From Geodermatophilus tzadiensis (GTDB taxonomy: Bacteria > Actinomycetota > Actinomycetes > Mycobacteriales > Geodermatophilaceae), in contig NZ_PVTG01000002.1 of assembly GCF_003002915.1 (NCBI RefSeq), positions 62,001-126,000 of the forward strand: a DNA stretch of 64,000 nucleotides, read 5' to 3'. Each line of letters begins with the position of its first letter. The first letter of the stretch is position 1. Shown here one piece after another: positions 1-64,000 of this stretch. A program made the translations under genes and the position numbers. Under the pieces are notes generated by a model. The model searched no databases. It was given only the letters and a program-made list of their open reading frames with translations, and had not been told where the DNA came from.

Positions 1-41
1 CTGAGCGGCCCCCGCCCGGTCGGTGACCGAGGTCGCCGACG

Positions 42-596
42 ATGATCGAGGCCATGCCGAGCGCCGAGCCGACCGCCGGGCCGACCCTCGAGGTGACCGC
101 CGTCGACGCCGTCGACCCGGAGCTGCGCCGCCGGCTGCTGGCGTGCTGGACCGACGTCACCAACGCCGGCGGCGCGGTGGGCTTCGTCCCGCCGGTCACC
201 CCCGACGACGTCGCCCCGGTGCTCGACGCGCTGCTCGAGCGGGTGCAGCAGGGCCGCGAGCGGCTGGTCGTGCTGCGGGTCGACGGCGAGCTCGCCGGCT
301 GGGCGGTGCTGTCGCTGTCGCTGAGCCCGCTGCGCCGGCACTGGGCCACGGTGCTGCGCGTGCAGGTGCACCCGCTCCGGCAGGGGCAGGGGCTGGGCCG
401 GGTGCTGCTGTCGGGGGTCCACGACGTGGCCCGCGCGCAGGGCCTGGAGATGCTGCACCTGACCGTGCGCAGCGGCTACGGCCTCGAGCGGTTCTACGCC
501 GGCCTGGGCTACCGCGAGTTCGGCCGGATGCCCGGCGCCATCCGGGTGGCCCCGGGCGACGACCGCGAGGAGGTCCACCTGTTCGTGCGACTGTAG
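42..596 (+). CDS. GNAT family N-acetyltransferase
   Basis: A 184-residue single-domain acetyltransferase of the GNAT superfamily, which moves an acetyl group from acetyl-CoA to an amine; the substrate cannot be told from sequence. The acetyl-CoA pyrophosphate-binding loop is visible near residues 105-125, where VQVHPLRQGQGLGRVLL carries the Q/R-x-x-G-x-G signature after a hydrophobic strand. The C-terminal half (YGLERFYAGLGYREFGR) fits the last GNAT helix and strands. The ATG at 42 was chosen; a second in-frame ATG lies at 54. The gene stands alone and converges on the next gene across a 73-bp repeat. The first 41 bases of the window hold no gene I can support. Confidence 0.85.
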   Translation: MIEAMPSAEPTAGPTLEVTAVDAVDPELRRRLLACWTDVTNAGGAVGFVPPVTPDDVAPVLDALLERVQQGRERLVVLRVDGELAGWAVLSLSLSPLRRHWATVLRVQVHPLRQGQGLGRVLLSGVHDVARAQGLEMLHLTVRSGYGLERFYAGLGYREFGRMPGAIRVAPGDDREEVHLFVRL

Positions 597-598
597 AA

Positions 599-671
599 GG
601 ACCCCGGCGCCCCCCAGTCCTCGCTCCGCTCGGACCGGGACCCTGCGCCAGGGCCGTTCCAGGCCGTCACC
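599..671. repeat. 73-bp dispersed structured repeat, copy 1
   Basis: A 73-base stretch matches positions 63045-63117 without gaps at 62 of 73 positions. It sits between the 3' ends of two convergent genes and reaches five bases into the end of the second. It can fold: GTCC pairs with GGAC around TCGCTCCGCTC, and CCCTG pairs with CAGGG. One pair in the first stem (T-A here, C-G in the other copy) is changed on both sides, hinting that structure is kept. Here it may act as a bidirectional terminator. Confidence 0.75.
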
Positions 672-1368
672 CGAGGGGGTCGACGCCGTCGACGGTGCCC
701 CGCGAGGACAGCACCGCGAGCCGGGCAAACAACTCCTCGGCGTACCAGCCCTCCTGCGCGGTCCGGGTGACCACCGCCGCGTGCGGCGCCCGGTCGTAGG
801 CGAAGGCGTTGAGCGCCGCGGCGGAGTCCCAGACGCTGAAGGTGCCCTGCAGGCCCAGCGGCGCCTCGCCCACCCCGAGGGCCATCCGCAGCCCCGGCGC
901 GGCGTGCAGGTCGGCCGACACCGGCGGCACCGCCGACCAGAACCGGGCCGCCCGGCGCAGCACCAGCCGGGCGCGGGTGACCGCCGCGACCGGCCCGTCC
1001 CAGCGCTGCGGCCGCGGCGAGCCGAAGGGCTCGCGGCCCGACCACCGGCCGCGCGCGGCCAGCGGGCGCAGCCGCGCCGACCACTCCTCGTCGGCGATGC
1101 GGCGCCAGCTCGCGGTGACCGGCCCGTCGTCGAGGGCGTCGGCGGCCGCCGCGTCGTCCCACACGGCCAGCAGGCCCCACCGGCGCGGGTCGGCGTCGCG
1201 GACGGTGAACGTGCGCCCGTCGCCGGTGCCCAGCAGCTTGGCGAAGCGCAGCCCCGGGGTCCGGGCCAGCGCCGGGCGGACCGACGCCATCCGCAGCACC
1301 GCGCGCGGCACCGCCCGGCCGGGGACGCCCCACAGGTGCAGCGTCACGAGCGGATCGGGTGGGGGCAC
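667..1368 (-). CDS. CrtA-like (spheroidene monooxygenase family) protein
   Basis: A 233-residue protein resembling the spheroidene monooxygenase (CrtA) family, heme-linked enzymes that add keto groups to acyclic carotenoids in purple bacteria. Family-like features are the opening VTLHLWGVP segment, an internal FTVRDADPRRWGLLAVWDD stretch and the C-terminal EGWYAEELFARL motif. The substrate in this organism is unknown; no other carotenoid gene is adjacent, though a CrtI-like gene lies 46 kb away. The GTG at 1368 follows a TACCCT hexamer at -13, suggesting a leaderless transcript. GTG at 1347 is a possible later start. It is divergent from the FNT transporter and shares its promoter space. Confidence 0.7.
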   Translation of the reverse strand: MPPPDPLVTLHLWGVPGRAVPRAVLRMASVRPALARTPGLRFAKLLGTGDGRTFTVRDADPRRWGLLAVWDDAAAADALDDGPVTASWRRIADEEWSARLRPLAARGRWSGREPFGSPRPQRWDGPVAAVTRARLVLRRAARFWSAVPPVSADLHAAPGLRMALGVGEAPLGLQGTFSVWDSAAALNAFAYDRAPHAAVVTRTAQEGWYAEELFARLAVLSSRGTVDGVDPLG

Positions 1369-1375
1369 GCCGCCG

Positions 1376-1381
1376 AGGGTA
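1376..1381 (-). promoter_or_regulatory. Putative -10 hexamer for CrtA-like gene
   Basis: TACCCT on the minus strand, ending seven bases before the GTG at 1368. The spacing fits a leaderless transcript. It overlaps the plus-strand hexamer of the divergent FNT gene. No convincing -35 element is visible. Confidence 0.4.
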
Positions 1382-1385
1382 GGTG
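1380..1385 (+). promoter_or_regulatory. Putative -10 hexamer for FNT transporter gene
   Basis: TAGGTG on the plus strand sits exactly 12 bases before the GTG at 1392, the placement expected if transcription starts on that codon. The last base departs from the TANNNT consensus and no -35 box is clear, so this is tentative. Confidence 0.35.
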
Positions 1386-1391
1386 CGCACG

Positions 1392-2213
1392 GTGACCGAC
1401 CAGCGCCGCGTCCAGCTCGGCGACACCGACGCCCCCGCCGAGGACGAGCTCGTCGAGGCCTTCGACCGGGTGGTGGGCCAGGGCGCCCAGCGGCTGCACC
1501 GCACCTGGCGGGAGGTGCTGACCACCGGCCTGGCCGGCGGTCTCGAGGTGTCCGTCGGGGTGCTGGCGCTGCTGGCCGTCTACGCCCAGACCGGGAGCCA
1601 CCTGCTCGCGGGGCTGGCCTTCTCCGTCGGATTCATCGCCCTGCTGCTGGCCCGCAGCGAGCTGTTCACCGAGGGCTTCCTGCTGCCGGTGACCGCGGTG
1701 GTCGCCCGCCGGGCGAGCTGGGCGCAGCTGGCCCGCCTGTGGTCGGGGACCCTGGTGGCCAACCTGGTCGGCGGCTGGCTGTTCATGTGGGTGGTGGTGC
1801 ACGCCTTCCCCGAGCTCGGGTCCACCGTCGTGGAGTCGGCGCGGCACTTCGTCGAGGCACCGCTGGACCTGCGCGCGCTGTGCCTGGCCTTCCTCGGCGG
1901 TGTCGCCATCACGCTGATGACCCGGATGCAGAACGGCACGGGCGCCGACGGCGTCAAGGTGGTCGCCGCCGTCGCCGGGGCGTTCGTCCTGGCCGGTCTG
2001 CAGCTGTTCCACTCGGTGCTCGACTCGCTGCTGGTCTTCGGGGCGATCCACACCGGCACCGCGCCGTTCGGGTACGGCGAGTGGCTGGCCTGGTTCTGGT
2101 ACACCACGCTGCTCAACATGGCCGGCGGTCTGCTCGTGGTCACCCTGCTGCGCCTGGTGCGCAGCAAGGAGCTCATCGAGCGGGAGCGCGCGGCCGCGGC
2201 CGCCGAGGACTGA
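1392..2213 (+). CDS. Formate/nitrite transporter (FNT) family protein
   Basis: About 273 residues with six predicted membrane segments, the fold of FNT channels (FocA/NirC/HSC relatives), pentamers that move small anions such as formate, nitrite or hydrosulfide across the cell membrane. Family features include the amphipathic N-terminal helix after an acidic leader (TWREVLTTGLAGGLEVSVG), LLARSELFTEGFLLPV in the second segment and GVAITLMTRM in the broken helix region. The longer cytosolic N-terminus is common in the DUF-like subfamily in actinobacteria. GTG at 1383 is also in frame, but 1392 has a hexamer at -12. The substrate is not deducible. Confidence 0.85.
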   Translation: MTDQRRVQLGDTDAPAEDELVEAFDRVVGQGAQRLHRTWREVLTTGLAGGLEVSVGVLALLAVYAQTGSHLLAGLAFSVGFIALLLARSELFTEGFLLPVTAVVARRASWAQLARLWSGTLVANLVGGWLFMWVVVHAFPELGSTVVESARHFVEAPLDLRALCLAFLGGVAITLMTRMQNGTGADGVKVVAAVAGAFVLAGLQLFHSVLDSLLVFGAIHTGTAPFGYGEWLAWFWYTTLLNMAGGLLVVTLLRLVRSKELIERERAAAAAED

Positions 2214-2225
2214 GCGCCGCGACGC

Positions 2226-3368
2226 CTACCGCGGGCCGAACGCCACCACCCGGAACGCGCCGAACAGCGCCGGGGGAGCGGGCGAGTCCCACATCTGGTT
2301 GGTGAGCAGCACCGCCGTCGTCCTGGTGACGGGGTCGGTCCACCAGGAGCCGCCCAGGCCGCCGTCCCAGCCGTAGGAGCCGGCGTGCCGGCCGCCGGGC
2401 TCGTCGGTGCGCCGGACGCCGAGGCCCAGTCCCCAGCCGCCGCCCTCGTCGTCGACCGGGCCGACCTGCTCGGTGAGCATCGCGCGCACGGTGTCCGCGC
2501 CGAGCACCGGCGCCCCGCCGGTCCGCAGCGCCCGGGCGAGGGCCGCGAGGTCGTCGACCGTGGACACCAGCCCGTCGGCGCCGTCGGGGAAGGCCGGCAG
2601 CGAGGCCCACTGGCCGTCGGCGGGGTCGTACACCCGGCGGGCGCCGGCGTCGTCCGGCGGGGTCCAGTGCGGCCCGAACCGGTCCCGGGCGTGCGCGGGC
2701 ACGGCGAAGCCGGTGTCGGCCATGCCCAGCGGGGTGAGCACCCGCTCGGCGAGCACCTCGGGCAGCGGCCGGCCGGCGGCCCGGGCGACGAGCACGCCGA
2801 GCACGCTGGCACCCACGTGGTAGAGCCAGCGCTCGCCGGGCTGGTGGGCCAGCGGCACGGTGGCGACCCGGTGCAGCCACTCGTCGGTCGAAGGTGCGGC
2901 CTGCGGCGCCGGTGGCCCGGCGGGCAGGCCGGTCGCCGCCAGGGCGGCCACCGTGGGCGTCGGCCACGGCGCCGTGAAGTCGATGCCGAGGCCGAGGCGG
3001 AACGTGAGGACGTCGCGGACCGTGATCGGCCGCCGGGCGGGCACGGTGCCGGCGTCCGCGTCGGCGGGGTCGGCCAGCACCCGCCGCCCGGCGAGCTCGG
3101 GCAGGTGGCGGTCCACCGGCTCGTCGAGGGCGAGCGTGCCGCCCTCGACCAGCGCGAGCGCGGCGACCGCGACCACGGGCTTGGTCACCGAGGCGATGCG
3201 GAAGACCGCGTCCGGCGGGAGCGCGTCGTCCCCACCCGGGGTGTGCGCGCCGGCCGCGCCGCGGGCCACCTCCTCCCCGTCGCGCTCGACCCGCCAGGCC
3301 GCGCCCGGCACCGCGCCCGCGGCCACCGCCTGCGTGACGACCTGCTCGACGTCCCGTGCCAGCCCCAT
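2226..3368 (-). CDS. Serine hydrolase, beta-lactamase class C family
   Basis: A 380-residue member of the class C beta-lactamase/penicillin-binding-like esterase family. The nucleophile motif SVTK (S60, K63) is followed by a central RWLYHVG segment at the place of the family's Y-x-N motif, and a late HAGSYGWDGGLGG stretch corresponds to the third H/K-x-G motif. No signal peptide is seen, so a cytoplasmic esterase or peptidase is more likely than a secreted beta-lactamase. The start is set at the ATG at 3368 because residues upstream in frame are low-complexity and cover the divergent promoter region. It is divergent from the DUF1801 gene with 53 bases between. Confidence 0.85.
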   Translation of the reverse strand: MGLARDVEQVVTQAVAAGAVPGAAWRVERDGEEVARGAAGAHTPGGDDALPPDAVFRIASVTKPVVAVAALALVEGGTLALDEPVDRHLPELAGRRVLADPADADAGTVPARRPITVRDVLTFRLGLGIDFTAPWPTPTVAALAATGLPAGPPAPQAAPSTDEWLHRVATVPLAHQPGERWLYHVGASVLGVLVARAAGRPLPEVLAERVLTPLGMADTGFAVPAHARDRFGPHWTPPDDAGARRVYDPADGQWASLPAFPDGADGLVSTVDDLAALARALRTGGAPVLGADTVRAMLTEQVGPVDDEGGGWGLGLGVRRTDEPGGRHAGSYGWDGGLGGSWWTDPVTRTTAVLLTNQMWDSPAPPALFGAFRVVAFGPR

Positions 3369-3421
3369 GCGGGGGTGACCGGAGCCGGGACACGGACTCA
3401 TCGGTGCGGCACCATCCGGGC

Positions 3422-3778
3422 ATGACCGCGCCCGGCACCGTCGAGGAGTACCTGGCCGCGCTGCCCGCGGAGGCGCGGGCGGTGCTCGAGCAGGTCCGCG
3501 CCGCCGTCCTGCGCGGCATGCCCGGCGCCACGGAGACCGTCCGCTACGGCATGCCCGCCGCGGTGCTCGGCACCCGGTACGGCCTGCACTACGCCGCCTG
3601 GAAGAAGCACGCCGCGCTGTACCCGGTGCCGGTGTTCGACGGTGACCTGGAGGCCGAGGTGGCGCCGCTGCGCTCCGGCAAGGACGCCGTCCACCTCCGC
3701 TACGGCCGCCCGGTACCCGGGGACCTGGTCGAGCGGATCGCGTCCGCGGTGGCCGCCCTCCGCAGGGACGACAGGTAG
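3422..3778 (+). CDS. DUF1801 (YdhG-like) protein
   Basis: A 118-residue protein matching the DUF1801/YdhG family, small single-domain proteins of unproven function; some relatives are described as iron-chaperone-like. The typical signature is the opening VEEYLAALPAEARAVLEQVR helix, then a RYGMPA loop, YAAWKKHAALYPVP, and KDAVHLRYGRPVPGDLVERI near the end. The ATG at 3422 is chosen; longer in-frame reading upstream runs into the divergent serine hydrolase. Its last 79 bases overlap the end of the convergent DUF1990 gene. Confidence 0.85.
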   Translation: MTAPGTVEEYLAALPAEARAVLEQVRAAVLRGMPGATETVRYGMPAAVLGTRYGLHYAAWKKHAALYPVPVFDGDLEAEVAPLRSGKDAVHLRYGRPVPGDLVERIASAVAALRRDDR

Positions 3779-4287
3779 CGGCGGGTCGCCAGGCCCTGCA
3801 CGAAGCGGCTCACCGGCGGCACCGCGCGGGCCGCCGGGGTGGCCAGCCGGGAGAACACCCGGATGGTCGCGACGACGTCGCCGGTGCCGGTCAGCCGCAC
3901 GGTGAAGCGCTCCTCGCCGCTCTCCGGGTGCCCGGGCAGCGTGCCGTAGGCGAAGCCGCGCTCGTCGCCGGTGGTCCGCGCCCACACCACCCGGCACGGG
4001 ATGTCGTAGCCCAGCCGGGGCAGTCCCGCGGTCAGGACGACGACCGTGCCCACCTCGCGGGGCGACCCGGTGGCGCGCACCCGCAGGCCCACGCTGCGCT
4101 GGGGCGCCCAGTCGAAGACGGCGGCGGCGACCCGCTCGAGCACCTCCCGGCCCGAGCCGACCACCGCGCTCTCCTCGCCGTGCAGGTAGCCGGCCGGCAG
4201 CTCGGCGTCCCCGGTGGCGCCGACCTCGGCGTAGGTGAGCGGGGTGTCCCGGAGGTCGGCCGGCGCGGTCGCGCGGAGGAGGCCCAT
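3700..4287 (-). CDS. DUF1990 family protein
   Basis: A 195-residue protein of the DUF1990 family, found widely in actinobacteria and plants, of unknown function but with a lipocalin/START-like fold expected. Recognisable parts are LTYAEVGATGDAELPAGY near the N-terminus, FDWAPQRSVGLRVRATG in the middle, and GFAYGTLPGHPESGEERFTV, the usual family signature. The C-terminal tail after residue 170 (RRYLSSLRRAA then a Pro/Arg-rich end) overlaps the DUF1801 gene on the other strand by 79 bases. ATG at 4287 is the only good start. Confidence 0.85.
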   Translation of the reverse strand: MGLLRATAPADLRDTPLTYAEVGATGDAELPAGYLHGEESAVVGSGREVLERVAAAVFDWAPQRSVGLRVRATGSPREVGTVVVLTAGLPRLGYDIPCRVVWARTTGDERGFAYGTLPGHPESGEERFTVRLTGTGDVVATIRVFSRLATPAARAVPPVSRFVQGLATRRYLSSLRRAATADAIRSTRSPGTGRP

Positions 4288-4350
4288 GCGTCGATTCTGC
4301 GACGCTGCGCCGGGTCGGGCTCGTGACCTGCGGCAGGACGGGACCCCGGG

Positions 4351-6540
4351 TCAGCGTGCGCCGGCCAGCTGGCGGCCCTCGGCCAGCGGCTCGCCCTCGG
4401 ACTCGCGGACGCCGTAGCGGGCGTAGAACCGGCCCAGCGGCTCCGGCGCCCACCAGTTCGCCCGGCCGAGGAGCCGCATGGTGGCCGGCACGAGCAGGGC
4501 CCGCACGACCGTCGCGTCGACCACGATCGCGATGAGCATCGCCACCCCGATCATCTTGATCAGGACGACGCCGGAGAGCGAGAAGGCGCCGATCACCACG
4601 ACGAGCAGCAGCGCCGCGCTCGTGATGATGCCGCCGGTGCGCTGCAGCCCGGTGGCCACCGCGGCGGTGTTGTCGCCGGTGAGGTCGTACTGCTCCCGGA
4701 TCCGGGACATGAGGAAGACCTCGTAGTCCATCGACAGCCCGAAGACGATGGCCAGCACCAGGATCGGCGAGGTGGCCTCGACGAACCCGGTCGGGGTGAA
4801 GTCCAGGAGCCCGGAGAGGTTCCCGTCCTGGAAGATCCACACCAGCGCGCCGAAGGAGGCGCCCAGGGACAGCACGTTCATCAGCACCGCCTTGACCGGC
4901 AGCACGACCGAGCCGAACGCCATGAAGAGCAGGACGAACGACGTCACCGCCACCAGGAGGGCCATCCACGGCAGCAGCTCGCCGAGGCTGTCGAGCAGGT
5001 CGGCGTACACCGCGCTGGTGCCGCCGACGAGGACCTCGGCGCCGTCCGGTGCGGGCACCTGCCGGACCGCCGCGACCAGGTCCCGGCCCTCGGTCCCCAG
5101 CGCGTTGACGTCGGCGGCGACCACCACCCGTGCCGTGCTCCCGGCGATCTCGGCGACCGCGGCGCCGTCCACCCGGGGGACGGCGCCGACCGCGTCGACG
5201 TAGGACTGCAGCGCCGCGCCGCCCTCCGGGGTGTCGGCGGGACCGGGGAGGGTGAGCACCGCCTCGACCGGACCGGACGGGCTCGGCGGGAAGTCCTGCT
5301 CGATCGTCTCGGCGACGACCCGGCTCTCCGCGCCCTCGGGCATGGCGCGCACGTCGATGCCGCCGAACTCCGCGCGCGTGAACGGCAGGGCCAGCACGAC
5401 GAGCACCGTCCCCACGACCAGCGTGTACAGGACCGGACGGCGCATGACGCTGTGCGCGATGCGGTACCAGACCCCGTCGCGCTCGACGTCGGCGTGCGCC
5501 GGGCGCCGTCGCCGAGGCAGGAGGCGCCGCAGCGACAGGGCGTCGACGCGCGGACCGAGGACGGCCAGCAGTGCCGGCAGCAGGGTGAGCGCGGCGAGCA
5601 TCGCGATGAACACGGCGCTCATCCCGCCGAAGCCCATCGAGCGCAGGAACACCTGCGGGAAGACCAGCAGGCCGGCGAGCGAGACCGCCACGGTGACGCC
5701 GGAGACGGCGACCGTGCGCCCGGCGGTCGCCATGGTGCGGGCGAGCGCGTCCTCCACGGTGGCCTGCCGGCGGACCTCCTCGCGGAACCGGCTGACCACG
5801 AACAGCCCGTAGTCGATGGCCAGCCCGAGGCCGAGCACGGTGACCACGTTGACCGCGAAGATCGACACGTCGGTCACCAGCCCGAACGCCCGCAGGGCCG
5901 CGAACGAGCCGAGGATCGCCGTTCCCCCGATCGCCAGGGGCAGCGCGGCCGCGGCGAGGCCACCGAAGATGACGACGAGCAGGATCGCCAGGACCGGCAG
6001 CGAGATGGTCTCCGCCGTCGCGATGTCCTCGCTCACCAGCAGGTTCATGTCCCGGTTGAGGGTCACCTCCCCGCCGATCCGGGTGGTCAGCCCGGGGGCG
6101 GCCAAGTCGTCCTCGATGGCGTCGAGGACGTCCTCGCGCCCGTCCTCGTCGCCGCGCAGGCTGAGGACGGCGTAGGTGCTGCGCCGGTCCTCGCTCACCA
6201 GGAAGGCCGCGCCCGTGTCGTACCAGGACACCGTGCGCAGCACGTCGTCCCGGGGGAGGGCGTCGAGCGTGGAGGTGACCGCCTCGGCGTAGGCCGGGTC
6301 GTCGACCGTCATCCTGTCGCTGGAGTACAGGACGACGACGTCGGCCGCGCTGCGGCCTAGTTCCCGCTCGGCCACCTCGGCGGCCCGGGAGCTCTCGCTG
6401 TGGGGGTCGGCGAAGCCGCCGCCGGTCATCTGGCCGAAGACACCGGTGCCCCAGACGCCGGCGACGACGACGAACACCACGGAGAGCGCCAGGACCCAGC
6501 GGCGCCGGCGGTACACGGTGCGACCCAGTGCCTCGAACAC
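4351..6540 (-). CDS. MMPL family membrane transporter
   Basis: A 729-residue RND-type transporter of the MMPL family, which in actinobacteria exports lipids, siderophores or drugs using the proton gradient. It has the duplicated architecture: a lone N-terminal segment, a large external loop (about residues 45-165), five membrane segments, then a second half with the same plan. Typical motifs are GLAIDYGLFVVSRFREE in half one and FGLSMDYEVFLMSRIREQ in half two, with the paired Asp/Tyr thought to carry protons. The GTG at 6540 is preceded by GGGGAG at good distance. No MmpS partner or TetR regulator is adjacent, so the substrate is open. Confidence 0.9.
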   Translation of the reverse strand: MFEALGRTVYRRRRWVLALSVVFVVVAGVWGTGVFGQMTGGGFADPHSESSRAAEVAERELGRSAADVVVLYSSDRMTVDDPAYAEAVTSTLDALPRDDVLRTVSWYDTGAAFLVSEDRRSTYAVLSLRGDEDGREDVLDAIEDDLAAPGLTTRIGGEVTLNRDMNLLVSEDIATAETISLPVLAILLVVIFGGLAAAALPLAIGGTAILGSFAALRAFGLVTDVSIFAVNVVTVLGLGLAIDYGLFVVSRFREEVRRQATVEDALARTMATAGRTVAVSGVTVAVSLAGLLVFPQVFLRSMGFGGMSAVFIAMLAALTLLPALLAVLGPRVDALSLRRLLPRRRRPAHADVERDGVWYRIAHSVMRRPVLYTLVVGTVLVVLALPFTRAEFGGIDVRAMPEGAESRVVAETIEQDFPPSPSGPVEAVLTLPGPADTPEGGAALQSYVDAVGAVPRVDGAAVAEIAGSTARVVVAADVNALGTEGRDLVAAVRQVPAPDGAEVLVGGTSAVYADLLDSLGELLPWMALLVAVTSFVLLFMAFGSVVLPVKAVLMNVLSLGASFGALVWIFQDGNLSGLLDFTPTGFVEATSPILVLAIVFGLSMDYEVFLMSRIREQYDLTGDNTAAVATGLQRTGGIITSAALLLVVVIGAFSLSGVVLIKMIGVAMLIAIVVDATVVRALLVPATMRLLGRANWWAPEPLGRFYARYGVRESEGEPLAEGRQLAGAR

Positions 6541-6841
6541 GGACTCTCCCCGCTCTTGGTGGTGGCTGCTCAGGTGCCCGACGGGTGACGGCAGCCCGTC
6601 GCCGGCCGCGGTCGTCCCGGCGACACGGCGCCCGTCGGCTCGGCGGTGCAGCCGTCGCAGTCCTCGTCCACGTCCGCCCCCGCGTCCGCTCCGGCCGGAC
6701 CGGCCACGACGGCGGTCCCGGCGTCGGGACGGGAGCATGACGGCCCGACCCGCCGCAGGGAACGGGGTACGGCACGGCTCCCGGGTCGACGACGGCCGGC
6801 CCGGGGGAGCGGACGTCGGGCACCGGTAGGTTGACGCCACT
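6541..6841. other. Intergenic region between divergent genes
   Basis: About 300 bases between the MMPL transporter and the HipA-like kinase. It must hold both promoters. Apart from the Shine-Dalgarno of the MMPL gene and a TAGGTT hexamer near the kinase start, I see no repeat, hairpin or small gene with convincing features in it. Confidence 0.6.
6827..6832 (+). promoter_or_regulatory. Putative -10 hexamer for HipA-like kinase
   Basis: TAGGTT lies 15 to 10 bases before the GTG at 6842. No Shine-Dalgarno is visible before that GTG, so a leaderless or nearly leaderless transcript is likely. Confidence 0.4.
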
Positions 6842-7696
6842 GTGCTGCCCGCCGTCACCGCCACCCGCTACGTCACCCCGCTGCGCGAGGGTGGCTCGCT
6901 GCCCGGGCTCATGGAGGCCGACGACCTGGGCACCTACGTGGTCAAGTGGCGCGCCGCCGGCCAGGGCGTGCGGGTGCTCGTGGCCGAGGTCGTCTGCGGG
7001 GAGCTCGCCCGAGCGCTGGCCCTGCCGGTGCCCGCGCTGGTCACCGTCGACGTCGCCCCGGAGCTGGCGGTGGGGGAGCCCGACCCCGAGGTGCAGGAGC
7101 TGCTGCAGCGCTCGGCGGGGCCGAACCTCGGGCTGGACTACCTGCCCGGCGCGCTGGACTTCGAGGCTGGCGCCGGCCAGGTGGACGCCGAGCTGGCCGG
7201 CCGCGTGCTGTGGTTCGACGCGCTGGTGGGCAACGTCGACCGCTCCTGGCGCAACCCGAACATGCTGTTCTGGCACGGCCGGCTGCAGCTGATCGACCAC
7301 GGCGCGGCGCTGACGTTCCACCACTCCTGGCCGGGGGCGCAGGCCGCCGTCACCCGGGCCTACGACGCCTCGCAGCACGCGCTGCTCGAGTGCGAGCCCG
7401 ACGTGCGCGCCGCCGACGCCGCGCTCGCGGGCCGGGTCACCCGCGCCCTGCTCGACGGCGTGCTCGGCCAGGTGCCCGACGACTGGCTGGAGGGTCCCTC
7501 GCCCGACGACGCCCCCGACGACGTCCGCGCGCGCTACGCCGACCAGCTGCTGGCGCGCCTGGCCGCGCGCGACGCGTGGCTGCCCGGGGTGGTGGCCGCG
7601 GCCGCCGCCGGGGGCAGCCGGCGCCGGGCGCCGCGCGGGGAGAACCGCCCCGCCTGGCTCGGCCCGCCGCCACCGCCCGGGGTGCGCCAGCGGTGA
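6842..7696 (+). CDS. HipA-like kinase domain protein
   Basis: A 284-residue protein with a HipA-type (PI3K-like) kinase fold but without the N-terminal HipA subdomain. HipA phosphorylates glutamyl-tRNA synthetase in E. coli; targets of this short family are not established. Visible catalytic elements are K35 in YVVKW (nucleotide binding), the GNVDR loop with D133, N138-N140 in RNPN, and D152 in QLIDHG (metal binding). The C-terminal 40 residues are Arg/Pro/Ala-rich. The stop overlaps the next gene's GTG (GTGA), so the two are translated together. There is no HipB-like DNA-binding antitoxin nearby, which argues against a classic toxin-antitoxin role. Confidence 0.8.
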   Translation: MLPAVTATRYVTPLREGGSLPGLMEADDLGTYVVKWRAAGQGVRVLVAEVVCGELARALALPVPALVTVDVAPELAVGEPDPEVQELLQRSAGPNLGLDYLPGALDFEAGAGQVDAELAGRVLWFDALVGNVDRSWRNPNMLFWHGRLQLIDHGAALTFHHSWPGAQAAVTRAYDASQHALLECEPDVRAADAALAGRVTRALLDGVLGQVPDDWLEGPSPDDAPDDVRARYADQLLARLAARDAWLPGVVAAAAAGGSRRRAPRGENRPAWLGPPPPPGVRQR

Positions 7697-8085
7697 GCCG
7701 GGAGACCTTCGAGTACGCCGTGCTGCGGGTGGTGCCGCGGGTGGAGCGGGGCGAGGTGCTCAACGCCGGCGTCCTCGTCTACTGCCGCCGGCGCGACTAC
7801 CTGGGCAGCCGCGTGCACCTCGACGCCGACCGGCTGCGCGCGCTGGACCCGACCGCCGACCCCGAGGCGATCGGCCGGGCGCTGCAGGCCGCCGCCGACG
7901 TCTGCGCCGCCGACCCCGCCGCGGGGGCCGCCGGCCGCGAGGCGCTCGGCTCGCGGTTCCGCTGGCTGACCGCGCCGCGCAGCACGGTGGTGCAGCCCGG
8001 GCCGGTGCACACCGGCCTGACCGAGGACCCCGACGCGGAGGCCGACCGGCTGCTGCGGCTGCTGGTGCTCCCGGTCGAGGACTGA
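7693..8085 (+). CDS. DUF3037 protein
   Basis: A 130-residue protein of the DUF3037 family, function unknown. The N-terminus FEYAVLRVVPRVERGEVLNA followed by GVLVYCRRRDYLGSR is the family signature, and the C-terminal half contains the conserved PRSTVVQPGPVHTGLTEDP segment. DUF3037 genes are typically found directly after a HipA-like kinase, as here with a GTGA start-stop overlap, so it is likely a dedicated partner or substrate of the kinase. It converges on the pterin dehydratase gene with only six bases between. Confidence 0.8.
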   Translation: MSRETFEYAVLRVVPRVERGEVLNAGVLVYCRRRDYLGSRVHLDADRLRALDPTADPEAIGRALQAAADVCAADPAAGAAGREALGSRFRWLTAPRSTVVQPGPVHTGLTEDPDAEADRLLRLLVLPVED

Positions 8086-8091
8086 ACCGGC

Positions 8092-8385
8092 TCAGCCCGG
8101 GAGCAGCGCGTCGATCCGGCGGGCCAGCTCGAGGTCGAGCTCGCTGACCCCGCCGGCGGAGTGGCTGACCAGCGTCAGGTGCAGGGTGCGCCAGCGCAGG
8201 TCGACGTCGGGGTGGTGGTCCATCGCCTCCGCGGCGAAGCCGATCCGCACGACCGCGGCCACGGCGTCGGCGAACGAGGGCAGCTCCACGCTGCGCCGCA
8301 GCCCGTCGGCGTCGCCGGACCACCCCGGCAGCTCCGCGAGCGCGGCGGTGACGGCGTCGGGGGACAGGCGCGGAGGTCGGGGCAC
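8092..8385 (-). CDS. 4a-hydroxytetrahydrobiopterin dehydratase
   Basis: A 97-residue pterin-4a-carbinolamine dehydratase (PCD/DCoH family), which dehydrates 4a-hydroxytetrahydrobiopterin to the quinonoid form during aromatic hydroxylation; some bacterial copies work in molybdopterin metabolism. The diagnostic motif is present as AMDHHPDVDLRWRTLHLTL: two catalytic histidines, Pro, and a later His/Thr. Length matches the family. The GTG at 8385 starts the protein just before the first helix; in-frame residues further upstream are unlike the family. No aromatic hydroxylase gene is nearby, so the physiological partner is unknown. Confidence 0.85.
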   Translation of the reverse strand: MPRPPRLSPDAVTAALAELPGWSGDADGLRRSVELPSFADAVAAVVRIGFAAEAMDHHPDVDLRWRTLHLTLVSHSAGGVSELDLELARRIDALLPG

Positions 8386-8407
8386 CCCGCCATCCTGCCG
8401 TCCTGGG

Positions 8408-9118
8408 TCAGGAGTGCAGGCCGCACTCGGTCTTGCCGCGGCCGGCCCAGCGCCCCGCACGCGGGTCCTCACCGGGGGCCACGGGGCGGGTGCACGGCGC
8501 GCAGCCGATCGAGGCGTAGCCGATCTCCTGCAGCGGGTTGACCGGCACCTGGTGCTCGGCGACGTAGGCGTCGACGTGCTCCTGCGTCCAGGCCGCGAGC
8601 GGGTTGACCTTGACCATCCCGCGCTTGGCGTCCCAGTCGACGACCCTCGTGCCCGCGCGGGTCGCCGCCTCGTCGCGGCGCACGCCCGAGCCCCAGGCGG
8701 TGTAGCCGGCCAGCGCCTGCGCCAGCGGCTGCACCTTGCGCAGCGCGCAGCACAGGTCGGGGTCGCGCTGGTGCAGGTCGGGCCCGTGCTCGGCGTCCTG
8801 CTCGGCCACCGTCCGCGGCGGCGTCACGTTCACCAGGGTGATCGGCATGACCGCGCTGACCCAGTCGCGGGTGCCGATCGTCTCGGCGAAGTGGTAGCCG
8901 GTGTCGAGGAAGACCACGTTCACCCCGGGGACGGCGCGGCCGGCCAGGTGCGCGAGCAGCCCGTCGGCCATCGACGAGGTGATCGCGAAGTCGTCGCCGA
9001 AGGTCTCCCCGGCCCACCGCAGGACGGCCAGTGCCTGCTCGACGGGGTCGGCGATGCCCTCGAAGCGGGCGTCGGCCTCGGCGGCGAGCTCCGGCGTGGG
9101 CCGGACGGCGGTCGTCAT
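8408..9118 (-). CDS. cysH: Adenylyl-sulfate (APS/PAPS) reductase
   Basis: A 236-residue CysH enzyme reducing activated sulfate to sulfite in cysteine biosynthesis. The catalytic ECGLH motif is at the C-terminus (ECGLHS). The CC pair in DLCCALRK and the CxxC in IGCAPCTRP are the ligands of a [4Fe-4S] cluster, the mark of APS-using reductases common in actinobacteria rather than the cluster-free E. coli PAPS form. The N-terminal ITSSMADGLLAHL and VVFLDTGYHFAET are the nucleotide-binding loops. The ATG at 9118 overlaps the preceding stop (ATGA), so it is translated with the zinc-ribbon and sulfite reductase genes upstream. Confidence 0.93.
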   Translation of the reverse strand: MTTAVRPTPELAAEADARFEGIADPVEQALAVLRWAGETFGDDFAITSSMADGLLAHLAGRAVPGVNVVFLDTGYHFAETIGTRDWVSAVMPITLVNVTPPRTVAEQDAEHGPDLHQRDPDLCCALRKVQPLAQALAGYTAWGSGVRRDEAATRAGTRVVDWDAKRGMVKVNPLAAWTQEHVDAYVAEHQVPVNPLQEIGYASIGCAPCTRPVAPGEDPRAGRWAGRGKTECGLHS

Positions 9119-9291
9119 GGTTCCCGTACTCCTGTCCCGGTGAGCCGGACGGTGAAGGTCCGCAGGCACGCGGCGCAGTGCCAGCCGCCCTCGTCCCCGT
9201 GCGGGGTCAGCTCCTCGTCCCCGCAGTACGGGCAGTGGAACACGGGCAGCGGGCGCTGCCTTCCCGAGGGAGACGGCCGACCCTCGGTCAC
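9115..9291 (-). CDS. Small zinc-ribbon protein of the sulfite reductase operon
   Basis: A 58-residue protein with two CxxC knuckles, CPYCG at residues 20-24 and CAAC at 39-42, giving a rubredoxin-like zinc ribbon. It begins at a GTG overlapping the sulfite reductase stop (GTGA) and its own stop overlaps the cysH start (ATGA), so it is clearly part of the operon. Its function is not established. Possible roles are a redox or metal-binding helper for sulfite or APS reduction, or a regulator. The end, TFTVRLTGTGVREP, suggests one more strand. Short Zn-ribbon proteins at this position occur in other actinobacteria. Confidence 0.75.
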   Translation of the reverse strand: MTEGRPSPSGRQRPLPVFHCPYCGDEELTPHGDEGGWHCAACLRTFTVRLTGTGVREP

Positions 9292-10976
9292 AGCAGCCAG
9301 GCCTCCTCGGCGCGCGAGACGTAGTGCGCGAAGGACTCGCCCGCGGTGCGCCGCTCGAGGAACCCGCGCAGCACCCGCTCGCAGTAGTCGGCGGTCTCGG
9401 CCTTGGTCACCTTGTGGCCGCGGAACTTGCGGCCGAAGGTCGCCTCCACGCCGAGGTGGCCGCCGAGGTGCACCTGGAAGCCCTCGACCATCTCGCCGTT
9501 GTCGTCGCGGACCATCGAGCCCTTGAAGCCGATGTCGGCGGTCTGGAACCGCGCGCAGCTGTTCGGGCAGCCGTTGACGTTGATGCCGATGGGGGTGTCG
9601 AAGTCCGGCAGCCGCTTCTCCAGCTCGGCGTACAGGTCCTGCGCGTGCTGCTTGGTCTCGACGATCGCGAGCTTGCAGAACTCCAGGCCGGTGCAGGCCA
9701 TCGTGCCGCGGCGGAAGGCGCTGGGCCGGACCTGCAGGTCGTGGGCGGCGAGCGCGTCGACCAGCGCCTCCACCCGCTCGTCGGGCACGTCGAGGATGAC
9801 CAGCTTCTGCTGCGTCGTCGTCCGGATGCGCCCCTGCCCGTACTCGTCGGCGAGGTCGGCGATCGTGGTGAGCAGCGAGCCGCTGATCCGCCCCGTGCGC
9901 AGCGCGAAGCCGACGGCGTTGCGGCCGTCCTTCTGCTTCGAGACGCCGACGTGGTCGCGCTGGTCGTGCTTCGCCGGGGCGGGCGCCGGGCCGTCGGGCA
10001 GCTCCGTCTTGAGGTACTCGTCCTGCAGCACCTGGCGGAACCTCTCCGGGCCCCAGTCGGCCATGAGGAACTTGATGCGGGCGCGGTTGCGCTGCCGGCG
10101 GTAGCCGTAGTCGCGGAAGATCGCGGTGCAGGCCGCCCAGACGTCGGTGACCTGGTCGGGCCGGACGAAGACGCCGATCCGCTGGGCGAACATCGGGTTG
10201 GTCGACAGGCCGCCGCCGACCCACAGGTCGTAGCCGGCCTCGCCGTCCTCGTTGCGCACGCCGACGAAGGAGACGTCGTCGATCTCGGGCTCGGTGCAGT
10301 GGTCGACGCAGCCGGACATCGACGTCTTCCACTTGCGCGGCAGGTTGCTGAACTCGGGGGAGCCGACGTACTTCTCGACGGTTTCGGCGATGACGTCGGT
10401 CGCGTCGATGACCTCGTCCTCGAGGATCCCGGCCAGCGGGCAGCCGAGCATGACGCGCGGGACGTCGCCGCAGGCCTCCATCGTGCTGAGGCCCACCGAC
10501 TCCAGCCGGCGCCAGATCTCGGGCACGTCCTCGATGCGGATCCAGTGGTACTGCACGTTCTGCCGGTCGGTGACGTCGGCGACGTCGCGGCCGAACTCGG
10601 TGCTGATGCCGCCCAGCACCCGCAGCGCGTCGCTGGTCAGCTGACCGCCGTCGATGCGGGCCCGCATCATGAAGTACGAGTCCTCGAGCTCCTCGGGCTC
10701 CAGCACGGCGGTCTTGCCGCCGGGGATGCCCTGGGCGCGCTGGGTGTAGAGACCCATCCAGCGCATGCGGCCGCGCAGGTCGCTGGGGTCGATGCCGCCG
10801 AAGCCGGTGTGCGCGTAGATGTCGAGGACGCGCTGGCGGACGGTGAGGCCGTCGGCGTCCTTCTTCATCCGCTCGTTGGGGTTGAGCGGCTCCCGGTAGC
10901 CCAGTGCCCACTGGCCCTGGCCGCGCTGGGGGGTGTCGCGGCGCGGCGGTCGGTTGGTCGTACGGGGGGTGGTCAC
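9288..10976 (-). CDS. Nitrite/sulfite reductase (ferredoxin-type, siroheme)
   Basis: A 562-residue siroheme and [4Fe-4S] reductase, most like ferredoxin-dependent sulfite reductases of actinobacteria (SirA type), converting sulfite to sulfide with six electrons. The cluster and siroheme ligands are the four cysteines of CTGLEFC and CPNSC in the C-terminal third. Two half-domain repeats are present, the first with MSGCVDHCTEPEIDD. The position directly upstream of cysH supports sulfite rather than nitrite as substrate. The GTG at 10976 is preceded by a very strong AGGAGGAA at 8 bases; longer in-frame reading would run through a leader-peptide gene. FdxA from this window is a possible electron donor. 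Confidence 0.92.
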   Translation of the reverse strand: MTTPRTTNRPPRRDTPQRGQGQWALGYREPLNPNERMKKDADGLTVRQRVLDIYAHTGFGGIDPSDLRGRMRWMGLYTQRAQGIPGGKTAVLEPEELEDSYFMMRARIDGGQLTSDALRVLGGISTEFGRDVADVTDRQNVQYHWIRIEDVPEIWRRLESVGLSTMEACGDVPRVMLGCPLAGILEDEVIDATDVIAETVEKYVGSPEFSNLPRKWKTSMSGCVDHCTEPEIDDVSFVGVRNEDGEAGYDLWVGGGLSTNPMFAQRIGVFVRPDQVTDVWAACTAIFRDYGYRRQRNRARIKFLMADWGPERFRQVLQDEYLKTELPDGPAPAPAKHDQRDHVGVSKQKDGRNAVGFALRTGRISGSLLTTIADLADEYGQGRIRTTTQQKLVILDVPDERVEALVDALAAHDLQVRPSAFRRGTMACTGLEFCKLAIVETKQHAQDLYAELEKRLPDFDTPIGINVNGCPNSCARFQTADIGFKGSMVRDDNGEMVEGFQVHLGGHLGVEATFGRKFRGHKVTKAETADYCERVLRGFLERRTAGESFAHYVSRAEEAWLL

Positions 10977-10992
10977 GGTGGCACTTCCTCCT

Positions 10993-11011
10993 GCGCCGCC
11001 CGTCGCGGCGC
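10993..11011 (-). promoter_or_regulatory. Hairpin abutting the sulfite reductase ribosome-binding site
   Basis: A perfect 7-base-pair inverted repeat, GCGCCGC and GCGGCGC with a 5-base loop, ends directly next to the AGGAGGAA ribosome-binding site (positions 10985-10992) of the sulfite reductase gene. It lies between the leader peptide stop (11078) and the reductase start. It could be a translation- or transcription-attenuating element. Confidence 0.45.
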
Positions 11012-11077
11012 CGGACCGGGACGGGGAGGGCGCTGCCGGATCGGGGGCGCAGCGGGTGCTGCGGGGGACCTCGGGTG

Positions 11078-11173
11078 TCAGCGCGCGGGGCGACAGACCG
11101 CGCTGCTCACCAGCGCCAGGTCGATGTGGCGGCGCGCGACGAGGAGCAGGGCGCGACCGGACACGCGCTCCAT
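11078..11173 (-). CDS. Leader peptide upstream of sulfite reductase
   Basis: A 31-residue ORF, ATG at 11173 to TGA at 11078, about 100 bases before the sulfite reductase start. Its second half reads RRHIDLALVSSAVCRPAR. Short peptides with a basic R-R-H-x-D-L start and a Cys-Arg near the end are known upstream of sulfur-assimilation genes in actinobacteria, and cysteine-coding leader peptides in mycobacteria act as cysteine-responsive attenuators. I infer the same here: ribosome stalling at the Cys codon when charged tRNA-Cys is scarce would alter the downstream hairpin and raise expression of the operon. The single Cys codon makes it less obvious than polycysteine leaders. Confidence 0.75.
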   Translation of the reverse strand: MERVSGRALLLVARRHIDLALVSSAVCRPAR

Positions 11174-11206
11174 GGTCGCACACGCGCGGCCGTGGCCGCG
11201 GTCACG

Positions 11207-11761
11207 TCAGGCGGCCGACGAGGCGCCGCCACCGTCCATGGCCGCGCGGATCCGGGCCACCGACTCGGCCAGCGGGGTGACCGACGTGTCGATCACCAGC
11301 TCGGCGCGGGCGGGCGGCTCGTAGGGGTCGTCGACGCCGGTGAAGCCGGTGAGCTCGCCGGACCGGGCGCGGGCGTAGAGGCCCTTGACGTCGCGGGCCT
11401 CGCAGACCTCCAGCGGGGTGGCCAGGTGCACCAGCACGAACCGGCCGTGCCGCTCGACCAGGGCCCGGGCCTCCTCACGTGCCTGCTCGTAGGGGGCGAT
11501 CGCCGCCACGACGACGGTGCCGCCGTGCCGGACCACCTCGCCGGCGACGAAGCCGATCCGCCGGATGTTGAGGTCGCGGTGCTCCCGGGAGAAGTCCAGC
11601 TCGCTGGACAGGTGGGTGCGGACGACGTCGCCGTCGAGGACCGTCACCGGCCGCCCCTCGGCCTCCAGCTCGGCGACCAGGGCGTCGGCCACGGTCGACT
11701 TGCCCGCGCCGGACAGGCCGGTGAGGAAGACGGTGACGCCACCGTGCTGCGCGCTGCTCAC
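11207..11761 (-). CDS. cysC: Adenylyl-sulfate kinase
   Basis: A 184-residue APS kinase that phosphorylates adenosine 5'-phosphosulfate at the 3' hydroxyl to make PAPS for sulfation or reduction. The P-loop GLSGAGKST is at residues 15-23, followed by the family motifs LDGDVVR, FSREHRDLNIRRIGFVA, and VKGLYARARSGEL. Length is that of stand-alone CysC; there is no fused sulfurylase domain and no cysD/cysN in the window. The GTG at 11761 gives the family N-terminus. It sits just upstream of the leader-peptide/sulfite reductase operon on the same strand, with 33 bases between its stop and the leader ATG. Confidence 0.92.
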   Translation of the reverse strand: MSSAQHGGVTVFLTGLSGAGKSTVADALVAELEAEGRPVTVLDGDVVRTHLSSELDFSREHRDLNIRRIGFVAGEVVRHGGTVVVAAIAPYEQAREEARALVERHGRFVLVHLATPLEVCEARDVKGLYARARSGELTGFTGVDDPYEPPARAELVIDTSVTPLAESVARIRAAMDGGGASSAA

Positions 11762-11805
11762 CCCCCGAGTCTCGCCCAGGGACGCCGCGCGCCGTCCCGC
11801 GGGGC

Positions 11806-12282
11806 TCAGTCGCGGGCGCGCTCGTCGCTGAAGGAGCGCCAGGCGCTCTCGACCGCGGCCAGCTCCGCCACGGGGTCGGGCAGCCGCCCGGCGACGACGT
11901 CGGCCAGCGTGACCTCCTCCAGCACCCGCCGGTAGGCGGCGCGGGCGGCGACCCAGACGCTGGCCAGCTCCGCGGCGGCGCCGGGGTAGCTGACGTCCTC
12001 GGGGCGCTGCCCGTGCACCTCGGCGAGGAAGCCCTGCTCCACCCGCATGACGCGGGCGATGGAGATCTCCGACGCCGGCAGCGCCAGGCGGTAGCCGCCC
12101 TCCCGGCCCCGCTGGCTGGTGACGAGGCGGGCGTGCTGCAGGTCGCCGAGGATGCCCTGCAGGAAGCGCGACGGGATGTCCTGCGCGGTGGCGATCCGGT
12201 CGCAGGTCAGGCTGCCCGGGGCCGCCGCGGCCAGCTCCAGGGCCGCGCGGACGGCGTAGTCGACCCGGGCCGTGATGCGCAC
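11806..12282 (-). CDS. Rrf2 family transcriptional regulator
   Basis: A 158-residue Rrf2-type winged-helix repressor. The N-terminus RITARVDYAVRAALEL and the helix-turn-helix segment DIPSRFLQGILGDLQHARLVTSQRGREGGYRLA are typical. The three-cysteine cluster-binding loop of IscR/NsrR is absent: only one Cys (residue 27) is present, as in CymR-like sulfur regulators that sense metabolites rather than an Fe-S cluster. Its place just before cysC and the sulfite reductase operon suggests control of sulfur assimilation. GTG at 12282 has GGAGGGAG at 4-11 bases upstream. It is divergent from the SRPBCC-Nudix gene. Confidence 0.87.
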   Translation of the reverse strand: MRITARVDYAVRAALELAAAAPGSLTCDRIATAQDIPSRFLQGILGDLQHARLVTSQRGREGGYRLALPASEISIARVMRVEQGFLAEVHGQRPEDVSYPGAAAELASVWVAARAAYRRVLEEVTLADVVAGRLPDPVAELAAVESAWRSFSDERARD

Positions 12283-12342
12283 CGTGCTCCCTCCTGCGGA
12301 CTCTCCGGGAGCCCATCCTGCCCGGTCTGCGAGGGTGGCGGC

Positions 12343-13107
12343 GTGTACCGGCTGGCCTTCACCACGATCGTGGCCGCGCCGCTCACCGTCGCCTTCGACG
12401 TCGCCCGCGCCCTCGGGCGCCCCTGGCCGGTGCCGCTGGAGGAGGTCGAGTCGGTCCGGCCGGTCCGCGACGTGTACGCCGCCGGTCCCGGCGGGGCCTG
12501 GCGCTCGCTCGTGCACACCCGCCGGTTCACGGCCACCGGCGAGGGCACCCGCGTCGACGAGCAGGTCGACTGGGAGACCGCCCTGCCCGGTCCGCTGGGC
12601 GCGCTGGCCGACCGGACGGTGCTGCGCCGTCGGGTGGCCCGGTCGATGCGCCGGCACCTGGACGGCTACGCCGCGGCGGCGGCCCGGCAGGCGCTCGACG
12701 TCGTGCAGGTGGTGGGCGCGGCGATCGTGCGCGGCGACCGGGTGCTCGTGGCGCAGCGCGGTGGCACCGGTGCGCTGGCCGGCCGCTGGGAGTTCCCCGG
12801 CGGCAAGGTCGAGCCGGGGGAGGACGACCTGGCCGGCCTCGTCCGCGAGTGCGCGGAGGAGATGGGCGTCGCCGTCCTGCCGCAGGCCTTCCTCGGCGAG
12901 GTGCTCCTCGACGGCGCCGTCGCCGGTGGCGCCCCGGGCACCTCGACGCTGCGGCTGTGGTCGGCGCGCCTGGTACAGGGGGAGCCGGTGGCCCACGAGC
13001 ACCGCGAGCTGCGCTGGGTGACCGCCGGGGAGCTCGACGCCCTGGACTGGATCCCCGCCGACCGCCCGCTGCTGCCCGCGGTCCGCGGACTGCTGACCGG
13101 CTCCTGA
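12343..13107 (+). CDS. SRPBCC-Nudix hydrolase fusion
   Basis: A 254-residue protein with two domains. Residues 1-115 look like an SRPBCC/polyketide-cyclase-like domain (YRLAFTTIVAAPLTVAFDVARAL, then a RRFTATGEGTRVDEQVDWE strand pair and a C-terminal helix). Residues 120-254 are a Nudix hydrolase of the MutT type, with a perfect Nudix box around residues 154-176 (GGKVEPGE then RECAEEMGV). The enzyme half probably hydrolyses oxidised nucleotides such as 8-oxo-dGTP; what the SRPBCC half binds is unknown. The GTG at 12343 was chosen as the first start that leaves a complete SRPBCC N-terminus. It is divergent from the Rrf2 gene. Confidence 0.8.
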   Translation: MYRLAFTTIVAAPLTVAFDVARALGRPWPVPLEEVESVRPVRDVYAAGPGGAWRSLVHTRRFTATGEGTRVDEQVDWETALPGPLGALADRTVLRRRVARSMRRHLDGYAAAAARQALDVVQVVGAAIVRGDRVLVAQRGGTGALAGRWEFPGGKVEPGEDDLAGLVRECAEEMGVAVLPQAFLGEVLLDGAVAGGAPGTSTLRLWSARLVQGEPVAHEHRELRWVTAGELDALDWIPADRPLLPAVRGLLTGS

Positions 13108-13201
13108 CCCACCACGGGCGCCGCACCCGTGGGTGCGGCGCCCGTGGCGAGGTACTGGGACGGCCGCCGTCACAGCAGCCGAGCCCGGCCCCGCCCAGAG
13201 G

Positions 13202-13227
13202 CTCACCCCGAGCTTGCGAGGGGTGAG
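13202..13227. terminator. Bidirectional terminator-like hairpin
   Basis: CTCACCCC and GGGGTGAG form a perfect 8-base-pair stem with a 10-base loop, between the 3' ends of the convergent Nudix-fusion and CsbD genes. The complement of its centre, CCCTCGCAAGCTCGGGG, resembles the core of the 73-bp repeats at both ends of the window. Confidence 0.6.
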
Positions 13228-13241
13228 GGGGACGGGGTCCT

Positions 13242-13412
13242 TTATTTGAAGACGTCCTTGACCTTCTCGCCGGCCTGCTTGAGGTTGCCGGCGGCCTTGT
13301 CGTTGGCGCCCTCGGCCTGCAGCTCGCGGTCGCCGGTGGCCTCGCCGACCCGCTCCTTGCCCTCGCCGGACAGCTCCTGGACCTTGTTCTTGGCCTTGTC
13401 GATGCCGCTCAC
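13242..13412 (-). CDS. CsbD family stress protein
   Basis: A 56-residue hydrophilic protein of the CsbD family, small general-stress proteins of unknown molecular role that in Bacillus depend on sigma B. The pattern GIDKAKNKVQELSGEGKERV then TGDRELQAEG, repeated with AAGNLKQAGEKVKDVF, is diagnostic. GTG at 13412 follows an AGGAGAGGAG ribosome-binding site. A stress-sigma promoter would be expected upstream; I could not find a convincing one. Confidence 0.88.
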   Translation of the reverse strand: MSGIDKAKNKVQELSGEGKERVGEATGDRELQAEGANDKAAGNLKQAGEKVKDVFK

Positions 13413-13777
13413 GGGTGAGCTCCTCTCCTCGGGTGAGCGACGGTTACCCAGGACCGGGCGGTCGGACACCCGGGTCCCCCCGAAGGCGTAAGTCCTGCGG
13501 GGGTATCGTCCTCGCGCCGCAACACCTGTCGTCCCGAGGGCGGCAGACCGCGGTCGTTGCGGCACGGAGTGCCGAGGTCGTGAGCCTGGGTCACAAATCG
13601 GTGACGGTCCCGGACGGTCGTGGACGGTCTCCACCGGGCGTGCCTAGGGTCGCGACCGGCGTTCCGGCCGTTGCGGGCGCCCCGTCCCGCAACACGCCGT
13701 TGCCCGGCCTCGCGCCGGGCTGCGCACCAACCAGTCCGTTCCCCCCGCACACACGCGGGTCGAGGGAGGCAACGCAC
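13413..13777. other. Promoter region between csbD-like gene and ABC operon
   Basis: 365 bases separating two divergent genes. It contains a candidate promoter for the ABC operon (13621-13650) and the Shine-Dalgarno of each gene. The remainder has GC-rich short inverted repeats such as GTTGCGGGCGC/GTCCCGCAAC around 13671-13692, which may be an operator or a small hairpin in the 5' leader. No small gene is convincing. Confidence 0.5.
13621..13650 (+). promoter_or_regulatory. Candidate promoter of the peptide ABC operon
   Basis: TGGACG at 13621-13626 and TAGGGT at 13645-13650 are separated by 18 bases, a fair housekeeping promoter for an actinobacterium. Transcription would start near 13657, leaving a leader of about 120 bases before the GTG at 13778. 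Confidence 0.35.
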
Positions 13778-15439
13778 GTGAAGTTGAGCAAGCGCCGGTC
13801 GGCGCTGGTCGCGGCCGGGATCTCCGGTGCGCTGCTGCTGTCCGCCTGTGGCGGCGGCAGCGACGACAGCAGCAGCTCCGGCGGCTCCGGTGCCGGCGCC
13901 GAGGGTGGCACCTTCAGCGTCTACATCGGCGAGCCCGAGAACCCGCTCGTCCCGGGCAACACCGCCGAGTCCGAGGGCGACCAGGTCATCAGCTCGCTGT
14001 GGACCGGTCTCGTGCGCTACACCGAGGAGGGCGAGGTCGACTACAGCGGCGTCGCCGAGTCGATCGAGTCCGAGGACAACACCACCTGGACCGTGACGCT
14101 CAAGGACGGCTGGACCTTCCACGACGGCACGCCGGTGGACGCCGCGTCCTTCGTCAACGCGTGGAACTACACCGCGTACAGCCCCAACGCCCAGGGCGCC
14201 GCGTCCTACCTCGCGCGCATCCAGGGCTACGACGACCTGCAGGCGCAGACCGACGACGCCGGCACCGTGACCGCCGAGCCGGTCGCCACCGAGATGAGCG
14301 GCCTGCAGGTGGTCGACGACCGGACCTTCACCGTGACGCTGTCCTCGCCGTTCTCCAACTTCCCGGCGATCACCGGCTACAACTCCTTCCACCCGCTGCC
14401 GCAGGCCTTCTTCGACGACCCCGAGGGCTTCGGCACCCGGCCGATCGGCAACGGCCCGTTCCAGGCCGAGGAGGACTTCGTCCCGGGCCAGGGCATCACC
14501 CTGACCCGCTACGAGGACTACGCCGGTGAGGACGCCGCCGTGGCCGACTCCGTCGAGTACGTCGTCTACGCCGACGTCAACACCGCCTACACCGACGTGC
14601 AGGCCGGCAACCTCGACATCGTCGACGTGATCCCGCCCGACGTCATCGAGTCGGCCGAGTCGGAGTTCGGTGACCGGTTCATCCGCACCGAGTCCTCGCA
14701 GATCACCTACCTCGGCTTCCCGACCTACGACGAGCGCTTCGCCGACCCGCGGGTCCGCCAGGCCATCTCGATGGCCATCGACCGGGAGGCGATCTCCGAG
14801 GCGATCTTCCAGGGCACCCGCGCCCCGGCCGACTCGTTCATCCCGCCGGTCATCGACGGCTACCGCGAGGGCAGCTGCACCGCCTGCGCCCTCGACGTCG
14901 ACCAGGCCAACCAGCTGCTCGAGGAGGCCGGCTTCGACAAGAGCCAGCCGATCGACCTGTGGTTCAACGCCGGCGCCGGGCACGACGCGTGGATGGAGGC
15001 CGTGGGCAACCAGCTGCGCGAGAACCTCGGCGTCGAGTACACGCTGCAGGGCAACCTCGACTTCGCCGAGTACCTGCCGCTGGCCTCCTCGCAGGGCCTC
15101 ACGGGCCCGTTCCGCATCGGCTGGAGCTTCGACTACCCCGCCGCGGACAGCTACCTGACCCCGCTGTTCACCCAGGCGGCGTTCGGGCCGGCCGGCTCGA
15201 ACTACTCCTTCTACTCCAAGCCCGAGGTCGAGCAGCTGCTCGTCGCCGGTGACCAGGCGGAGAGCCCCGAGGCGGGCCTGGAGGACTACCAGGCGGCCGA
15301 GGACATCGTCGCCGAGGACATGCCGATGGCGCCCATGTTCTTCACCGAGATCCAGTCGGTGACCTCCGAGAACGTGAGCAACGTCCGGCTCGACCTCTTC
15401 CAGCGGATCGTCACCTCCGAGGTCACCGTCACCAGCTGA
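13778..15439 (+). CDS. Peptide ABC transporter substrate-binding lipoprotein
   Basis: A 553-residue extracytoplasmic solute-binding protein of family 5 (DppA/OppA). It carries a lipoprotein signal: basic N-terminus, hydrophobic core and lipobox LSAC with the lipidated Cys at residue 24, then a Gly/Ser-rich linker. Family features include ESIESEDNTTWTVTLKDGWTFHDGTPV and the later VRQAISMAIDREAI. It delivers di- or oligopeptides to the permeases encoded downstream. GTG at 13778 has GGGAGG at 8 bases. It is followed by a long hairpin before the permease genes, which would let the binding protein be made in excess. Confidence 0.93.
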   Translation: MKLSKRRSALVAAGISGALLLSACGGGSDDSSSSGGSGAGAEGGTFSVYIGEPENPLVPGNTAESEGDQVISSLWTGLVRYTEEGEVDYSGVAESIESEDNTTWTVTLKDGWTFHDGTPVDAASFVNAWNYTAYSPNAQGAASYLARIQGYDDLQAQTDDAGTVTAEPVATEMSGLQVVDDRTFTVTLSSPFSNFPAITGYNSFHPLPQAFFDDPEGFGTRPIGNGPFQAEEDFVPGQGITLTRYEDYAGEDAAVADSVEYVVYADVNTAYTDVQAGNLDIVDVIPPDVIESAESEFGDRFIRTESSQITYLGFPTYDERFADPRVRQAISMAIDREAISEAIFQGTRAPADSFIPPVIDGYREGSCTACALDVDQANQLLEEAGFDKSQPIDLWFNAGAGHDAWMEAVGNQLRENLGVEYTLQGNLDFAEYLPLASSQGLTGPFRIGWSFDYPAADSYLTPLFTQAAFGPAGSNYSFYSKPEVEQLLVAGDQAESPEAGLEDYQAAEDIVAEDMPMAPMFFTEIQSVTSENVSNVRLDLFQRIVTSEVTVTS

Positions 15440-15464
15440 CCTCACCCCGCAGGACCCGCACCAC

Positions 15465-15507
15465 CCGCCGGGGGCGCCCGTCCTACCAGGACGGTCGCCC
15501 CCGGCGG
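15465..15507 (+). terminator. Long intercistronic hairpin between binding protein and permease genes
   Basis: Two complementary arms, CCGCCGGGGGCG and CGCCCCCGGCGG (12 pairs), enclose a C/T mismatch and a further 7 pairs, CCGTCCT and AGGACGG, with loop ACC. The stem begins 26 bases after the binding-protein stop. It has no T-run. It probably acts as a partial terminator or an mRNA 3'-end stabiliser. Confidence 0.7.
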
Positions 15508-15587
15508 CGCGTGTACCCGGACCCGCGGGCACGATGGACACCGGCGCCGCCGTACGACCCGGCGGCGCACACACCCCGAGGGGGACC

Positions 15588-16511
15588 ATGGGCCGCTACG
15601 TCGCGCGCCGCCTGCTGCTCACCATCCCGGTTCTGCTGGGCGCCTCGTTCCTGATCTTCGCGATGGTCTACGCCCTGCCGGGCGACCCCATCCGCGCCCT
15701 CGGCGGTGACCGCCCGATCTCGCCGGCCGTCGTCGCCGAGCTCCGTGAGAGGTTCCACCTCAACGACCCCCTGTACGTCCAGTACTGGGAGTACCTGAAG
15801 GGCCTGTTCTCCGGCGACCTGGGCACCGACTTCCGCGGCCGCCCGGTCCTGGACACCATCGAGCGCACGCTGCCGGTCACGATCAAGCTGGCCCTCGTCG
15901 CGATCGTCTTCGAGGCCGTCATCGGCCTCGTCGCCGGTGTCCTGGCCGGCATCCGGCGCAACAGCTTCTTCGACAACCTCGTCCTGGTGTCGACGACGCT
16001 CGTCGTGTCGATCCCGATCCTGGTGCTGGCCTTCTTCGCCCAGCTGCTGTTCGGCCTCAAGCTCGGGTGGTTCCCGATCGCCGGGACCAACGAGGGCCTC
16101 TACAGCTACCTCCTGCCGGGGTTGGTCCTCGCTTCCGGCTCGCTCGCCTACGTCGCCCGGCTCACCCGCACCAGCCTCGCGGAGAACCTCCGTGCCGACT
16201 ACGTGCGGACCGCGCGGGCCAAGGGTCTGCCCAACCGGACGGTCATCGTCCGGCACACGCTGCGCAACAGCCTGATCCCGGTCGTCACCTACATCGGTGC
16301 CGACATCGGGACGCTGCTCGGCGGGGCCATCGTCACCGAGACGGTGTTCAACCTGCCCGGCATCGGCCGGGAGGTCTTCAACTCGATCCGCTCCCAGGAG
16401 GGCGCGGTCGTCGTCGGCATCGTCACCTTGATGGTGTTCTTCTTCATCTTCTTCAACCTGGTCGTCGACGTGCTCTACGCCGTCCTCGACCCGAGGATCC
16501 GCTATGACTGA
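15588..16511 (+). CDS. Peptide ABC transporter permease (DppB type)
   Basis: A 307-residue inner-membrane permease of the DppB/OppB family. It starts with the typical MGRYVARRLLLTIPVLLGASFL segment, has six membrane spans, and the EAA cytoplasmic loop ADYVRTARAKGLPNRTVIVRHTLRNSLIP that contacts the ATPases. The C-terminus ends at VDVLYAVLDPRIRYD, as usual. The ATG at 15588 follows GAGGGGGA. It overlaps the start of the next permease by eight bases (ATGACTGA), so the two are translationally coupled. Confidence 0.95.
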   Translation: MGRYVARRLLLTIPVLLGASFLIFAMVYALPGDPIRALGGDRPISPAVVAELRERFHLNDPLYVQYWEYLKGLFSGDLGTDFRGRPVLDTIERTLPVTIKLALVAIVFEAVIGLVAGVLAGIRRNSFFDNLVLVSTTLVVSIPILVLAFFAQLLFGLKLGWFPIAGTNEGLYSYLLPGLVLASGSLAYVARLTRTSLAENLRADYVRTARAKGLPNRTVIVRHTLRNSLIPVVTYIGADIGTLLGGAIVTETVFNLPGIGREVFNSIRSQEGAVVVGIVTLMVFFFIFFNLVVDVLYAVLDPRIRYD

Positions 16512-17475
16512 CCAGCAGCAGCTGGACCTGCGCAAGGACGCGGTCGAGGCCGGGACCACCACCGGCCTCGCCAGCCCGTCGGTCGACGTCACCAAGGAGC
16601 GGCAGAACAGCCTCTGGAGCGACGCCTGGGGCGACCTGCGGCGCAACCCCTTCTTCTGGATCGGCGCCGTCCTCGGCCTGGCCTTCCTGCTCATGGCCCT
16701 CGTCCCGCAGGTGTTCGCCCGCGGGGCCGACCCGCGCTCGTGCGACCTGGGGAACTCCCGGGCGCTGCCCTCCGCGCAGCACTGGTTCGGCTTCGACACG
16801 CAGGGCTGCGACTACCTGGCCAACGTCGTCTACGGCGCCCGCAACTCGCTGATCATCGGTGTGATCGCCGTGCTGGTCATCCTGCTGCTCGGCGTCGTCG
16901 TCGGGGCCCTCGCCGGCTACTACGGCGGGCTGACCGACGGGATCCTGGCCCGCATCGCGGACATCTTCTACGCGCTGCCGCTCATCCTCGGCGCGCTGGT
17001 GCTGCTGCGGGTCGGCCCCTCGACCGACATCCCGGTCATCAACTCCCGCGGGCCCGGCGCGGTGGCCATCGCGCTGGCGCTGTTCGGCTGGATGACGGCG
17101 ATGCGGCTGGTCCGCTCCCAGGTCATCGCGGTGAAGGGCTCGGACTACGTGGCCGCGGCCCGCGCGATGGGGGCCTCGAGCCGCCGCATCCTGGTGCGGC
17201 ACATCCTGCCCAACGCCGTCGCCCCGGTGCTGGTCTACGCGACCATCACCATCGGCGTGATCATCGCCGCGGAGGCGACGCTGACCTACCTCGGCGTCGG
17301 CCTGCAGCGGCCGGCGATCTCCTGGGGCCTGCAGATCGAGGCCGGGCAGGACTCCATCCGCACCGCCCCGCACCTGGTGCTGTTCCCCAGCCTGATCCTG
17401 ACGATGACCGTGATGGCGTTCGTGATGATGGGTGACGCCCTGCGCGACGCCCTCGACCCGAGGCAGCGCGCATGA
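16504..17475 (+). CDS. Peptide ABC transporter permease (DppC type)
   Basis: A 323-residue permease of the DppC/OppC family, partner of the upstream DppB-type protein. It has a cytoplasmic N-terminal stretch of about 50 residues, the DppC N-terminal segment (WGDLRRNPFFWIGAVLGL), the HWFGFDTQGCDYLANVVYGAR motif and the EAA loop SDYVAAARAMGASSRRILVRHILPNAVAP. Two cysteines in DPRSCDLGN and TQGCDYL face outside and could form a disulfide. It ends at DALDPRQRA and overlaps the next gene's ATG (ATGA). Confidence 0.95.
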   Translation: MTDQQQLDLRKDAVEAGTTTGLASPSVDVTKERQNSLWSDAWGDLRRNPFFWIGAVLGLAFLLMALVPQVFARGADPRSCDLGNSRALPSAQHWFGFDTQGCDYLANVVYGARNSLIIGVIAVLVILLLGVVVGALAGYYGGLTDGILARIADIFYALPLILGALVLLRVGPSTDIPVINSRGPGAVAIALALFGWMTAMRLVRSQVIAVKGSDYVAAARAMGASSRRILVRHILPNAVAPVLVYATITIGVIIAAEATLTYLGVGLQRPAISWGLQIEAGQDSIRTAPHLVLFPSLILTMTVMAFVMMGDALRDALDPRQRA

Positions 17476-18533
17476 CCAACCTGGACCTGACCAAGCCGAC
17501 CGCGGAGCTCGCCGCGCAGGGCACGCCCCTGCTGGAGGTCGACGACCTGCGGGTGGAGTTCCGCACCCGCTCGGGCGTGGTGAACGCCGTCAACGGCATC
17601 AGCTACAGCCTCGGGGCGGGTGAGACGCTGGCCATCCTCGGTGAGTCCGGCTCGGGCAAGTCGGTCTCGGCCCAGGCGATCATGGGGATCCTCGAGACCC
17701 CGCCGGCGGTCATCAGCGGCGGCGGCATCTGGTTCCAGGGTCGCAACGTGCTGGAGATGTCGGCCGAGGACCAGCGCACGATCCGCGGCCCGGGCATCTC
17801 GATGATCTTCCAGGACGCGCTGTCGTCGCTGAACCCCGTGTACAGCGTCGGGTTCCAGATCGGCGAGATGTTCCGCGCCCACCGCGGGCTGTCGAAGAAG
17901 GCCGCGCGCGCGAAGGCCGTCGAGCTGATGGACCGGGTGCGCATCCCGGCCGCCGCCCGCCGCGTCGACGACTACCCGCACCAGTTCTCCGGCGGCATGC
18001 GCCAGCGCGTCATGATCGCCATGGCGATCGCGCTCGACCCGCGGATCCTCATCGCCGACGAGCCGACCACCGCCCTCGACGTGACCGTGCAGGCGCAGGT
18101 CATGGACCTGCTCAAGGACCTGCAGCAGGAGACCGGGATGGGGCTGATCCTCATCACCCACGATCTGGGCGTGGTCAACGAGGTCGCCGACAACGTCGCG
18201 GTCATGTACGCCGGCGAGATCGTCGAGCGGGGCACCGTCGACGACGTCTTCGGCCGCCCCTCCCACCCCTACACCGAGGGCCTGATGAGCTCGGTGCCGC
18301 AGGTGGAGGCCAAGGGCGGCCGGCTGCGGCCGATCGCCGGCCAGCCGCCGAACCTGGCCCGCATCCCCAGCGGCTGTCCGTTCCACCCGCGCTGCGCCCG
18401 CCGCCGGCTGGGCGCCGAGGCCGCCCCTGGCCGCGACTGCGCCACCGACGTCCCGCCGCTGCGGCTGGTCGTCCCCGGGCGCGAGGCCGCGTGCCACTAC
18501 AGCGAGGAGGTGCTCGGTGTCCGAGCCCCGTGA
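17472..18533 (+). CDS. Peptide ABC transporter ATP-binding protein (DppD type)
   Basis: A 353-residue ATPase of the DppD/OppD family that powers peptide import. The Walker A motif is GESGSGKS, the Q-loop lies in [12 protein letters not shown], the signature is [16 protein letters not shown], Walker B is [11 protein letters not shown] and the switch His is in ITHDLGVV. The C-terminal oligopeptide-transporter extension has cysteines in [12 protein letters not shown] and DCATDVPPL and a last ACHY, usual ligands of a [4Fe-4S] cluster in this family. ATGA overlap with the permease gene. The C-terminus overlaps the next start by 17 bases. Confidence 0.95.
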
Positions 18534-19635
18534 GCACGGCGCGACCGCCGCGTCGTCCCTGTCGGCGTCCACGCCGGCAGCCCCGTCCCTGAGCAAGCCG
18601 GCCGGCTCCGGCGCGCGCGGCGCGATGGGGGAGACGCTGCTCGAGGTCCGCGGGCTGCAGAAGCACTTCCCGCTGACCCAGGGCATCGTCTTCAAGCGCA
18701 CGATCGGCCACGTCCGCGCCGTCGACGGGGTCGACCTGACCCTGCGGCGCGGCGAGACCGTCGGCCTGGTCGGCGAGTCCGGCTGCGGCAAGTCGACGGT
18801 GTCGAAGCTGATCGTCGCGCTGGAGCGGCCCACCGCCGGGTCGATCCTCTACAAGGGCAAGGACGTCGCCCGCATGGGCGGCCGCGCGCTGAAGGAGTAC
18901 CGGCGCGAGGTCCAGATCATCTTCCAGGACCCCTACGCCTCGCTGAACCCGCGGATGACCGTCGGCGACATCGTCGCCGAGGGCTGGGCGGTGCACGCCG
19001 ACGCCGCGCCGAGGAAGGGCCGGCTCAAGCGCACCCAGGAGCTGCTCGACCGCGTCGGCCTCAACCCCGACTACGTCAACCGCTACCCGCACCAGTTCTC
19101 CGGCGGTCAGCGGCAGCGCATCGGCATCGCCCGCGCGCTGGCGCTGCAGCCGGAGGTCATCGTCTGCGACGAGCCGGTGTCGGCCCTCGACGTCTCGGTG
19201 CAGGCGCAGGTGGTCAACCTGCTCGAGGACCTGCAGGACGAGTTCGGCCTGTCCTACCTGTTCATCGCGCACGACCTGTCGGTGGTGCGGCACATCTCCG
19301 ACCGGGTCGCGGTGATGTACCTGGGCAGCATCGTGGAGGAGGGCACCGACGAGCAGGTCTACGCCTCGCCGTCGCACCCCTACACGCAGGCGCTGCTGTC
19401 GTCGGTGCCGCTGCACGAGCCGCACCTGCGCGGGCAGAAGGACCGCATCCTGCTGCAGGGCGACGTCCCGAGCCCGGCCGACCCGCCCTCGGGCTGCCGC
19501 TTCCGCACCCGCTGCTGGAAGGCGCAGGACGTCTGTGCCCAGGAGGCCCCGGCGCTGGTCGACCGTGGCCAGGGGCACCCGAGCGCCTGCCACTTCGCCG
19601 AGGCCCGGATGGTCGTCCCGGTCGACGTCGAGTAG
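18517..19635 (+). CDS. Peptide ABC transporter ATP-binding protein (DppF type)
   Basis: A 372-residue second ATPase of the peptide importer. After a Ser/Ala/Pro-rich N-terminal tail of about 40 residues come the DppF-like [14 protein letters not shown], Walker [10 protein letters not shown], signature [17 protein letters not shown], Walker [13 protein letters not shown] and the His loop FIAHDLSVV. The C-terminal cysteines [16 protein letters not shown] and ACHF match the cluster-binding extension. The GTG at 18517 overlaps the preceding gene by 17 bases; an ATG at 18625 would remove the tail and is a possible alternative. It is the last gene of the operon. Confidence 0.93.
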
Positions 19636-19645
19636 GCCCGGCGAC

Positions 19646-19662
19646 GATCAGGTGACCTGATC
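19646..19662. promoter_or_regulatory. 17-base perfect palindrome
   Basis: GATCAGGT and ACCTGATC are perfect inverted arms around a single G, ten bases after the last ABC gene stop. The short centre is more like a dimeric repressor operator than a terminator, although a 7-pair stem with a TGA loop is possible. No regulator gene is adjacent to suggest a binder. Confidence 0.45.
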
Positions 19663-19666
19663 CCGG

Positions 19667-19704
19667 CGCGTCCTCCCTCACGGTGCACGGTGGGGGAGGA
19701 CGCG
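19667..19704 (+). terminator. Strong terminator-like hairpin after the ABC operon
   Basis: CGCGTCCTCCC at 19667-19677 pairs perfectly with GGGAGGACGCG at 19694-19704, and the stem extends inward by four more pairs including one wobble, giving about 15 pairs and an 8-base loop. No T-run follows, as is common in actinobacteria. The 13 bases of the right arm are repeated directly at 19711-19723. Confidence 0.7.
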
Positions 19705-19723
19705 TCGCGGTGGGGGAGGACGC
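19691..19723 (+). repeat. Direct repeat of a 13-mer within a terminator region
   Basis: TGGGGGAGGACGC occurs at 19691-19703 and again at 19711-19723. Either copy can pair with the left arm of the hairpin at 19667, so two mutually exclusive stems are possible. Confidence 0.6.
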
Positions 19724-19777
19724 CGTCCCGCCCGCCGGCCGACGACCCGCCCCCGGGGTCGGGGATGATGGGTCCTC

Positions 19778-20671
19778 GTGACCGCCGACCGCCGGATGCT
19801 GCTGGTGCACGCCCACCCCGACGACGAGACGATCAACAACGGCGCGACGATGGCGCGCTACGTCGCCGAGGGGACCCAGGTCACCCTGCTGACCTGCACG
19901 CTGGGCGAGGAGGGCGAGGTCCTCGTCCCCGAGCTCGAGCTGCTCGCCGTGGACCACGCCGACCAGCTGGGCGGGTACCGGATCGCCGAGCTGCGGGCGG
20001 CGATGGAGGCCCTCGGGGTGACCGACTGGCGCTTCCTCGGCGGACCGGGCCGCTACCGCGACTCCGGGATGATGGGGACGCCGGCCAACGACGAGCCCCG
20101 GGCCTTCTGGCGGGCCGACCTCGACGAGGCGGTGGCGCACGCGGTCGCCGTCGTCCGGGAGGTGCGGCCGCAGGTCGTGGTCACCTACGACGAGAACGGC
20201 GGCTACGGCCACCCCGACCACATCCAGGCCCACCGGGTGGCCATGGCCGCCGTCGACCGGGCCGCCGACCCCGGCTACCGCCCCGACCTGGGCGAGCCGT
20301 GGGACGTCGCCAAGGTCTACTGGTGCTGCGTGCCGCGCTCGGTGCTGCGGGAGGGTCTCGACGCCCTGGCGGCGCTGGGCGAGGACTCGCCCTTCGCGCA
20401 GCTCGGCGAGGTCGACGACGTCCCGTTCGCCGTCCCCGACGAGCTGGTCACCGCCGCCGTCGACGGCCGCGCGCACGCCGGCCGCAAGGACGCCGCCATG
20501 CGCGCGCACGCCACCCAGATCACCGTCGACGGGCCGTTCTTCGCGCTGTCGAACAACCTCGGCCAGCAGGTGCTCGGCGTCGAGCACTACCGGCTGGTCC
20601 GTGGCGAGCGGGGGCCCGCGGGCGAGGCGCCGCACGGGTGGGAGGACGACCTGTTCGCCGGCCTCTCCTGA
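19778..20671 (+). CDS. mshB: Mycothiol biosynthesis deacetylase MshB
   Basis: A 297-residue zinc deacetylase that removes the acetyl group from GlcNAc-inositol in mycothiol synthesis, the main thiol of actinobacteria. The catalytic AHPDDE motif (residues 12-17) supplies two zinc ligands and the general base; the third ligand is in [12 protein letters not shown]. The [15 protein letters not shown] segment is specific to MshB compared with the related Mca amidase. Length matches the family. GTG at 19778 is the only suitable start. Its stop overlaps the ATG of the next gene (TGATG). Confidence 0.93.
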
Positions 20672-21120
20672 TGCGGGCCGTCGACCGCGCGCTGGCCGGC
20701 ACCGGGGTGGTCCTCGTCGCCGGGTGGCTGGCGGTGGTGGAGGTCTTCTGGCTGCCGCTGCGGGTGGCCGGCGTGCTGGTGCCGCTGTCGGTGCTGCTCG
20801 CCGTCGTGGGCAACCTGGTGCTCGTGGCCGGCGCGCACCGGCTGACCGGGTCGCGGGCGGTGGCGGTGCTCCCGGCGCTCACCTGGCTGGCGGTGGCCCT
20901 CGCGGCGACCGCCCGCCGTCCCGAGGGGGACCTGGTCGCCGTCGGCACCGGCGGGCTGGGGGCGGTGACCCTCGCCTTCCTGGGCCTGGGCGTGCTGGCC
21001 GCGGCGTTCGCCGTCGGCCGTGTCCTGGGCGCACGCCCGGCCGGCGGTCAGGTCCTCGGGTCGCCGTCCGCCGCCGGGACACCGCCCGCCCGCCGGTCCG
21101 AGGACGGCGCCCACCGGTAG
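20671..21120 (+). CDS. Small membrane protein downstream of mshB
   Basis: A 149-residue protein with about four predicted membrane segments (residues 8-28, 32-55, 65-82 and 95-118) and a Pro/Ala-rich cytosolic tail. I do not assign a function. Similar small membrane proteins follow mshB in other actinobacteria (DUF6113-like), so it may be linked to thiol metabolism or merely conserved in position. It starts at an ATG overlapping the mshB stop (TGATG). Its last 73 bases overlap the end of the convergent GNAT gene. Confidence 0.7.
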   Translation: MRAVDRALAGTGVVLVAGWLAVVEVFWLPLRVAGVLVPLSVLLAVVGNLVLVAGAHRLTGSRAVAVLPALTWLAVALAATARRPEGDLVAVGTGGLGAVTLAFLGLGVLAAAFAVGRVLGARPAGGQVLGSPSAAGTPPARRSEDGAHR

Positions 21121-21851
21121 TGGTAGCGGTGGTGCTCGACGAACCCCGACCGGCGGTAGAGCGCCCGCGCCGCGTCGTTGGTGGCGGTCACCTGCAGGTA
21201 CACCCAGTGCGCGCCCTCCCCGGCGCCCCAGCGGGCGAGCGCGGCCATGAGGGCCGAGGCCAGCCCGCGGCGCCGGTGTCCCTCGGCCACGGTCACCGCG
21301 GTGACGCCGAGCCAGTCGTCGGTTCCCACGCCGCGGGCGACGGCGACCGGCGGTGCGGGCGCGGGGGCCTGGCGGACCGCGGCGAAGACGACCCGCGGCG
21401 CGCGGGTGAGCACCGCGCGGACGGTGCGGGCGTCGGCCCGGTCCAGGTAGCCGGACGCCGTCAGCCAGCCGTCGTCGGGCGTGCCGGTCAGCTCCACCGG
21501 GACGCCGTCGGCAGCGGCGGGCACCAGCGGCGCGGTGAGGACCAGGACGTCCTCGTCGCGCGGCCACCCCGCGGCGGCGAAGGCCGCGTCGGCCCGCCGG
21601 GAGCGCACGCCGGCCAGCTGGGCGCCGGGCCGCAGCCCCCGGGCGGCGTACCAGCCGGCGACGGCGTCGACCGCCTCCGGCAGCGCCCGGCCGGGGTCAC
21701 CGGCGACCAGCGCGGTGTTGGCCCGCCCGGTGAACCCGCCCGCGGCGCGCAGCAGCCAGTCGCCCAGCGGCTCCTCCTCGGCGGCCCGCCAGCCGCGCGC
21801 GGCCAGTCGTTCCAGGTCGGCGACGCCCAGGGGTGATCGGCTCTGTCCCAC
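21048..21851 (-). CDS. GNAT family N-acetyltransferase (two-domain)
   Basis: A 267-residue protein with a C-terminal GNAT domain. The acetyl-CoA loop is VTVAEGHRRRGLASALMAAL, followed by the usual VYLQVTATNDAARALYRRSGFVEHHRYHY end. The N-terminal half starts LERLAARGWRAAEEEPLGDWLLRAAGGFTGRANT, a pattern seen in actinobacterial GNAT proteins located near fdxA, and may be a degenerate second GNAT fold. The substrate is unknown. GTG at 21851 is used. Its 3' end overlaps the membrane-protein gene by 73 bases. It is divergent from fdxA. Confidence 0.85.
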   Translation of the reverse strand: MGQSRSPLGVADLERLAARGWRAAEEEPLGDWLLRAAGGFTGRANTALVAGDPGRALPEAVDAVAGWYAARGLRPGAQLAGVRSRRADAAFAAAGWPRDEDVLVLTAPLVPAAADGVPVELTGTPDDGWLTASGYLDRADARTVRAVLTRAPRVVFAAVRQAPAPAPPVAVARGVGTDDWLGVTAVTVAEGHRRRGLASALMAALARWGAGEGAHWVYLQVTATNDAARALYRRSGFVEHHRYHYRWAPSSDRRAGGVPAADGDPRT

Positions 21852-22015
21852 GGCGGTCGATCCTGCGCCCCGCGGCGGAGCCCCGCCCCGACGGGGGCAC
21901 GCGGGTCCACCCGTCGCGTTTGGCGGGGCACGACGGGGCCATACTGGTCGGCAGACACGCGCGAGACCCGGCGGCGAGCCGGTCCGCTGCTCCGCACGTC
22001 CCCGGGAGGACCCCC

Positions 22016-22342
22016 GTGACCTACGTGATCACCCAGGCCTGCGTCGACGTCCTCGACAAGGCGTGCATCGACGAGTGCCCGGTGGACTGCATCTACGAGG
22101 GCGACCGGATGCTCTACATCCACCCCGACGAGTGCGTCGACTGCGGTGCCTGCGAGCCGGTGTGCCCGGTGGAGGCCATCTACTACGAGGACGACGTCCC
22201 GGACAAGTGGAAGGACTTCTACAACGCCAACGTGGAGTTCTTCTCCGACCTGGGCAGCCCCGGCGGCGCGGCCAAGACCGGCAAGGTCGGCAGGGACCAC
22301 CCGCTGGTCGCCGCCCTGCCGCCGCAGGGTGAGGGCCACTGA
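22016..22342 (+). CDS. fdxA: Ferredoxin, 3Fe-4S/4Fe-4S
   Basis: A 108-residue seven-iron ferredoxin of the actinobacterial FdxA type, a soluble electron carrier. Cysteines in QACVDVLDKACIDECPVDC and CVDCGACEPVCP bind the two clusters; the second motif is a complete CxxCxxCxxxCP and the first has the altered spacing that favours a 3Fe-4S cluster. It may feed electrons to the sulfite reductase of this window. GTG at 22016 is preceded by GGGAGGA. Its stop overlaps the start of dapC. Confidence 0.95.
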   Translation: MTYVITQACVDVLDKACIDECPVDCIYEGDRMLYIHPDECVDCGACEPVCPVEAIYYEDDVPDKWKDFYNANVEFFSDLGSPGGAAKTGKVGRDHPLVAALPPQGEGH

Positions 22343-23457
22343 CCGCCACCACTCCGGGGACGGCGGCCGGCCGGCTGCCGGACTTCCCCTGGGACAGCCT
22401 GGAGGCCGCCCGGACCCGCGCCGCGCGGCACCCCGGCGGCCTGGTCGACCTGTCCATCGGGACGCCGGTCGACCCGACGCCCGAGCTGCTGCGCGGCGCG
22501 CTGGCCGCGGCGGGGGACTCCCCGGGCTACCCGACGGCGCTGGGCACCCGCGCGCTGCGTGAGGCGGCCGCGGGCTGGCTGCAGCGCCGGCTGGGTGTGA
22601 CCGTGGCCGACCCGTTCGCGGCCGACCCGTCGGTGGTCCCCACGATCGGCTCCAAGGAGCAGGTGGCGCTGCTGCCCACGCTGCTCGGGCTGCGCGAGGG
22701 CACGGTGCTCATCCCGGAGGTCGCCTACCCCACCTACGAGGTGGGCGCGGTGCTGTCCGGGCTGGCGGTGCGCCGCACCGACACGCCGCCCGACGACGCC
22801 GCCGGGGTCGTCCTGGTCTGGTTGAACTCGCCGGGCAACCCGCACGGCCGGGTGCTCTCCGACGAGCAGCTGCGCGGCTGGGTGACGTGGGGCCGGGCGC
22901 ACGGCGTGCCGGTGGTCGCCGACGAGTGCTACGCCACCCTCGGCTGGGACGTGCAGCCGCGCTCGCTGCTGCACCCCGCCGTGGCCGGCGACGACCACAC
23001 CGGCCTGCTGGCGGTGCACTCGCTGTCCAAGCAGTCGACGGCGGCCGGCTACCGCGCCGGGCTGCTCTCCGGCGACCCCGCGCTGGTCCGGCGGGTGTGG
23101 GAGGTGCGCCGGCACCTGGGGCTGCTGGTGCCCGGGCCGGTGCAGGCGGCGATGGCCGCGGCGCTGGCCGACGACGCGCACGTCGACGCGCAGCGCGAGC
23201 GCTACCGGTCCCGCCGCGAGCGGCTCTCCGCCGCGGTCCGGGCCTCCGGCGCGCGCATCGACCACTCCGAGGCGGGCCTCTACCTGTGGGTCACCCGCGA
23301 CGAGGACTGCTGGGCGACCATCGACTGGCTGGCCGGCCTCGGCGTCGTCGCCGCGCCCGGCTCCTTCTACGGCCCGGCCGGCGCCCGGCACGTGCGGATG
23401 GCGCTGACGGCCACCGACGAGCGGATCGACGCGGCCGCCGAGCGCCTGACCGCCTGA
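22339..23457 (+). CDS. dapC: Succinyldiaminopimelate transaminase DapC
   Basis: A 372-residue class I aminotransferase, the DapC of actinobacteria, making N-succinyl-LL-diaminopimelate on the lysine and peptidoglycan pathway. The PLP lysine is K231 in SLSKQSTAAGYRAG; NSPGNPHG and the later RHVRMALT are the cofactor and substrate-binding segments. The conserved N-terminus GRLPDFPWDSLE requires a start well before the first in-frame GTG (22597). The frame opens after a stop at 22330 and offers only CTG at 22339, which overlaps the fdxA stop as CTGA and follows GGGTGAGGG. I therefore propose a CTG start. Position directly after fdxA is conserved in related genomes. Confidence 0.88.
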   Translation: MTATTPGTAAGRLPDFPWDSLEAARTRAARHPGGLVDLSIGTPVDPTPELLRGALAAAGDSPGYPTALGTRALREAAAGWLQRRLGVTVADPFAADPSVVPTIGSKEQVALLPTLLGLREGTVLIPEVAYPTYEVGAVLSGLAVRRTDTPPDDAAGVVLVWLNSPGNPHGRVLSDEQLRGWVTWGRAHGVPVVADECYATLGWDVQPRSLLHPAVAGDDHTGLLAVHSLSKQSTAAGYRAGLLSGDPALVRRVWEVRRHLGLLVPGPVQAAMAAALADDAHVDAQRERYRSRRERLSAAVRASGARIDHSEAGLYLWVTRDEDCWATIDWLAGLGVVAAPGSFYGPAGARHVRMALTATDERIDAAAERLTA

Positions 23458-23471
23458 GCCGCCGCGGCCGG

Positions 23472-24134
23472 TCAGCCGCAGGCGCGGGTGAAGTCGTCCG
23501 AGCGCAGCGCCGCCGTCAGCGAGTGGGCGAAGCCGTCCCACCGCTGGTACGCGCGCGGGAACGCCGAGCGCTGCACGCTGTCGGCGACGACGGTGAGCTC
23601 GCCGGACTCCCAGCCCGGGACCCGCACCAGGCGGTCGTAGAACTGGCCGGCGGCGTAGACGGGGTCCTGCACCTGCTCGGGCGTGCCCCAGCCCTGCGAG
23701 GGCCGCTGCTGGAACAGGCCGAGGGAGTCGCGGTCGCCGTAGGGCAGGTTGCGCAGCGTCGACTCCTGCATCGCCGTGGCCAGCGCGACGACCACGGCCC
23801 GCTCGGGCAGGCCGCGGTCGTAGCCGACCTGCGCGATCGTGCGCGCGTTGGCGACCTGCTCGCCGGAGAGCTCCACCCCGGTCTCGGGCACGGTGCACTC
23901 CGCCGTGGCCAGCGGCACCTCGCGCTCCTCGGCGTCGGCGGTGACCGCGACGAGCACGACCACCGCGAGCACCGCCGTCAGCCAGCCCCAGGACGCCAGG
24001 CGGCGCCGCAGCCCGGGCCGCCGGGCGGGCGGACGGGCGCTCGGCCTGCGTGCCGGGGGCTTGCGGGCGGGCGGCCGGCGAGCGGACGTCGTCCGGCGGG
24101 CCGCGGGGCGGGTGCCGGTCCGTGCGCTCGTCAT
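23472..24134 (-). CDS. Membrane-anchored lysozyme/transglycosylase-like protein
   Basis: A 220-residue protein with a 46-residue Arg/Pro/Ala-rich cytosolic tail, one membrane segment (about residues 49-66, WGWLTAVLAVVVLVAVTA) and an external domain. The external part, VALATAMQESTLRNLPYGDRDSLGLFQQRPSQGWG, resembles lytic transglycosylase folds, with E in MQES as the candidate catalytic acid and GLFQQRPS like the SLT motif. It likely cuts or binds peptidoglycan at the cell surface. Related proteins are sometimes labelled heavy-metal transporters without good basis. ATG at 24134. It converges on dapC with 14 bases between. Confidence 0.65.
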   Translation of the reverse strand: MTSARTGTRPAARRTTSARRPPARKPPARRPSARPPARRPGLRRRLASWGWLTAVLAVVVLVAVTADAEEREVPLATAECTVPETGVELSGEQVANARTIAQVGYDRGLPERAVVVALATAMQESTLRNLPYGDRDSLGLFQQRPSQGWGTPEQVQDPVYAAGQFYDRLVRVPGWESGELTVVADSVQRSAFPRAYQRWDGFAHSLTAALRSDDFTRACG

Positions 24135-24295
24135 CGCCGCCGAGGGTAGGTGTCGCCCCTGGCAGGAGCCTGGACGTCGGGGGTGCCGGTGGTGCGCCTG
24201 GGACGGCCGCGCCGCTGTCGCCGGGAGGGGCCGACCGCTAGCGTGTGCGGGCTCCCGTCCCCTCGTGCGGCTGTGGCCGCCGTCCAGGAGGTTCC

Positions 24296-25393
24296 GTGCC
24301 CGACGTCCTGCTCCCCGGGATCACCGCCACCCGGGTGCCCACCGCGCGGCTCGTCCAGAACGTGCTGCACCCCGAGGGCACCGACCCGGCCGGGCCCGGC
24401 GAGGCGGTGCTGTTCGTGCACGGCAACGTCAGCTCGGCGCTGTTCTGGCAGCAGCAGCTGCTGACCGTGCAGGAGACCGGCCGGCACCGGGCGCTCGCGG
24501 TCGACCTGCGCGGCTACGGCGACACCGACCCGCTGCCGGTCGACGCCCGCCGGGGGGTGCGCGACTGGGCCGACGACCTCGGCGCGCTGCTCGACGCGCT
24601 CGGCCTCGACCGGGTGCACCTGGTCGGCTGGAGCATGGGCGCCGGCGTCGTCCTGCAGCTGCTGCTCGACGACCCCGGCCGGGTGGCCTCGGTGGCCCTG
24701 CAGGCGCCCATCGCCCCCTACGGCTTCGGCGGCACCGCCGGGCCGGAGGGACGGCGGCTGTCCGACGACGGCGCGGGCTCGGGCGCCGGTGCGGCCAACC
24801 CGGAGTTCGTCGCCGCGATCGCCGCCGGGGACACGGGGGACGCCGCGCCGACCAGCCCGCGGTCGATCCTGCGCGCCTTCTACGTCGCCCCGGGCTCCCT
24901 GCCGCTGGACCCCGCGCTGGAGGACGTGTACGTCGCCTCGATGCTGTCGACCCGCACCGGCGAGGACCACTACCCGGGCGACAGCGTGCCCAGCGGCACC
25001 TGGCCGGGGACGGCACCGGGGCAGCGCGGCGTGCTCAACACGATGGCGCCGACGGTGTTCGACGTCTCCGGCCTCGCCGACCTGCCGGTCCGGCCGCCGG
25101 TGCTGTGGATCCGCGGCGACGCCGACGCGATCGTCTCCGACACGTCGGCCTTCGACCTGGCCTTCCTCGGCCAGCTCGGCGCGGTGCCGGGCTGGCCCGG
25201 CGCGGAGGTGTGCCCGCCGCAGCCGATGGTGGCCCAGACCCGCGCGGTGCTCGACCGCTACGCCGCGGCCGGCGGGACCTACCGCGAGGTGGTGCTCCCC
25301 GGCGTGGGCCACTCGCCGCACGTGGAGCGCCCGCAGGAGTTCGCCGTCGCGCTGCTGGAGCACCTCGCCGTCCCGACGCCGTCCGGGGCCTAG
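24296..25393 (+). CDS. Alpha/beta hydrolase
   Basis: A 365-residue alpha/beta-hydrolase. The oxyanion segment LFVHGNVSSALFW, the nucleophile elbow GWSMGAG and the late His in GVGHSPHVERP make a complete catalytic set; the acid is probably D in WIRGDADAIVSD. A long insertion of about 120 residues between strands 6 and 7, including a NPEFVAAIAAGDTGDA stretch, forms an unusual lid. The substrate cannot be told. GTG at 24296 is preceded by CAGGAGG at good distance. The gene stands alone. Confidence 0.85.
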   Translation: MPDVLLPGITATRVPTARLVQNVLHPEGTDPAGPGEAVLFVHGNVSSALFWQQQLLTVQETGRHRALAVDLRGYGDTDPLPVDARRGVRDWADDLGALLDALGLDRVHLVGWSMGAGVVLQLLLDDPGRVASVALQAPIAPYGFGGTAGPEGRRLSDDGAGSGAGAANPEFVAAIAAGDTGDAAPTSPRSILRAFYVAPGSLPLDPALEDVYVASMLSTRTGEDHYPGDSVPSGTWPGTAPGQRGVLNTMAPTVFDVSGLADLPVRPPVLWIRGDADAIVSDTSAFDLAFLGQLGAVPGWPGAEVCPPQPMVAQTRAVLDRYAAAGGTYREVVLPGVGHSPHVERPQEFAVALLEHLAVPTPSGA

Positions 25394-25433
25394 GGAGCCG
25401 CGCCCCGTCCTCCGCGGTCGTCCGTCCCGGCCC

Positions 25434-26804
25434 TCACGGCGTGGGGACCGACGGCAGACCGGCGAGGGACGGGGCGAGCCGCTCCTCGGTCACGTCCTCG
25501 TCGACCATCCGCCCGGACAGGTAGGCGTCGTAGGCGGCCAGGTCGAGGTGGCCGTGGCCGCACAGGGCCGTGACGATGACCTTCTCCTCGCCGGACTCCC
25601 TGCAGGCCAGGGCCTCGCGGATGCAGGCGGCGAGGGCGTGCGTCGGTTCCGGTGCCGGGACGATGCCCTCGGTCCGGGCGAACCGGACGGCGGCCGCGAA
25701 GCACTCGGTCTGCGGCAGCGCGAGGGCCTCCACCAGACCCAGCTCGTACACGTGGCTCATCAGCGGGGACATCCCGTGGTAGCGCAGCCCCCCGGCGTGG
25801 ATGGGGTCCGGGACGAAGCCGTGGCCCAGCGTGTGCATCTTCATCAGCGGGGTCAGGCCGGCGGTGTCCCCGAAGTCGTAGGCGTAGACCCCGCGGGTCA
25901 GCGAGGGGCAGGAGACCGGCTCGACGGCGCGGATGACCGGCGACATCCGCCCGGCCAGCTTCTCCCGCAGGAACGGGAAGGTCAGCCCACCGAAGTTGGA
26001 CCCACCCCCGGTGCAGCCGACGATGACGTCGGGGACCTCCTCGACCGCGGCGAGCTGCAGCAGCGTCTCCTCGCCGATCACCGTCTGGTGCAGCAGGACG
26101 TGGTTGAGGACGCTGCCGAGCGCGTAGCGGGTCTCCGGGTCCCCGGCGGCGACCTCCACCGCCTCGCTGATCGCGATGCCCAGGGACCCGGGGTGCTGCG
26201 GGTCCTCGGCGCGGACGCCCCGGCCCGCCCGGGTGAGGTCCGACGGCGAGCGGTGCACCCGGGCGCCGAAGGTCTCCATCATCGTGCGCCGGTAGGGCTT
26301 CTGGTCGTAGGAGGCGCCGACCTGCCACACCTCGCACTCGAGGTCGAACAGGCCGCTGGCGAAAGCCAGGGCGGTGCCCCACTGGCCGGCGCCGGTCTCG
26401 GTGGTCAGCCTCCGCGCCCCGGCCCGCGCGTTGTAGAAGGCCTGCGGCACCGCCGTGTTGGGCTTGTGCGACCCGGCCGGTGAGACGCCCTCGTACTTGT
26501 AGTAGATCCGGGCGGGGGTGCCGAGCGCCCGCTCCAGCCGGTGGGCGCGGTAGAGGGGCGAGGGCCGCCACAGCCGGTAGACGTCGAGGACCTCGCCGGG
26601 GATGTCCACGAACCGCTCGGTGCTGACCTCCTGGGCGATGAGGTCGTCGGGGAACAGCGGCGCGAGGTCGTCGGGCCCGATCGGCTGCAGGGTCCCCGGG
26701 TGCAGGGGTGGCGGCGGCGGGCCGGGCAGGTCGGGGACGACGTTGTACCACTGCGTCGGCAGCTGCGACTCGTCGAGCAGGATCTTGTGCGGAAGGCCGG
26801 CCAT
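25434..26804 (-). CDS. TrpB2-type tryptophan synthase beta-like PLP enzyme
   Basis: A 456-residue fold-type II PLP enzyme of the TrpB2 group, related to the tryptophan synthase beta chain but longer at both ends. The PLP lysine is K114 in GSHKPNTA, the phosphate-binding loop is [11 protein letters not shown], and the N-terminal [19 protein letters not shown] is a TrpB2 hallmark. TrpB2 enzymes act on serine or O-phosphoserine with indole, sometimes without TrpA. No trp genes are adjacent, so the role may be indole salvage. ATG at 26804 has AGGAGACGGC just upstream. It follows dapD on the same strand with 59 bases between. Confidence 0.9.
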
Positions 26805-26863
26805 GCCGTCTCCTCGGACTCCGTCCGCCAGGGTCGCGGCGAGCCTAGTGCCGGACCTGCGGG

Positions 26864-27841
26864 TCAGGTGTTGGCGTGCAGCGCGGCGTTGAGCTCGCCC
26901 CAGGTGCCGGTGCGCGGCAGGGCCTCCAGCGCCCCGGTGACGCTGTTGCGGCGGAACAGCAGCCCGCTGCGCCCGGACAGCTCGCGGCCCTTGACCACCG
27001 AGCCGTCGGGCAGCGTGATCCGCGAGCCGGCGGTGACGTAGCAGCCGGCCTCGACCACGCAGTCGTCGCCGAGCGAGATGCCGATGCCGGAGTTGGCCCC
27101 CAGCAGGCAGCCGGTGCCGATCGAGACGACCTCCTTGCCGCCGCCGGAGAGCGTGCCCATGATCGACGCGCTGCCGCCGACGTCGCTGTCGGCGCCGACG
27201 ACGACGCCCGCGCTGATCCGGCCCTCGACCATCGAGGGGCCCAGGGTGCCGGCGTTGTAGTTGACGAAGCCCTCGTGCATGACCGTCGTCCCCTCGGCCA
27301 GGTGGGCGCCCAGCCGCACCCGGTCGGCGTCGGCGACGCGCACGCCGGAGGGCAGCACGTAGTCGACCATCCGCGGGAACTTGTCCACCGACAGCACGGT
27401 CAGGTGCCCGTGCGCCGCGCGCAGCGACGCCCGCCGGGCGGGGGTCAGCTCCGTGGCCAGCACCGGGCCGGCGCTGGTCCACGCCACGTTGGCGAGCAGG
27501 CCGAAGACGCCGTCGAGGTCGACCCCGTGCGGGCGGACCAGGCGGTGCGAGATCAGGTGCAGCCGCAGGTAGACGTCGTGCGCGTCGGCCGGCGGCGCGT
27601 CGAGGTCGGCGATCGTCGTCCGGACGCCGACCACCTGCACGCCGCGGACGTCGTCGGTGCGCACCAGGCCGGAGAACTCGGGGCCGAGCTCGCCCTCCAG
27701 CTCGAGGGTGCCCAGCTGCCGCGTGCCGGCCGGCCCGTCGGCGCCGAGCGCGGGGGAGGGGTACCAGGTGTCGAGCACGGTCCCGGAGGCGGTGACGGTC
27801 GCGAGACCGGCGGCGACGGCGGAGCGGGCGGGGGCGGTCAC
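26864..27841 (-). CDS. dapD: Tetrahydrodipicolinate N-succinyltransferase DapD
   Basis: A 325-residue actinobacterial-type DapD, which succinylates tetrahydrodipicolinate, the step before DapC. The C-terminal half is a left-handed beta-helix built of hexapeptide repeats ([20 protein letters not shown], then [17 protein letters not shown]), and [18 protein letters not shown] with [14 protein letters not shown] are the family's substrate and CoA regions. Two GTG codons, at 27847 and 27841, are possible; the second has a TACCGT hexamer 14 bases before it. It is divergent from dapE, with both promoters in about 70 bases. Confidence 0.93.
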
Positions 27842-27849
27842 GGGCACCG

Positions 27850-27855
27850 ACGGTA
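27850..27855 (-). promoter_or_regulatory. Putative -10 hexamer for dapD
   Basis: TACCGT on the minus strand lies 14 bases before the GTG at 27841. The following CGGTGCCCGTG is identical to the sequence after the dapE hexamer on the other strand. Confidence 0.4.
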
Positions 27856-27898
27856 CCGAGGTCGGCGCGCTGGGACGGCCGGTGGGGGAGCCCGGACG

Positions 27899-27904
27899 TA
27901 GGCT
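27899..27904 (+). promoter_or_regulatory. Putative -10 hexamer for dapE
   Basis: TAGGCT lies 14 bases before the GTG at 27913 and no Shine-Dalgarno is present, which suggests a leaderless transcript. Confidence 0.45.
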
Positions 27905-27912
27905 CGGTGCCC

Positions 27913-29015
27913 GTGAGCGCCCCGCCCGACCTGGACCTCTCCGCCGACGTGCTCACCCTCACCCGGGCGCTGGTGGACACCCCCTCGGTCTCCGGCGACG
28001 AGCGCGCGCTGGCCGACGCCGTGGAGGCCGCGCTGCGGGCACTCGGCGGCCTGGAGGTGGAGCGGGTCGGCGACACCGTGCTGGCGCGCACGGACCTCGG
28101 CCGCGACACCCGCGTCGTCCTCGCCGGGCACCTCGACACCGTGCCGATCGCCGACAACGTGCCCAGCCGGCTCGAGGACGGGCGGGTGTTCGGCTGCGGC
28201 ACCAGCGACATGAAGTCCGGCGACGCGGTGATGCTGCGGCTGGCCGGCCGCTTCGGCGTCCCCGGCGCCGCGCCCGTGCACGACCTGACGTTCGTCTTCT
28301 ACGACAACGAGGAGGTCGAGTCGGTCAGGAGCGGCCTGGGCCGGGTGGTCCGGGAGCGGCGCGGCTGGCTCTACGGCGACCTCGCCGTCCTGCTCGAGCC
28401 CACCGACGGGGAGATCGAGGCCGGCTGCCAGGGCACGCTGCGCGCCCGGCTGGAGACCCGGGGACGGCGCGCGCACAGCGCCCGCAGCTGGCTGGGCGTC
28501 AACGCCGTCCACGGGCTGGCCGGGGCGCTGGCCGCGCTGGCGGCCTACCGGCCGCGCGAGGTGGACATCGACGGCTGCCACTACCGCGAGGGCCTCAACG
28601 CCGTCGGCATCTCCGGGGGCGTGGCCGGCAACGTCGTCCCCGACGAGGCCGCGCTGACGGTCAACTTCCGCTACGCGCCCGACCGCGACGAGGACGCCGC
28701 CGAGGCGCACGTCCGCGAGGTGTTCGCCGAGGCGATCGCCGCCGGTGCCACGCTGACGGTCACCGACAACGCCGGCGGCGCGTTGCCGGGGCTCACCGAG
28801 CCCGCGGCCGCGGCGTTCGTCGCCGCCGTCGGCCGCCCGGCCCGGGCCAAGCTCGGCTGGACCGACGTGGCCCGCTTCGCCGCACTCGGCATCCCGGCGG
28901 TCAACTACGGCCCCGGCGACCCGCAGCTGGCGCACACCCGCGAGGAGTCGGTGCTGGTCGAGCGCCTGCAGCCGGCCGAGGACGCCCTGACCGCCTACCT
29001 GTCCGGAGACCGCGC

Positions 29016-29019
<4 letters not shown>
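27913..29019 (+). CDS. dapE: Succinyl-diaminopimelate desuccinylase DapE
   Basis: A 368-residue M20-family metallo-desuccinylase that releases LL-diaminopimelate, completing the succinylase branch with DapD and DapC of this window. Zinc-binding and catalytic parts are [27 protein letters not shown] and YDNEEVES, with the dimerisation lid between about residues 180 and 290. GTG at 27907 is also in frame, but 27913 sits better relative to the TAGGCT hexamer. The stop overlaps the LOG gene start (ATGA). Confidence 0.93.
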
Positions 29020-29858
<839 letters not shown>

Positions 29859-29866
29859 GGACGCCG

Positions 29867-30283
29867 GTGCTGTCCCTCCTCGTCGGGCTGGCCGCGGTCG
29901 CCGTCGTCGGAGCGCTGCTGTTCCTCGGCGGGTCGGTGCTGCTCGGCCGCGGGGAGACCCAACCGCCGGCCGACCTCGACCGCTCGCCGGTGGAGCTGCC
30001 CGAGGACCGCCCGGTGACCGGCGCCGACGTGCGGGCGCTGCAGATCTCCGTGGCCGTGCGCGGCTACCGGATGACCGAGGTCGACTGGCTGCTCGAGCAG
30101 CTCGCCCAGACGATCGAGGAGCGCGACGAGGTCATCGCGGCGCTGCGGGCCGAGGGCGAGCGGCCGGGACGGGCCGCCGACGCCGCCACCGACCCCGGGC
30201 TGACCCTGCCGCCGGCGCCGGCGCAGGACGGGACCGCCGCGGCGGAGGACACGGGCACGCGGGAGGCGCGCAGCGATGCCTGA
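29867..30283 (+). CDS. DivIVA-domain membrane protein
   Basis: A 138-residue protein with one N-terminal membrane segment (about residues 2-25), then VTGADVRALQISVAVRGYRMTEVDWLLEQL, which is the DivIVA-like motif (G-Y-x-M-x-E-V-D), and a short coiled coil up to residue 100. The tail is Ala/Pro-rich. DivIVA-related proteins mark curved membrane or poles in actinobacteria, but this short one has no proven role. GTG at 29867 lies 8 bases after the LOG stop. The 3' end overlaps the next gene by eight bases. Confidence 0.75.
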   Translation: MLSLLVGLAAVAVVGALLFLGGSVLLGRGETQPPADLDRSPVELPEDRPVTGADVRALQISVAVRGYRMTEVDWLLEQLAQTIEERDEVIAALRAEGERPGRAADAATDPGLTLPPAPAQDGTAAAEDTGTREARSDA

Positions 30284-30740
30284 ACTGGTGCTGCCGGTGC
30301 ACGTGGAGGCGCCGCCGGAGCGGGTGTGGGCCGCGCTCACCGACTGGCGCGGCCAGGGGCGGTGGATGCCGGCGACCGACGTCGAGGTGGTCACCGCCGC
30401 GGAGCAGGGCGTCGGCGTGCGGCTGGCCGCGCGGACCGGCGTCCCGCTGCCGTGGCGGCGCGGCCGGCACCTCGGCGTGCTCGACACGATGGTGGTCACC
30501 GAGTGGGACCCGCCGCGGCGGGTGGTCGTCCAGCACACCGGCCGGATCGTGCGCGGTCCGGGCATCTTCGAGCTCACGCCCGCCGGGGGCGGCACCGACC
30601 TGGTCCTGACCGAACGGTGGTACCCGCCCTTCGGCCTGCTGGGCCGGGCCGGCTGGCCGCTGGCGCGCCCGTTCGTCGTCGTGGGCTTCCGGGTCGCGCT
30701 GCGCCGGTTCGCCCGGTTCGCCCGCACCTATCCCGGCTGA
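30276..30740 (+). CDS. SRPBCC family protein
   Basis: A 154-residue START/SRPBCC-fold protein (polyketide-cyclase or dehydrase-like group). It begins with the characteristic LVLPVHVEAPPERVWAALTDWRGQGRWMPATDV and continues with strands EWDPPRRVVVQHTGRIVRG and FELTPAGGGTDLVLTERW, ending in an amphipathic helix. It probably binds a lipid or aromatic ligand, which is not identifiable. It overlaps the DivIVA-like gene by eight bases and also overlaps the end of the convergent CtaG gene by 13 bases. Confidence 0.8.
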   Translation: MPELVLPVHVEAPPERVWAALTDWRGQGRWMPATDVEVVTAAEQGVGVRLAARTGVPLPWRRGRHLGVLDTMVVTEWDPPRRVVVQHTGRIVRGPGIFELTPAGGGTDLVLTERWYPPFGLLGRAGWPLARPFVVVGFRVALRRFARFARTYPG

Positions 30741-31444
30741 GCGGCCGCCCGGACGGCGTCGCGGCTGACGTACCAGCGCCGCCACAGCAGCGCCGCCGTG
30801 ACCAGGGTGACTACGGTGCCGCCGTCGTACATGAGCCGCGCGCCCTGCTCGGCGCCGACGGTGCCCGCGGGCGGGGCGGCGTAGAGGACCTTGGCCAGGA
30901 CGTCGTGCGCGGCCGCCCCGCCGGCCAGCGACAGCGCGCGTACGGCCACAGGCCGGCGGTGCGGCGCCGGGTCGACGGCGAGCACCGCCGCGGTGGCGAG
31001 GTACCCGCTGGACAGCACGTGCAGCCAGACGAGTGCGGCCAGGCCGGGTCGGTGCGCGACTGCTGTGTGCAGCCCGGTGCCGTAGAGCAGCCACAGCCCG
31101 GCGGCGTTGAGCGGGACGGCGACCAGTGGGTCGGCCAGCCACCGGGCGGGCGCGGTGCGCAGCAGCCGGGACAGCCGGCGCGCGGCCGGCGGCGGCAGGG
31201 CGCGCAGCGCGAGGGTGACCGGGGCGGCGAGCACGAGCAGCAGCGGCGCCACCATGCCGAGCAGCAGGTGCCCGGCCATGTGCGCGTGCAGGTCGGCGTG
31301 CGCCCGCAGCGGGCCGGCGACGGCGACCCCGGCGGCGGCCAGGCCGGCCAGCCAGGCCGCGGTGCGGGCCAGCGGCCAGGGACTGCGGCACCGCCAGGTG
31401 GCGGCCACGTACGCCGCGCCGGCGGCCAGCAGGAGGACGGTCAC
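30728..31444 (-). CDS. CtaG-like cytochrome c oxidase assembly membrane protein
   Basis: A 238-residue membrane protein of the caa3-type CtaG family, with six to seven membrane segments. Family features are HAHMAGHLLLGMVAPLLLVLAAPV with clustered histidines that may bind copper, and a later WLHVLSSGYLATAAV. CtaG proteins of this type help insert copper into cytochrome c oxidase in Bacillus and actinobacteria. Its GTG overlaps the DUF2243 stop (GTGA), so both are translated together. No oxidase subunit genes are in the window. Confidence 0.85.
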   Translation of the reverse strand: MTVLLLAAGAAYVAATWRCRSPWPLARTAAWLAGLAAAGVAVAGPLRAHADLHAHMAGHLLLGMVAPLLLVLAAPVTLALRALPPPAARRLSRLLRTAPARWLADPLVAVPLNAAGLWLLYGTGLHTAVAHRPGLAALVWLHVLSSGYLATAAVLAVDPAPHRRPVAVRALSLAGGAAAHDVLAKVLYAAPPAGTVGAEQGARLMYDGGTVVTLVTAALLWRRWYVSRDAVRAAAQPG

Positions 31445-31902
31445 CGCGCGGGTTCGGTGCGGGCCCGCCGCAGCAGCACGACCCCGGCGGCGAGCAGGAG
31501 CGCCCCCGGCAGCACCCAGCCGACGTCGTAGCCGGTCAGGTCGACGCCGTAGCGCACCTGGTGCAGGCGCAGCAGCTTGTGGTGCACCAGGCCGTCCCAC
31601 ACCTGGAAGGCGCCGGCGCCGGTGAGCACCGCGCCCCACCACAGCGGCGGGGCGAACCGGCCGCGGCGGCGGGCGTCGGCGAACAGCGCCATGCCCGCGA
31701 CGGCGGCGGAGAAGGTGCCCGCGTGCAGCAGCCCGTCGGAGACCAGCCCCGCCGCGCCGCTGGCCCGGTCGTAGAAGTGGTGCCAGTGCAGCAGCTGGTG
31801 GAACACGATCTCGTCGACCGCGCCCGCCGTCCCCAGGCCCAGCAGCAGGCCCGAGACCAGCAGCCGTCGCCGGGCCGCGGGTCGCGTCGGTGCGTCGGAC
31901 AC
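31441..31902 (-). CDS. DUF2243 membrane protein
   Basis: A 153-residue membrane protein of the DUF2243 family with about four membrane segments. The motif DEIVFHQLLHWHHFYDR and the later LVHHKLLRLHQVRYGVD contain seven histidines close to the membrane face, suggesting metal or heme binding; the function is not proven. DUF2243 is often next to CtaG-like genes, and here the two overlap by GTGA. The GTG at 31902 follows a GGGAGG ribosome-binding site. Confidence 0.85.
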   Translation of the reverse strand: MSDAPTRPAARRRLLVSGLLLGLGTAGAVDEIVFHQLLHWHHFYDRASGAAGLVSDGLLHAGTFSAAVAGMALFADARRRGRFAPPLWWGAVLTGAGAFQVWDGLVHHKLLRLHQVRYGVDLTGYDVGWVLPGALLLAAGVVLLRRARTEPAR

Positions 31903-31961
31903 CCGGGCCTCCCGTCGTCGCGTCCCCGGACGCTGCCCGGCGGCGTCGGACGGGAAACCGG

Positions 31962-32282
31962 TCAGCGGCCGCCGACGAAGGCCAGCGCCTCCCGCGCGAG
32001 CGCCAGGTCGAGCGCGTCGTCCGAGCCGAGGGCCACCCACTCGCGCATCGGCCGGCCGCTGCCGTTGGCGAAGGGGCTGCCCGCCCCGGCGGCCACCAGC
32101 GCGGCCACCCGCTCGCGCGGCAGCTTCAGCACCAGCGCCCCGCCGACGGCCATCGCGAAGACCGACCCGTCGACCGTCAGCGCCGTCGAGCCGAACCGGC
32201 GCCGTCCCGGCTGCGGGGGCGCCACGCCGGGCTCACCGGCGAGGGCGTCGACCAGGGCGGCGAGGCGGTCGTCGGCGGTCAT
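31962..32282 (-). CDS. TfoX/Sxy N-terminal-domain protein
   Basis: A 106-residue protein resembling the N-terminal TfoX domain. The pattern RRRFGSTALTVDGSVFAMAVGGALVLKLPRERVAALV fits the domain's central sheet, and MREWVALGSDDALDLALAREALAFV the last helix. Full-length TfoX/Sxy controls competence in gamma-proteobacteria; stand-alone N-terminal domains in actinobacteria have no known function. ATG at 32282 chosen. It is divergent from the shortened MerR gene. Confidence 0.75.
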   Translation of the reverse strand: MTADDRLAALVDALAGEPGVAPPQPGRRRFGSTALTVDGSVFAMAVGGALVLKLPRERVAALVAAGAGSPFANGSGRPMREWVALGSDDALDLALAREALAFVGGR

Positions 32283-32363
32283 GCCGGGCAGTGCAGCGGA
32301 GCCCTCCGCCGTCCGCAAGGCCCGTCGGCTCGAGCCCCCCGGGGCGGGCCGCAGACCGCTCCC

Positions 32364-32867
32364 GTGGGCGGACACCTGCTGGCCGGCGAGTTCGCGTGGG
32401 CGCGGCTGATCGCGCTGCTGCGGCGGGCGGGCATGCCGCTGGGGCGGGTGCGCGACGTCGTCGACCTGCCGGCGGCGCAGCGGCGCGCGGCCGTGGCGCG
32501 GTGGTGGGCCGGGGTGGAGGACGACGTCCGGGACCGCCGGGCGCTGGTGGAGCTGCTGACGAGGGCCGGCGAGGAGGACGCGGACGTGTACGAGGTGAGG
32601 CTGCGGGACGTGCCGGAGGCCGAGCTGCTGACCCGCGAGGCGCGGCTGACCGTCGACGAGCTCGACGGGGTCGTCCGCACGGTCACCTGCCTGTCCCGGC
32701 GGCAGGCGCCGTTCCCCGGCATCCTCGGCGCCTACGAGGCGGTCGGGGCGTGGGTGGACGCCGCGGGCCTGGCGCGGGCGGGCAACCCGGCGGAGGTCCA
32801 CCCCACCGACCGGGACGCCGCGGACCCCGACGCCCCGCACCTCGAGGTGGCCTGGCCGGTCGGCTGA
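32364..32867 (+). CDS. MerR-like regulator lacking most of the DNA-binding head
   Basis: A 167-residue reading frame whose start (GGHLLAGEFAWARLIALLRRAGMPLGRVRDVV) matches only the last part of a MerR winged helix, followed by the dimer helix and a C-terminal GyrI-like ligand-binding part. The usual first 40 residues with the helix-turn-helix are missing, and I find no such sequence in any frame of the 81 bases before it. It may be a decayed gene or a family variant that acts without DNA binding. GTG at 32364 is the best start; codon use looks normal. Confidence 0.55.
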   Translation: MGGHLLAGEFAWARLIALLRRAGMPLGRVRDVVDLPAAQRRAAVARWWAGVEDDVRDRRALVELLTRAGEEDADVYEVRLRDVPEAELLTREARLTVDELDGVVRTVTCLSRRQAPFPGILGAYEAVGAWVDAAGLARAGNPAEVHPTDRDAADPDAPHLEVAWPVG

Positions 32868-32870
32868 GGC

Positions 32871-33506
32871 TCACCCCCGGTCGGCGGCGAGGCGGGCGCC
32901 GAAGGCGAGCAGCGCGCACCCGGTGAACGCGTCGAGCGCCCGGCGCACCGGCCGCCGGGCGAGCAGCCGCCGCGCCCGGTGCAGCACGGTGACGAGGCCC
33001 AGCAGCCAGACGAGCCCGACCGCCGCGTGGGTCAGCGCGTAGGCCATGAGCACGGGGACGGCGGTGCCCGGGCCGAGGAACTGCGGCAGCACGGCCAGGT
33101 AGAAGGCCAGCACCTTCGGGTTGGTGACGTTGGACAGGAAACCCTGGCGCAGCCCGGCCGACGCACCCCCGCCGGCCGCCGTCCCGCCACCGTCGAGGTC
33201 GGCGTACCGGCCGCGGACGGCGGAGACGAACGCCTGCACCGCCAGGTAGGCGAGGTAGCCGACGCCGATCCAGCGGATCGCCTGGAACAGCGGCTCGACG
33301 CGGACGACCACCGCGGCCAGCCCGGTCGCGGCCGCCGTCCCCTGCACGACGTTCGAGGCGGTGATGCCCACCGCGCTCCACGCGCCGCGGCGCCGCCCGC
33401 CGGCGAGGGTGTTGCGGACGACCACCGCGAAGTCGGGCCCGGGCACGAGCACCAGGACGACGGCGAGGAGGACGAAGGTGCCGTAGCCGGACCAGGCGCC
33501 GCTCAC
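32871..33506 (-). CDS. LysE family amino-acid exporter
   Basis: A 211-residue inner-membrane exporter of the LysE/RhtB family. It has the family start FVLLAVVLVLVPGPDFAVVVRNTLAGGRRRG, the GLRQGFLSNVTNPKVLAFYLAVLPQF motif in the middle and six membrane segments. Such proteins pump out amino acids such as lysine, threonine or homoserine lactone analogues; the substrate is open. GTG at 33506 overlaps the stop of the upstream small gene (GTGA). Its end lies three bases from the convergent MerR-like gene. Confidence 0.9.
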   Translation of the reverse strand: MSGAWSGYGTFVLLAVVLVLVPGPDFAVVVRNTLAGGRRRGAWSAVGITASNVVQGTAAATGLAAVVVRVEPLFQAIRWIGVGYLAYLAVQAFVSAVRGRYADLDGGGTAAGGGASAGLRQGFLSNVTNPKVLAFYLAVLPQFLGPGTAVPVLMAYALTHAAVGLVWLLGLVTVLHRARRLLARRPVRRALDAFTGCALLAFGARLAADRG

Positions 33507-33796
33507 CGCGCCACCTCGGGCAGGGTGAGCAGCTCGCGCGGCCGGCGCTCCCACTGGTCGAGCGGCAGGTCGCCGACCCCGGCGAACAGGCGCGCGCTGC
33601 CGGCCTGCAACGCCTCGGGGGAGGACCACACCGAGATGGCGACGACGCGGCCGCCCTCGGCGTCGTGGAAGGCGCCGATCTCCTCGAGGCCCTCGATGCC
33701 CCGGGCGGCCTCGTTGAGCCGCCGCATGGCGCCGAGCAGGGCGTCGAGGTGCTCGGGGTGCGGGTGGTGGACGGCGTGGAACAGGACGCGTGGCAC
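33503..33796 (-). CDS. Small ABM-like (dimeric alpha-beta barrel) protein
   Basis: A 97-residue protein with the pattern of the dimeric alpha-beta barrel fold: VLFHAVHHPHPEHLDALLGAMRRLNEA, then IEGLEEIGAFHDAEGGRVVAISVWSSPEALQA. This resembles antibiotic-biosynthesis monooxygenase-like domains, small cofactor-free oxygenases or heme-handling proteins. Function is not certain. Its stop overlaps the LysE start, so the two form an operon. A CACCCT hexamer 11 bases before the GTG may be its promoter. Confidence 0.7.
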   Translation of the reverse strand: MPRVLFHAVHHPHPEHLDALLGAMRRLNEAARGIEGLEEIGAFHDAEGGRVVAISVWSSPEALQAGSARLFAGVGDLPLDQWERRPRELLTLPEVAR

Positions 33797-33862
33797 CGGT
33801 CCAGGGTGCCCGAGGGGCGGGCGTCAGGATGACCGGGTGCACGAGGACGACGGAGGCGGCCG

Positions 33863-34753
33863 GTGAGCCGTCGCGGGTGGGCGCTGTTCCTGGCGATGTC
33901 GGTGATCTGGGGGGTGCCCTACCTGCTGATCAAGGTCGCCGTCGAGGAGACCTCGCCGGTGGTCGTCGTCTTCGTCCGCTGCCTCGTCGGCGCGGTGCTG
34001 CTGCTGCCGCTGACGCTCGCCCGCGGGCAGTTGCGGCCGGCGCTGCGGCACTGGCGGCCGCTGCTGCTGTTCACGGTGCTGGAGATGACCGGGCCGTGGC
34101 TGCTGCTGTCCTACGCCGAGGACACGCTGTCGAGCTCGCTGACCGGGCTGCTCGTGGCCTCGGTGCCGTTCGTCGCGGCGCTGGCCGCCCGGCTGGTGGG
34201 CGACGAGGAGCGGCTGACCCGGGTGCGGCTGGTGGGCATGGGGCTGGGCGTCGCCGGGATCGTCGCGCTGCTCGGTTTCGACGTCGAGGGGATCGCGCTG
34301 CTGCCGGTCCTTGCGGTGGTCCTGGTCGTCGTCGGCTACGGCACCGCGCCGCTGGTGGCCAGCCGCCGGCTCGCCGACGTCCCGGGGGTGGCGGTCAGCT
34401 CGCTGGCCCTGGTGGCGACCGCGCTGGTGTACGCGCCGTTCGCGCTGCCGCGGATCGGTGAGGTGGGGACGGCGTCGACCCGGGCGATCGGGTCGCTGGC
34501 GGCGCTGGGCGTCGTGTGCACCGCGCTGGCGCTGGTGCTGTTCTTCGCGCTCATCCGCGAGGTCGGCCCACAGCGGGCGCTGGTGATCACCTTCGTCAAC
34601 CCGGCCGTCGCCGTCCTCGCCGGGGTGCTGCTGCTCGACGAGCCGTTCACCCTCGGCCTGGCCGTGGGCCTGCCGCTGGTGCTGGCCGGCTGCGTGCTCG
34701 CCACCCGGCGCAACGCCCCGGCGCCCGCCGCGGTCGACGCGCCGGTGCCCTAG
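33863..34753 (+). CDS. EamA/DMT family transporter
   Basis: A 296-residue drug/metabolite transporter with ten membrane segments and two EamA repeats. The start WALFLAMSVIWGVPYLLIKVAVEETSPVVVVFVRC is typical, and the second repeat ends with FALIREVGPQRALVITFVNPAVAVLAGVLLLDEPFT. Substrates of this family range from amino acids to nucleotide precursors and cannot be told here. GTG at 33863 follows GGAGG. It converges on the broken DUF222-HNH gene with 23 bases between. Confidence 0.9.
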   Translation: MSRRGWALFLAMSVIWGVPYLLIKVAVEETSPVVVVFVRCLVGAVLLLPLTLARGQLRPALRHWRPLLLFTVLEMTGPWLLLSYAEDTLSSSLTGLLVASVPFVAALAARLVGDEERLTRVRLVGMGLGVAGIVALLGFDVEGIALLPVLAVVLVVVGYGTAPLVASRRLADVPGVAVSSLALVATALVYAPFALPRIGEVGTASTRAIGSLAALGVVCTALALVLFFALIREVGPQRALVITFVNPAVAVLAGVLLLDEPFTLGLAVGLPLVLAGCVLATRRNAPAPAAVDAPVP

Positions 34754-34776
34754 GACGGCTCCCCTCGCTGCCCCGG

Positions 34777-35942
34777 TCAGGCGGCGGGTCGGACGAGTGG
34801 TGGTCCGGTGCGGATCTCGGTGCCGTCGGGTCGCCAGGTGCGCCAGGTGCCGTCGGGTTGTCGTTCGACGCGGAAGCCGTGGTGGACCTGGGTGTGGTGG
34901 CGCTCGCACAGCAGCGCGCTGTTGTTGAGGTTGGTCTCGCCGCCGTCGAGCCAGTGGATGAGGTGGTGCACCTCCGCCCACCACGTCGGGGCACCGCAGC
35001 CGGTGAACACACACCCGCCGTCGCGTAGCTCGACCGCGCGACGCAGATAGCGGTCGGCCAGCCGTTGCTCGCGGCCGAGGTCGATCGGGGCGCCGTCGGG
35101 GCCGAACACGACGCGGGAGACGGTGCTGTCGCAGGCGATCCAGCGGGCGCGGGCGGCGGAGATGACCGCGCCGAAGCCCATGGTCGCGGTGGCCGGTCCG
35201 GTCGCAGGGTCGGCCAGGTCCTCGAGATCGATCACCACCGCGACGTGCGGCTTGACCGTGCGCAGGACCGGCAGGCCGCCGGCGGCCAGCGCGGTGTCGC
35301 ACAGCTGCACCAGCGCATCCCCCAGCCGCTGAGCGCGGCTCCGGCCGGGCGGTCGGCCTGCACGAAGGACTCCAGCGCCGCCTGCAGCTTCTCCCCACCG
35401 ACGGCGTCGAGCTCACCGCGCACCGACAGCGACCCGTCGGCGTGCTTCGCGAGCGAGAGCCGCCGTCCCTCGGTGGGGTCGGGCTCGGGGCCGTCGGAAT
35501 CGAGGCGGGCCAGGTAGTGGCGCACGACGGTGACGAAGTCGGTGTACCGCTGCTCGATCGCCGCCTCGGTGAGCACCGCATCGATCTGCGCGAGGTCCAC
35601 GCCGCCGTCGGCGGCGGTCTGCAGGCGTTCCGGCGTCAGCGCGGTCGCGGCGACGGCCACGTGCTCGGCCGAGACCAGGCCGGCGTCGTGGGCCTCGGCC
35701 AGCGCGGGCAGGTGGTCGAGCACCCGACCGTTCCCGATGATCCGGGCGGCCGCCGCAGGCGACAGCCGGCAGTGCCCGGGCAGCCACGAGCGCATGCTCT
35801 TCAGCCCGTCGCGCTCGGGTGCCTGGGTCAGCTCCGCGGCTCGCACCCGACGGGCCAGCAGGGCGTCAATCCGGTTGCGCTCGGCGACCAGCGTGGCGAC
35901 GTCGTCCAGCACGTCACCGGTCCGCGGATCACTCGAACGCAT
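34777..35942 (-). pseudogene. DUF222-HNH endonuclease gene broken by a frameshift
   Basis: A 13E12/REP-type DUF222-HNH gene in two frames. From ATG 35942 the DUF222 part runs cleanly to ESFVQADRPAG; the frame then turns to nonsense and stops at 35232. The shifted frame reads SRAQRLGDALVQLCDTALAAGG and goes on into an intact HNH motif (CVFTGCGAPTWWAEVHHLIHWLDGG, then LNNSALLCERHHTQVHHG). Adding one base between 35341 and 35340 restores one frame, so a single-base deletion is likely. A TAGACT hexamer is still placed 12 bases before the ATG. The family is multicopy; an intact copy lies at 45756. A sequencing error cannot be excluded. Confidence 0.8.
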
Positions 35943-35948
35943 GTGCGA

Positions 35949-35954
35949 AGTCTA
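35949..35954 (-). promoter_or_regulatory. Putative -10 hexamer of the broken DUF222-HNH gene
   Basis: TAGACT on the minus strand lies exactly 12 bases before the ATG at 35942, as for a leaderless transcript. Confidence 0.45.
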
Positions 35955-36140
35955 CCCCACCGACATACCCGCTGCCGGACGAATCCCCAGCTCATCGGGT
36001 TGTCCACAGATCGCGGGAGTCCACTGACGGGATCCCGGTGACGTCCGAGCACATCCGGCTCCCGGCCGGACTCAACACGGCGGCGCGGCGGCCGATCCTC
36101 TCGCGGCACCTGGGCACTCCGGGGGCGGCTGGAGGCGACG

Positions 36141-39100
36141 GTGGCGCGGCAGCAGAGGGACCGGACGGCGGGACGCCGACGGCGGTGGGCGGTCCGCCTG
36201 CTGGGAGCGCTCGTGCTCGTCGGCCTGGCGCTGTCCGGCTCCGGCTCGGTGCGCCAGCCGGACTTGGCGACGGCCAGCTTCGCCGACCCGGTGCCGCCGA
36301 CCAACGTGTCGGCCGTGGGCTCCGACCGGGCGCTCACCGTGTCCTGGACGGCGCCGGCCAGCGAGAGCTTCGTCTCGGGTTACGACGTCTTCCTGGACAA
36401 CGACATCAAGGCCAGCCCGGCGGGCACCAGTGCAGTCATCACCGGCCTGGTCAACGGCCACACGTACACGGTCACCGTCCGGACGAGGACGGCGCTCCTC
36501 GGGTCCACCGGGGAGGGCAGCACCCGCAGCACGCCGGTGACCGGCACGCCCCGCGACTCGGTCGCACCGGCTCCGCCGACCGGTGTCACGGCCACCGCGG
36601 GGAACATGTGGGCGACGGTCACCTGGACGCCGAACTCCGCCGACCCGGACGCCGACGGCTACCGCGTGCTCCGCGACGGCACCCCCGTCACCGGCCTGCT
36701 CGCGGGCCGCGCGACGGCGAGCTGGACCGACACGGCGGTCGTCGGTGACCGGACGTACGGCTACACGGTGCAGACCCACGACACCTCGGGGAACTGGTCG
36801 GCCGCCTCGAGCCCCGTCGCGTCCGCGCGGCCGACGGACCTGACGCCACCGGCGACGCCGACCGGGCTGGTGGCCACCGCGGGGGACACGCGGGTGGTGC
36901 TGTCGTGGACGGCGAACACCGAGTCCGACCTGGCCGCCTACGTGGTCCACCGGGACGGCGTCGAGGTGGCGCGGGTGACCACCGGCACGTCGTGGACCGA
37001 CACCGGCGTCGCCAACGACACCACCTACGCCTACCGGCTGGCCGCCGTCGACCGGCACGGCAACCTCTCGGCGGCCTCGGCACCCGCCGTGTCGGCCCGC
37101 CCGACCGACCTCACCCCGCCCGCGACGCCGACCGGGCTGGTGGCGGTCGCCCGCGACGGGGCGGTGGAGCTGTACTGGGCCGCCAACCCCGAGCCCGACC
37201 TGCAGCGGTACGTCGTCCACCGCGACGGGGTCGAGGTCGCCCGGGTGGCCGGCACCGGCTGGACCGACACCGGGGTGGTCAACGACACCACCTACGCCTA
37301 CCGGCTGGCCGCGGTGGACGGGCACGGCAACGCCTCGGCGTTCTCCGACCCGGCGGTGACCGCGCGCCCCACCGACCAGACCGCTCCCGCGACGCCGACC
37401 GGGCTGGTGGCGGTCGCCCGCGACGGGGCGGTGGAGCTCCGCTGGGCCGCGAACACGGAGCCCGACCTGCACCGCTACGTCGTCCACCGCGACGGTGCGG
37501 AGGTCGTCCGGGTGACCGGCACCAGTTGGACCGACACCGGGCTGGCCAACGACACCACCTACGCCTACCGCCTCGCCGCGGTGGACGGGCACGCGAACGT
37601 CTCGCCAACCAGCGACCCCGCGGTGACCGCGCGGCCGACCGACCAGACCCCACCGGCGGCGCCGACCGGGCTGGTGGCCACCGCGCGGGACGGCTCGGTC
37701 GAGCTGGCCTGGCAGGCGAACGCCGAGGCCGACGTCGACCGCTACGTCCTGTACCGCGACGGCGTCGAGGTGGCGCGGGTGGCCGGCACCAGCCGGGTGG
37801 ACACCGGTCTGGTCAACGGCAGCACGTACGCCTACCGGGTCCAGGCCGTCGACCGGCACGGCAACGCCTCGGCGCTCTCCGACCCGGCGGTGACCGCGCG
37901 GCCGACCGACCAGACCCCACCGGCGGCGCCGACCGGCCTGGTGGCCACCGCGCGGGACGGCTCGGTCGAGCTGGCCTGGCAGGCGAACGCCGAGGCCGAC
38001 GTCGACCGCTACGTCCTGTACCGCGACGGCGTCGAGGTGGCGCGGGTGGCCGGGACGGGCTGGACCGACGCCGGCGTCGTCAACGGCACCACCTACGGCT
38101 ACCGGGTCCAGGCCGTCGACCGGCACGCCAACGCCTCACCCACCAGCGATCCCGCGGTGACCGCGCGGCCGTTCGACCAGGTCGCACCCACGGCCCCGGC
38201 GGGCGTCACGGTCACCGCCGGGGACAGACGGGCGCTGCTGCGCTGGACGGCGAACGGCGAGCCCGACGTCACCGCCTACCGCGTGCTCGCCGAGGACGGC
38301 GGCACGCTGGCGACCGCCACCGCGCCGGCCACCCAGGTCACGGTGACCGGCCTGGTCAACGGCACCGAGCGCCGGCTGCGGGTGGTCGCCGTGGACACCT
38401 CCGGCAACGCCTCGTCGCCGTCGGCCGAGGTCGCCGTCACCCCGGTGGCGACGGGCGTCCCGGCCGAGGGCGCGGCGCAGAGCGGCGGCGTGGCGGCCAG
38501 CGCCGACGGGCGCTTCGTCGTCGTCGGCACGTCGGCGCGCTGGGAGGAGTCCGACACCAACACCGCCTACGAGCTCCACCTGCTCGACCGGGCCGCCGGC
38601 ACCGCCCGCCGCATCGCGCCGCTGCCCGCCTCGGCCACCGGCAGCAGCGACCCGACCAACGCGGCGGCCCCCGCGGTCAGCGACGACGGCCGCTACGTCG
38701 CCCTCGCCACGACCGCCGCGCTGCGCCCCGAGGACACCAACCGGCTCGCCGACGTCTACCGGCTCGACACCCGGTCGGGCACCTGGGAGCTGGTCAGCGT
38801 GCCGGCCCGGGGGAGCGTCCACCCGTCGGTCGCCGGCACCGTCCTGCAGACCGGCGCCGCCGTGCACGCCACCAGCCCGACCGTCGTCCTGTCCGGCAGC
38901 GGCGACCTGGTGCTCTTCTACTCCGCCCGCCCCGACCTGGTGCCCGGCGACACCAACGGCGTCGTCGACGTGTTCGCCAAGACGCTGTCGACCGGCGCGG
39001 TGACCCGGGTGTCGACGTCCGCCACCGGGGGCGACCTGCCGCGCGCCGCCACCGGCCCCGCGCTCGCGGTCACCCCCGACGGCCGGTTCGCGCTGTTCCC

Positions 39101-39734
39101 GGCGACGTCGTCCTCCGGCCCGGTGGTGCTCTACCGCAAGACGCTGTCGGGCCCGGGCGCCGGGCAGGCCCTCGTGGTCTCGGCGGTCCCCGTCGGCGGC
39201 CGGCCGGTGGAGTACGGCGTCCACCGCGACGCCGGCGACGTCGCGCTCAGCGACGACGGGCGTCACGTCGCGCTGGTCACCGCCGCGAAGGTGACGACGT
39301 CGACGCCGACCGCGAGCTGGCCGACCGGCCTGGCGTACCGCGTGGACACCACCACCGGCGCGGTGACCCCGCTGGGCAACGGCCAGACGGCGGTGTGGGA
39401 GCACCGGGTCGAGCTCGACCCGACCGGCCGGTACGCCTTCTTCGCCACCGCCGCGGCGCAGGTCCCCGGCGACGGCAACGGCCACACCGACCACCTCCGC
39501 CGCGACCTCGGCACCGGCGCGCTGACGCTGGTGACCGCCGACGCCGCCGGCCGCGCCACCAACGGTCCCACCGGGTCGGTGACCCCGGCCGAGTACGGCC
39601 GGCTGATGGCCGTGGACGGCGACCGCGTGCTGGTGACGACGTCGCAGGCGCTGACCGCGAGCGACACCAACCGGCTGCGCGACCTCTACGCCAAGGACCT
39701 CGCCGACGGCACGGTGACGGTGCCCCGCGGCTGA
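36141..39734 (+). CDS. Secreted protein with eight FnIII domains and a beta-propeller
   Basis: A 1197-residue exported protein. A basic N-terminus and hydrophobic stretch (residues 14-35) form a signal peptide. Eight fibronectin type III domains follow, starting near residues 48, 139, 232, 322, 412, 502, 591 and 679; most open with PPATPTGLVA and end with DPAVTARPTDQ. From about 780 to the end come repeated blade motifs such as SADGRFVVVGTSA, SDDGRYVALATTA and TPDGRFALFPATS, indicating a TolB/WD40-like propeller. No enzyme motif or sorting signal is visible, so it may bind polysaccharide or surface partners. GTG at 36141 follows GGAGGCGACG. The end overlaps the convergent DUF2064 gene. Confidence 0.85.
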   Translation: MARQQRDRTAGRRRRWAVRLLGALVLVGLALSGSGSVRQPDLATASFADPVPPTNVSAVGSDRALTVSWTAPASESFVSGYDVFLDNDIKASPAGTSAVITGLVNGHTYTVTVRTRTALLGSTGEGSTRSTPVTGTPRDSVAPAPPTGVTATAGNMWATVTWTPNSADPDADGYRVLRDGTPVTGLLAGRATASWTDTAVVGDRTYGYTVQTHDTSGNWSAASSPVASARPTDLTPPATPTGLVATAGDTRVVLSWTANTESDLAAYVVHRDGVEVARVTTGTSWTDTGVANDTTYAYRLAAVDRHGNLSAASAPAVSARPTDLTPPATPTGLVAVARDGAVELYWAANPEPDLQRYVVHRDGVEVARVAGTGWTDTGVVNDTTYAYRLAAVDGHGNASAFSDPAVTARPTDQTAPATPTGLVAVARDGAVELRWAANTEPDLHRYVVHRDGAEVVRVTGTSWTDTGLANDTTYAYRLAAVDGHANVSPTSDPAVTARPTDQTPPAAPTGLVATARDGSVELAWQANAEADVDRYVLYRDGVEVARVAGTSRVDTGLVNGSTYAYRVQAVDRHGNASALSDPAVTARPTDQTPPAAPTGLVATARDGSVELAWQANAEADVDRYVLYRDGVEVARVAGTGWTDAGVVNGTTYGYRVQAVDRHANASPTSDPAVTARPFDQVAPTAPAGVTVTAGDRRALLRWTANGEPDVTAYRVLAEDGGTLATATAPATQVTVTGLVNGTERRLRVVAVDTSGNASSPSAEVAVTPVATGVPAEGAAQSGGVAASADGRFVVVGTSARWEESDTNTAYELHLLDRAAGTARRIAPLPASATGSSDPTNAAAPAVSDDGRYVALATTAALRPEDTNRLADVYRLDTRSGTWELVSVPARGSVHPSVAGTVLQTGAAVHATSPTVVLSGSGDLVLFYSARPDLVPGDTNGVVDVFAKTLSTGAVTRVSTSATGGDLPRAATGPALAVTPDGRFALFPATSSSGPVVLYRKTLSGPGAGQALVVSAVPVGGRPVEYGVHRDAGDVALSDDGRHVALVTAAKVTTSTPTASWPTGLAYRVDTTTGAVTPLGNGQTAVWEHRVELDPTGRYAFFATAAAQVPGDGNGHTDHLRRDLGTGALTLVTADAAGRATNGPTGSVTPAEYGRLMAVDGDRVLVTTSQALTASDTNRLRDLYAKDLADGTVTVPRG
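37621..37786 (+). repeat. 166-bp intragenic direct repeat, copy A
   Basis: Positions 37621-37786 are repeated at 37888-38053 with a single base difference, an offset of 267 bases (89 codons, one FnIII domain). Other FnIII domains in the gene differ much more, so this is a recent duplication or gene-conversion event. Confidence 0.85.
37888..38053 (+). repeat. 166-bp intragenic direct repeat, copy B
   Basis: The second copy of the 166-base block, covering most of the seventh FnIII domain. The domains diverge again directly after it (GTGGACACC versus TGGACCGAC). Confidence 0.85.
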
Positions 39735-40423
39735 CCCGGCGCCGGGTCCCCGGGGAGCTCACCGGCCACCTCACCGGCCACCTCGGCGACCACCTGCGCG
39801 GTGCGGGTGCCGGGGTCGCAGGCGGCGGCCGCCGTCAGCGCGTCGGGGAAGGAGCCGACGTCGGTGAGCTCGGGCAGGTCGAGCACGGTCAGCCCGGCGT
39901 CCTCCAGCGCCTGCCGCGTCCGCTCCGCCGTGTCGGTGCGGGCCGTCGGCACGTCGGGCAGGACGCCGGCCTCGAGGGCCGCGTGCAGGCCGAGCGCCCA
40001 CCAGCGGCCGTCCGGCGCGGCACCGAGCACCGCCGTCTGCCGGCTGGTCGTGACCAGCCGGTCCAGGCAGGCGGCCAGCAGCGCCGGCGTCACCTGCGGG
40101 GTGCCGGTGCCGATGAGCAGCGTCGGCACGGCCGCGCCGTCCATCGCGTCGGCGAAGGCGGCGGCCAGCCGGGTGCCCGTGTCGCCGCCCGTCTGCGGGA
40201 CGACGGTGCAGCCGGACAGGTCCAGGTCGCCGGGGTCGCCGTCGAGGGCCACCACCCGGCGGGCCACCGGGGTGGCGCGCACCGCGTCGAGGGTGTCGGC
40301 AGCCGCGGCCTCGGCGATCGCGGCGGCCTGGTCCGGGGTGCACGGCGGGCCCAGCCGCGCCGTGCCGCGCCCCGGTGCCTCGGCGAGGACCAGCAGCTGG
40401 GCGGCGAGGGCGGCGTCGGGCAC
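39686..40423 (-). CDS. DUF2064 (TIGR04282-type glycosyltransferase-like) protein
   Basis: A 245-residue protein with a nucleotide-sugar-transferase-like fold (DUF2064/TIGR04282). The opening AAQLLVLAEAPGRGTARLGPPCTPDQAAAIAEA contains the usual P-G-x-x-K/A-x-R-L start, and LLIGTGTPQVTPALLAACLDRL is the family's middle signature (normally IGSDTPQ/DCP), followed by AVLGAAPDGRWWALGL. The metal-binding Asp expected in that motif is replaced by Gly-Thr, so activity is uncertain. GTG at 40423 has a TACGGT hexamer at -12. Its last 49 bases overlap the FnIII gene. Confidence 0.8.
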   Translation of the reverse strand: MPDAALAAQLLVLAEAPGRGTARLGPPCTPDQAAAIAEAAAADTLDAVRATPVARRVVALDGDPGDLDLSGCTVVPQTGGDTGTRLAAAFADAMDGAAVPTLLIGTGTPQVTPALLAACLDRLVTTSRQTAVLGAAPDGRWWALGLHAALEAGVLPDVPTARTDTAERTRQALEDAGLTVLDLPELTDVGSFPDALTAAAACDPGTRTAQVVAEVAGEVAGELPGDPAPGQPRGTVTVPSARSLA

Positions 40424-40429
40424 CCGGGG

Positions 40430-40435
40430 ACCGTA
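40430..40435 (-). promoter_or_regulatory. Putative -10 hexamer for the DUF2064 gene
   Basis: TACGGT on the minus strand lies exactly 12 bases before the GTG at 40423. The divergent tag gene has the same hexamer on the plus strand. Confidence 0.45.
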
Positions 40436-40514
40436 GCCCCCGGGGACCGCCGACGGCCCTCCCGTGCGCACGACCACCCGTCCGGGCGCACCGCCGGCCG
40501 TCGGGGGCCGGCGC

Positions 40515-40520
40515 TACGGT
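40515..40520 (+). promoter_or_regulatory. Putative -10 hexamer for tag
   Basis: TACGGT lies 13 bases before the GTG at 40528, with no Shine-Dalgarno between; a leaderless start is likely. Confidence 0.45.
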
Positions 40521-40527
40521 CCGGCAC

Positions 40528-41088
40528 GTGGAGCGGGTGCGGTGCGCGTGGGGCGACAGCGCCCCGGAGTACGTCGTCTACCACGACGAGGAGTGGGGCA
40601 CCGAGCTGCACGGCGACGACGCGCTGTTCGAGCGGCTCTGCCTCGAGGCGTTCCAGTCGGGCCTGTCGTGGCTCACCATCCTGCGCAAGCGGCCGGCCTT
40701 CCGCGCCGCCTTCGCCGGCTTCTCGATCGACGCGGTCGCCGCCTTCACCGCCGACGACGAGGCGCGGCTGATGGCCGACGCGGGGATCGTCCGCAACCGC
40801 GCCAAGATCGCCGCCGCCGTCCGCAACGCCCGCGCCGCCCAGCAGCTGCCGGACGGGCTCGACACGCTGCTGTGGTCCTTCGCGCCGTCCGGACCGCGTC
40901 CCCGGCCGGCCACGCTCGCCGACGTCCCGGCCACCAGCCCGTCGTCGACGGCGATGGCGCGGGAGCTCAAGCGGCGCGGGTTCGTCTTCGTCGGGCCGAC
41001 CACCGCCTACGCGCTGATGCAGGCCACCGGGATGGTCGACGACCACGTCGCCACCTGCTTCCGGGCGACCGGCGCAGGCACCCCGTAG
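40528..41088 (+). CDS. tag: DNA-3-methyladenine glycosylase I
   Basis: A 186-residue base-excision repair glycosylase that removes 3-methyladenine from alkylated DNA. The zinc site is complete: Cys in VRCAWG and His in VYHDEEWG at the N-terminus, His and Cys in DDHVATCF at the C-terminus. The FERLCLEAFQSGLSWLTILRKRPAFRAAF segment carries the helix-hairpin-helix and base-recognition residues. Length matches the family. GTG at 40528 gives the conserved N-terminus. Confidence 0.95.
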   Translation: MERVRCAWGDSAPEYVVYHDEEWGTELHGDDALFERLCLEAFQSGLSWLTILRKRPAFRAAFAGFSIDAVAAFTADDEARLMADAGIVRNRAKIAAAVRNARAAQQLPDGLDTLLWSFAPSGPRPRPATLADVPATSPSSTAMARELKRRGFVFVGPTTAYALMQATGMVDDHVATCFRATGAGTP

Positions 41089-41098
41089 GGGGCTCCGG

Positions 41099-41127
41099 TT
41101 GGAGTCCCGGCGGGGATACGGGATCAT
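41099..41127 (+). promoter_or_regulatory. Candidate promoter of the DUF3117 gene
   Basis: TTGGAG (41099-41104) and GATCAT (41122-41127) are separated by 17 bases. Transcription would begin near 41134, leaving about 70 bases of leader before the ATG at 41206. Confidence 0.35.
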
Positions 41128-41205
41128 GTCTCCGGAGCTCAGCAGCGATCAACAGCCACACCGCAGCCGCAGAGGGGCGGCGGGTGGCCGGCGAAGGAGG
41201 CACGC

Positions 41206-41373
41206 ATGGCGGCCATGAAGCCGCGCACGGGTGAAGGTCCCCTGGAGGTCACCAAGGAGGGGCGCGGCCTGGTCATGCGGGTGCCGCTCGAGGGCGGCGG
41301 CCGCCTGGTCGTCGAGCTGTCGCCGGACGAGGCGCAGGCCCTCTCGGAGGCACTGAAGGGCGCGACCAGCTGA
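41206..41373 (+). CDS. DUF3117 protein
   Basis: A 55-residue protein, nearly invariant in actinobacteria (DUF3117), of unknown function. The sequence MAAMKPRTGEGPLEVTKEGR then a beta-rich centre and ELSPDEAQALSEALKG is the family consensus. The ATG at 41206 has a strong GAAGGAGG ribosome-binding site. It is upstream of pepA in the same direction; the pepA frame is open across its stop. Confidence 0.93.
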   Translation: MAAMKPRTGEGPLEVTKEGRGLVMRVPLEGGGRLVVELSPDEAQALSEALKGATS

Positions 41374-41462
41374 ACGTCGCCGCGCACCTGCCCGAGGGCA
41401 GCACCGCGCAGGACGACGCGGCCCCGGCCGCCGGCAGCACGCCGGCGACCGGGGCCGCACCC

Positions 41463-42989
41463 TTGCCGCGGGTCGAGCTGCTGACCACCCTGCCCCGCCT
41501 GGGCGAGGACGACGTGCTGGCCGTGCCGGTCGGCACCGGCGGCGCGCTGCCGCCCTGGCTCGAGCGGCCCGCCTTCGGCACCCTCCCACCGGTGCCCGCA
41601 CGGCTGCTGGCCGCGGCGCTCCGCGACACCGGCAACACCGGCAAGCCGGGCGCGGTCACGAACCTGCCCGTCCCCGGCCGCCGCCCGCGCAGCCTGGTCG
41701 CCGTCGGCCTCGGCGACGGGACGCTGCCGGACCTGCGCGGCTACGTGGCGACCGCCGTGCGCCGCGCGCAGACCCTCGCCGAGCACGGCGCCACCCGGCT
41801 GGTGCTGCCCGTCGACGGCGCGGCCGCCCCCGCCGGCGCCGACGAGGTCCGGGCCGCGGTCGAGGCCGCGCTGCTGGCGGGCTACCGCTTCCGCGACACC
41901 TCCACCCCGCACCCGCCGCGGCTGGCCACCGTCACCGTCGTCGCCACCGACGGTGCCGACCCCGCGGTGGTCGCCGCCGCCCGCGCCGGCGAGGTCACCG
42001 GCCGCGCCGTCGCCTGGGCGCGGGACCTGGTCAACACCCCGAGCAACACCAAGGACCCCGCCTGGCTGGCGGACCAGGCGGTCGAGCGGCTGGCGGGCCT
42101 GCCGCACGTGACGGTGACCGTGCTGGGCCCCGAGGAGCTGCGCGCCGGTGGGTTCGGCGGCGTCCTGGCCGTCGGCGGCGGGTCGGCGTCCCCGCCGCGG
42201 GTCGTCGTCGCCGCCTACGACCCGCCCGGTGCCGGCCCGGCCCGGCCGGTGCTGGTGGGCAAGGGCATCACCTTCGACACCGGCGGCATCTCGATCAAGC
42301 CCAACGCCGGCATGCGGGAGATGAAGACCGACATGGCCGGGGGAGCGGCGGTGCTGGCCGCCGTCGACGCCGCCGCCCGCCTGGGGCTCCCGGTCGCGGT
42401 GACCGCCGTCGTCCCGGCCGCCGAGAACGCGGTGTCGGGGTCGTCCTACCGGCCGGCCGACGTCGTCCGGCACGTCGGCGGGCGCACCACCGAGGTGCAG
42501 AACACCGACGCCGAGGGCCGCATGGTGCTCGCCGACGGCCTGGCGTGGGGCCGCCTGGAGCTGGGCGCGACCGTGCTGGTCGACGTCGCCACGCTCACCG
42601 GCGCGATGAAGGTCGCGCTCGGCACCCGCACCGCGGGCCTGTACGCCACCACCGACGGGCTGGCCGACGCGCTGTCCACCGCCGCGCTGCACGCCGGTGA
42701 GCGGGTCTGGCGGATGCCGCTGGCCGAGGAGTACGCCGACCTGCTCGCCAGCGACGTCGCCGACGCCAACAACGCCCCCGGCAACCCGGGCGGCACCACC
42801 GCGGCGCTGTTCCTGCAGCCCTTCGCCGGCGACCTGCCCTGGGCCCACCTCGACGTCGCCGGCCCCGCGCGTGCCGGCTCCGACGACGCCGAGGTGGTCA
42901 AGGGCGGCACCGGCTTCGGCGCGCGCACGCTGCTGCGCTGGCTGGAGGCGGGGGCGCCGCTCGACCCGCCGCCCACGGTGACCGACTGA
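41463..42989 (+). CDS. pepA: Leucyl aminopeptidase (M17)
   Basis: A 508-residue cytosolic dinuclear-zinc aminopeptidase that trims N-terminal residues from peptides, perhaps those imported by the ABC system. The active-site segments are VLVGKGITFDTGGISIKP, EMKTDMAGGAAVL and the hallmark NTDAEGRMVLADGL. The N-terminal macro-like domain covers residues 1-160. There is no ATG or GTG near the domain start; TTG at 41463 is the only common start codon, while CTG at 41370 overlapping the DUF3117 stop (CTGA) is an alternative with a Pro/Ala-rich tail. It overlaps the next gene by one base (TGATG). Confidence 0.9.
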   Translation: MPRVELLTTLPRLGEDDVLAVPVGTGGALPPWLERPAFGTLPPVPARLLAAALRDTGNTGKPGAVTNLPVPGRRPRSLVAVGLGDGTLPDLRGYVATAVRRAQTLAEHGATRLVLPVDGAAAPAGADEVRAAVEAALLAGYRFRDTSTPHPPRLATVTVVATDGADPAVVAAARAGEVTGRAVAWARDLVNTPSNTKDPAWLADQAVERLAGLPHVTVTVLGPEELRAGGFGGVLAVGGGSASPPRVVVAAYDPPGAGPARPVLVGKGITFDTGGISIKPNAGMREMKTDMAGGAAVLAAVDAAARLGLPVAVTAVVPAAENAVSGSSYRPADVVRHVGGRTTEVQNTDAEGRMVLADGLAWGRLELGATVLVDVATLTGAMKVALGTRTAGLYATTDGLADALSTAALHAGERVWRMPLAEEYADLLASDVADANNAPGNPGGTTAALFLQPFAGDLPWAHLDVAGPARAGSDDAEVVKGGTGFGARTLLRWLEAGAPLDPPPTVTD

Positions 42990-44440
42990 TGGACGACGAC
43001 ACCGGCGTCGTCTTCCCCGCCGGCCCCGACGGTCGCCGCAGCACCGCGGCGGTCGGCCGCGCCGTGGTCGCCGACGCGCTGCGGCCGGTCGACCCGGTCG
43101 GCGCCCGCGCCGCCGAGCAGGAGACCAACTGGCGGGCGGGCTACCTGGTGCACTTCCGCCGGCTGGTCGAGGCCGGCCTGGGCTCCGCGGAGGCGGCACT
43201 GGCGATCGCCGGTGCCGGGCTCGACGCCGTCCACGCCCGGCTGCGGGTGGCCGGCGCGGACGGCGAGCAGCCGCTGACCGCCCTGCTCAGCGCACCGGCG
43301 GGGCGGGTGCCGGCCACCCGCGAGGTGACCGGCACCGCCGAGCCCGAGCGCGAGCTCAGCCTGCCCTTCCGCGGCGCCCGGCTGCGCGGCGCCGACCTGC
43401 ACCGGCGGCTGGACACCTGGGTCGAGCGCGGCGTGCTCGAGCCGTCGGCGGCCGAGGCGGTGCGCACCGTCGCGGCGCACCCGGAGTGGCTGCCCCTGCC
43501 CGGCCGCACGGTCGCCGTGCTCGGCGCCGGCGCGGAGATGGGCCCGCTGACCGCGCTGCTGCGGTGGGGCGCGACGGTGGCCGGCGTCGACCTGCCCCGG
43601 CCGGAGCTGTGGCGCCGGGTGCTCGACACCGCCCGGCGGGGCGCCGGCACGCTGCTGGTCCCCACCTCGGGCGACCTGCCCGAGGGGGCCGGCGCCGACC
43701 TGGTCCGCGAGGTGCCCGCGGCCGCCGACTGGCTCGCCGGACTGCCGGGCGAGCTGGTGCTGGGCGACTACGTCTACGCCGACGGCGCCCTCAATGTGCG
43801 CGTGTCGGCCGCCGTCGACGCGCTCACCCTGCGCGTGCAGGCGGCCCGGCCGGAGACGGCGCTGGCGTTCCTGGCCACGCCCACCGACGTCTTCGCCGTC
43901 CCCGGGGACGCCGTCGCGCACTCGGTGCGCAACTACGCGGACCGCTCCCGATTCGGCAAGCTCGTCGGCCGCCCGCTGCGGACCCTCTCGGCGGGGCGGC
44001 TGCTGCAGCGGGCCTACGTGCCCGGTGCCGACCCCGGCATCAGCGACGACCTGGTCGCCCAGCAGGGGCCGAACTACGCGCTGGCCAAGCGGCTGCAGCG
44101 GTGGCGGGCCACGGTCGCCCGCCAGGCCGGGACGACGGTGTCGATGAACGTCGCGCCGCCCACCCGCACCCGCTCGGTGGTGAAGAACCGGGCGCTGGCC
44201 GCCGCCTACGCCGGGGCGCACCGCTTCGGCGTCGAGGTGTTCGAACCGGCGACGTCCAACGTGCTCATGGCCGCGCTGCTCGTGCACGACCTGCACACCG
44301 GCGGCGGACCGCGGCACGACCACCCCTGGCAGGACGAGGCACACGCCGCCGTGCACGGGGGGCTGTGGCGGACGGCGTACGCGCCGCGCAGCGCGCTCGG
44401 GCTGGCGGCGGTCCTGGGGCTCGGGGCGGCGCGCGGCTGA
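42989..44440 (+). CDS. Conserved protein of unknown function coupled to pepA
   Basis: A 483-residue cytosolic protein I cannot name. A nucleotide-binding-like loop VAVLGAGAEMGPLTALLRWGATVAGVDLP lies near residues 172-200, suggesting a Rossmann-type fold. The second half has GPNYALAKRLQRWRATVARQ and VSMNVAPPTRTRSVVKN, then a FEPATSNVLMAALLVHDLHT segment. There are no membrane segments. It starts on an ATG that overlaps the pepA stop (TGATG), so it is co-translated. An oxidoreductase or NAD-dependent lyase role is only a guess from the glycine-rich loop. Confidence 0.7.
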   Translation: MDDDTGVVFPAGPDGRRSTAAVGRAVVADALRPVDPVGARAAEQETNWRAGYLVHFRRLVEAGLGSAEAALAIAGAGLDAVHARLRVAGADGEQPLTALLSAPAGRVPATREVTGTAEPERELSLPFRGARLRGADLHRRLDTWVERGVLEPSAAEAVRTVAAHPEWLPLPGRTVAVLGAGAEMGPLTALLRWGATVAGVDLPRPELWRRVLDTARRGAGTLLVPTSGDLPEGAGADLVREVPAAADWLAGLPGELVLGDYVYADGALNVRVSAAVDALTLRVQAARPETALAFLATPTDVFAVPGDAVAHSVRNYADRSRFGKLVGRPLRTLSAGRLLQRAYVPGADPGISDDLVAQQGPNYALAKRLQRWRATVARQAGTTVSMNVAPPTRTRSVVKNRALAAAYAGAHRFGVEVFEPATSNVLMAALLVHDLHTGGGPRHDHPWQDEAHAAVHGGLWRTAYAPRSALGLAAVLGLGAARG

Positions 44441-44487
44441 CCCGCACGTCCCCGGACCGGGCGCGGTCGTCGGGGAGGATCCGGGCC

Positions 44488-45111
44488 GTGCCGCCGCCGT
44501 CCCGCCTCCGCCGGCTCGCACCGGTGCTCGCCGGGCTGGCCGTGCTCGCGATCGCCCTGGTGGCGCTGGTCGCCGTCCGCGCGCCGGCCGGGGCCGAGGC
44601 GACGCGGCTCGCCGTCCCGCCGGTCCCGGTGCCGCCCGCCTTCCCGACCGCGAGCGGGCCCGCACCCGCCCCGTCGCCCTCGCCGGTGGCGCCGGTGTGC
44701 TCACCCCTGGGGCTCTCGGTCACCGCGGGCGAGGTCGACGCCGCACTCGGGCACCGCGCCGTCGTCCTCACCGTCACCAACTGCGGCAGCGAGCCCCGCG
44801 AGGTGACCGGCTACCCGGACGTCGCCGTCCTCGACGCCTCCGGTGCGCCCGTGCCGTTCACCGTCGCCCACGACTCCAGCTACACCGTCCGCGACCCCGG
44901 CCCGGTCCCGCCGGTGCTCCAGCCCGGCCGGCAGGCCGTCACCGGGGTCTCCTGGTCGGCCACCGTCACCGCCGGCGGGCCCACCGAGGGGCAGGCCCTG
45001 CGGGTGGTGCCGGTGCCCGGCGACGTCGCCCAGGTGCTGCCCGTGTGGGTCGACGCCGGCACCACCGGGGAGATCGCCGTCGCGGCCTGGGCGACCGAGC
45101 TGGCGCGGTAG
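44488..45111 (+). CDS. DUF4232-domain exported protein
   Basis: A 207-residue protein with an N-terminal membrane segment or signal peptide (residues 10-30) and a Pro-rich linker, then a DUF4232 domain from about residue 70. That domain shows CSPLGLSVTAGEVDAALGHRAVVLTVTNCGSEP, with the two cysteines likely disulfide-bonded, and GYPDVAVLDASGAPVPF. DUF4232 proteins are common secreted or membrane-anchored proteins in actinobacteria with no known function. GTG at 44488 follows GGGGAGG. Confidence 0.8.
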   Translation: MPPPSRLRRLAPVLAGLAVLAIALVALVAVRAPAGAEATRLAVPPVPVPPAFPTASGPAPAPSPSPVAPVCSPLGLSVTAGEVDAALGHRAVVLTVTNCGSEPREVTGYPDVAVLDASGAPVPFTVAHDSSYTVRDPGPVPPVLQPGRQAVTGVSWSATVTAGGPTEGQALRVVPVPGDVAQVLPVWVDAGTTGEIAVAAWATELAR

Positions 45112-45114
45112 GGC

Positions 45115-45624
45115 TCACTCGCCGAGGACGCCGTCGATCGCCTCGCGGATGAGGTCGGCGTGCCCGTTGTGCCGGGCGGTCTCCTCCAGCAGGTGCAGCA
45201 GCGCCCAGCGCAGGCTGAAGCGGTTGCCGTTGCGCAACGGCACGGCCGACAGCGCGTCGAGGTCGCCGGCGTCCGCGACGACGTCCCGCGAGCGGCGGCA
45301 GGCCTCCTCGTAGCGGCTGCGCAGCACCTGCGGCTCGAGGGTGGGGCCGGTCTCCAGCTCCCAGTCGGGGGTCGCGTCCCAGTCGACGGTGTCCCACGGC
45401 TCGGGGATCGGCCCGCCGGCGAAGCGCTGCACCATCCACGTCTCCTCGACCAGCGCCAGGTGGTAGACCAGCCCGGCCAGCGTCAGGGCCGAGGGCGGGT
45501 GCCGGTGCGCGAGCTGCTCCCGGGTGAGGCCGTCGGCCTTCAGCAGCAGCGTCTGGCGGTGGAAGTCGAGGTAGGCGGTCAGCTGCACGAGTTCCGGGGC
45601 GGACTCGGGCGGGTCGGTGCGCAC
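45115..45624 (-). CDS. DinB family protein (DUF664)
   Basis: A 169-residue four-helix-bundle protein of the DinB/YfiT superfamily, DUF664 branch. Possible metal-binding histidines are in VYHLALVEETW (His at residue 55) and LLHLLEETARHNGHADLIREA at the C-terminus, the usual triad positions. Members include mycothiol- or bacillithiol-dependent enzymes; this one may act with mycothiol, but nothing proves it. GTG at 45624 has a CAGGGT hexamer 12 bases upstream. It converges on the DUF4232 gene with three bases between. Confidence 0.85.
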   Translation of the reverse strand: MRTDPPESAPELVQLTAYLDFHRQTLLLKADGLTREQLAHRHPPSALTLAGLVYHLALVEETWMVQRFAGGPIPEPWDTVDWDATPDWELETGPTLEPQVLRSRYEEACRRSRDVVADAGDLDALSAVPLRNGNRFSLRWALLHLLEETARHNGHADLIREAIDGVLGE

Positions 45625-45743
45625 CGGCCGACCCTGGCACGCTCCCCGCGGTCGCGGGCCGCTTCTGCACGTGCCGGGCGACTCCTCCCGGTGCACGTCT
45701 GCTGGCGAGCCCGTGACCTGCAAGAACTGTCGTACCCCGGTCG

Positions 45744-45749
45744 TAGGTT
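45744..45749 (+). promoter_or_regulatory. Putative -10 hexamer of the intact DUF222-HNH gene
   Basis: TAGGTT lies exactly 12 bases before the GTG at 45756, as for a leaderless transcript. The broken paralogue has the same arrangement. Confidence 0.45.
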
Positions 45750-45755
45750 CGGGTC

Positions 45756-47267
45756 GTGCAGGAGATGGAGGACGACGCGCCGCCGGTGTTCGCCGGTGGT
45801 CTCCTCGACCTGCTCGTCGCCGGCGCGCCGGAGGTGCAGCGGCTGCCGGTGGCGCTGCTCTCGCGGGAGCAGAAGGCCGCCGAGCTGGCCCGGGTGCAGG
45901 CCCGCAAGGCGATGGACGCCGCCTACGAGGCCGAGCTCGTCCTCGGCCTGGCCGACGACAGCCCCGACGACCTCGACCCCGCACCCGGGACTCCCGGTGC
46001 CAAGCGGGGGTCGTGGGCGCCGGATCCGGAGCTGCCCGGCGTCTCGGAGTTCTTCACCGCCGAGCTGGCCATGATCATCAACTGCGGGCGACGCAGCGCC
46101 TCGCTGCTGGCGCAGCGGGCGTGGGTCTACCGCGAGTCGCTGCCGGCGACGTGGGCGGCCCTCGCGGAAGGCGTGCTGGACGAGGCGCGGGCCAAGGTGC
46201 TCGTCGATGTCCTGCAGCACACCGACCCCGGCGTCGCGCGGCAGGTGGAGTCCCAGCTGCTGCCCCAGGCCGCCGGCTGGACGACGCACGTGCTGCGCAA
46301 GCGGGCCGTGGCCGCGCTGCTGGCGGTGGACGCGGACGCGGTGGATGCCCGGCGCAAGGAGGCGGAGCGGCAGGCCGACGTGCGCGTCTACCCCTCCCCG
46401 CGCGAGGGCATGAGCACGCTGGCCGCCGATCTGCCCGCGCCGGTGGCGGCGGCGTGCTTCGACCTGGTCGACCAGCTCGCGGTCCTGCTGAAGAAGGACG
46501 GCGACGACCGCCCCATCGGCCAGCTGCGGGCTGCGGTGCTGGCCGACCTGATCCAGCGGCCGTGGGACGACTCGCGGCCGCCGGTGACGGCGCACCTGCA
46601 GCTGATCGCCACCCTCAGCGCCCTGACCGGCCGCAGCGGCGAGGCGGGTGAGGTGAACGGGCTGCCAATCACCATCGGCCAGCTGCGCGACCTGCTCGCC
46701 CGACTCGACGCCCTCGGCGTGCGCACCTCGCCCGGCGGTTCGGTGACGCTGGCGCTGACCGACGACGACGGCACGCTGCGGGCGACGACCTCGCTGGAGC
46801 AACTGCGCCGCCTGGCCAAGCGCGGCTGCCCCACGCACTCGGGCCTCAACTGCGGATGCGGAGTCCTCGACCGGCCGGGGCAGACCGACGCCTACGAGCC
46901 GTCGGGAGCGCAGCAGGCGTTCGTGCACACCCGCGATCGCACCTGCCGCTTCCCCGGCTGCGGCCAACGGGTGGGCTGGGCCGACGCCGACCACGTCCTC
47001 CCGCACGCCTGCGGCGGCGCCACCGACTGCGCCAACCTGTGCTGCCTGTGCCGCAGCCACCACCGGCTCAAGACCTTCGCCCCCGGCTGGCGGTTCACCA
47101 TGACCCCCGACGGCGTGCTCACCGTGACCACCCCGTCCGGCATCACCCGCACGACGAGACCACCGGGCCTGCGACCACCACCGCCGGCCGAGACGACATC
47201 ACCGGCCGACACCGGATCACCACCGCAGCAGGCGACCGAGCCGGACGACGACCCCCCACCGTTCTGA
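45756..47267 (+). CDS. DUF222-HNH endonuclease (13E12 family)
   Basis: A 503-residue intact member of the DUF222-HNH group, multicopy in actinobacteria and named 13E12/REP in mycobacteria. The DUF222 domain spans about residues 80-330 (ELAMIINCGRRSASLLAQRAW at its start). The HNH nuclease lies near 395-450: TRDRTCRFPGCGQRVGWADADHVLPHACGG then NLCCLCRSHHRLK; the cysteines bind a structural zinc and the His residues are catalytic. The C-terminus is Pro/Thr-rich. Biological role is unknown. It differs clearly from the broken copy at 34777. ATG at 45765 is an alternative start. Confidence 0.9.
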   Translation: MQEMEDDAPPVFAGGLLDLLVAGAPEVQRLPVALLSREQKAAELARVQARKAMDAAYEAELVLGLADDSPDDLDPAPGTPGAKRGSWAPDPELPGVSEFFTAELAMIINCGRRSASLLAQRAWVYRESLPATWAALAEGVLDEARAKVLVDVLQHTDPGVARQVESQLLPQAAGWTTHVLRKRAVAALLAVDADAVDARRKEAERQADVRVYPSPREGMSTLAADLPAPVAAACFDLVDQLAVLLKKDGDDRPIGQLRAAVLADLIQRPWDDSRPPVTAHLQLIATLSALTGRSGEAGEVNGLPITIGQLRDLLARLDALGVRTSPGGSVTLALTDDDGTLRATTSLEQLRRLAKRGCPTHSGLNCGCGVLDRPGQTDAYEPSGAQQAFVHTRDRTCRFPGCGQRVGWADADHVLPHACGGATDCANLCCLCRSHHRLKTFAPGWRFTMTPDGVLTVTTPSGITRTTRPPGLRPPPPAETTSPADTGSPPQQATEPDDDPPPF

Positions 47268-47292
47268 CCCGGCGCGCGGCACCGCCGGTGCG

Positions 47293-48795
47293 TCAGGCGG
47301 GGCCGATCAACCCCGCGACGATCTCGGCCGACAGCGCCACCAGCGGCAGCCCGCCGCCGGGGTGCGAGGAACCGCCGACCAGGTAGAGCCCGCGCACTGG
47401 CGCGGCGTTGCCCGGCCGGAGGAAGGCCGCGCGGGCCCCGTTGCTCGACGTGCCGTAGATGGAGCCGCCGACGCTGCCGGTCTCGCGGGCGAGGTCGGCC
47501 GGGGTGCGGGTCACGCACCAGCGCACCCGGTCGCGGACGTCGAGTCCCCGCGCGGCCATGACCTCCAGCACCCGCGCCGCGTAGCGGTCGGCCAGGCCGG
47601 GAGCGTCCCAGTCGACGCCGCCGTCGGGGTCGTGCCGCGGCGCGTTGACCAGCACGAACCACGACTCGCTGTCGTCGTCGGGGCGGGTCACCGGGTCGTC
47701 GGGCGCGCTCACGTAGACGGTGGGGTCGGGTACGGGGCACGGGACGCCGCGGTGCCGGCCGGTGCCGAAGACGGCGTCGAACTCGGCGTCGTAGTCCTCG
47801 GGGAACAGCACGGTGTGGTGCGCCAGCCCCGGCGTCCGGCCGCGCAGCGCCAGCAGCAGGACGAACCCCGACAGCGACGGCGTCGCCCGCGTCAGCCCCC
47901 GTCGTACCGCCCGCGTCCGCCGCGACGGCGGCAGCAGCCCGGCGTACAGCGCGGTGGCGTCGGCACCCGAGACGACGACGTCGGCGGTCATCTCCCCGCC
48001 GTCGGCGAGCTCGACGGCCGACACCCGCCCACCGTCGCCGAGCACCCGGCGCACCGGGGTGCCGGTGCGGACGTCGGCGCCGCGCTCGCGCGCCCGGTCG
48101 GCGACCGCCTCGGCCAGCCGGTGCAGCCCGCCGCGGACGTACCAGGAGCCGAACGCCTGCTCGACGTAGGGCACGGTGGCCAGCACCGCCGGCGCCCGCC
48201 GCGGGTCGGACCCGGAGTAGGTGGCGTACCGGTCGAGCAGCACCCGCAGCCGCGGGTCCCGCAGGTAGCGGGCGCCGAGGCCGCGCAGCGTCTGCCAGGG
48301 CGCCACCGTGCCGACGTCGCCCGGGTCGCGGGCCAGCCGCGCGAGGGTGGCCGCACCGCGCAGCGGTGAGCGGAGGAAGGGCTGCTCGGTGATCGCCCAC
48401 ATCGCCTCGGCGCGGTCGAGCAGCGCCCGCCACTGCGCGCCGGCGCCCTCGCCCAGTGCCCCGTCGAGCGCGGCGGGCACCGCGTCGAGGTGGCCGGGCA
48501 CCGCCAGCCGGGTGCCGTCGCCGAAGCGGTAGTCGACGGCGGGGTCGAGGCGCTCGAGGTCGACGGCGTCCTCCAGCGGCCCGCCGGTCGCGTCGAACAG
48601 GTCGCGGTGCACCTGGGGCAGGGTGACCAGGCTCGGGCCGGTGTCGAAGGCGTGGCCGTCGCGGGCGTACCAGCCGAGCTTGCCGCCGACGTCGTCGGAC
48701 TGCTCCAGTACGGTGACCCGGTGCCCGAGCGCGGCCAGCCGCGCGGCCGCGGCCAGGCCGCCGAGCCCCGCGCCGACGACCACCACCCGCGCCAC
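47293..48795 (-). CDS. CrtI-like phytoene desaturase family oxidoreductase
   Basis: A 500-residue FAD-dependent enzyme of the phytoene desaturase (CrtI/CrtN/CrtD) family, which dehydrogenates or isomerises carotenoid backbones. The dinucleotide motif VVVGAGLGGLAAAARLAALG is at the N-terminus, followed by DDVGGKLGWYARDGHAFDTGPSL, and the C-terminal FAD motif GLYLVGGSSHPGGGLPLVALSAE closes it. Which bond it acts on cannot be told. It is isolated from other carotenoid genes except a CrtA-like gene 46 kb away. It converges on the DUF222-HNH gene with a small GCACC/GGTGC hairpin between. Confidence 0.88.
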   Translation of the reverse strand: MARVVVVGAGLGGLAAAARLAALGHRVTVLEQSDDVGGKLGWYARDGHAFDTGPSLVTLPQVHRDLFDATGGPLEDAVDLERLDPAVDYRFGDGTRLAVPGHLDAVPAALDGALGEGAGAQWRALLDRAEAMWAITEQPFLRSPLRGAATLARLARDPGDVGTVAPWQTLRGLGARYLRDPRLRVLLDRYATYSGSDPRRAPAVLATVPYVEQAFGSWYVRGGLHRLAEAVADRARERGADVRTGTPVRRVLGDGGRVSAVELADGGEMTADVVVSGADATALYAGLLPPSRRTRAVRRGLTRATPSLSGFVLLLALRGRTPGLAHHTVLFPEDYDAEFDAVFGTGRHRGVPCPVPDPTVYVSAPDDPVTRPDDDSESWFVLVNAPRHDPDGGVDWDAPGLADRYAARVLEVMAARGLDVRDRVRWCVTRTPADLARETGSVGGSIYGTSSNGARAAFLRPGNAAPVRGLYLVGGSSHPGGGLPLVALSAEIVAGLIGPA

Positions 48796-48865
48796 GCCGC
48801 CACCGTAGCCGTGGTCGGCGCGGCACCCGGTGCGGGACGGTGGTGGCCGGCGCCGGGGTACCGGC

Positions 48866-50548
48866 TCAGACCGGGACGGTCAGCGCCAGGACGGCCAGGT
48901 CGTCGGCCTCGTACCGGGAGTTCCGCAGCCGCTCCGCCACCGTGGCCGAGATCCGCTCGACGATGCACTCGGCGCCGTCCACGCCCGGCTGGCTCAACAG
49001 CGTGACCAGCCCGGCCTCTCCGAGCTGGACGCCGGCGTCGTCCCGGGCCTCGGTGACCCCGTCGGTGTAGAGGACCAGCGACGCCCCGGGCGGGAGGGGA
49101 AGGGCGACGGGGTCGAACCGGGCCCCGGCGTCGATGCCGAGCGGGACGTCGCGGGCGCCGACCTCCGACCAGCCTCCCGACGTGCGCAGCAGCGGCAGCG
49201 GGTGACCGGCGACGCTCAGCTCGGCCCGTGTGCCGTCCTCGCCGCGTGGTCCGAGCACCAGGCAGCACGCGGTCACGAACCGGAGGGGACCGGCGGCCTG
49301 CTCCCGCAGCAGCGCGGCGTTGACCGCCCGGAGCACCTCGGCCGGGTCCCCGGCGGCCGCGGCCGCGCGGGCCGTGTGGCGCGCGAGGGCGGTCACCGCG
49401 GCCGCCTCAGCGCCGGTGCCGCACACGTCGGCGATGAGCAGCAGGGAGCGCCCGTCGGGCAGCTCGGTGACGTCGTAGGTGTCACCGCCCACCAGGGCCG
49501 CCCCGCCCCCGGCCCGGTAGCGGGCGGCGAGGTCGAGCCCGGGGACGGTCGGCAGGTGGGAGGGGAGCAGGCTGCGCTGCAGGGTGTCGGCGAGGTGCCG
49601 GACCTCGGACTCCGCGCGCAGCCGGCCCAGGAACTGGCCGATCTGCCGGCCGGCGTGCGCGAGGACGTCGAGCAGCTCGACCGGCACCGGTCGCGACTGC
49701 CGGGAGAACAGCTCGCAGACCGCGACCACGGTGCCCCCGCGCAGCACGGGGAAGGCCACCCCGGTGCGCAGGCCGTCGGCGCGCGCCGCGGCGCCGCGGA
49801 GGAAGCGCGGGTCGCTCCACAGGTCCTCCACCACCACCGGCGCCCGGGACGACCAGGCCAGGCCCGGCAGCCCCTGCCCCCGGGCGAGCGGGTGCCCGCA
49901 CGTCCCGGCGTGCAGGACGCCGACGTCGAGTCCGGGCGCGGTCCACGTGCCGGCGGGCCGGAGCCGGCCGCCGCTGTCGTCGGCCTCCCACAGGGCGGCG
50001 ACGTCCCAGTCCAGCTCGGCGCAGAGCGTGGCCAGGAGCCGTTCGAACGCGACGTCGGCGTCGGGTGCCTCGGTGAGCGCCGCGGTGACCCGCAGCGTGG
50101 CCGTGAGGTACCGGCTGACCTGCAGCTGGCGCTCCAGGAGGACCGTGGTGCTGGCGTCGCGCAGCACGGCCACCACCACGGCGCCGTCCGGATCGGCACC
50201 CGGCACGGGGTCCAGCCGGGACAGGGTCAGGTCGATGGCGATCTCCTGCCCGTCGGCCCGCAGCGCGGGCACCTGGGTGGTGGAGCCGACCAGCTCCCCG
50301 ACGCCGGTCCGCCGGAACCGGCTGAACCCCTCCCCGTGGCTGTCGCGCAGGCGCTCGGGCATCAGGACCGTCAGCGGCCGGCCCGTGAGGTCCCCGGGGT
50401 CGTGGCCGAGCAGCGCCCGGACCGCGGGGTTGACGTAGGCGATGTTCCCGGCCTCGTCGGCGACCACCACCGTGTCCGGCAGGGCCTCGAGCAGGGCCGG
50501 CGCGGGGAGGGCGGCCGAAGACGTCACCCCCCGCGGTGTCAGCGCCAC
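48866..50548 (-). CDS. PAS-GAF-PP2C (SpoIIE/RsbU-type) phosphatase
   Basis: A 560-residue serine/threonine phosphatase of the PPM/SpoIIE group with two sensor domains. Residues 15-125 are a PAS domain (LEALPDTVVVADEAGNIAYVN), about 150-310 a GAF domain (RVTAALTEAPDADVAFERLLATLC), and 330-558 the phosphatase. The metal-binding acidic residues are in GGDTYDV, LLIADVCGTG and SRYEADDLAVLAL, and LVLYTDGVTEAR is intact. Such enzymes dephosphorylate anti-anti-sigma factors in stress signalling; no partner is adjacent. GTG at 50548 has GGAGGGGGAG upstream. Confidence 0.9.
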   Translation of the reverse strand: MALTPRGVTSSAALPAPALLEALPDTVVVADEAGNIAYVNPAVRALLGHDPGDLTGRPLTVLMPERLRDSHGEGFSRFRRTGVGELVGSTTQVPALRADGQEIAIDLTLSRLDPVPGADPDGAVVVAVLRDASTTVLLERQLQVSRYLTATLRVTAALTEAPDADVAFERLLATLCAELDWDVAALWEADDSGGRLRPAGTWTAPGLDVGVLHAGTCGHPLARGQGLPGLAWSSRAPVVVEDLWSDPRFLRGAAARADGLRTGVAFPVLRGGTVVAVCELFSRQSRPVPVELLDVLAHAGRQIGQFLGRLRAESEVRHLADTLQRSLLPSHLPTVPGLDLAARYRAGGGAALVGGDTYDVTELPDGRSLLLIADVCGTGAEAAAVTALARHTARAAAAAGDPAEVLRAVNAALLREQAAGPLRFVTACCLVLGPRGEDGTRAELSVAGHPLPLLRTSGGWSEVGARDVPLGIDAGARFDPVALPLPPGASLVLYTDGVTEARDDAGVQLGEAGLVTLLSQPGVDGAECIVERISATVAERLRNSRYEADDLAVLALTVPV

Positions 50549-50669
50549 GGCTCCCCCTCCGGCCCGTCGTGCTGCGGTGGCCGCCGGTCGCGCCGGCGCT
50601 CGTCCTCCGTCGCCACGGTGCCACAGCCCCGCCGGCGCCCGGTCCCGGGGACCCCGGTCGGCCGGCACG

Positions 50670-51791
50670 TCAGAACGCGTAACGGATGCGCAGCCAGGGC
50701 GCGTGGTGGGCGACGAGCTCCTGCAGCCGCTCCACGCCGGCACGCTTGACGTCGTTGCGGTAGCGCACGTTCCACTGGCCGTTCTGGCTGCGCTTGGGCT
50801 GCTGGAGGTCCGGCCGCCACAGCAGGTCCTCGGCCTTGGGGTGCCAGCCGAGGTTGACCTCGTGCAGGTCGCGGTTGTGGGTCAGCATGATCACCTCGGC
50901 CGCCGCCTGGGCCTTGGCCGCGGGGGAGAGGGTGTCGTCGAGCTGCCGCAGCAGCTGCGCCCAGTCCGCCTCCCACCCGTCGCGCAGGACCACCGGCGAC
51001 AGGTTGAGGTGCACCTCGTAGCCGGCCTCGACGAAGTCGTCGACGGCGCCGATGCGCTCGGCGATGCGGCTGGTCCGGACGTCGATCACCCGCGAGTCGG
51101 CGTCGGGCATGAGCGAGAACCGGACGCGGGTGCGGCCCTGCGGGTCGAGGTCGAGCAACTGCCGGTTGACGTACTTGGTGGCGAAGGAGGCCTTGGCCGT
51201 GGGCAGCTCGCGGAAGGTGGCCACCAGGTCGGCGACGTTGTCGCTGACCAGCGCGTCAACCGAGCAGTCGCTGTTCTCGCCGATGTCGTAGACCCAGCTG
51301 ACCGGGTCGCACTGGTCGGCCTCGGCCTTGACGCCCTGCCGGGCGACGTGCCGGCGCAGGTAGCCGGTGATCTGCTCGATGTTGGTGAACACGGTGATCG
51401 GGTTGGCGAACCCCTTGCGCCGCGGGACGTAGCAGTACGCGCAGGCCATCGCACAGCCGTTGGCCGTCGAGGGCGCGATCCAGTTCGACGAGCGGCTGTT
51501 GGGCCGGGCCGACAGCGACTTCTTCACGCCGAGCACCAGCGTCTCGGTCTTGACCCGCACCCAGCGCTCGACGTTGCCCTCGTTGCCGTTCAGCTCGGGG
51601 ATCTGCCAGTGCGAGGGCACCTCGACGATCTCGGCGCCGGGGAAGCGGGCCAGCACCTCGCGGCCGCGGGCGGAGTCGATCGCGGCCGGCTCGGCGTAGA
51701 CGGTGCGGACGTCGAGCAGGCGGGTGGGGGAGGGCACCGGCGCGGGGGCCGGGGGAGTCGAGACGGCGGACGGCGAGGGAGCGGCTGCCAC
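50670..51791 (-). CDS. Spore photoproduct lyase family radical SAM protein
   Basis: A 373-residue radical SAM protein of the spore photoproduct lyase family, which in Bacillus repairs a thymine dimer formed in spore DNA. The cluster motif is CAMACAYC (C-x3-C-x2-C) with the YCY element, followed by FATKYVNRQLLDLDPQGRTRVRFSLMP, a close match to the Bacillus core. A Cys in ENSDCSVDAL may correspond to the hydrogen-donating Cys. The first 20 residues are Pro/Ala-rich. Endospores are not expected here, so the substrate may be other UV photoproducts or another role. GTG at 51791. It follows the signal peptidase gene on the same strand. Confidence 0.85.
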   Translation of the reverse strand: MAAAPSPSAVSTPPAPAPVPSPTRLLDVRTVYAEPAAIDSARGREVLARFPGAEIVEVPSHWQIPELNGNEGNVERWVRVKTETLVLGVKKSLSARPNSRSSNWIAPSTANGCAMACAYCYVPRRKGFANPITVFTNIEQITGYLRRHVARQGVKAEADQCDPVSWVYDIGENSDCSVDALVSDNVADLVATFRELPTAKASFATKYVNRQLLDLDPQGRTRVRFSLMPDADSRVIDVRTSRIAERIGAVDDFVEAGYEVHLNLSPVVLRDGWEADWAQLLRQLDDTLSPAAKAQAAAEVIMLTHNRDLHEVNLGWHPKAEDLLWRPDLQQPKRSQNGQWNVRYRNDVKRAGVERLQELVAHHAPWLRIRYAF

Positions 51792-51859
51792 GTCCGAACA
51801 GCACCGGGCGCGACCCGCCGATTCCCGCCCCGACCTGCGAGGACGGTCACGCGGGCCGG

Positions 51860-52432
51860 TCAGCAGGAGGTCGACGGCAGCGCGCCGGGGTCCGGCCAGA
51901 CACGGCCGGAGACCACCCCGACGACGTCGCCGGAGGGCACCGCGCCGAAGACCCGCGAGTCCACCGAGTCGGCGCGGGCGTCCCCGAGCAGGAACAGCCG
52001 GCCCTCCTCCACCGTCACGGGGCCGAACCAGACGCCGTCGAGGTGCTCGGCGTCCACCGACGTCTCGCAGACGGCGGTGCCGTCGACGACGAGCGCGCCG
52101 TCCTCGAGGGCGACCCGGTCACCGGGCAGCCCCACCACCCGCTTGACCACCAGCTCGCCGGTGCCCGGGTGCCGGGCCGCGACGACCTCCCCGCGCCCGA
52201 CGGGCCCGGCGCCGCGGTCGACGAGCACCAGGTCCCCGGCCGCGAGGGTGGGCTGCATGCTCTGCGCGCCCACCCGGACCAGATGGACCGGCAGCAGGCC
52301 GGTCACCGAGGCGGCGAGCACCAGGGCCAGGACGACGGCCAGCGGGACGACGAGCCGCCCCGTCCGGCGCAGCAGCCGCCACGGCGCGGCGGGCGGCGTC
52401 CGGCGGGTCAGCCCAGGACCCCGGCCAGCCAC
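51860..52432 (-). CDS. lepB: Signal peptidase I
   Basis: A 190-residue type I signal peptidase that cleaves signal peptides from exported proteins on the outer face of the membrane. The catalytic Ser is S58 in AQSMQPTLAAGD and the general base Lys is K97 in LVVKRVVGLPGD; GDARADSVDSRVFG is the third family motif. One N-terminal membrane segment (residues 28-48). GTG at 52432 overlaps the preceding gene by 25 bases; CTG at 52411 forms CTGA with that gene's stop and is an alternative. It is the last gene of the multicopper oxidase operon. Confidence 0.9.
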   Translation of the reverse strand: MAGRGPGLTRRTPPAAPWRLLRRTGRLVVPLAVVLALVLAASVTGLLPVHLVRVGAQSMQPTLAAGDLVLVDRGAGPVGRGEVVAARHPGTGELVVKRVVGLPGDRVALEDGALVVDGTAVCETSVDAEHLDGVWFGPVTVEEGRLFLLGDARADSVDSRVFGAVPSGDVVGVVSGRVWPDPGALPSTSC

Positions 52433-52977
52433 AGCAGCCAGACCAGCGCGCCCAGGGCCAGCAGCCCGTCGAGCACCAGCCGCCGGGCACGGGCCGGCAG
52501 CAGCGCGGCGGCGGCCAGCGTGCCCAGGAGCTCCACCGCCACCGTCACCGTCCCCAGCACCGGCGGCTCGGGGACCTCCGTCGGCTCGGCGTCGAGCGCC
52601 ACGGGCCCGGTCGTCGCCGTGTGCCCCGTGTGCCCGCCGGCGACCGCGGCGTGGTCGTGACCGAGGAACGGGTCGAGCAGGTCGGTGGTGTGACCTCCCA
52701 GGTAGAGGACGACCAGCCCGACCGTGCCCAGGACCACGGTGCCCAGGAAGCGGTCGGTGGCCGGACCCAGGGCCAGCCACGCGGCGGCGCCGACCTGCGC
52801 CAGGGCGGTGGCCAGGAAGAAGCCGACGACCAGGTCCCCGGCGCCCAGGTGCTGCACGGCCGCGGCCACGTGCAGGCCACCGGCGACCGCCGTCGCGGCG
52901 GCCGCGGCCCAGCGGACCGGGGTCGCCGGGTGGCGGACGCCGGCCGCCGGGACCACCTGCTCGACGGCCGCGCTCAC
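52408..52977 (-). CDS. Membrane protein with a His-rich loop
   Basis: A 189-residue protein with five to six membrane segments and an extracellular-looking loop, about residues 95-122, rich in histidine (GGHTTDLLDPFLGHDHAAV, then GGHTGHT): six His in about 30 residues. I do not recognise the family. The loop and the operon position directly after a multicopper oxidase suggest copper handling. The GTG at 52977 overlaps the oxidase stop (GTGA). The C-terminus overlaps the signal peptidase start. Confidence 0.75.
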   Translation of the reverse strand: MSAAVEQVVPAAGVRHPATPVRWAAAAATAVAGGLHVAAAVQHLGAGDLVVGFFLATALAQVGAAAWLALGPATDRFLGTVVLGTVGLVVLYLGGHTTDLLDPFLGHDHAAVAGGHTGHTATTGPVALDAEPTEVPEPPVLGTVTVAVELLGTLAAAALLPARARRLVLDGLLALGALVWLLWLAGVLG

Positions 52978-54578
52978 AGCGGGGTCTCCGGACCCGACCG
53001 GGGCGGGGCGGCGTTGATCGGGTCGCAGTCGGCGTCGTGCTCGCCGACCTGGAACTGGGTCATCATGTCGTGGTCCTCGTGGCTGAGGTTGTGGCAGTGG
53101 ACCATGTAGCGGCCGTGCGGCCCGTCGGGCGAGGAGAACCGCATGAGCAGCCGGACGGTCTCGTTCTCGCCGACGTAGACGACGTCCTTGGGACCCCGCT
53201 CCTCCGGCCGCGGCGGCCGGCCGTTGCGGGAGAGGACCTGGAAGTCGACCAGGTGGATGTGCAGCGGGTGGAACCAGCCGCCCGAGCTGTTCTCGACCTC
53301 CCAGATCTCGACGTCCCCGGGCGCGGGGTTGGCAAAGACCGGCTCGTAGTCGCCGTCCTCGACGTCGTCCCAGGTCTTGCCGTTGATCGTCCACAGGCCG
53401 TTGCTGCGCTCGAGCCGCATCCGCCGCGTCGTCGTCGCCATGGCCGCCGTCAGCGCCATCGCGGGGTGCGGCGGGGCCAGCGTCGCGGGGACGGTGTTGT
53501 TGCTCGGGTCGAACGCGTCGCCGGTCACCTCGAACTGCACGACCTTGCCGCTGTGGTCGTAGTCGGGCGCGTTGGCGACGCCGAGGTTGACCAGCTGCAC
53601 GCGCTGGCCGGCCGCGACGGTGGCGAAGTCGACGACGATCTCGTAGCGCTCGGCCATGCCGACGGTGATCTGGGTGACCGTCTGCGGTGCGGCCATCAGC
53701 CCGCCGTCGGTGGCGATCACCTGGAACGGCTGGCCGTTGCTCAGCCGGAGCCGGTAGCCGCGGGCGATCGAGGCGTTGAGGATGCGGAAGCGGTACCTGC
53801 GCCGCGCGACCCGGAGCGTGGGCCAGGGGCGCCCGTTGACCAGGTTCACGTCGCCGTAGACACCGGAGTGGCTGTTGTCCTCCCAGAGCAGGGAGCCGTT
53901 CTCGGCGAAGGCGACGTCGCTGAGGACCAGCGGCACGTCGTAGGGGCCGCGCGGCAGCGGCAGGGCCGACTCCACCGCGTCGCTGACCAGGTAGAGGCCG
54001 GCCAGCCCCATGTAGACGTTCTCGGCGGTGTGGTGCACGCCGTGGTCGTGGTACCAGAGCGTCCGCGCCTCGCAGGCGTTCGGGTAGACGTAGTCCTTCC
54101 ACTGCCCCGGCAGCGAGTTGTCCCCGGCGTACCCGTCGTACTGCGGCTCCGACGGCATGCCGTGCAGGTGGGTCGACGTCCACGGGGTGTAGCGCAGGGT
54201 GGGGTGGACGGCCGGCAGCTTGTTGACCTGCCGGACGACGGTCCGCCGTCCCCGCTGGGCCTTGATCGTCGGGCCGGGGACCGAGCCGTTGTAGCCCCAC
54301 AGCGGGGTGTTCACGCCCGGCAGGATCTGGCCGGTGAAGGCCGTCTGCTCGATCCGGTAGTAGTCGGTGGTGGCGTCCCGCCGGACCGGCGCGAGCACCG
54401 GCGGCGAGGCGAAGGGCACCGTGTAGGGCCGCGGGATGCGGCCGCTGGAGATCCGCGAGACGCTCTTGGCCGACAGCACCCCCTGCCACGGCAGGGCGAG
54501 GGCGGCGGTGCCCAGCAGGCCGACCTTCAGCAGGTCGCGGCGGTCGAGGGCGAGGGCGCTGCGGCTGGTGTTGCTCAC
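52974..54578 (-). CDS. Multicopper oxidase (CotA/bilirubin oxidase-like)
   Basis: A 534-residue three-cupredoxin-domain oxidase. A twin-arginine signal (LDRRDLLKVGLLGTAALALP) directs it outside folded. Copper sites are complete: STHLHG, WYHDHGVHH, WFHPLHIHLVDF and MVHCHNLSHEDHDMM, giving the trinuclear centre and a type 1 copper with an axial Met. It may oxidise cuprous ions, phenols or metals such as manganese; CotA-like enzymes also make spore-coat pigment. GTG at 54578 follows CAGGAG. It starts an operon with a His-rich membrane protein and signal peptidase. Confidence 0.93.
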   Translation of the reverse strand: MSNTSRSALALDRRDLLKVGLLGTAALALPWQGVLSAKSVSRISSGRIPRPYTVPFASPPVLAPVRRDATTDYYRIEQTAFTGQILPGVNTPLWGYNGSVPGPTIKAQRGRRTVVRQVNKLPAVHPTLRYTPWTSTHLHGMPSEPQYDGYAGDNSLPGQWKDYVYPNACEARTLWYHDHGVHHTAENVYMGLAGLYLVSDAVESALPLPRGPYDVPLVLSDVAFAENGSLLWEDNSHSGVYGDVNLVNGRPWPTLRVARRRYRFRILNASIARGYRLRLSNGQPFQVIATDGGLMAAPQTVTQITVGMAERYEIVVDFATVAAGQRVQLVNLGVANAPDYDHSGKVVQFEVTGDAFDPSNNTVPATLAPPHPAMALTAAMATTTRRMRLERSNGLWTINGKTWDDVEDGDYEPVFANPAPGDVEIWEVENSSGGWFHPLHIHLVDFQVLSRNGRPPRPEERGPKDVVYVGENETVRLLMRFSSPDGPHGRYMVHCHNLSHEDHDMMTQFQVGEHDADCDPINAAPPRSGPETPL

Positions 54579-54696
54579 GGGGACTCCTGGGCTGCGTGTG
54601 GCGACACCTCCGACCCTGACGGGGCGAACGCCCTGGTCCCAGCCGGGAACGGGGGAGGTGCGGGTCCCGCAGATTGGGGGGTCGACGGCCCCGTCG

Positions 54697-56064
54697 TCAC
54701 CCGGCGTGCGGGAGCGGCAGCAGCGCGGTCACCACGGTGCCCACGTCCTCGCCGGGCTCCACCCGGACGACACCGCCGAGGTCCTGCACGCGGTCGCGGA
54801 CCAGCCGCAGGCCCAGGTGGCCGTCGGTGCGCTCGAGGTCCGCGTCGTCCAGCCCCACGCCGTCGTCGGCGACGGTGAGCAGCACGCCGGGGCCGCCGTC
54901 GACCTCCGCCCCGGTCAGCGTCACCCGCGCCGAGCCCGCCGCCGCGTGCTTGGCGACGTTGACCAGGGCCTCCCGCGCGGTCCGGTAGAGGACGGCGGCG
55001 TGCTCCGGGCGCAGCCCGCGCAGCTCCTCGGCCGTCACGCCGACCACCACGCCGGTCTCCCGGAGCCGGTCGGCGAGGTCCTCGAGGGCGGCGGCCAGCC
55101 CCGGACCGCTCAGGTCGGGCGGGTAGATGTCGATCATCAGCCGGCGCAGCGACGCGACCGCGTGCCGGACGGTGGACACCAGTCGGTCGACGGTCGGCTG
55201 CTGGGGCGCGGGGACGGCCACCCGCAGCGCGCTGAGCGCGTAGCTCACCCCGGCGAGGTCCTGCACGGGCCCGTCGTGCACGTCGGCGGCGATGTCGCGC
55301 CGCTCCCGCTCGGACGCGGCGAGGTTGCGCAGCACCAGGTCGTACTGCTCGGCCTCCTGCCGGCGCACCCGGCGCGACAAGGACGCCGCGATGGGCAGCT
55401 GCACCACCTGCAGCAGCACGAGGGCGCCCACGGCCAGCGGCACGATCTGCCACCGCAGCCGGGCGGCCTGCTCGTCGATGCTGTCGGTGGCGAGGTACAC
55501 CTCGACGACCATCCGCTCGGCGCCGACGTCCACGGGGACGTAGACCTCCAGCAGCGGTCCGTGGTCGTCGCCGTAGGCGGCCTCGGGCTCGGGGCCGAGG
55601 TGGGCGACCACCGTGCCGTCCAGGGCGGACCGCAGCTCGTCGGACGCGGGGGAGCTCGTCCCCTCGTACTCCTCGTCCGTGGCGTACAGGACCTCGCTGC
55701 GCTCGGTCCACACCAGGACGGAGGTGACCGACCCGTCGCCCATCCGGTTCAGCAGCACGCGGTCGAGCTCGTCGAGGCGCTCGGCCTCTCCGGTCATGGC
55801 CTCCTCGAGCAGGGGTGCCACGAGCAGCTGCGCCAGCCGCTCGGCGGTCCGCTGCGCCTCGGCCACGGCGTTCTCCCGCGCGATGCGACCGCTGAGCAGG
55901 ACGGTGACCGCGGCGACGACGAGGAGGACGCACACGCCGGTGGCGACCAGCGCGGCCAGGTACCGGCGGGGGCGCCGTCGTCCGGGGCGGGGGAGGGCGT
56001 CGGTGCGAGGGGGCCGGGGGGACGGCGGCGCGAGCCGCTCCCGGCCGGGGACCTCAGCGACCAC
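54697..56064 (-). CDS. Sensor histidine kinase (NarL-type partner)
   Basis: A 455-residue membrane histidine kinase of the HisKA_3 type. Membrane segments at about 36-58 and 207-225 enclose an external sensor domain rich in acidic residues. The phosphorylated His is H263 in AADVHDGPVQDLAG, and the ATPase part contains EALVNVAKHAAA and VADDGVGLDDADLERTDGHLGLRLV. It phosphorylates the response regulator encoded just before it, which it overlaps by 11 bases. The signal is unknown; it lies next to the multicopper oxidase, so redox or metal stress is a guess. Confidence 0.92.
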   Translation of the reverse strand: MVAEVPGRERLAPPSPRPPRTDALPRPGRRRPRRYLAALVATGVCVLLVVAAVTVLLSGRIARENAVAEAQRTAERLAQLLVAPLLEEAMTGEAERLDELDRVLLNRMGDGSVTSVLVWTERSEVLYATDEEYEGTSSPASDELRSALDGTVVAHLGPEPEAAYGDDHGPLLEVYVPVDVGAERMVVEVYLATDSIDEQAARLRWQIVPLAVGALVLLQVVQLPIAASLSRRVRRQEAEQYDLVLRNLAASERERRDIAADVHDGPVQDLAGVSYALSALRVAVPAPQQPTVDRLVSTVRHAVASLRRLMIDIYPPDLSGPGLAAALEDLADRLRETGVVVGVTAEELRGLRPEHAAVLYRTAREALVNVAKHAAAGSARVTLTGAEVDGGPGVLLTVADDGVGLDDADLERTDGHLGLRLVRDRVQDLGGVVRVEPGEDVGTVVTALLPLPHAG

Positions 56065-56725
56065 CCGGACCCAGCATCCCGAGCTCCTGGGCGCGGACCA
56101 CCGCCTCGAGCTGGGACCGCACGCCGAGCTTGGCGTGCAGCGCCTTCACGTAGCCGCGGCAGGTCTCGACGCTGATGCCGAGGACCCGGGCGATGCCCTT
56201 GACCGGCATGCCGCGACCCAGGCAGTCGAGGACCTCCTGCTCGCGCCGGGTCAGCTGCGGGCGGTCGGCGGCGGAGGACGGGACGCGGGGTGCACCGCCG
56301 GCGAAGGTCGAGGGGGCGACGAGCATCTGCCCCGGCTGCACCCGGCTGAGGACGTCGATCATCTCGGCCAGCGAGCCGTCCTTGGGGACGAACGCCGAGG
56401 CGCCGGCCTGCGCGGCGCGGACCACCCAGTCGGGGTCGCGGTGGGCGGTGACCACCGCGACGACGGCGCCCGGAGCGACCTCACGGACCCGCCGGGTCGC
56501 CGCGAGCCCGTCCTGGTGCGGCATCTCGATGTCCATGACGACGACGTCGGGCTGCAGGTCGCGGGCCATCGCCACGGCCTGGGCGGCCGACGAGGCGATG
56601 CCGAGGGAGACCATGCCCGACGCCTCGAGGGCGCCGGCGAGCAGCTCCGCGAAGGTGCGGTGGTCGTCGACCACCAGCACGGTCTGGGTGAGCGTCGGCG
56701 GTCGCTCGACCTGCGTCATCGTCAC
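56054..56725 (-). CDS. NarL/LuxR-type response regulator
   Basis: A 223-residue DNA-binding response regulator, partner of the adjacent kinase. The receiver domain (residues 15-130) has the phosphoacceptor D65 in VVVMDIEMPHQDG and the switch Thr and Lys in VTAHRDPDW and AFVPKDGS. The LuxR-type helix-turn-helix follows at about 155-215 (LTRREQEVLDCLGRGMPVKGIARVLGIS). GTG at 56725 has GGGGAGG upstream; ATG at 56719 is a possible alternative. The coupled genes run regulator then kinase. Confidence 0.93.
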   Translation of the reverse strand: MTMTQVERPPTLTQTVLVVDDHRTFAELLAGALEASGMVSLGIASSAAQAVAMARDLQPDVVVMDIEMPHQDGLAATRRVREVAPGAVVAVVTAHRDPDWVVRAAQAGASAFVPKDGSLAEMIDVLSRVQPGQMLVAPSTFAGGAPRVPSSAADRPQLTRREQEVLDCLGRGMPVKGIARVLGISVETCRGYVKALHAKLGVRSQLEAVVRAQELGMLGPGGR

Positions 56726-56893
56726 GTGGTGCCTCCCCGTCGGTGTCGCAGCCGTCCGCGCGACAGGGGAATCAGGTCACGCCCGCGTCCTGGATGAGAA
56801 GGACCTTGGTCCCGGCGGGGACCCGGGTCCCCGGATGGGGGGAGGTGATCATCGCGGGTCCTCGGCGGGCTGTCGCCGAGTCGTGACTGTGCG

Positions 56894-57298
56894 TCAGCGG
56901 ACGGCGGGCGGGCCGACCGGCGGCTCCCAGGCCGTCCCGCCCTCGGCGACCGTGCGCACGCGGGCGGGCAGCAACGACGGCGGGTCGTCCTTGCGCAGCC
57001 AGCCGGCCACCCCCAGGGCCCGGGCCTCCTCCATGGCGGCGCCGGACACCGAGCTCGTCAGCATCAGCACGCGGGCCCCGGGAGCCACGGCCAGCACGGC
57101 GCGGGCGGCCTCCAGGCCGGTGCAGCCGGGCATCACCAGGTCCAGCAGCAGCACGTCGGGCCGAGTGCGCAGGAAGGCCGCGAGCACCGACGTCCCGTCC
57201 TCGCACTCAGCCACCACCCGGTGCCCCGCGGCGGTCAGCAGCTCCACCACGCTCGACCGGAGCCACGCGTGGTCGTCGGCGACCAGGACCTCGACCAT
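56894..57298 (-). CDS. Single-domain response regulator (receiver only)
   Basis: A 134-residue stand-alone receiver domain. It begins VEVLVADDHAWLRSSVVELL with the acidic pair, has the phosphoacceptor Asp in VLLLDLVMPGCTG, Ser/Thr in LMLTSSVSG and Lys in WLRKDDPPS. There is no output domain. Such proteins pass phosphate or bind partners such as phosphatases or anti-sigma factors. ATG at 57298. It sits 168 bases upstream of the kinase-regulator pair and may share the pathway. Its own kinase is not adjacent. Confidence 0.88.
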   Translation of the reverse strand: MVEVLVADDHAWLRSSVVELLTAAGHRVVAECEDGTSVLAAFLRTRPDVLLLDLVMPGCTGLEAARAVLAVAPGARVLMLTSSVSGAAMEEARALGVAGWLRKDDPPSLLPARVRTVAEGGTAWEPPVGPPAVR

Positions 57299-57456
57299 GC
57301 CGCTCCTCCCGTCCGGGCGGTGCCGCTGCCGGTCACCACGGTGGCGCGCTGGTGCGCCCCGCACCATGCTGCCCCGTCGCCCGGGGCCGTGGCGCCCGGT
57401 CCCACGGCCCGGCTGAGGGAGGCGGGGCACCCCAATACCGGGGGTGCCGGCGGGAC

Positions 57457-58194
57457 TCAGCCGGTCCGGCGCGGCGGGACGACGTCCTCGATGCGCAGCC
57501 GGCCGTCCTCGAGGTCCTCGGCGAGCTCCTCGACCGAGCGCCCGGCGGCGTAGGCGGCGCTGCGCAGCAGGACCAGTGCGGTGGCCGCGTCGGTGTCCAG
57601 CGCCAGCCCCGCCCGGCCGGCGGCCCGCAGCACCGACGCGCGGCGCACCGCCTCGGGGCCGTGCAGCCAGTCGGGTCCGCGCTCGGCCGGCCAGTCCGAC
57701 CACACGGCCGCCTCGGTGAGCTCGGCGGTCACCAGCTCACCCACCGCGACGGCGGCGAAGACGTCGAGCGCGGGGACCGCCGCCTCGTCGGTGAAGTAGA
57801 GGTCCAGCGCGCCGGCACCGGCGAGGTCCTCGCGCAGCGGCAGGGCCACCGCCGCCCGGAACGGCGTCTGCGCGAGGAGCAGCTCGGCGAACGGCGGCCA
57901 CCGGCGGCGCAGGTCGGCGCAGACGGCGAACACCGGCTGCCGCGTCCGCTGCGCCTCCAGGCACGGCCCGGTCCCGGTGGTGAACTGCAGCCGCTCGGCG
58001 CACGAGGCGTCGGGGCTGCTCGACCCCAGCGGGATCCGCCGCCCCGCGGCATCGACCACCGACAACCCCGCGCCGTCGACCCCGAGGGTGGTGGCGACGG
58101 CGCGGGCGAGCCGGACCGGCAGCAGCTCCGTGCCGGCCGGGCCGCGCGCGGTCACGTCGTCGAGCGCCGCGGCGAACCGGGTGGCGATGGTCAT
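57457..58194 (-). CDS. GAF protein with ANTAR-like C-terminus
   Basis: A 245-residue soluble sensor. Residues about 20-160 form a GAF domain (ARAVATTLGVDGAGLSVVDAAGRRIPLGSSS, then GTGPCLEAQRTRQPV). The last 60 residues (ASVLRAAGRAGLALDTDAATALVLLRSAAYAAGRSVEELA) look like an ANTAR three-helix RNA-binding domain, but lack some of the aromatic/acidic consensus, so RNA binding is unsure. ANTAR proteins act as antiterminators. ATG at 58194. No target hairpin pair is recognised nearby. Confidence 0.75.
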   Translation of the reverse strand: MTIATRFAAALDDVTARGPAGTELLPVRLARAVATTLGVDGAGLSVVDAAGRRIPLGSSSPDASCAERLQFTTGTGPCLEAQRTRQPVFAVCADLRRRWPPFAELLLAQTPFRAAVALPLREDLAGAGALDLYFTDEAAVPALDVFAAVAVGELVTAELTEAAVWSDWPAERGPDWLHGPEAVRRASVLRAAGRAGLALDTDAATALVLLRSAAYAAGRSVEELAEDLEDGRLRIEDVVPPRRTG

Positions 58195-58234
58195 GCCCCA
58201 TGCTCCCGCGCGGACGCGGAACCCGGGCGGCCGG

Positions 58235-59338
58235 TCACGGACCCCGCTCCGGCCGGTGCGTGTAGGCCGCCTCGCGCACCGCCTCGTCGGACTCCAGCCC
58301 CGCGCCCAGCGCGCCGCCCACGGTGGCCAGCGAGCTGGTCAGCCAGGCCAGCTCCAGGTAGTCGCCGAGCGCGGCCGGGTGGCCGAGGCCCTCGGCGAAC
58401 AGCGCGGCGGGGACGAGCAGCAGCGCCCCGCCCAGGGCCAGCGCGAACAGCGCCCCGTACAGGGTGAGCACGCCGATGACCACGGTGGCGACCGTGGCCA
58501 GGTTGAACAGCGCCACCTGCTTGCGCACCCGCCGCGAGCGGCCCCGCTCCCACAGCTGCGCGCCGACGACGAGCATGACGCAGATGGCCACCACCGACCC
58601 CAGGCCCACGACCGTCAGCCGCAGCCACCCGAAGCGGTCGGCCAGCCGCCAGATGTCGGCGGTGACCAGCGCGAACACCCCGGCGGCGATGGCCGCGGTC
58701 AGGGCCCGGGACAGCTGGACGGTCAGCCGCCACGGCCGGTTGGCCCGCACCATGCCGACCAGGAGCCGCAGGTTGCCCGAGAGCACCCGCGCGGTGAACC
58801 GGACGCCCTCGGTCGACTCCGCGGGGTCGGTGGCCAGCTCGCGCACCCGCCGGCGCAGCGCCTCCGGGTCGCCCTCGCCGGTCCCGTCCCCGCCGAGCAG
58901 GGCGTGCACCAGCCCCACCGACGTGTGCAGCGCCCGCCGCCGGCGGCCGACCGCGCCGAGCGCGGGCAGCGAGAGCACCGCGACGCCGTGCACCGGGCTG
59001 GCGTGCGCCACCACGGTGCGGCGGTCGACGGTCAGCGGCAGGTCGGTGACGACGACGGCGAGGTCCCACTCCTCGGCCAGCAGGCGCTCGCGGGCCGCGG
59101 CGACGATCTCGGCGTCGTCGGCCGGCGGCTGCACCAGGCCGTCCTCGACCACGCGCACGTCCCAGACGACGTCGGGGTGGCGCTCGCGCAGCGCGCCGGT
59201 CACGTCGGAGGCCAGGTCGGCGGCCAGCTCGGCCGGGGCGCCGGGCGCGGCGACTAGGCCGAGGACGACGTCGGGGGGTGCGGCGGAGGCGAGGGGCGGC
59301 TCCCCTCCCGTCGCGGAGGCCCCTGCGGTCGCGGTCAC
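58235..59338 (-). CDS. Multi-spanning membrane protein coupled to a PP2C phosphatase
   Basis: A 367-residue protein of unknown function. The N-terminal 200 residues are soluble, with an alternating hydrophobic pattern (DVVLGLVAAPGAPAELAADLASDVTGALRER, then WDLAVVVTDLPLTVDRRTVVAHAS), followed by about five membrane segments from residue 210 on. Nothing identifies a catalytic site. The GTG at 59338 overlaps the stop of the upstream PP2C gene (GTGA), so the two are co-translated and likely act together. Confidence 0.75.
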   Translation of the reverse strand: MTATAGASATGGEPPLASAAPPDVVLGLVAAPGAPAELAADLASDVTGALRERHPDVVWDVRVVEDGLVQPPADDAEIVAAARERLLAEEWDLAVVVTDLPLTVDRRTVVAHASPVHGVAVLSLPALGAVGRRRRALHTSVGLVHALLGGDGTGEGDPEALRRRVRELATDPAESTEGVRFTARVLSGNLRLLVGMVRANRPWRLTVQLSRALTAAIAAGVFALVTADIWRLADRFGWLRLTVVGLGSVVAICVMLVVGAQLWERGRSRRVRKQVALFNLATVATVVIGVLTLYGALFALALGGALLLVPAALFAEGLGHPAALGDYLELAWLTSSLATVGGALGAGLESDEAVREAAYTHRPERGP

Positions 59339-60543
59339 AGTCGGAGCTGCCACTCCCGGCCGGTGCGCCACTCGACCATCACGATGCTGGCGTCGTCCTG
59401 CAGCCGGCCGGCCTGGTGGTCCATGACGCTGCCCATGAGCCGCCGCATGGTCTCCGGCGGCGGGTCGCCGGCCAGCTCCGCGCGGACGACGAGGTCGGCC
59501 AGCCGCTCCTCGCCGAAGAACGCGCCCTCCGGCGAGCGGGCCTCCACGACCCCGTCGGTGTACAGGAGCACCCGGTCGCCCGGGCGCAGCTGCAGCCGGC
59601 ACGGCTGCGGCGCGCCCGACAGCAGGCCGAGCGGGCGGGCCGGCGGGCACACCGGCGGGCGGACGAGGACGCCGTCGCGGACCACCAGCGGGTCGGGGTG
59701 GCCGCAGTTCACCCAGGTGAGCACCCCGGTGTCGAGGTCGAGCCGGGCGATGGCCGCGGTGGCGAAGCGGCTGCCGTCGAACTGGCCGGCCACCACGGCG
59801 TCGATCGCGGTGGCCAGGTCGGGCAGGTCGTGCCCGGTCCGCCGGGCGTGCCGGTAGGCGCCGACGGCCGCGGTGGCCAGCAGCGCCGCGGGCAGGCCGT
59901 GGCCGACGGCGTCGAGCACCACCAGGTCGACCAGCGAGCCGTTGACGGCGTAGTCGAAGGTGTCCCCGCCGATCTCGTACGTCGGCTCGAGGGCGCCGGT
60001 GACCACCACCCGGTCGCTGGCGTAGGTGAGCGGCGGCAGCAGCTCCCACTGGACCTCGGCCGCCAGGGAGAGCTCCCGGCGCCGCCGCAGCCGGGCGAAG
60101 ACGTCGCTGTAGGCGTCGCGGGTGACGACCAGCTCGGCGACCAGCGAGGCGAAGGAGCGCGCGTCGTCCTCGAACCGCGGTGTCGGCTCCGCGGTGAGGA
60201 CGAACTCCAGCACGCCGATCCGCTCGGCGCCGTCGAGCAGCGGCAGCCACAGCGTCGCCGGCCCGTCGGCCGCGGGGGACTGCACCGGCTGCACCCGGCG
60301 GAAGGCGCGCCCGGCCACGGTGCCGTCGATGACCAGCGCCTCGCGGGCCGGCACGCCGTCGCCGGGCAGCGGGACCAGCTGGTGCTGCGCGTAGTCGGCC
60401 AGGTAGACGACGGCGTCGCGGACGCCCAGGCGACGCGCCTGCGCGGCGACGACCGCACCCACGGCGTCCGCGGGGAGGTGGTGCGAGGCGCGGACGAGCG
60501 CCCGCAGGGGGTCCTCCTCGGACGGGATCGCGTCGGTGGCCAC
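59335..60543 (-). CDS. GAF-PP2C (RsbU-type) phosphatase
   Basis: A 402-residue phosphatase of the SpoIIE/RsbU group with an N-terminal GAF-like domain (residues about 20-150) and a phosphatase domain from about 170 to 395. Metal-binding acidic residues are in [30 protein letters not shown] and [13 protein letters not shown], with [15 protein letters not shown] between. Function is presumably in sigma-factor partner switching; no STAS or anti-sigma gene is in the window. GTG at 60543 follows GGGAGG. It lies 34 bases upstream (on the other side) of glgA's stop. Confidence 0.9.
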
Positions 60544-60577
60544 GGCGGGACAGCCTCCCACCCGGCGCCCGGTGCGG

Positions 60578-61750
60578 TCAGCCGCGGGTGGCGAGCACCG
60601 CCGAGTACACCTGCACGGTCTGCTGCGCGATCGCCGGCCAGCCGAACTCGGACAGCACCCGCTCGCGGCCGGAGGCACCCATCGCCGCGGCCCGCGCCGG
60701 GTCGTGCAGCAGCTCGGTGACCCGCGCGGCGAGGCCGGCCTCGAACGCGGCGACGTCGTCGGGGTCGTAGGGGACCAGCAGGCCGGTGACGCCGTCGGCG
60801 ACGACCTCCGGGATCCCGCCGACCGCGCTGGCGACCACGGCGGTGCCGCAGGCGGCGGCCTCGAGGTTGACGATCCCCAGGGGCTCGTAGACCGAGGGGA
60901 CGACGAACACCGTGGCGCCGGTGATCAGCGGCACCAGCTGCTCGCGCGGCAGCATGGCCTCGATCCACACGACGCCCGGCCGGCGGGCCTGCAGCTCGGC
61001 CACCGCGTCGGCGACCTGCTGCCGCTCGGCCGGGGTGTCCGCGGCGCCGGCGCACAGCACCAGCCCGGCGTCGGGCGGCAGCTGCTCGGCCGCCCGGAGC
61101 AGGTGGACGACGCCCTTCTGCCGGGTGATCCGGCCGACGAACAGCGCGTACGGCCGGTCGGGGTCCACCCCGAGGGAGCGGACGACGTCGGGCGCGGGCG
61201 TGGGCCGGTAGGCCTCGGCGTCGACCCCGTTGCCGACGACGTGCACCCGGGCCGGGTCGAGGTCGGGATAGGCGTCGAGCACGTCGGCGCGCATGCCGTT
61301 GCTGACCGCGATCACGCCGTCGGCGGCCAGGTAGGCGGTGCGCTCCACCCAGGAGGACAGCCGGTAGCCGCCACCCAGCTGGTCGGCCTTCCACGGACGG
61401 CGCGGCTCCAGGGAGTGGGCGGTCACCACGTGCGGGACGCCGTGCACCAGCGAGGCCAGCAGGCCGGCGCCGTTGGCGTACCAGGTGTGGCTGTGCACCA
61501 GGTCGACCGTGGACAGGGCCGCGGCCATCTCGACGTCGGTGCCCAGCGCCTGCAGCGCGCCGTTGGCTCCGGCCAGGCCCGGCGGCACCGCCCACGCGAT
61601 CGCGTCGGCGCGCGGGGCGCCGAAGCAGTGCACGTCGAGGTCCGGCCCGGCGGGCAGCGAGCGCAGCGCCGCCACGAGGTGCTCGACGTGCACCCCGGCA
61701 CCGCCGTAGACGTCCGGGGGCCACTCACGGGTGACGATGCCGATGCGCAC
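60578..61750 (-). CDS. glgA: Glycogen/maltose-1-phosphate synthase (GT4)
   Basis: A 390-residue retaining glycosyltransferase of family 4. In actinobacteria this gene, divergent from glgC, encodes the enzyme called GlgA or GlgM, which uses ADP-glucose to extend glycogen or to make maltose-1-phosphate. The start [29 protein letters not shown] and the nucleotide-sugar site [15 protein letters not shown] with the late [20 protein letters not shown] are typical. GTG at 61750 has a TAGGGT hexamer at -12, suggesting a leaderless transcript. It uses the product of GlgC encoded opposite. Confidence 0.92.
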
Positions 61751-61756
61751 GCGGTC

Positions 61757-61762
61757 ACCCTA
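61757..61762 (-). promoter_or_regulatory. Putative -10 hexamer for glgA
   Basis: TAGGGT on the minus strand lies exactly 12 bases before the GTG at 61750. Confidence 0.5.
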
Positions 61763-61810
61763 GGGGGACCGGCCGCGCCGGGTCAGGTCACGCCGGACGC
61801 CCGCAACGGC

Positions 61811-61816
61811 TACGTT
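61811..61816 (+). promoter_or_regulatory. Putative -10 hexamer for glgC
   Basis: TACGTT lies exactly 12 bases before the ATG at 61823; no Shine-Dalgarno is present, so the transcript is probably leaderless. Confidence 0.5.
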
Positions 61817-61822
61817 CGCTCC

Positions 61823-63043
61823 ATGCGTGGCGGTCCCCGGGTGCTCGGCATCGTCCTGGCTGGTGGAGAGGGCAAGCGACTGGCCCCCCTGACCCAGGAC
61901 CGGGCCAAACCGGCGGTGCCCTTCGGCGGCAACTACCGGCTCATCGACTTCGTCCTGTCCAACCTGGTGAACGCCGAGATCCGGCAGATCGCCGTGCTCA
62001 CCCAGTACAAGAGCCACAGCCTCGACCGGCACATCACCACGACGTGGCGGATGTCGAACCTGCTGGGCAACTACGTCACCCCGGTGCCGGCCCAGCAGCG
62101 GCTCGGCCCGCGCTGGTACACCGGCAGCGCCGACGCGATCCTGCAGAGCCTCAACCTCATCTACGACGCGCGGCCCGACATCGTCGTCGTCTTCGGCGCC
62201 GACCACGTCTACCGGATGGACCCGGGCCAGATGATCGACCAGCACCTGCAGACCGGGGCGGGCGTGACCATCGCCGGCCTGCGCGTGCCGCGCCGCGAGG
62301 CGACCGAGTTCGGCGTCATCGACGCCGACGCCGGGGGCAAGGTGCGCGGCTTCCTGGAGAAGCCGGCCGACCCGCCGGGGCTGCCGGACTCCCCGGAGGA
62401 GTCCTTCGCCTCCATGGGCAACTACGTCTTCTCCACCGACGCGCTGCTGGAGGCCCTGCGCACCGACGCGGAGGACGCCGACTCGGCGCACGACATGGGC
62501 GGCTCGATCATGCCGATGCTGGCCGCTGCCGGGGCGGCCTACGTCTACGACTTCTCGACCAACATCGTCCCGGGCGCCAGCGAGCGCGACCACGGCTACT
62601 GGCGCGACGTGGGGACCATCGACTCCTACTTCGACGCGCACATGGACCTGGTCTCGGTCACCCCCGTCTTCAACCTCTACAACGACCGCTGGCCGATCCT
62701 CACCCTGCCGCCGCAGCAGCCGCCGGCGAAGTTCGTGCTCGGCGGCCGCGCCGAGGAGTCGATGGTCAGCGCCGGCGCGATCATCGGCGGCGGGTCGGTG
62801 CACAACTCGGTGATCTCGCCGGGGGTGCGGGTCGACCGCGGCGCGCGGGTCGAGGACAGCGTGCTCATGGACGGCGTCGTCGTCGGCGAGGGCGCCTACG
62901 TGCGCCGCGCGATCCTCGACAAGAACGTGGTCGTCCCGCCGTGGGCGCGCATCGGCGTCGAGACGGTCGCGGACAAGGAGCACTACCACGTCAGCGCCGG
63001 CGGGGTGACCGTCCTGGGCAAGGGCGTCCGCGCCTTCGTCTGA
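61823..63043 (+). CDS. glgC: Glucose-1-phosphate adenylyltransferase
   Basis: A 406-residue ADP-glucose pyrophosphorylase, the committed step of glycogen synthesis. The N-terminal [28 protein letters not shown] is the nucleotidyltransferase motif, [13 protein letters not shown] and [12 protein letters not shown] follow, and a C-terminal beta-helix (INNSVI-like repeats: [23 protein letters not shown]) carries allosteric sites. It is divergent from glgA with 72 bases between. ATG at 61823. Confidence 0.95.
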
Positions 63044-63044
63044 C

Positions 63045-63117
63045 GGACCCCCGTGCCCCCCGACCCTCGCTCCGCTCGGGCCGGGTCCCTGCACGAGGGC
63101 CGTTCCAGCACGTCACC
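63045..63117. repeat. 73-bp dispersed structured repeat, copy 2
   Basis: Starts two bases after the glgC stop and matches positions 599-671 at 62 of 73 positions without gaps. GACCC pairs with GGGTC around CTCGCTCCGCTC, and CCCT with AGGG. It extends over the likely 5' end of the next gene, where a GTG inside it (63053) opens the reading frame. Confidence 0.75.
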
Positions 63118-63610
63118 GTTGGTCGTCACGCTCCTGCTGGGGGCGGAGGCGCAGGAGCGGTTCGACCGGCTGCGGGCCGAGCACTTCCCGGCCGACCGCA
63201 ACCACCTCGCGGCGCACGTCACGCTGTTCCACGCGCTGCCGGGGGAGGAGCGGGCCACCGTCGACGCGGCGCTGGCCACCGTCGCCGCGCGTCCGCCGTT
63301 CGACGTCGCGGTGACCGGAGTGCAACTGCTCGGCCGCGGCGTGGCCTACCGGCTGGCCGCCCCGGAGCTCTCCGCGCTGCACGGGGAACTGGCCGCGGAG
63401 TTCGACCCGTGGCTGACCCGGCAGGACCGCCAGCGGCTCTCGGCGCACGTCACCGTGCAGAACAAGGTGGAGCCGGAGCGGGCCCGCGCGCTGCGCGACC
63501 GGCTCGAGGCCGGGTTCGCCCCGCACGCGGTCCCCGCCCGCGGGCTGGGGCTGTGGCGCTACCTGGGCGGCCCGTGGGAGCCGCTGGCCGAGCACCCGTT
63601 CTCGGGCTGA
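63053..63610 (+). CDS. 2'-5' RNA ligase family protein
   Basis: A 2H-phosphoesterase-type protein, up to 185 residues. The two H-x-T/S motifs are AAHVTLFHALPG and SAHVTVQNKVEP, the marks of the 2'-5' RNA ligase/LigT group that acts on 2'-5' or cyclic phosphate RNA ends. The domain begins near residue 23 (VVTLLLGAEAQERFDRL). The GTG at 63053 lies inside a dispersed repeat that would supply 22 foreign residues; TTG at 63119, just before the domain, may be the true start. Neither has a clear ribosome-binding site. It converges on the methyltransferase gene with six bases between. Confidence 0.78.
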   Translation: MPPDPRSARAGSLHEGRSSTSPLVVTLLLGAEAQERFDRLRAEHFPADRNHLAAHVTLFHALPGEERATVDAALATVAARPPFDVAVTGVQLLGRGVAYRLAAPELSALHGELAAEFDPWLTRQDRQRLSAHVTVQNKVEPERARALRDRLEAGFAPHAVPARGLGLWRYLGGPWEPLAEHPFSG

Positions 63611-63616
63611 CCGGCC

Positions 63617-64000
63617 TCAGGACCGGCGGGTGGCGACCAGCAGGCCCGCGCCGATCGGCAGGACGGCGGAGGTCAGCTCCTCGTCCTCGCGGACGCTGCG
63701 CGCCAGCTCCCGCCAGGCGACGGTGTCGGCGTCGCGGGCCGCGCGGTCGCCGATCCGGTCGCCGGCCAGCAGGCCGTGGCAGGTGAGCGTGCCGCCGGGG
63801 CGGACCAGCCCGACCAGCGCGGCGAGGTGCGCGGCGTACTCGGTCGGCGGGCCGGCGCAGGCCACCAGGTCGTAGGCGCCGGGGGACAGCCGCGGCAGCA
63901 CCTCGGCCGGGGTGCCGAAGATCAGCCGGGTGCGGCCCGCGGGGACGCCGGCGTCGGCGAGCGCCTGGCGGGCGGCGCGCAGCTGGGCGGGGTCGGTGTC
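63617..64000 (-). CDS. O-methyltransferase family protein (partial, cut by window end)
   Basis: The C-terminal 127 residues of a class I SAM-dependent O-methyltransferase, running past the right edge of the window. The visible part has DTDPAQLRAARQALADAG, then GTPAEVLPRL, YDLVACAGPPTEYAAHLAAL, VRPGGTLTCHGLL and a late segment AWRELARSVREDEELTSAVLPIGAGLLVATRRS. In related enzymes the YDLV strand is followed by D-A-D that binds metal; here it is C-A-G-P-P, so metal-dependent catechol methylation is doubtful. The start is outside the window. Confidence 0.75.
   Translation of the reverse strand, partial: DTDPAQLRAARQALADAGVPAGRTRLIFGTPAEVLPRLSPGAYDLVACAGPPTEYAAHLAALVGLVRPGGTLTCHGLLAGDRIGDRAARDADTVAWRELARSVREDEELTSAVLPIGAGLLVATRRS

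Follow-up and report, generated by a model that had tools for sequence, protein, structure and literature searches.

A single UGU codon in fixed peptide register as the probable cysteine sensor of a leader peptide upstream of nirA in Geodermatophilus tzadiensis

A short open reading frame (ORF) upstream of the sulfite/nitrite reductase family gene nirA of Geodermatophilus tzadiensis is likely to encode a leader peptide that senses cysteine by a single UGU codon, held in fixed register with the peptide; the cysteine response is what we infer from its sequence. The leader is a real one of the cysteine type and ordinary in kind; its unexpected feature is the one UGU in fixed register. The window analyzed, meaning the whole stretch of DNA, comprises 64,000 nucleotides. 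An earlier note on this DNA had proposed a cysteine-responsive leader akin to those of mycobacteria, and this core reading is upheld by matches to NCBIfam leader profiles, a conserved peptide with its Cys, in-frame purifying selection and four further copies before sulfur-type genes. Its remark that a single Cys codon implies an unusual mechanism was sound. The fixed UGU, the fixed register, a C-rich tract and the conserved CAGCGC/GCGCAG segments are additions made here.

The genes of the locus lie on the minus strand in the order Rrf2-type regulator, cysC-type gene, leader, nirA, 58-residue ORF and cysH-type gene. The nirA gene (9288..10976, minus strand) starts with GTG at 10976 and carries the Pfam domains NIR_SIR and NIR_SIR_ferr, as found by a scan of the longer ORF 9288-11183. 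The best NCBIfam match of its product is ferredoxin--nitrite reductase, at 368 bits against a cut-off of 594, and we take the enzyme to be probably a sulfite reductase because of its cysC-type and cysH-type neighbors. The former (11207..11761, minus strand) is an adenylylsulfate (APS) kinase gene by its Pfam domain APS_kinase, and its end lies 42 nt upstream of where the leader probably starts. The latter, the second gene after nirA, encodes a PAPS/APS reductase (8408..9118, minus strand; Pfam PAPS_reduct), its ATG having been picked by eye within ORF 8408-9169. Between nirA and the cysH-type gene lies the 58-residue ORF (9115..9291, minus strand) with two CxxC pairs, whose zinc-ribbon match is sub-threshold (19.4 bits, cut-off 25.4). 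The Rrf2-type regulator (11806..12243, minus strand; assigned by Pfam), upstream of the cysC-type gene, may be a second layer of control over the sulfur genes.

The 31-codon ORF with the C-terminus V-C-R-P-A-R that the earlier note had described is present at 11173..11078 on the minus strand. It has a single Cys, ends in RRHIDLALVSSAVCRPAR followed by the stop codon, and its stop lies 101 nt upstream of the nirA GTG at 10976, in agreement with the roughly 100 bases given before. The ATG at 11173 did not hold up as the start, since the aligned codon is ATG in only 11 of 64 Geodermatophilaceae leaders, whereas codon 11164-11162 is GTG or ATG in 63 of the 64. Translation therefore probably begins at GTG 11164, three codons after ATG 11173, which gives a leader of 28 codons (11078..11164, minus strand) reading (V/M)SGRALLLVARRHIDLALVSSAVCRPAR and then stop. 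About 7 nt before this start, position frequencies in the 64 leaders reveal a conserved block, tgtgnnA[CG]nAT (11172..11182, minus strand), that could be the -10 region of a leaderless transcript; a simple scan of the window for a sigma-70 promoter found none within 10900-11300. Leaderless mRNA has been cited for mycobacterial leaders in PMC9031893. Alternatively, the leader may have a Shine-Dalgarno start by way of the GGAG stretch that precedes the GTG in G. tzadiensis.

The peptide is conserved in relatives, a point on which the earlier note had wished its proposal to be checked. In the best 80 of 572 nirA relatives, fetched from genome contigs, the motif R-x-x-[ILVM]-D-[LF]-x7-C occurred in a short frame upstream of nirA in 77, compared with 1 of 1600 dinucleotide-shuffled upstream regions. 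In the other three (L107, L108 and L111) the motif pattern found no leader within 1500 nt. The window copy and the 77 relatives make up a set of 78 nirA leaders, of which the 64 mentioned above are the Geodermatophilaceae subset. The pN/pS ratio over the motif was 0.305 in frame and 3.0 and 1.29 in the shifted frames. In the 31-codon numbering, Arg14, His16, Asp18, Leu19, Ser24, Ala25 and Cys27 are invariant in 64/64 leaders, and several of their codons vary. By these sequence comparisons the ORF is under peptide-level selection and hence very probably translated. A second Cys (TGC), 11 codons before the Asp and near the leader start, was seen in 18 of the 64 leaders, 14 of the 18 being of the Modestobacter type.

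The window peptide scored 29.7-29.9 bits against NCBIfam NF042936 (leader_Ms4527A; curated cut-off 45) and 22.8-23.8 bits against NF042934 (cis_reg_atten; cut-off 27), the latter alignment covering all 19 positions. We submitted 63 of the 78 nirA leaders to these profiles, and at E<=0.01 leader_Ms4527A matched 62 and cis_reg_atten 61 of them. Since the window peptide falls below both cut-offs we claim no formal membership; the likeness is kept because the nirA leaders of two relatives (L127 and L128) exceed the cis_reg_atten cut-off with 33.8 bits. The profile scores thus suggest that the window leader works like the NCBIfam leaders, as an ortholog of accepted ones. Ms4527A and Ms5788A, the subject of work by Canestrari et al. 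in 2020, are reportedly cysteine-responsive polycysteine leader ORFs of mycobacteria. By profile match to NF042936 and NF042934 these belong to the same peptide family as the window peptide, sub-threshold as its own scores are. Common to both are sulfur operons (here nirA and the cysH-type gene downstream, and four other loci in the same genome), several copies per genome and a Cys near the stop; a leaderless start may be common to both as well. They differ in that the mycobacterial leaders have a run of Cys codons and the nirA leader has one, UGU. The trp, his and leu attenuators likewise place their sensor codons near the leader end, the leu leader using a rare codon. The nirA leader differs from them in lacking an intrinsic terminator in the window and in relying on one codon, with presumably one tRNA for both spellings. 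The candidate cys leaders of Seliverstov et al. (2005; PMC1262725) likewise stand before cys genes without an intrinsic terminator, but they are described as having several Cys codons in a row close to the stop, whereas the nirA leader is single-Cys.

Five leader loci stand out among 15 matches in the genome of G. tzadiensis, with E <=0.0012 compared with about 0.7 or more for the others. They precede nirA and TauD-, cysteine dioxygenase-, DUF4395/sulfurtransferase- and TauE/SafE-type genes, the four non-nirA genes being named by likeness to relatives scanned with Pfam. The four further leaders, L001-L004, are on contigs C20, C4, C1 and C2. By eye, a TANNNT box in L001 and L003 is followed at 6-7 nt by an in-frame ATG or GTG, and in L004 the GTG is preceded, at about 7 nt, by TAGACAT. 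Within the family, a leader match at E<=0.02 was obtained in 56 of 57 genomes, and a draw of 246 genomes from the whole phylum gave 16 with one at the strict limit of E<=1e-4, the own genome being included in both counts. Sixty family leaders were chosen from among the matches listed, nine of them nirA leaders, and for 59 a downstream protein could be assigned. These proteins form eleven clusters, named after the Pfam names of their representatives: TauE (11), nirA, NAD_binding_9 and DUF4395 (9 each), cysteine dioxygenase (8), luciferase-like monooxygenase and MetN-type ABC (3 each), TauD, rhodanese and Trans_reg_C (2 each) and NMT1 (1). Most of the clusters are presumably sulfur-linked, with no link evident to us for NAD_binding_9, Trans_reg_C and NMT1.

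The putative sensor codon (11093..11095, minus strand) is spelled TGT at the motif Cys in 78/78 nirA leaders. TGT accounts for 15 of 736 Cys codons within the nirA genes, and the other Cys codons after the Asp in the nirA leaders are TGC in 11 of 11 cases. In the 60 family leaders, the motif position is occupied by TGT (56), TGC (2) or Gly (2); upstream of it all 31 Cys codons are TGC, and downstream there are 13 TGC and 3 TGT. The genes behind these leaders contain 2 TGT versus 142 TGC, and the 39 predicted genes of the window 9 TGT versus 125 TGC. Fisher values for this bias overstate its significance, because the leader sequences are related. The phylum sample gave the same picture, with TGT at the motif Cys in 27 of 28 leaders, some of them with this Cys as their final codon. 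Its other Cys codons are 37 TGC and 11 TGT, and all 11 of the latter fall in four polycysteine leaders (L185, L186, L187 and L199). In leaders ending like CTATCPGC (L163 and L179) the motif Cys is spelled UGU and the last Cys UGC, so that by sequence the UGU rule depends on how far the codon lies from the peptide motif rather than from the stop. In L169 and L170, which precede an NAD_binding_9 protein, Gly occupies the sensor position and a Cys follows two codons further on (TGC in one, TGT in the other); in reading direction, their leader match is some 200 bases away from the upstream end.

This pattern suggests that the UGU spelling is itself part of the cysteine sensor. One tRNA-Cys with anticodon GCA, we assume, reads both UGU and UGC, and UGU would then be kept over UGC because decoding by tRNA-Cys must be slow exactly there. 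We put forward only tentatively, doubting it somewhat more than we believe it, that leaders of this kind form a single-codon sensor class in several actinobacterial families, in which the invariant Arg and Asp in a TnaC-like register sensitize one A-site codon and UGU itself is required. If so, codon spelling rather than tRNA identity would set the cysteine-sensing threshold, and a synonymous choice between two codons of one tRNA would be regulatory. Runs of Cys codons are the known mark of cysteine leaders; here a single codon seems to suffice, and its spelling is fixed against a strong genome bias to which the remaining Cys codons of these peptides conform. Such a sensor can be tested through a single base change. 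A search for the choice of UGU in cysteine leaders turned up no paper, and it may already be in print (Canestrari 2020; D'Halluin 2023).

The peptide around this codon is held in register as well. The segment RRHIDL (codons 14-19; 11117..11134, minus strand) contributes Arg14, His16, Asp18 and Leu19 to the invariant residues of the nirA leaders. In the non-nirA leaders Arg14, Asp18 and Leu19 are each present in 55/55, the Arg encoded by five different codons, and His16 in only 31/55. The Asp-to-Cys spacing is 9 codons in 78/78 nirA leaders, the search pattern having allowed 7 to 9. When UGU occupies the A site, the P-site residue comes 8 residues after Asp18 and 12 after Arg14. The codon after Cys encodes Arg in 58 of 64 nirA leaders; among the 55 others it encodes Pro 27 times and Arg 21 times. 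The earlier suggestion of stalling at the Arg/Pro codons is not supported, given this variability, and of the Cys-Arg pair whose conservation the earlier note had wished to see checked the Cys is invariant (64/64) and the Arg is not.

According to the mechanism we favor, the leader would be translated and charged tRNA-Cys sensed. When cysteine is scarce, the ribosome would pause with UGU in the A site, the Arg and Asp of its nascent peptide being by then in the exit tunnel, 12 and 8 residues back from the P site, and the paused ribosome would raise expression of nirA and probably also of the cysH-type gene. When cysteine is plentiful, the ribosome would pass over four codons to the stop and expression would stay low. 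The output step, at a probability we would place slightly short of even, would be translational control, and conserved RNA segments on the minus strand would allow it. Segment 1 (CAGCGC, 11100..11105) lies in the leader before the Cys codon and can pair with segment 2 (GCGCTG, 11079..11084), which consists of the last Arg codon and the first two stop-codon bases. Segment 3 (CAGCGC, 11030..11035) lies in the non-coding spacer; its possible partners are segment 2 and, through its GCGC, segment 4 (GCGCAG, 10991..10996), which overlaps the first Shine-Dalgarno bases. Segments 1 to 3 are invariant in all 43 aligned leader loci, in all of which the leader end reads GCGCTGA; segment 4 is exact in 41 and deviates by one base each in L045 and L087. 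The 43 loci of these alignments (A1 and A2) were taken from the 78, Modestobacter-type, Klenkia-type and more distant loci being left out because their spacers aligned poorly; a wider alignment took 58 leader loci together. A ribosome at the stop would hide segment 2 and leave segment 3 free to pair beside the Shine-Dalgarno sequence, and a ribosome held at UGU would leave segment 2 free to hold segment 3.

RNAalifold paired segment 1 with segment 2, setting the UGU codon in the loop of that hairpin, and joined segment 4 to the GCGC of segment 3. A three-helix structure consists of the segment 2:3 pairing, an inner stem (helix 2) and a spacer hairpin (helix 3), the 6-bp hairpin CGCAGC-ACCC-GCTGCG at 11048..11063 (minus strand), which is the CAGC/GCTG stem of the earlier note and is real. 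The covariation score of the three-helix structure was 0.082 on the unfitted alignment compared with 0.052 for shuffled alignments, and 0.116 compared with 0.064 when the alignment was fitted to the structure. Four pairs changed on both sides in the unfitted alignment, a number not unusual as it was reached by 116 of 500 shuffles. In helix 3, 92.6% of cells were paired with 2 pairs changed on both sides (unfitted), or 95.8% with 3 such pairs (fitted). Of the three helices, the spacer hairpin has the strongest support in these alignments, because the segment 2:3 pairing hardly varies and the inner stem is paired in 65-66% of cells. The segment pairs are nearly invariant and so carry no covariation. 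When the spacer was folded alone, the right arm of the hairpin paired with segment 4 instead. Folding energy was modestly unusual for leader plus spacer (z -2.09, 6 of 200 shuffles as good); for the spacer alone z was -1.53, with 15 of 200 shuffles as good. A spacer model, R1, gave 48 matches at E<=0.01 in 81 nirA sources, 43 of them training sequences, and none in 33; it was weak or absent in Modestobacter and Klenkia. At 54 other leader loci it had no clear match (6 weak ones, best E 0.019), and Rfam had no match in the window at gathering score. The 7-bp GC hairpin that had been proposed as a control element (10993..11011, minus strand) is present, as 11011-11005/10999-10993, and adjoins AGGAGGAA. 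As a conserved helix it was rejected, with 57.5% of cells paired compared with 53.3% for the structure slid by two columns.

Folding calculations gave no support to a stall-dependent opening of the nirA ribosome-binding site in either of two versions. The difference between the two ribosome states was 0.16 kcal/mol compared with 0.02 for shuffled spacers (p 0.70, n=56), and an earlier version counted 11 loci for and 9 against out of 57. Opening the site cost 7.64 versus 8.42 and 7.48 versus 8.40 kcal/mol for real versus shuffled spacers in the two states, so that in the model real spacers leave it easier to open in both, the opposite of a masking structure. The conserved segments would allow a trp-like switch on translation, and the energy calculation shows none.

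The main rival keeps the same sensor and replaces the output. A ribosome at UGU would cover the entry to a C-rich Rho-loading tract and, on its leaving, Rho would end transcription before nirA, a geometry like that of TnaC with the opposite signal. We regard this as possible, though rather doubtful, and keep it because Rho would require such a tract. The 80 nt after the leader stop (10998..11077, minus strand) are C-rich and G-poor, with C minus G of 0.237; in the 64 kb, 0.39% of the 6392 stretches of that length, counted on both strands, reach 0.238. C exceeded G over the same distance in 55/55 non-nirA leaders (mean 0.238) and in 76/78 nirA leaders (mean 0.186), and the 80 nt before the leader start had no C excess (mean -0.006, 34/78 positive). 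The tract is common to nearly all measured leaders and the nirA spacer elements are not. A scan for intrinsic terminators (GC hairpin plus U run) found no site within 10900-11300 of the window; short T runs are visible in some distant relatives, e.g. L114 and L123. Seliverstov et al. (2005) proposed Rho for mycobacterial cys leaders, grading this prediction themselves as "rather weak" (PMC1262725). However, 4 of the 26 intergenic stretches of the window also reach 0.15, with a maximum of 0.23, and the Cys leaders of Mycobacterium smegmatis are cited, in PMC13236596 and PMC9031893, as translation attenuators.

The fixed register could also mean nascent-chain arrest, in which the peptide itself halts the ribosome and cysteine or a derived metabolite may be sensed in the tunnel. 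Arg, Asp and Leu are invariant at a fixed distance from UGU before nirA and in ten other downstream-gene clusters, and the spacing is that of TnaC, which requires D16 and W12, i.e. 8 and 12 before P24, according to PMC3902921. TnaC and the nirA leader are both short leaders, with Rho as a possible output. However, this likeness, one of spacing and not of sequence comparison, was noticed after the fact with TnaC as the sole motif compared and is only a lead; TnaC senses the presence of free tryptophan and not scarcity, and a sensor of a free metabolite would not need a conserved Cys codon. We consider arrest by the peptide itself unlikely.

That UGU is kept for RNA base pairing and not for decoding appears quite improbable. 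In the nirA leaders UGC would create CUGC, for which the GCAG in the hairpin and in segments 3 and 4 could be a pairing partner, and RNAalifold, as described, keeps UGU in a loop; UGU is equally fixed, however, in leader families that lack the nirA spacer elements and whose neighboring bases vary, and extended pairing is an unlikely reason for it because the neighboring codons vary. A conserved but passive 5' feature, or a nirA gene under a repressor only, for which the nearby Rrf2-type gene would be a candidate, is very improbable given peptide-level selection and recurrence before unrelated genes.

Sensing of cysteine by the single UGU, as preferred here, would make the leader with its UGU a simple signature for likely cysteine-controlled actinobacterial genes, including those for the NAD_binding_9 and DUF4395 proteins of unknown role. 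In two places, leader matches stand back to back about 130 bases apart, as if one region drove two cysteine-controlled operons: at G033:C126 (6255-6311, minus strand, and 6444-6497, plus strand, in L125) and at G005:C388 (2705-2758, minus strand, and 2886-2942, plus strand).
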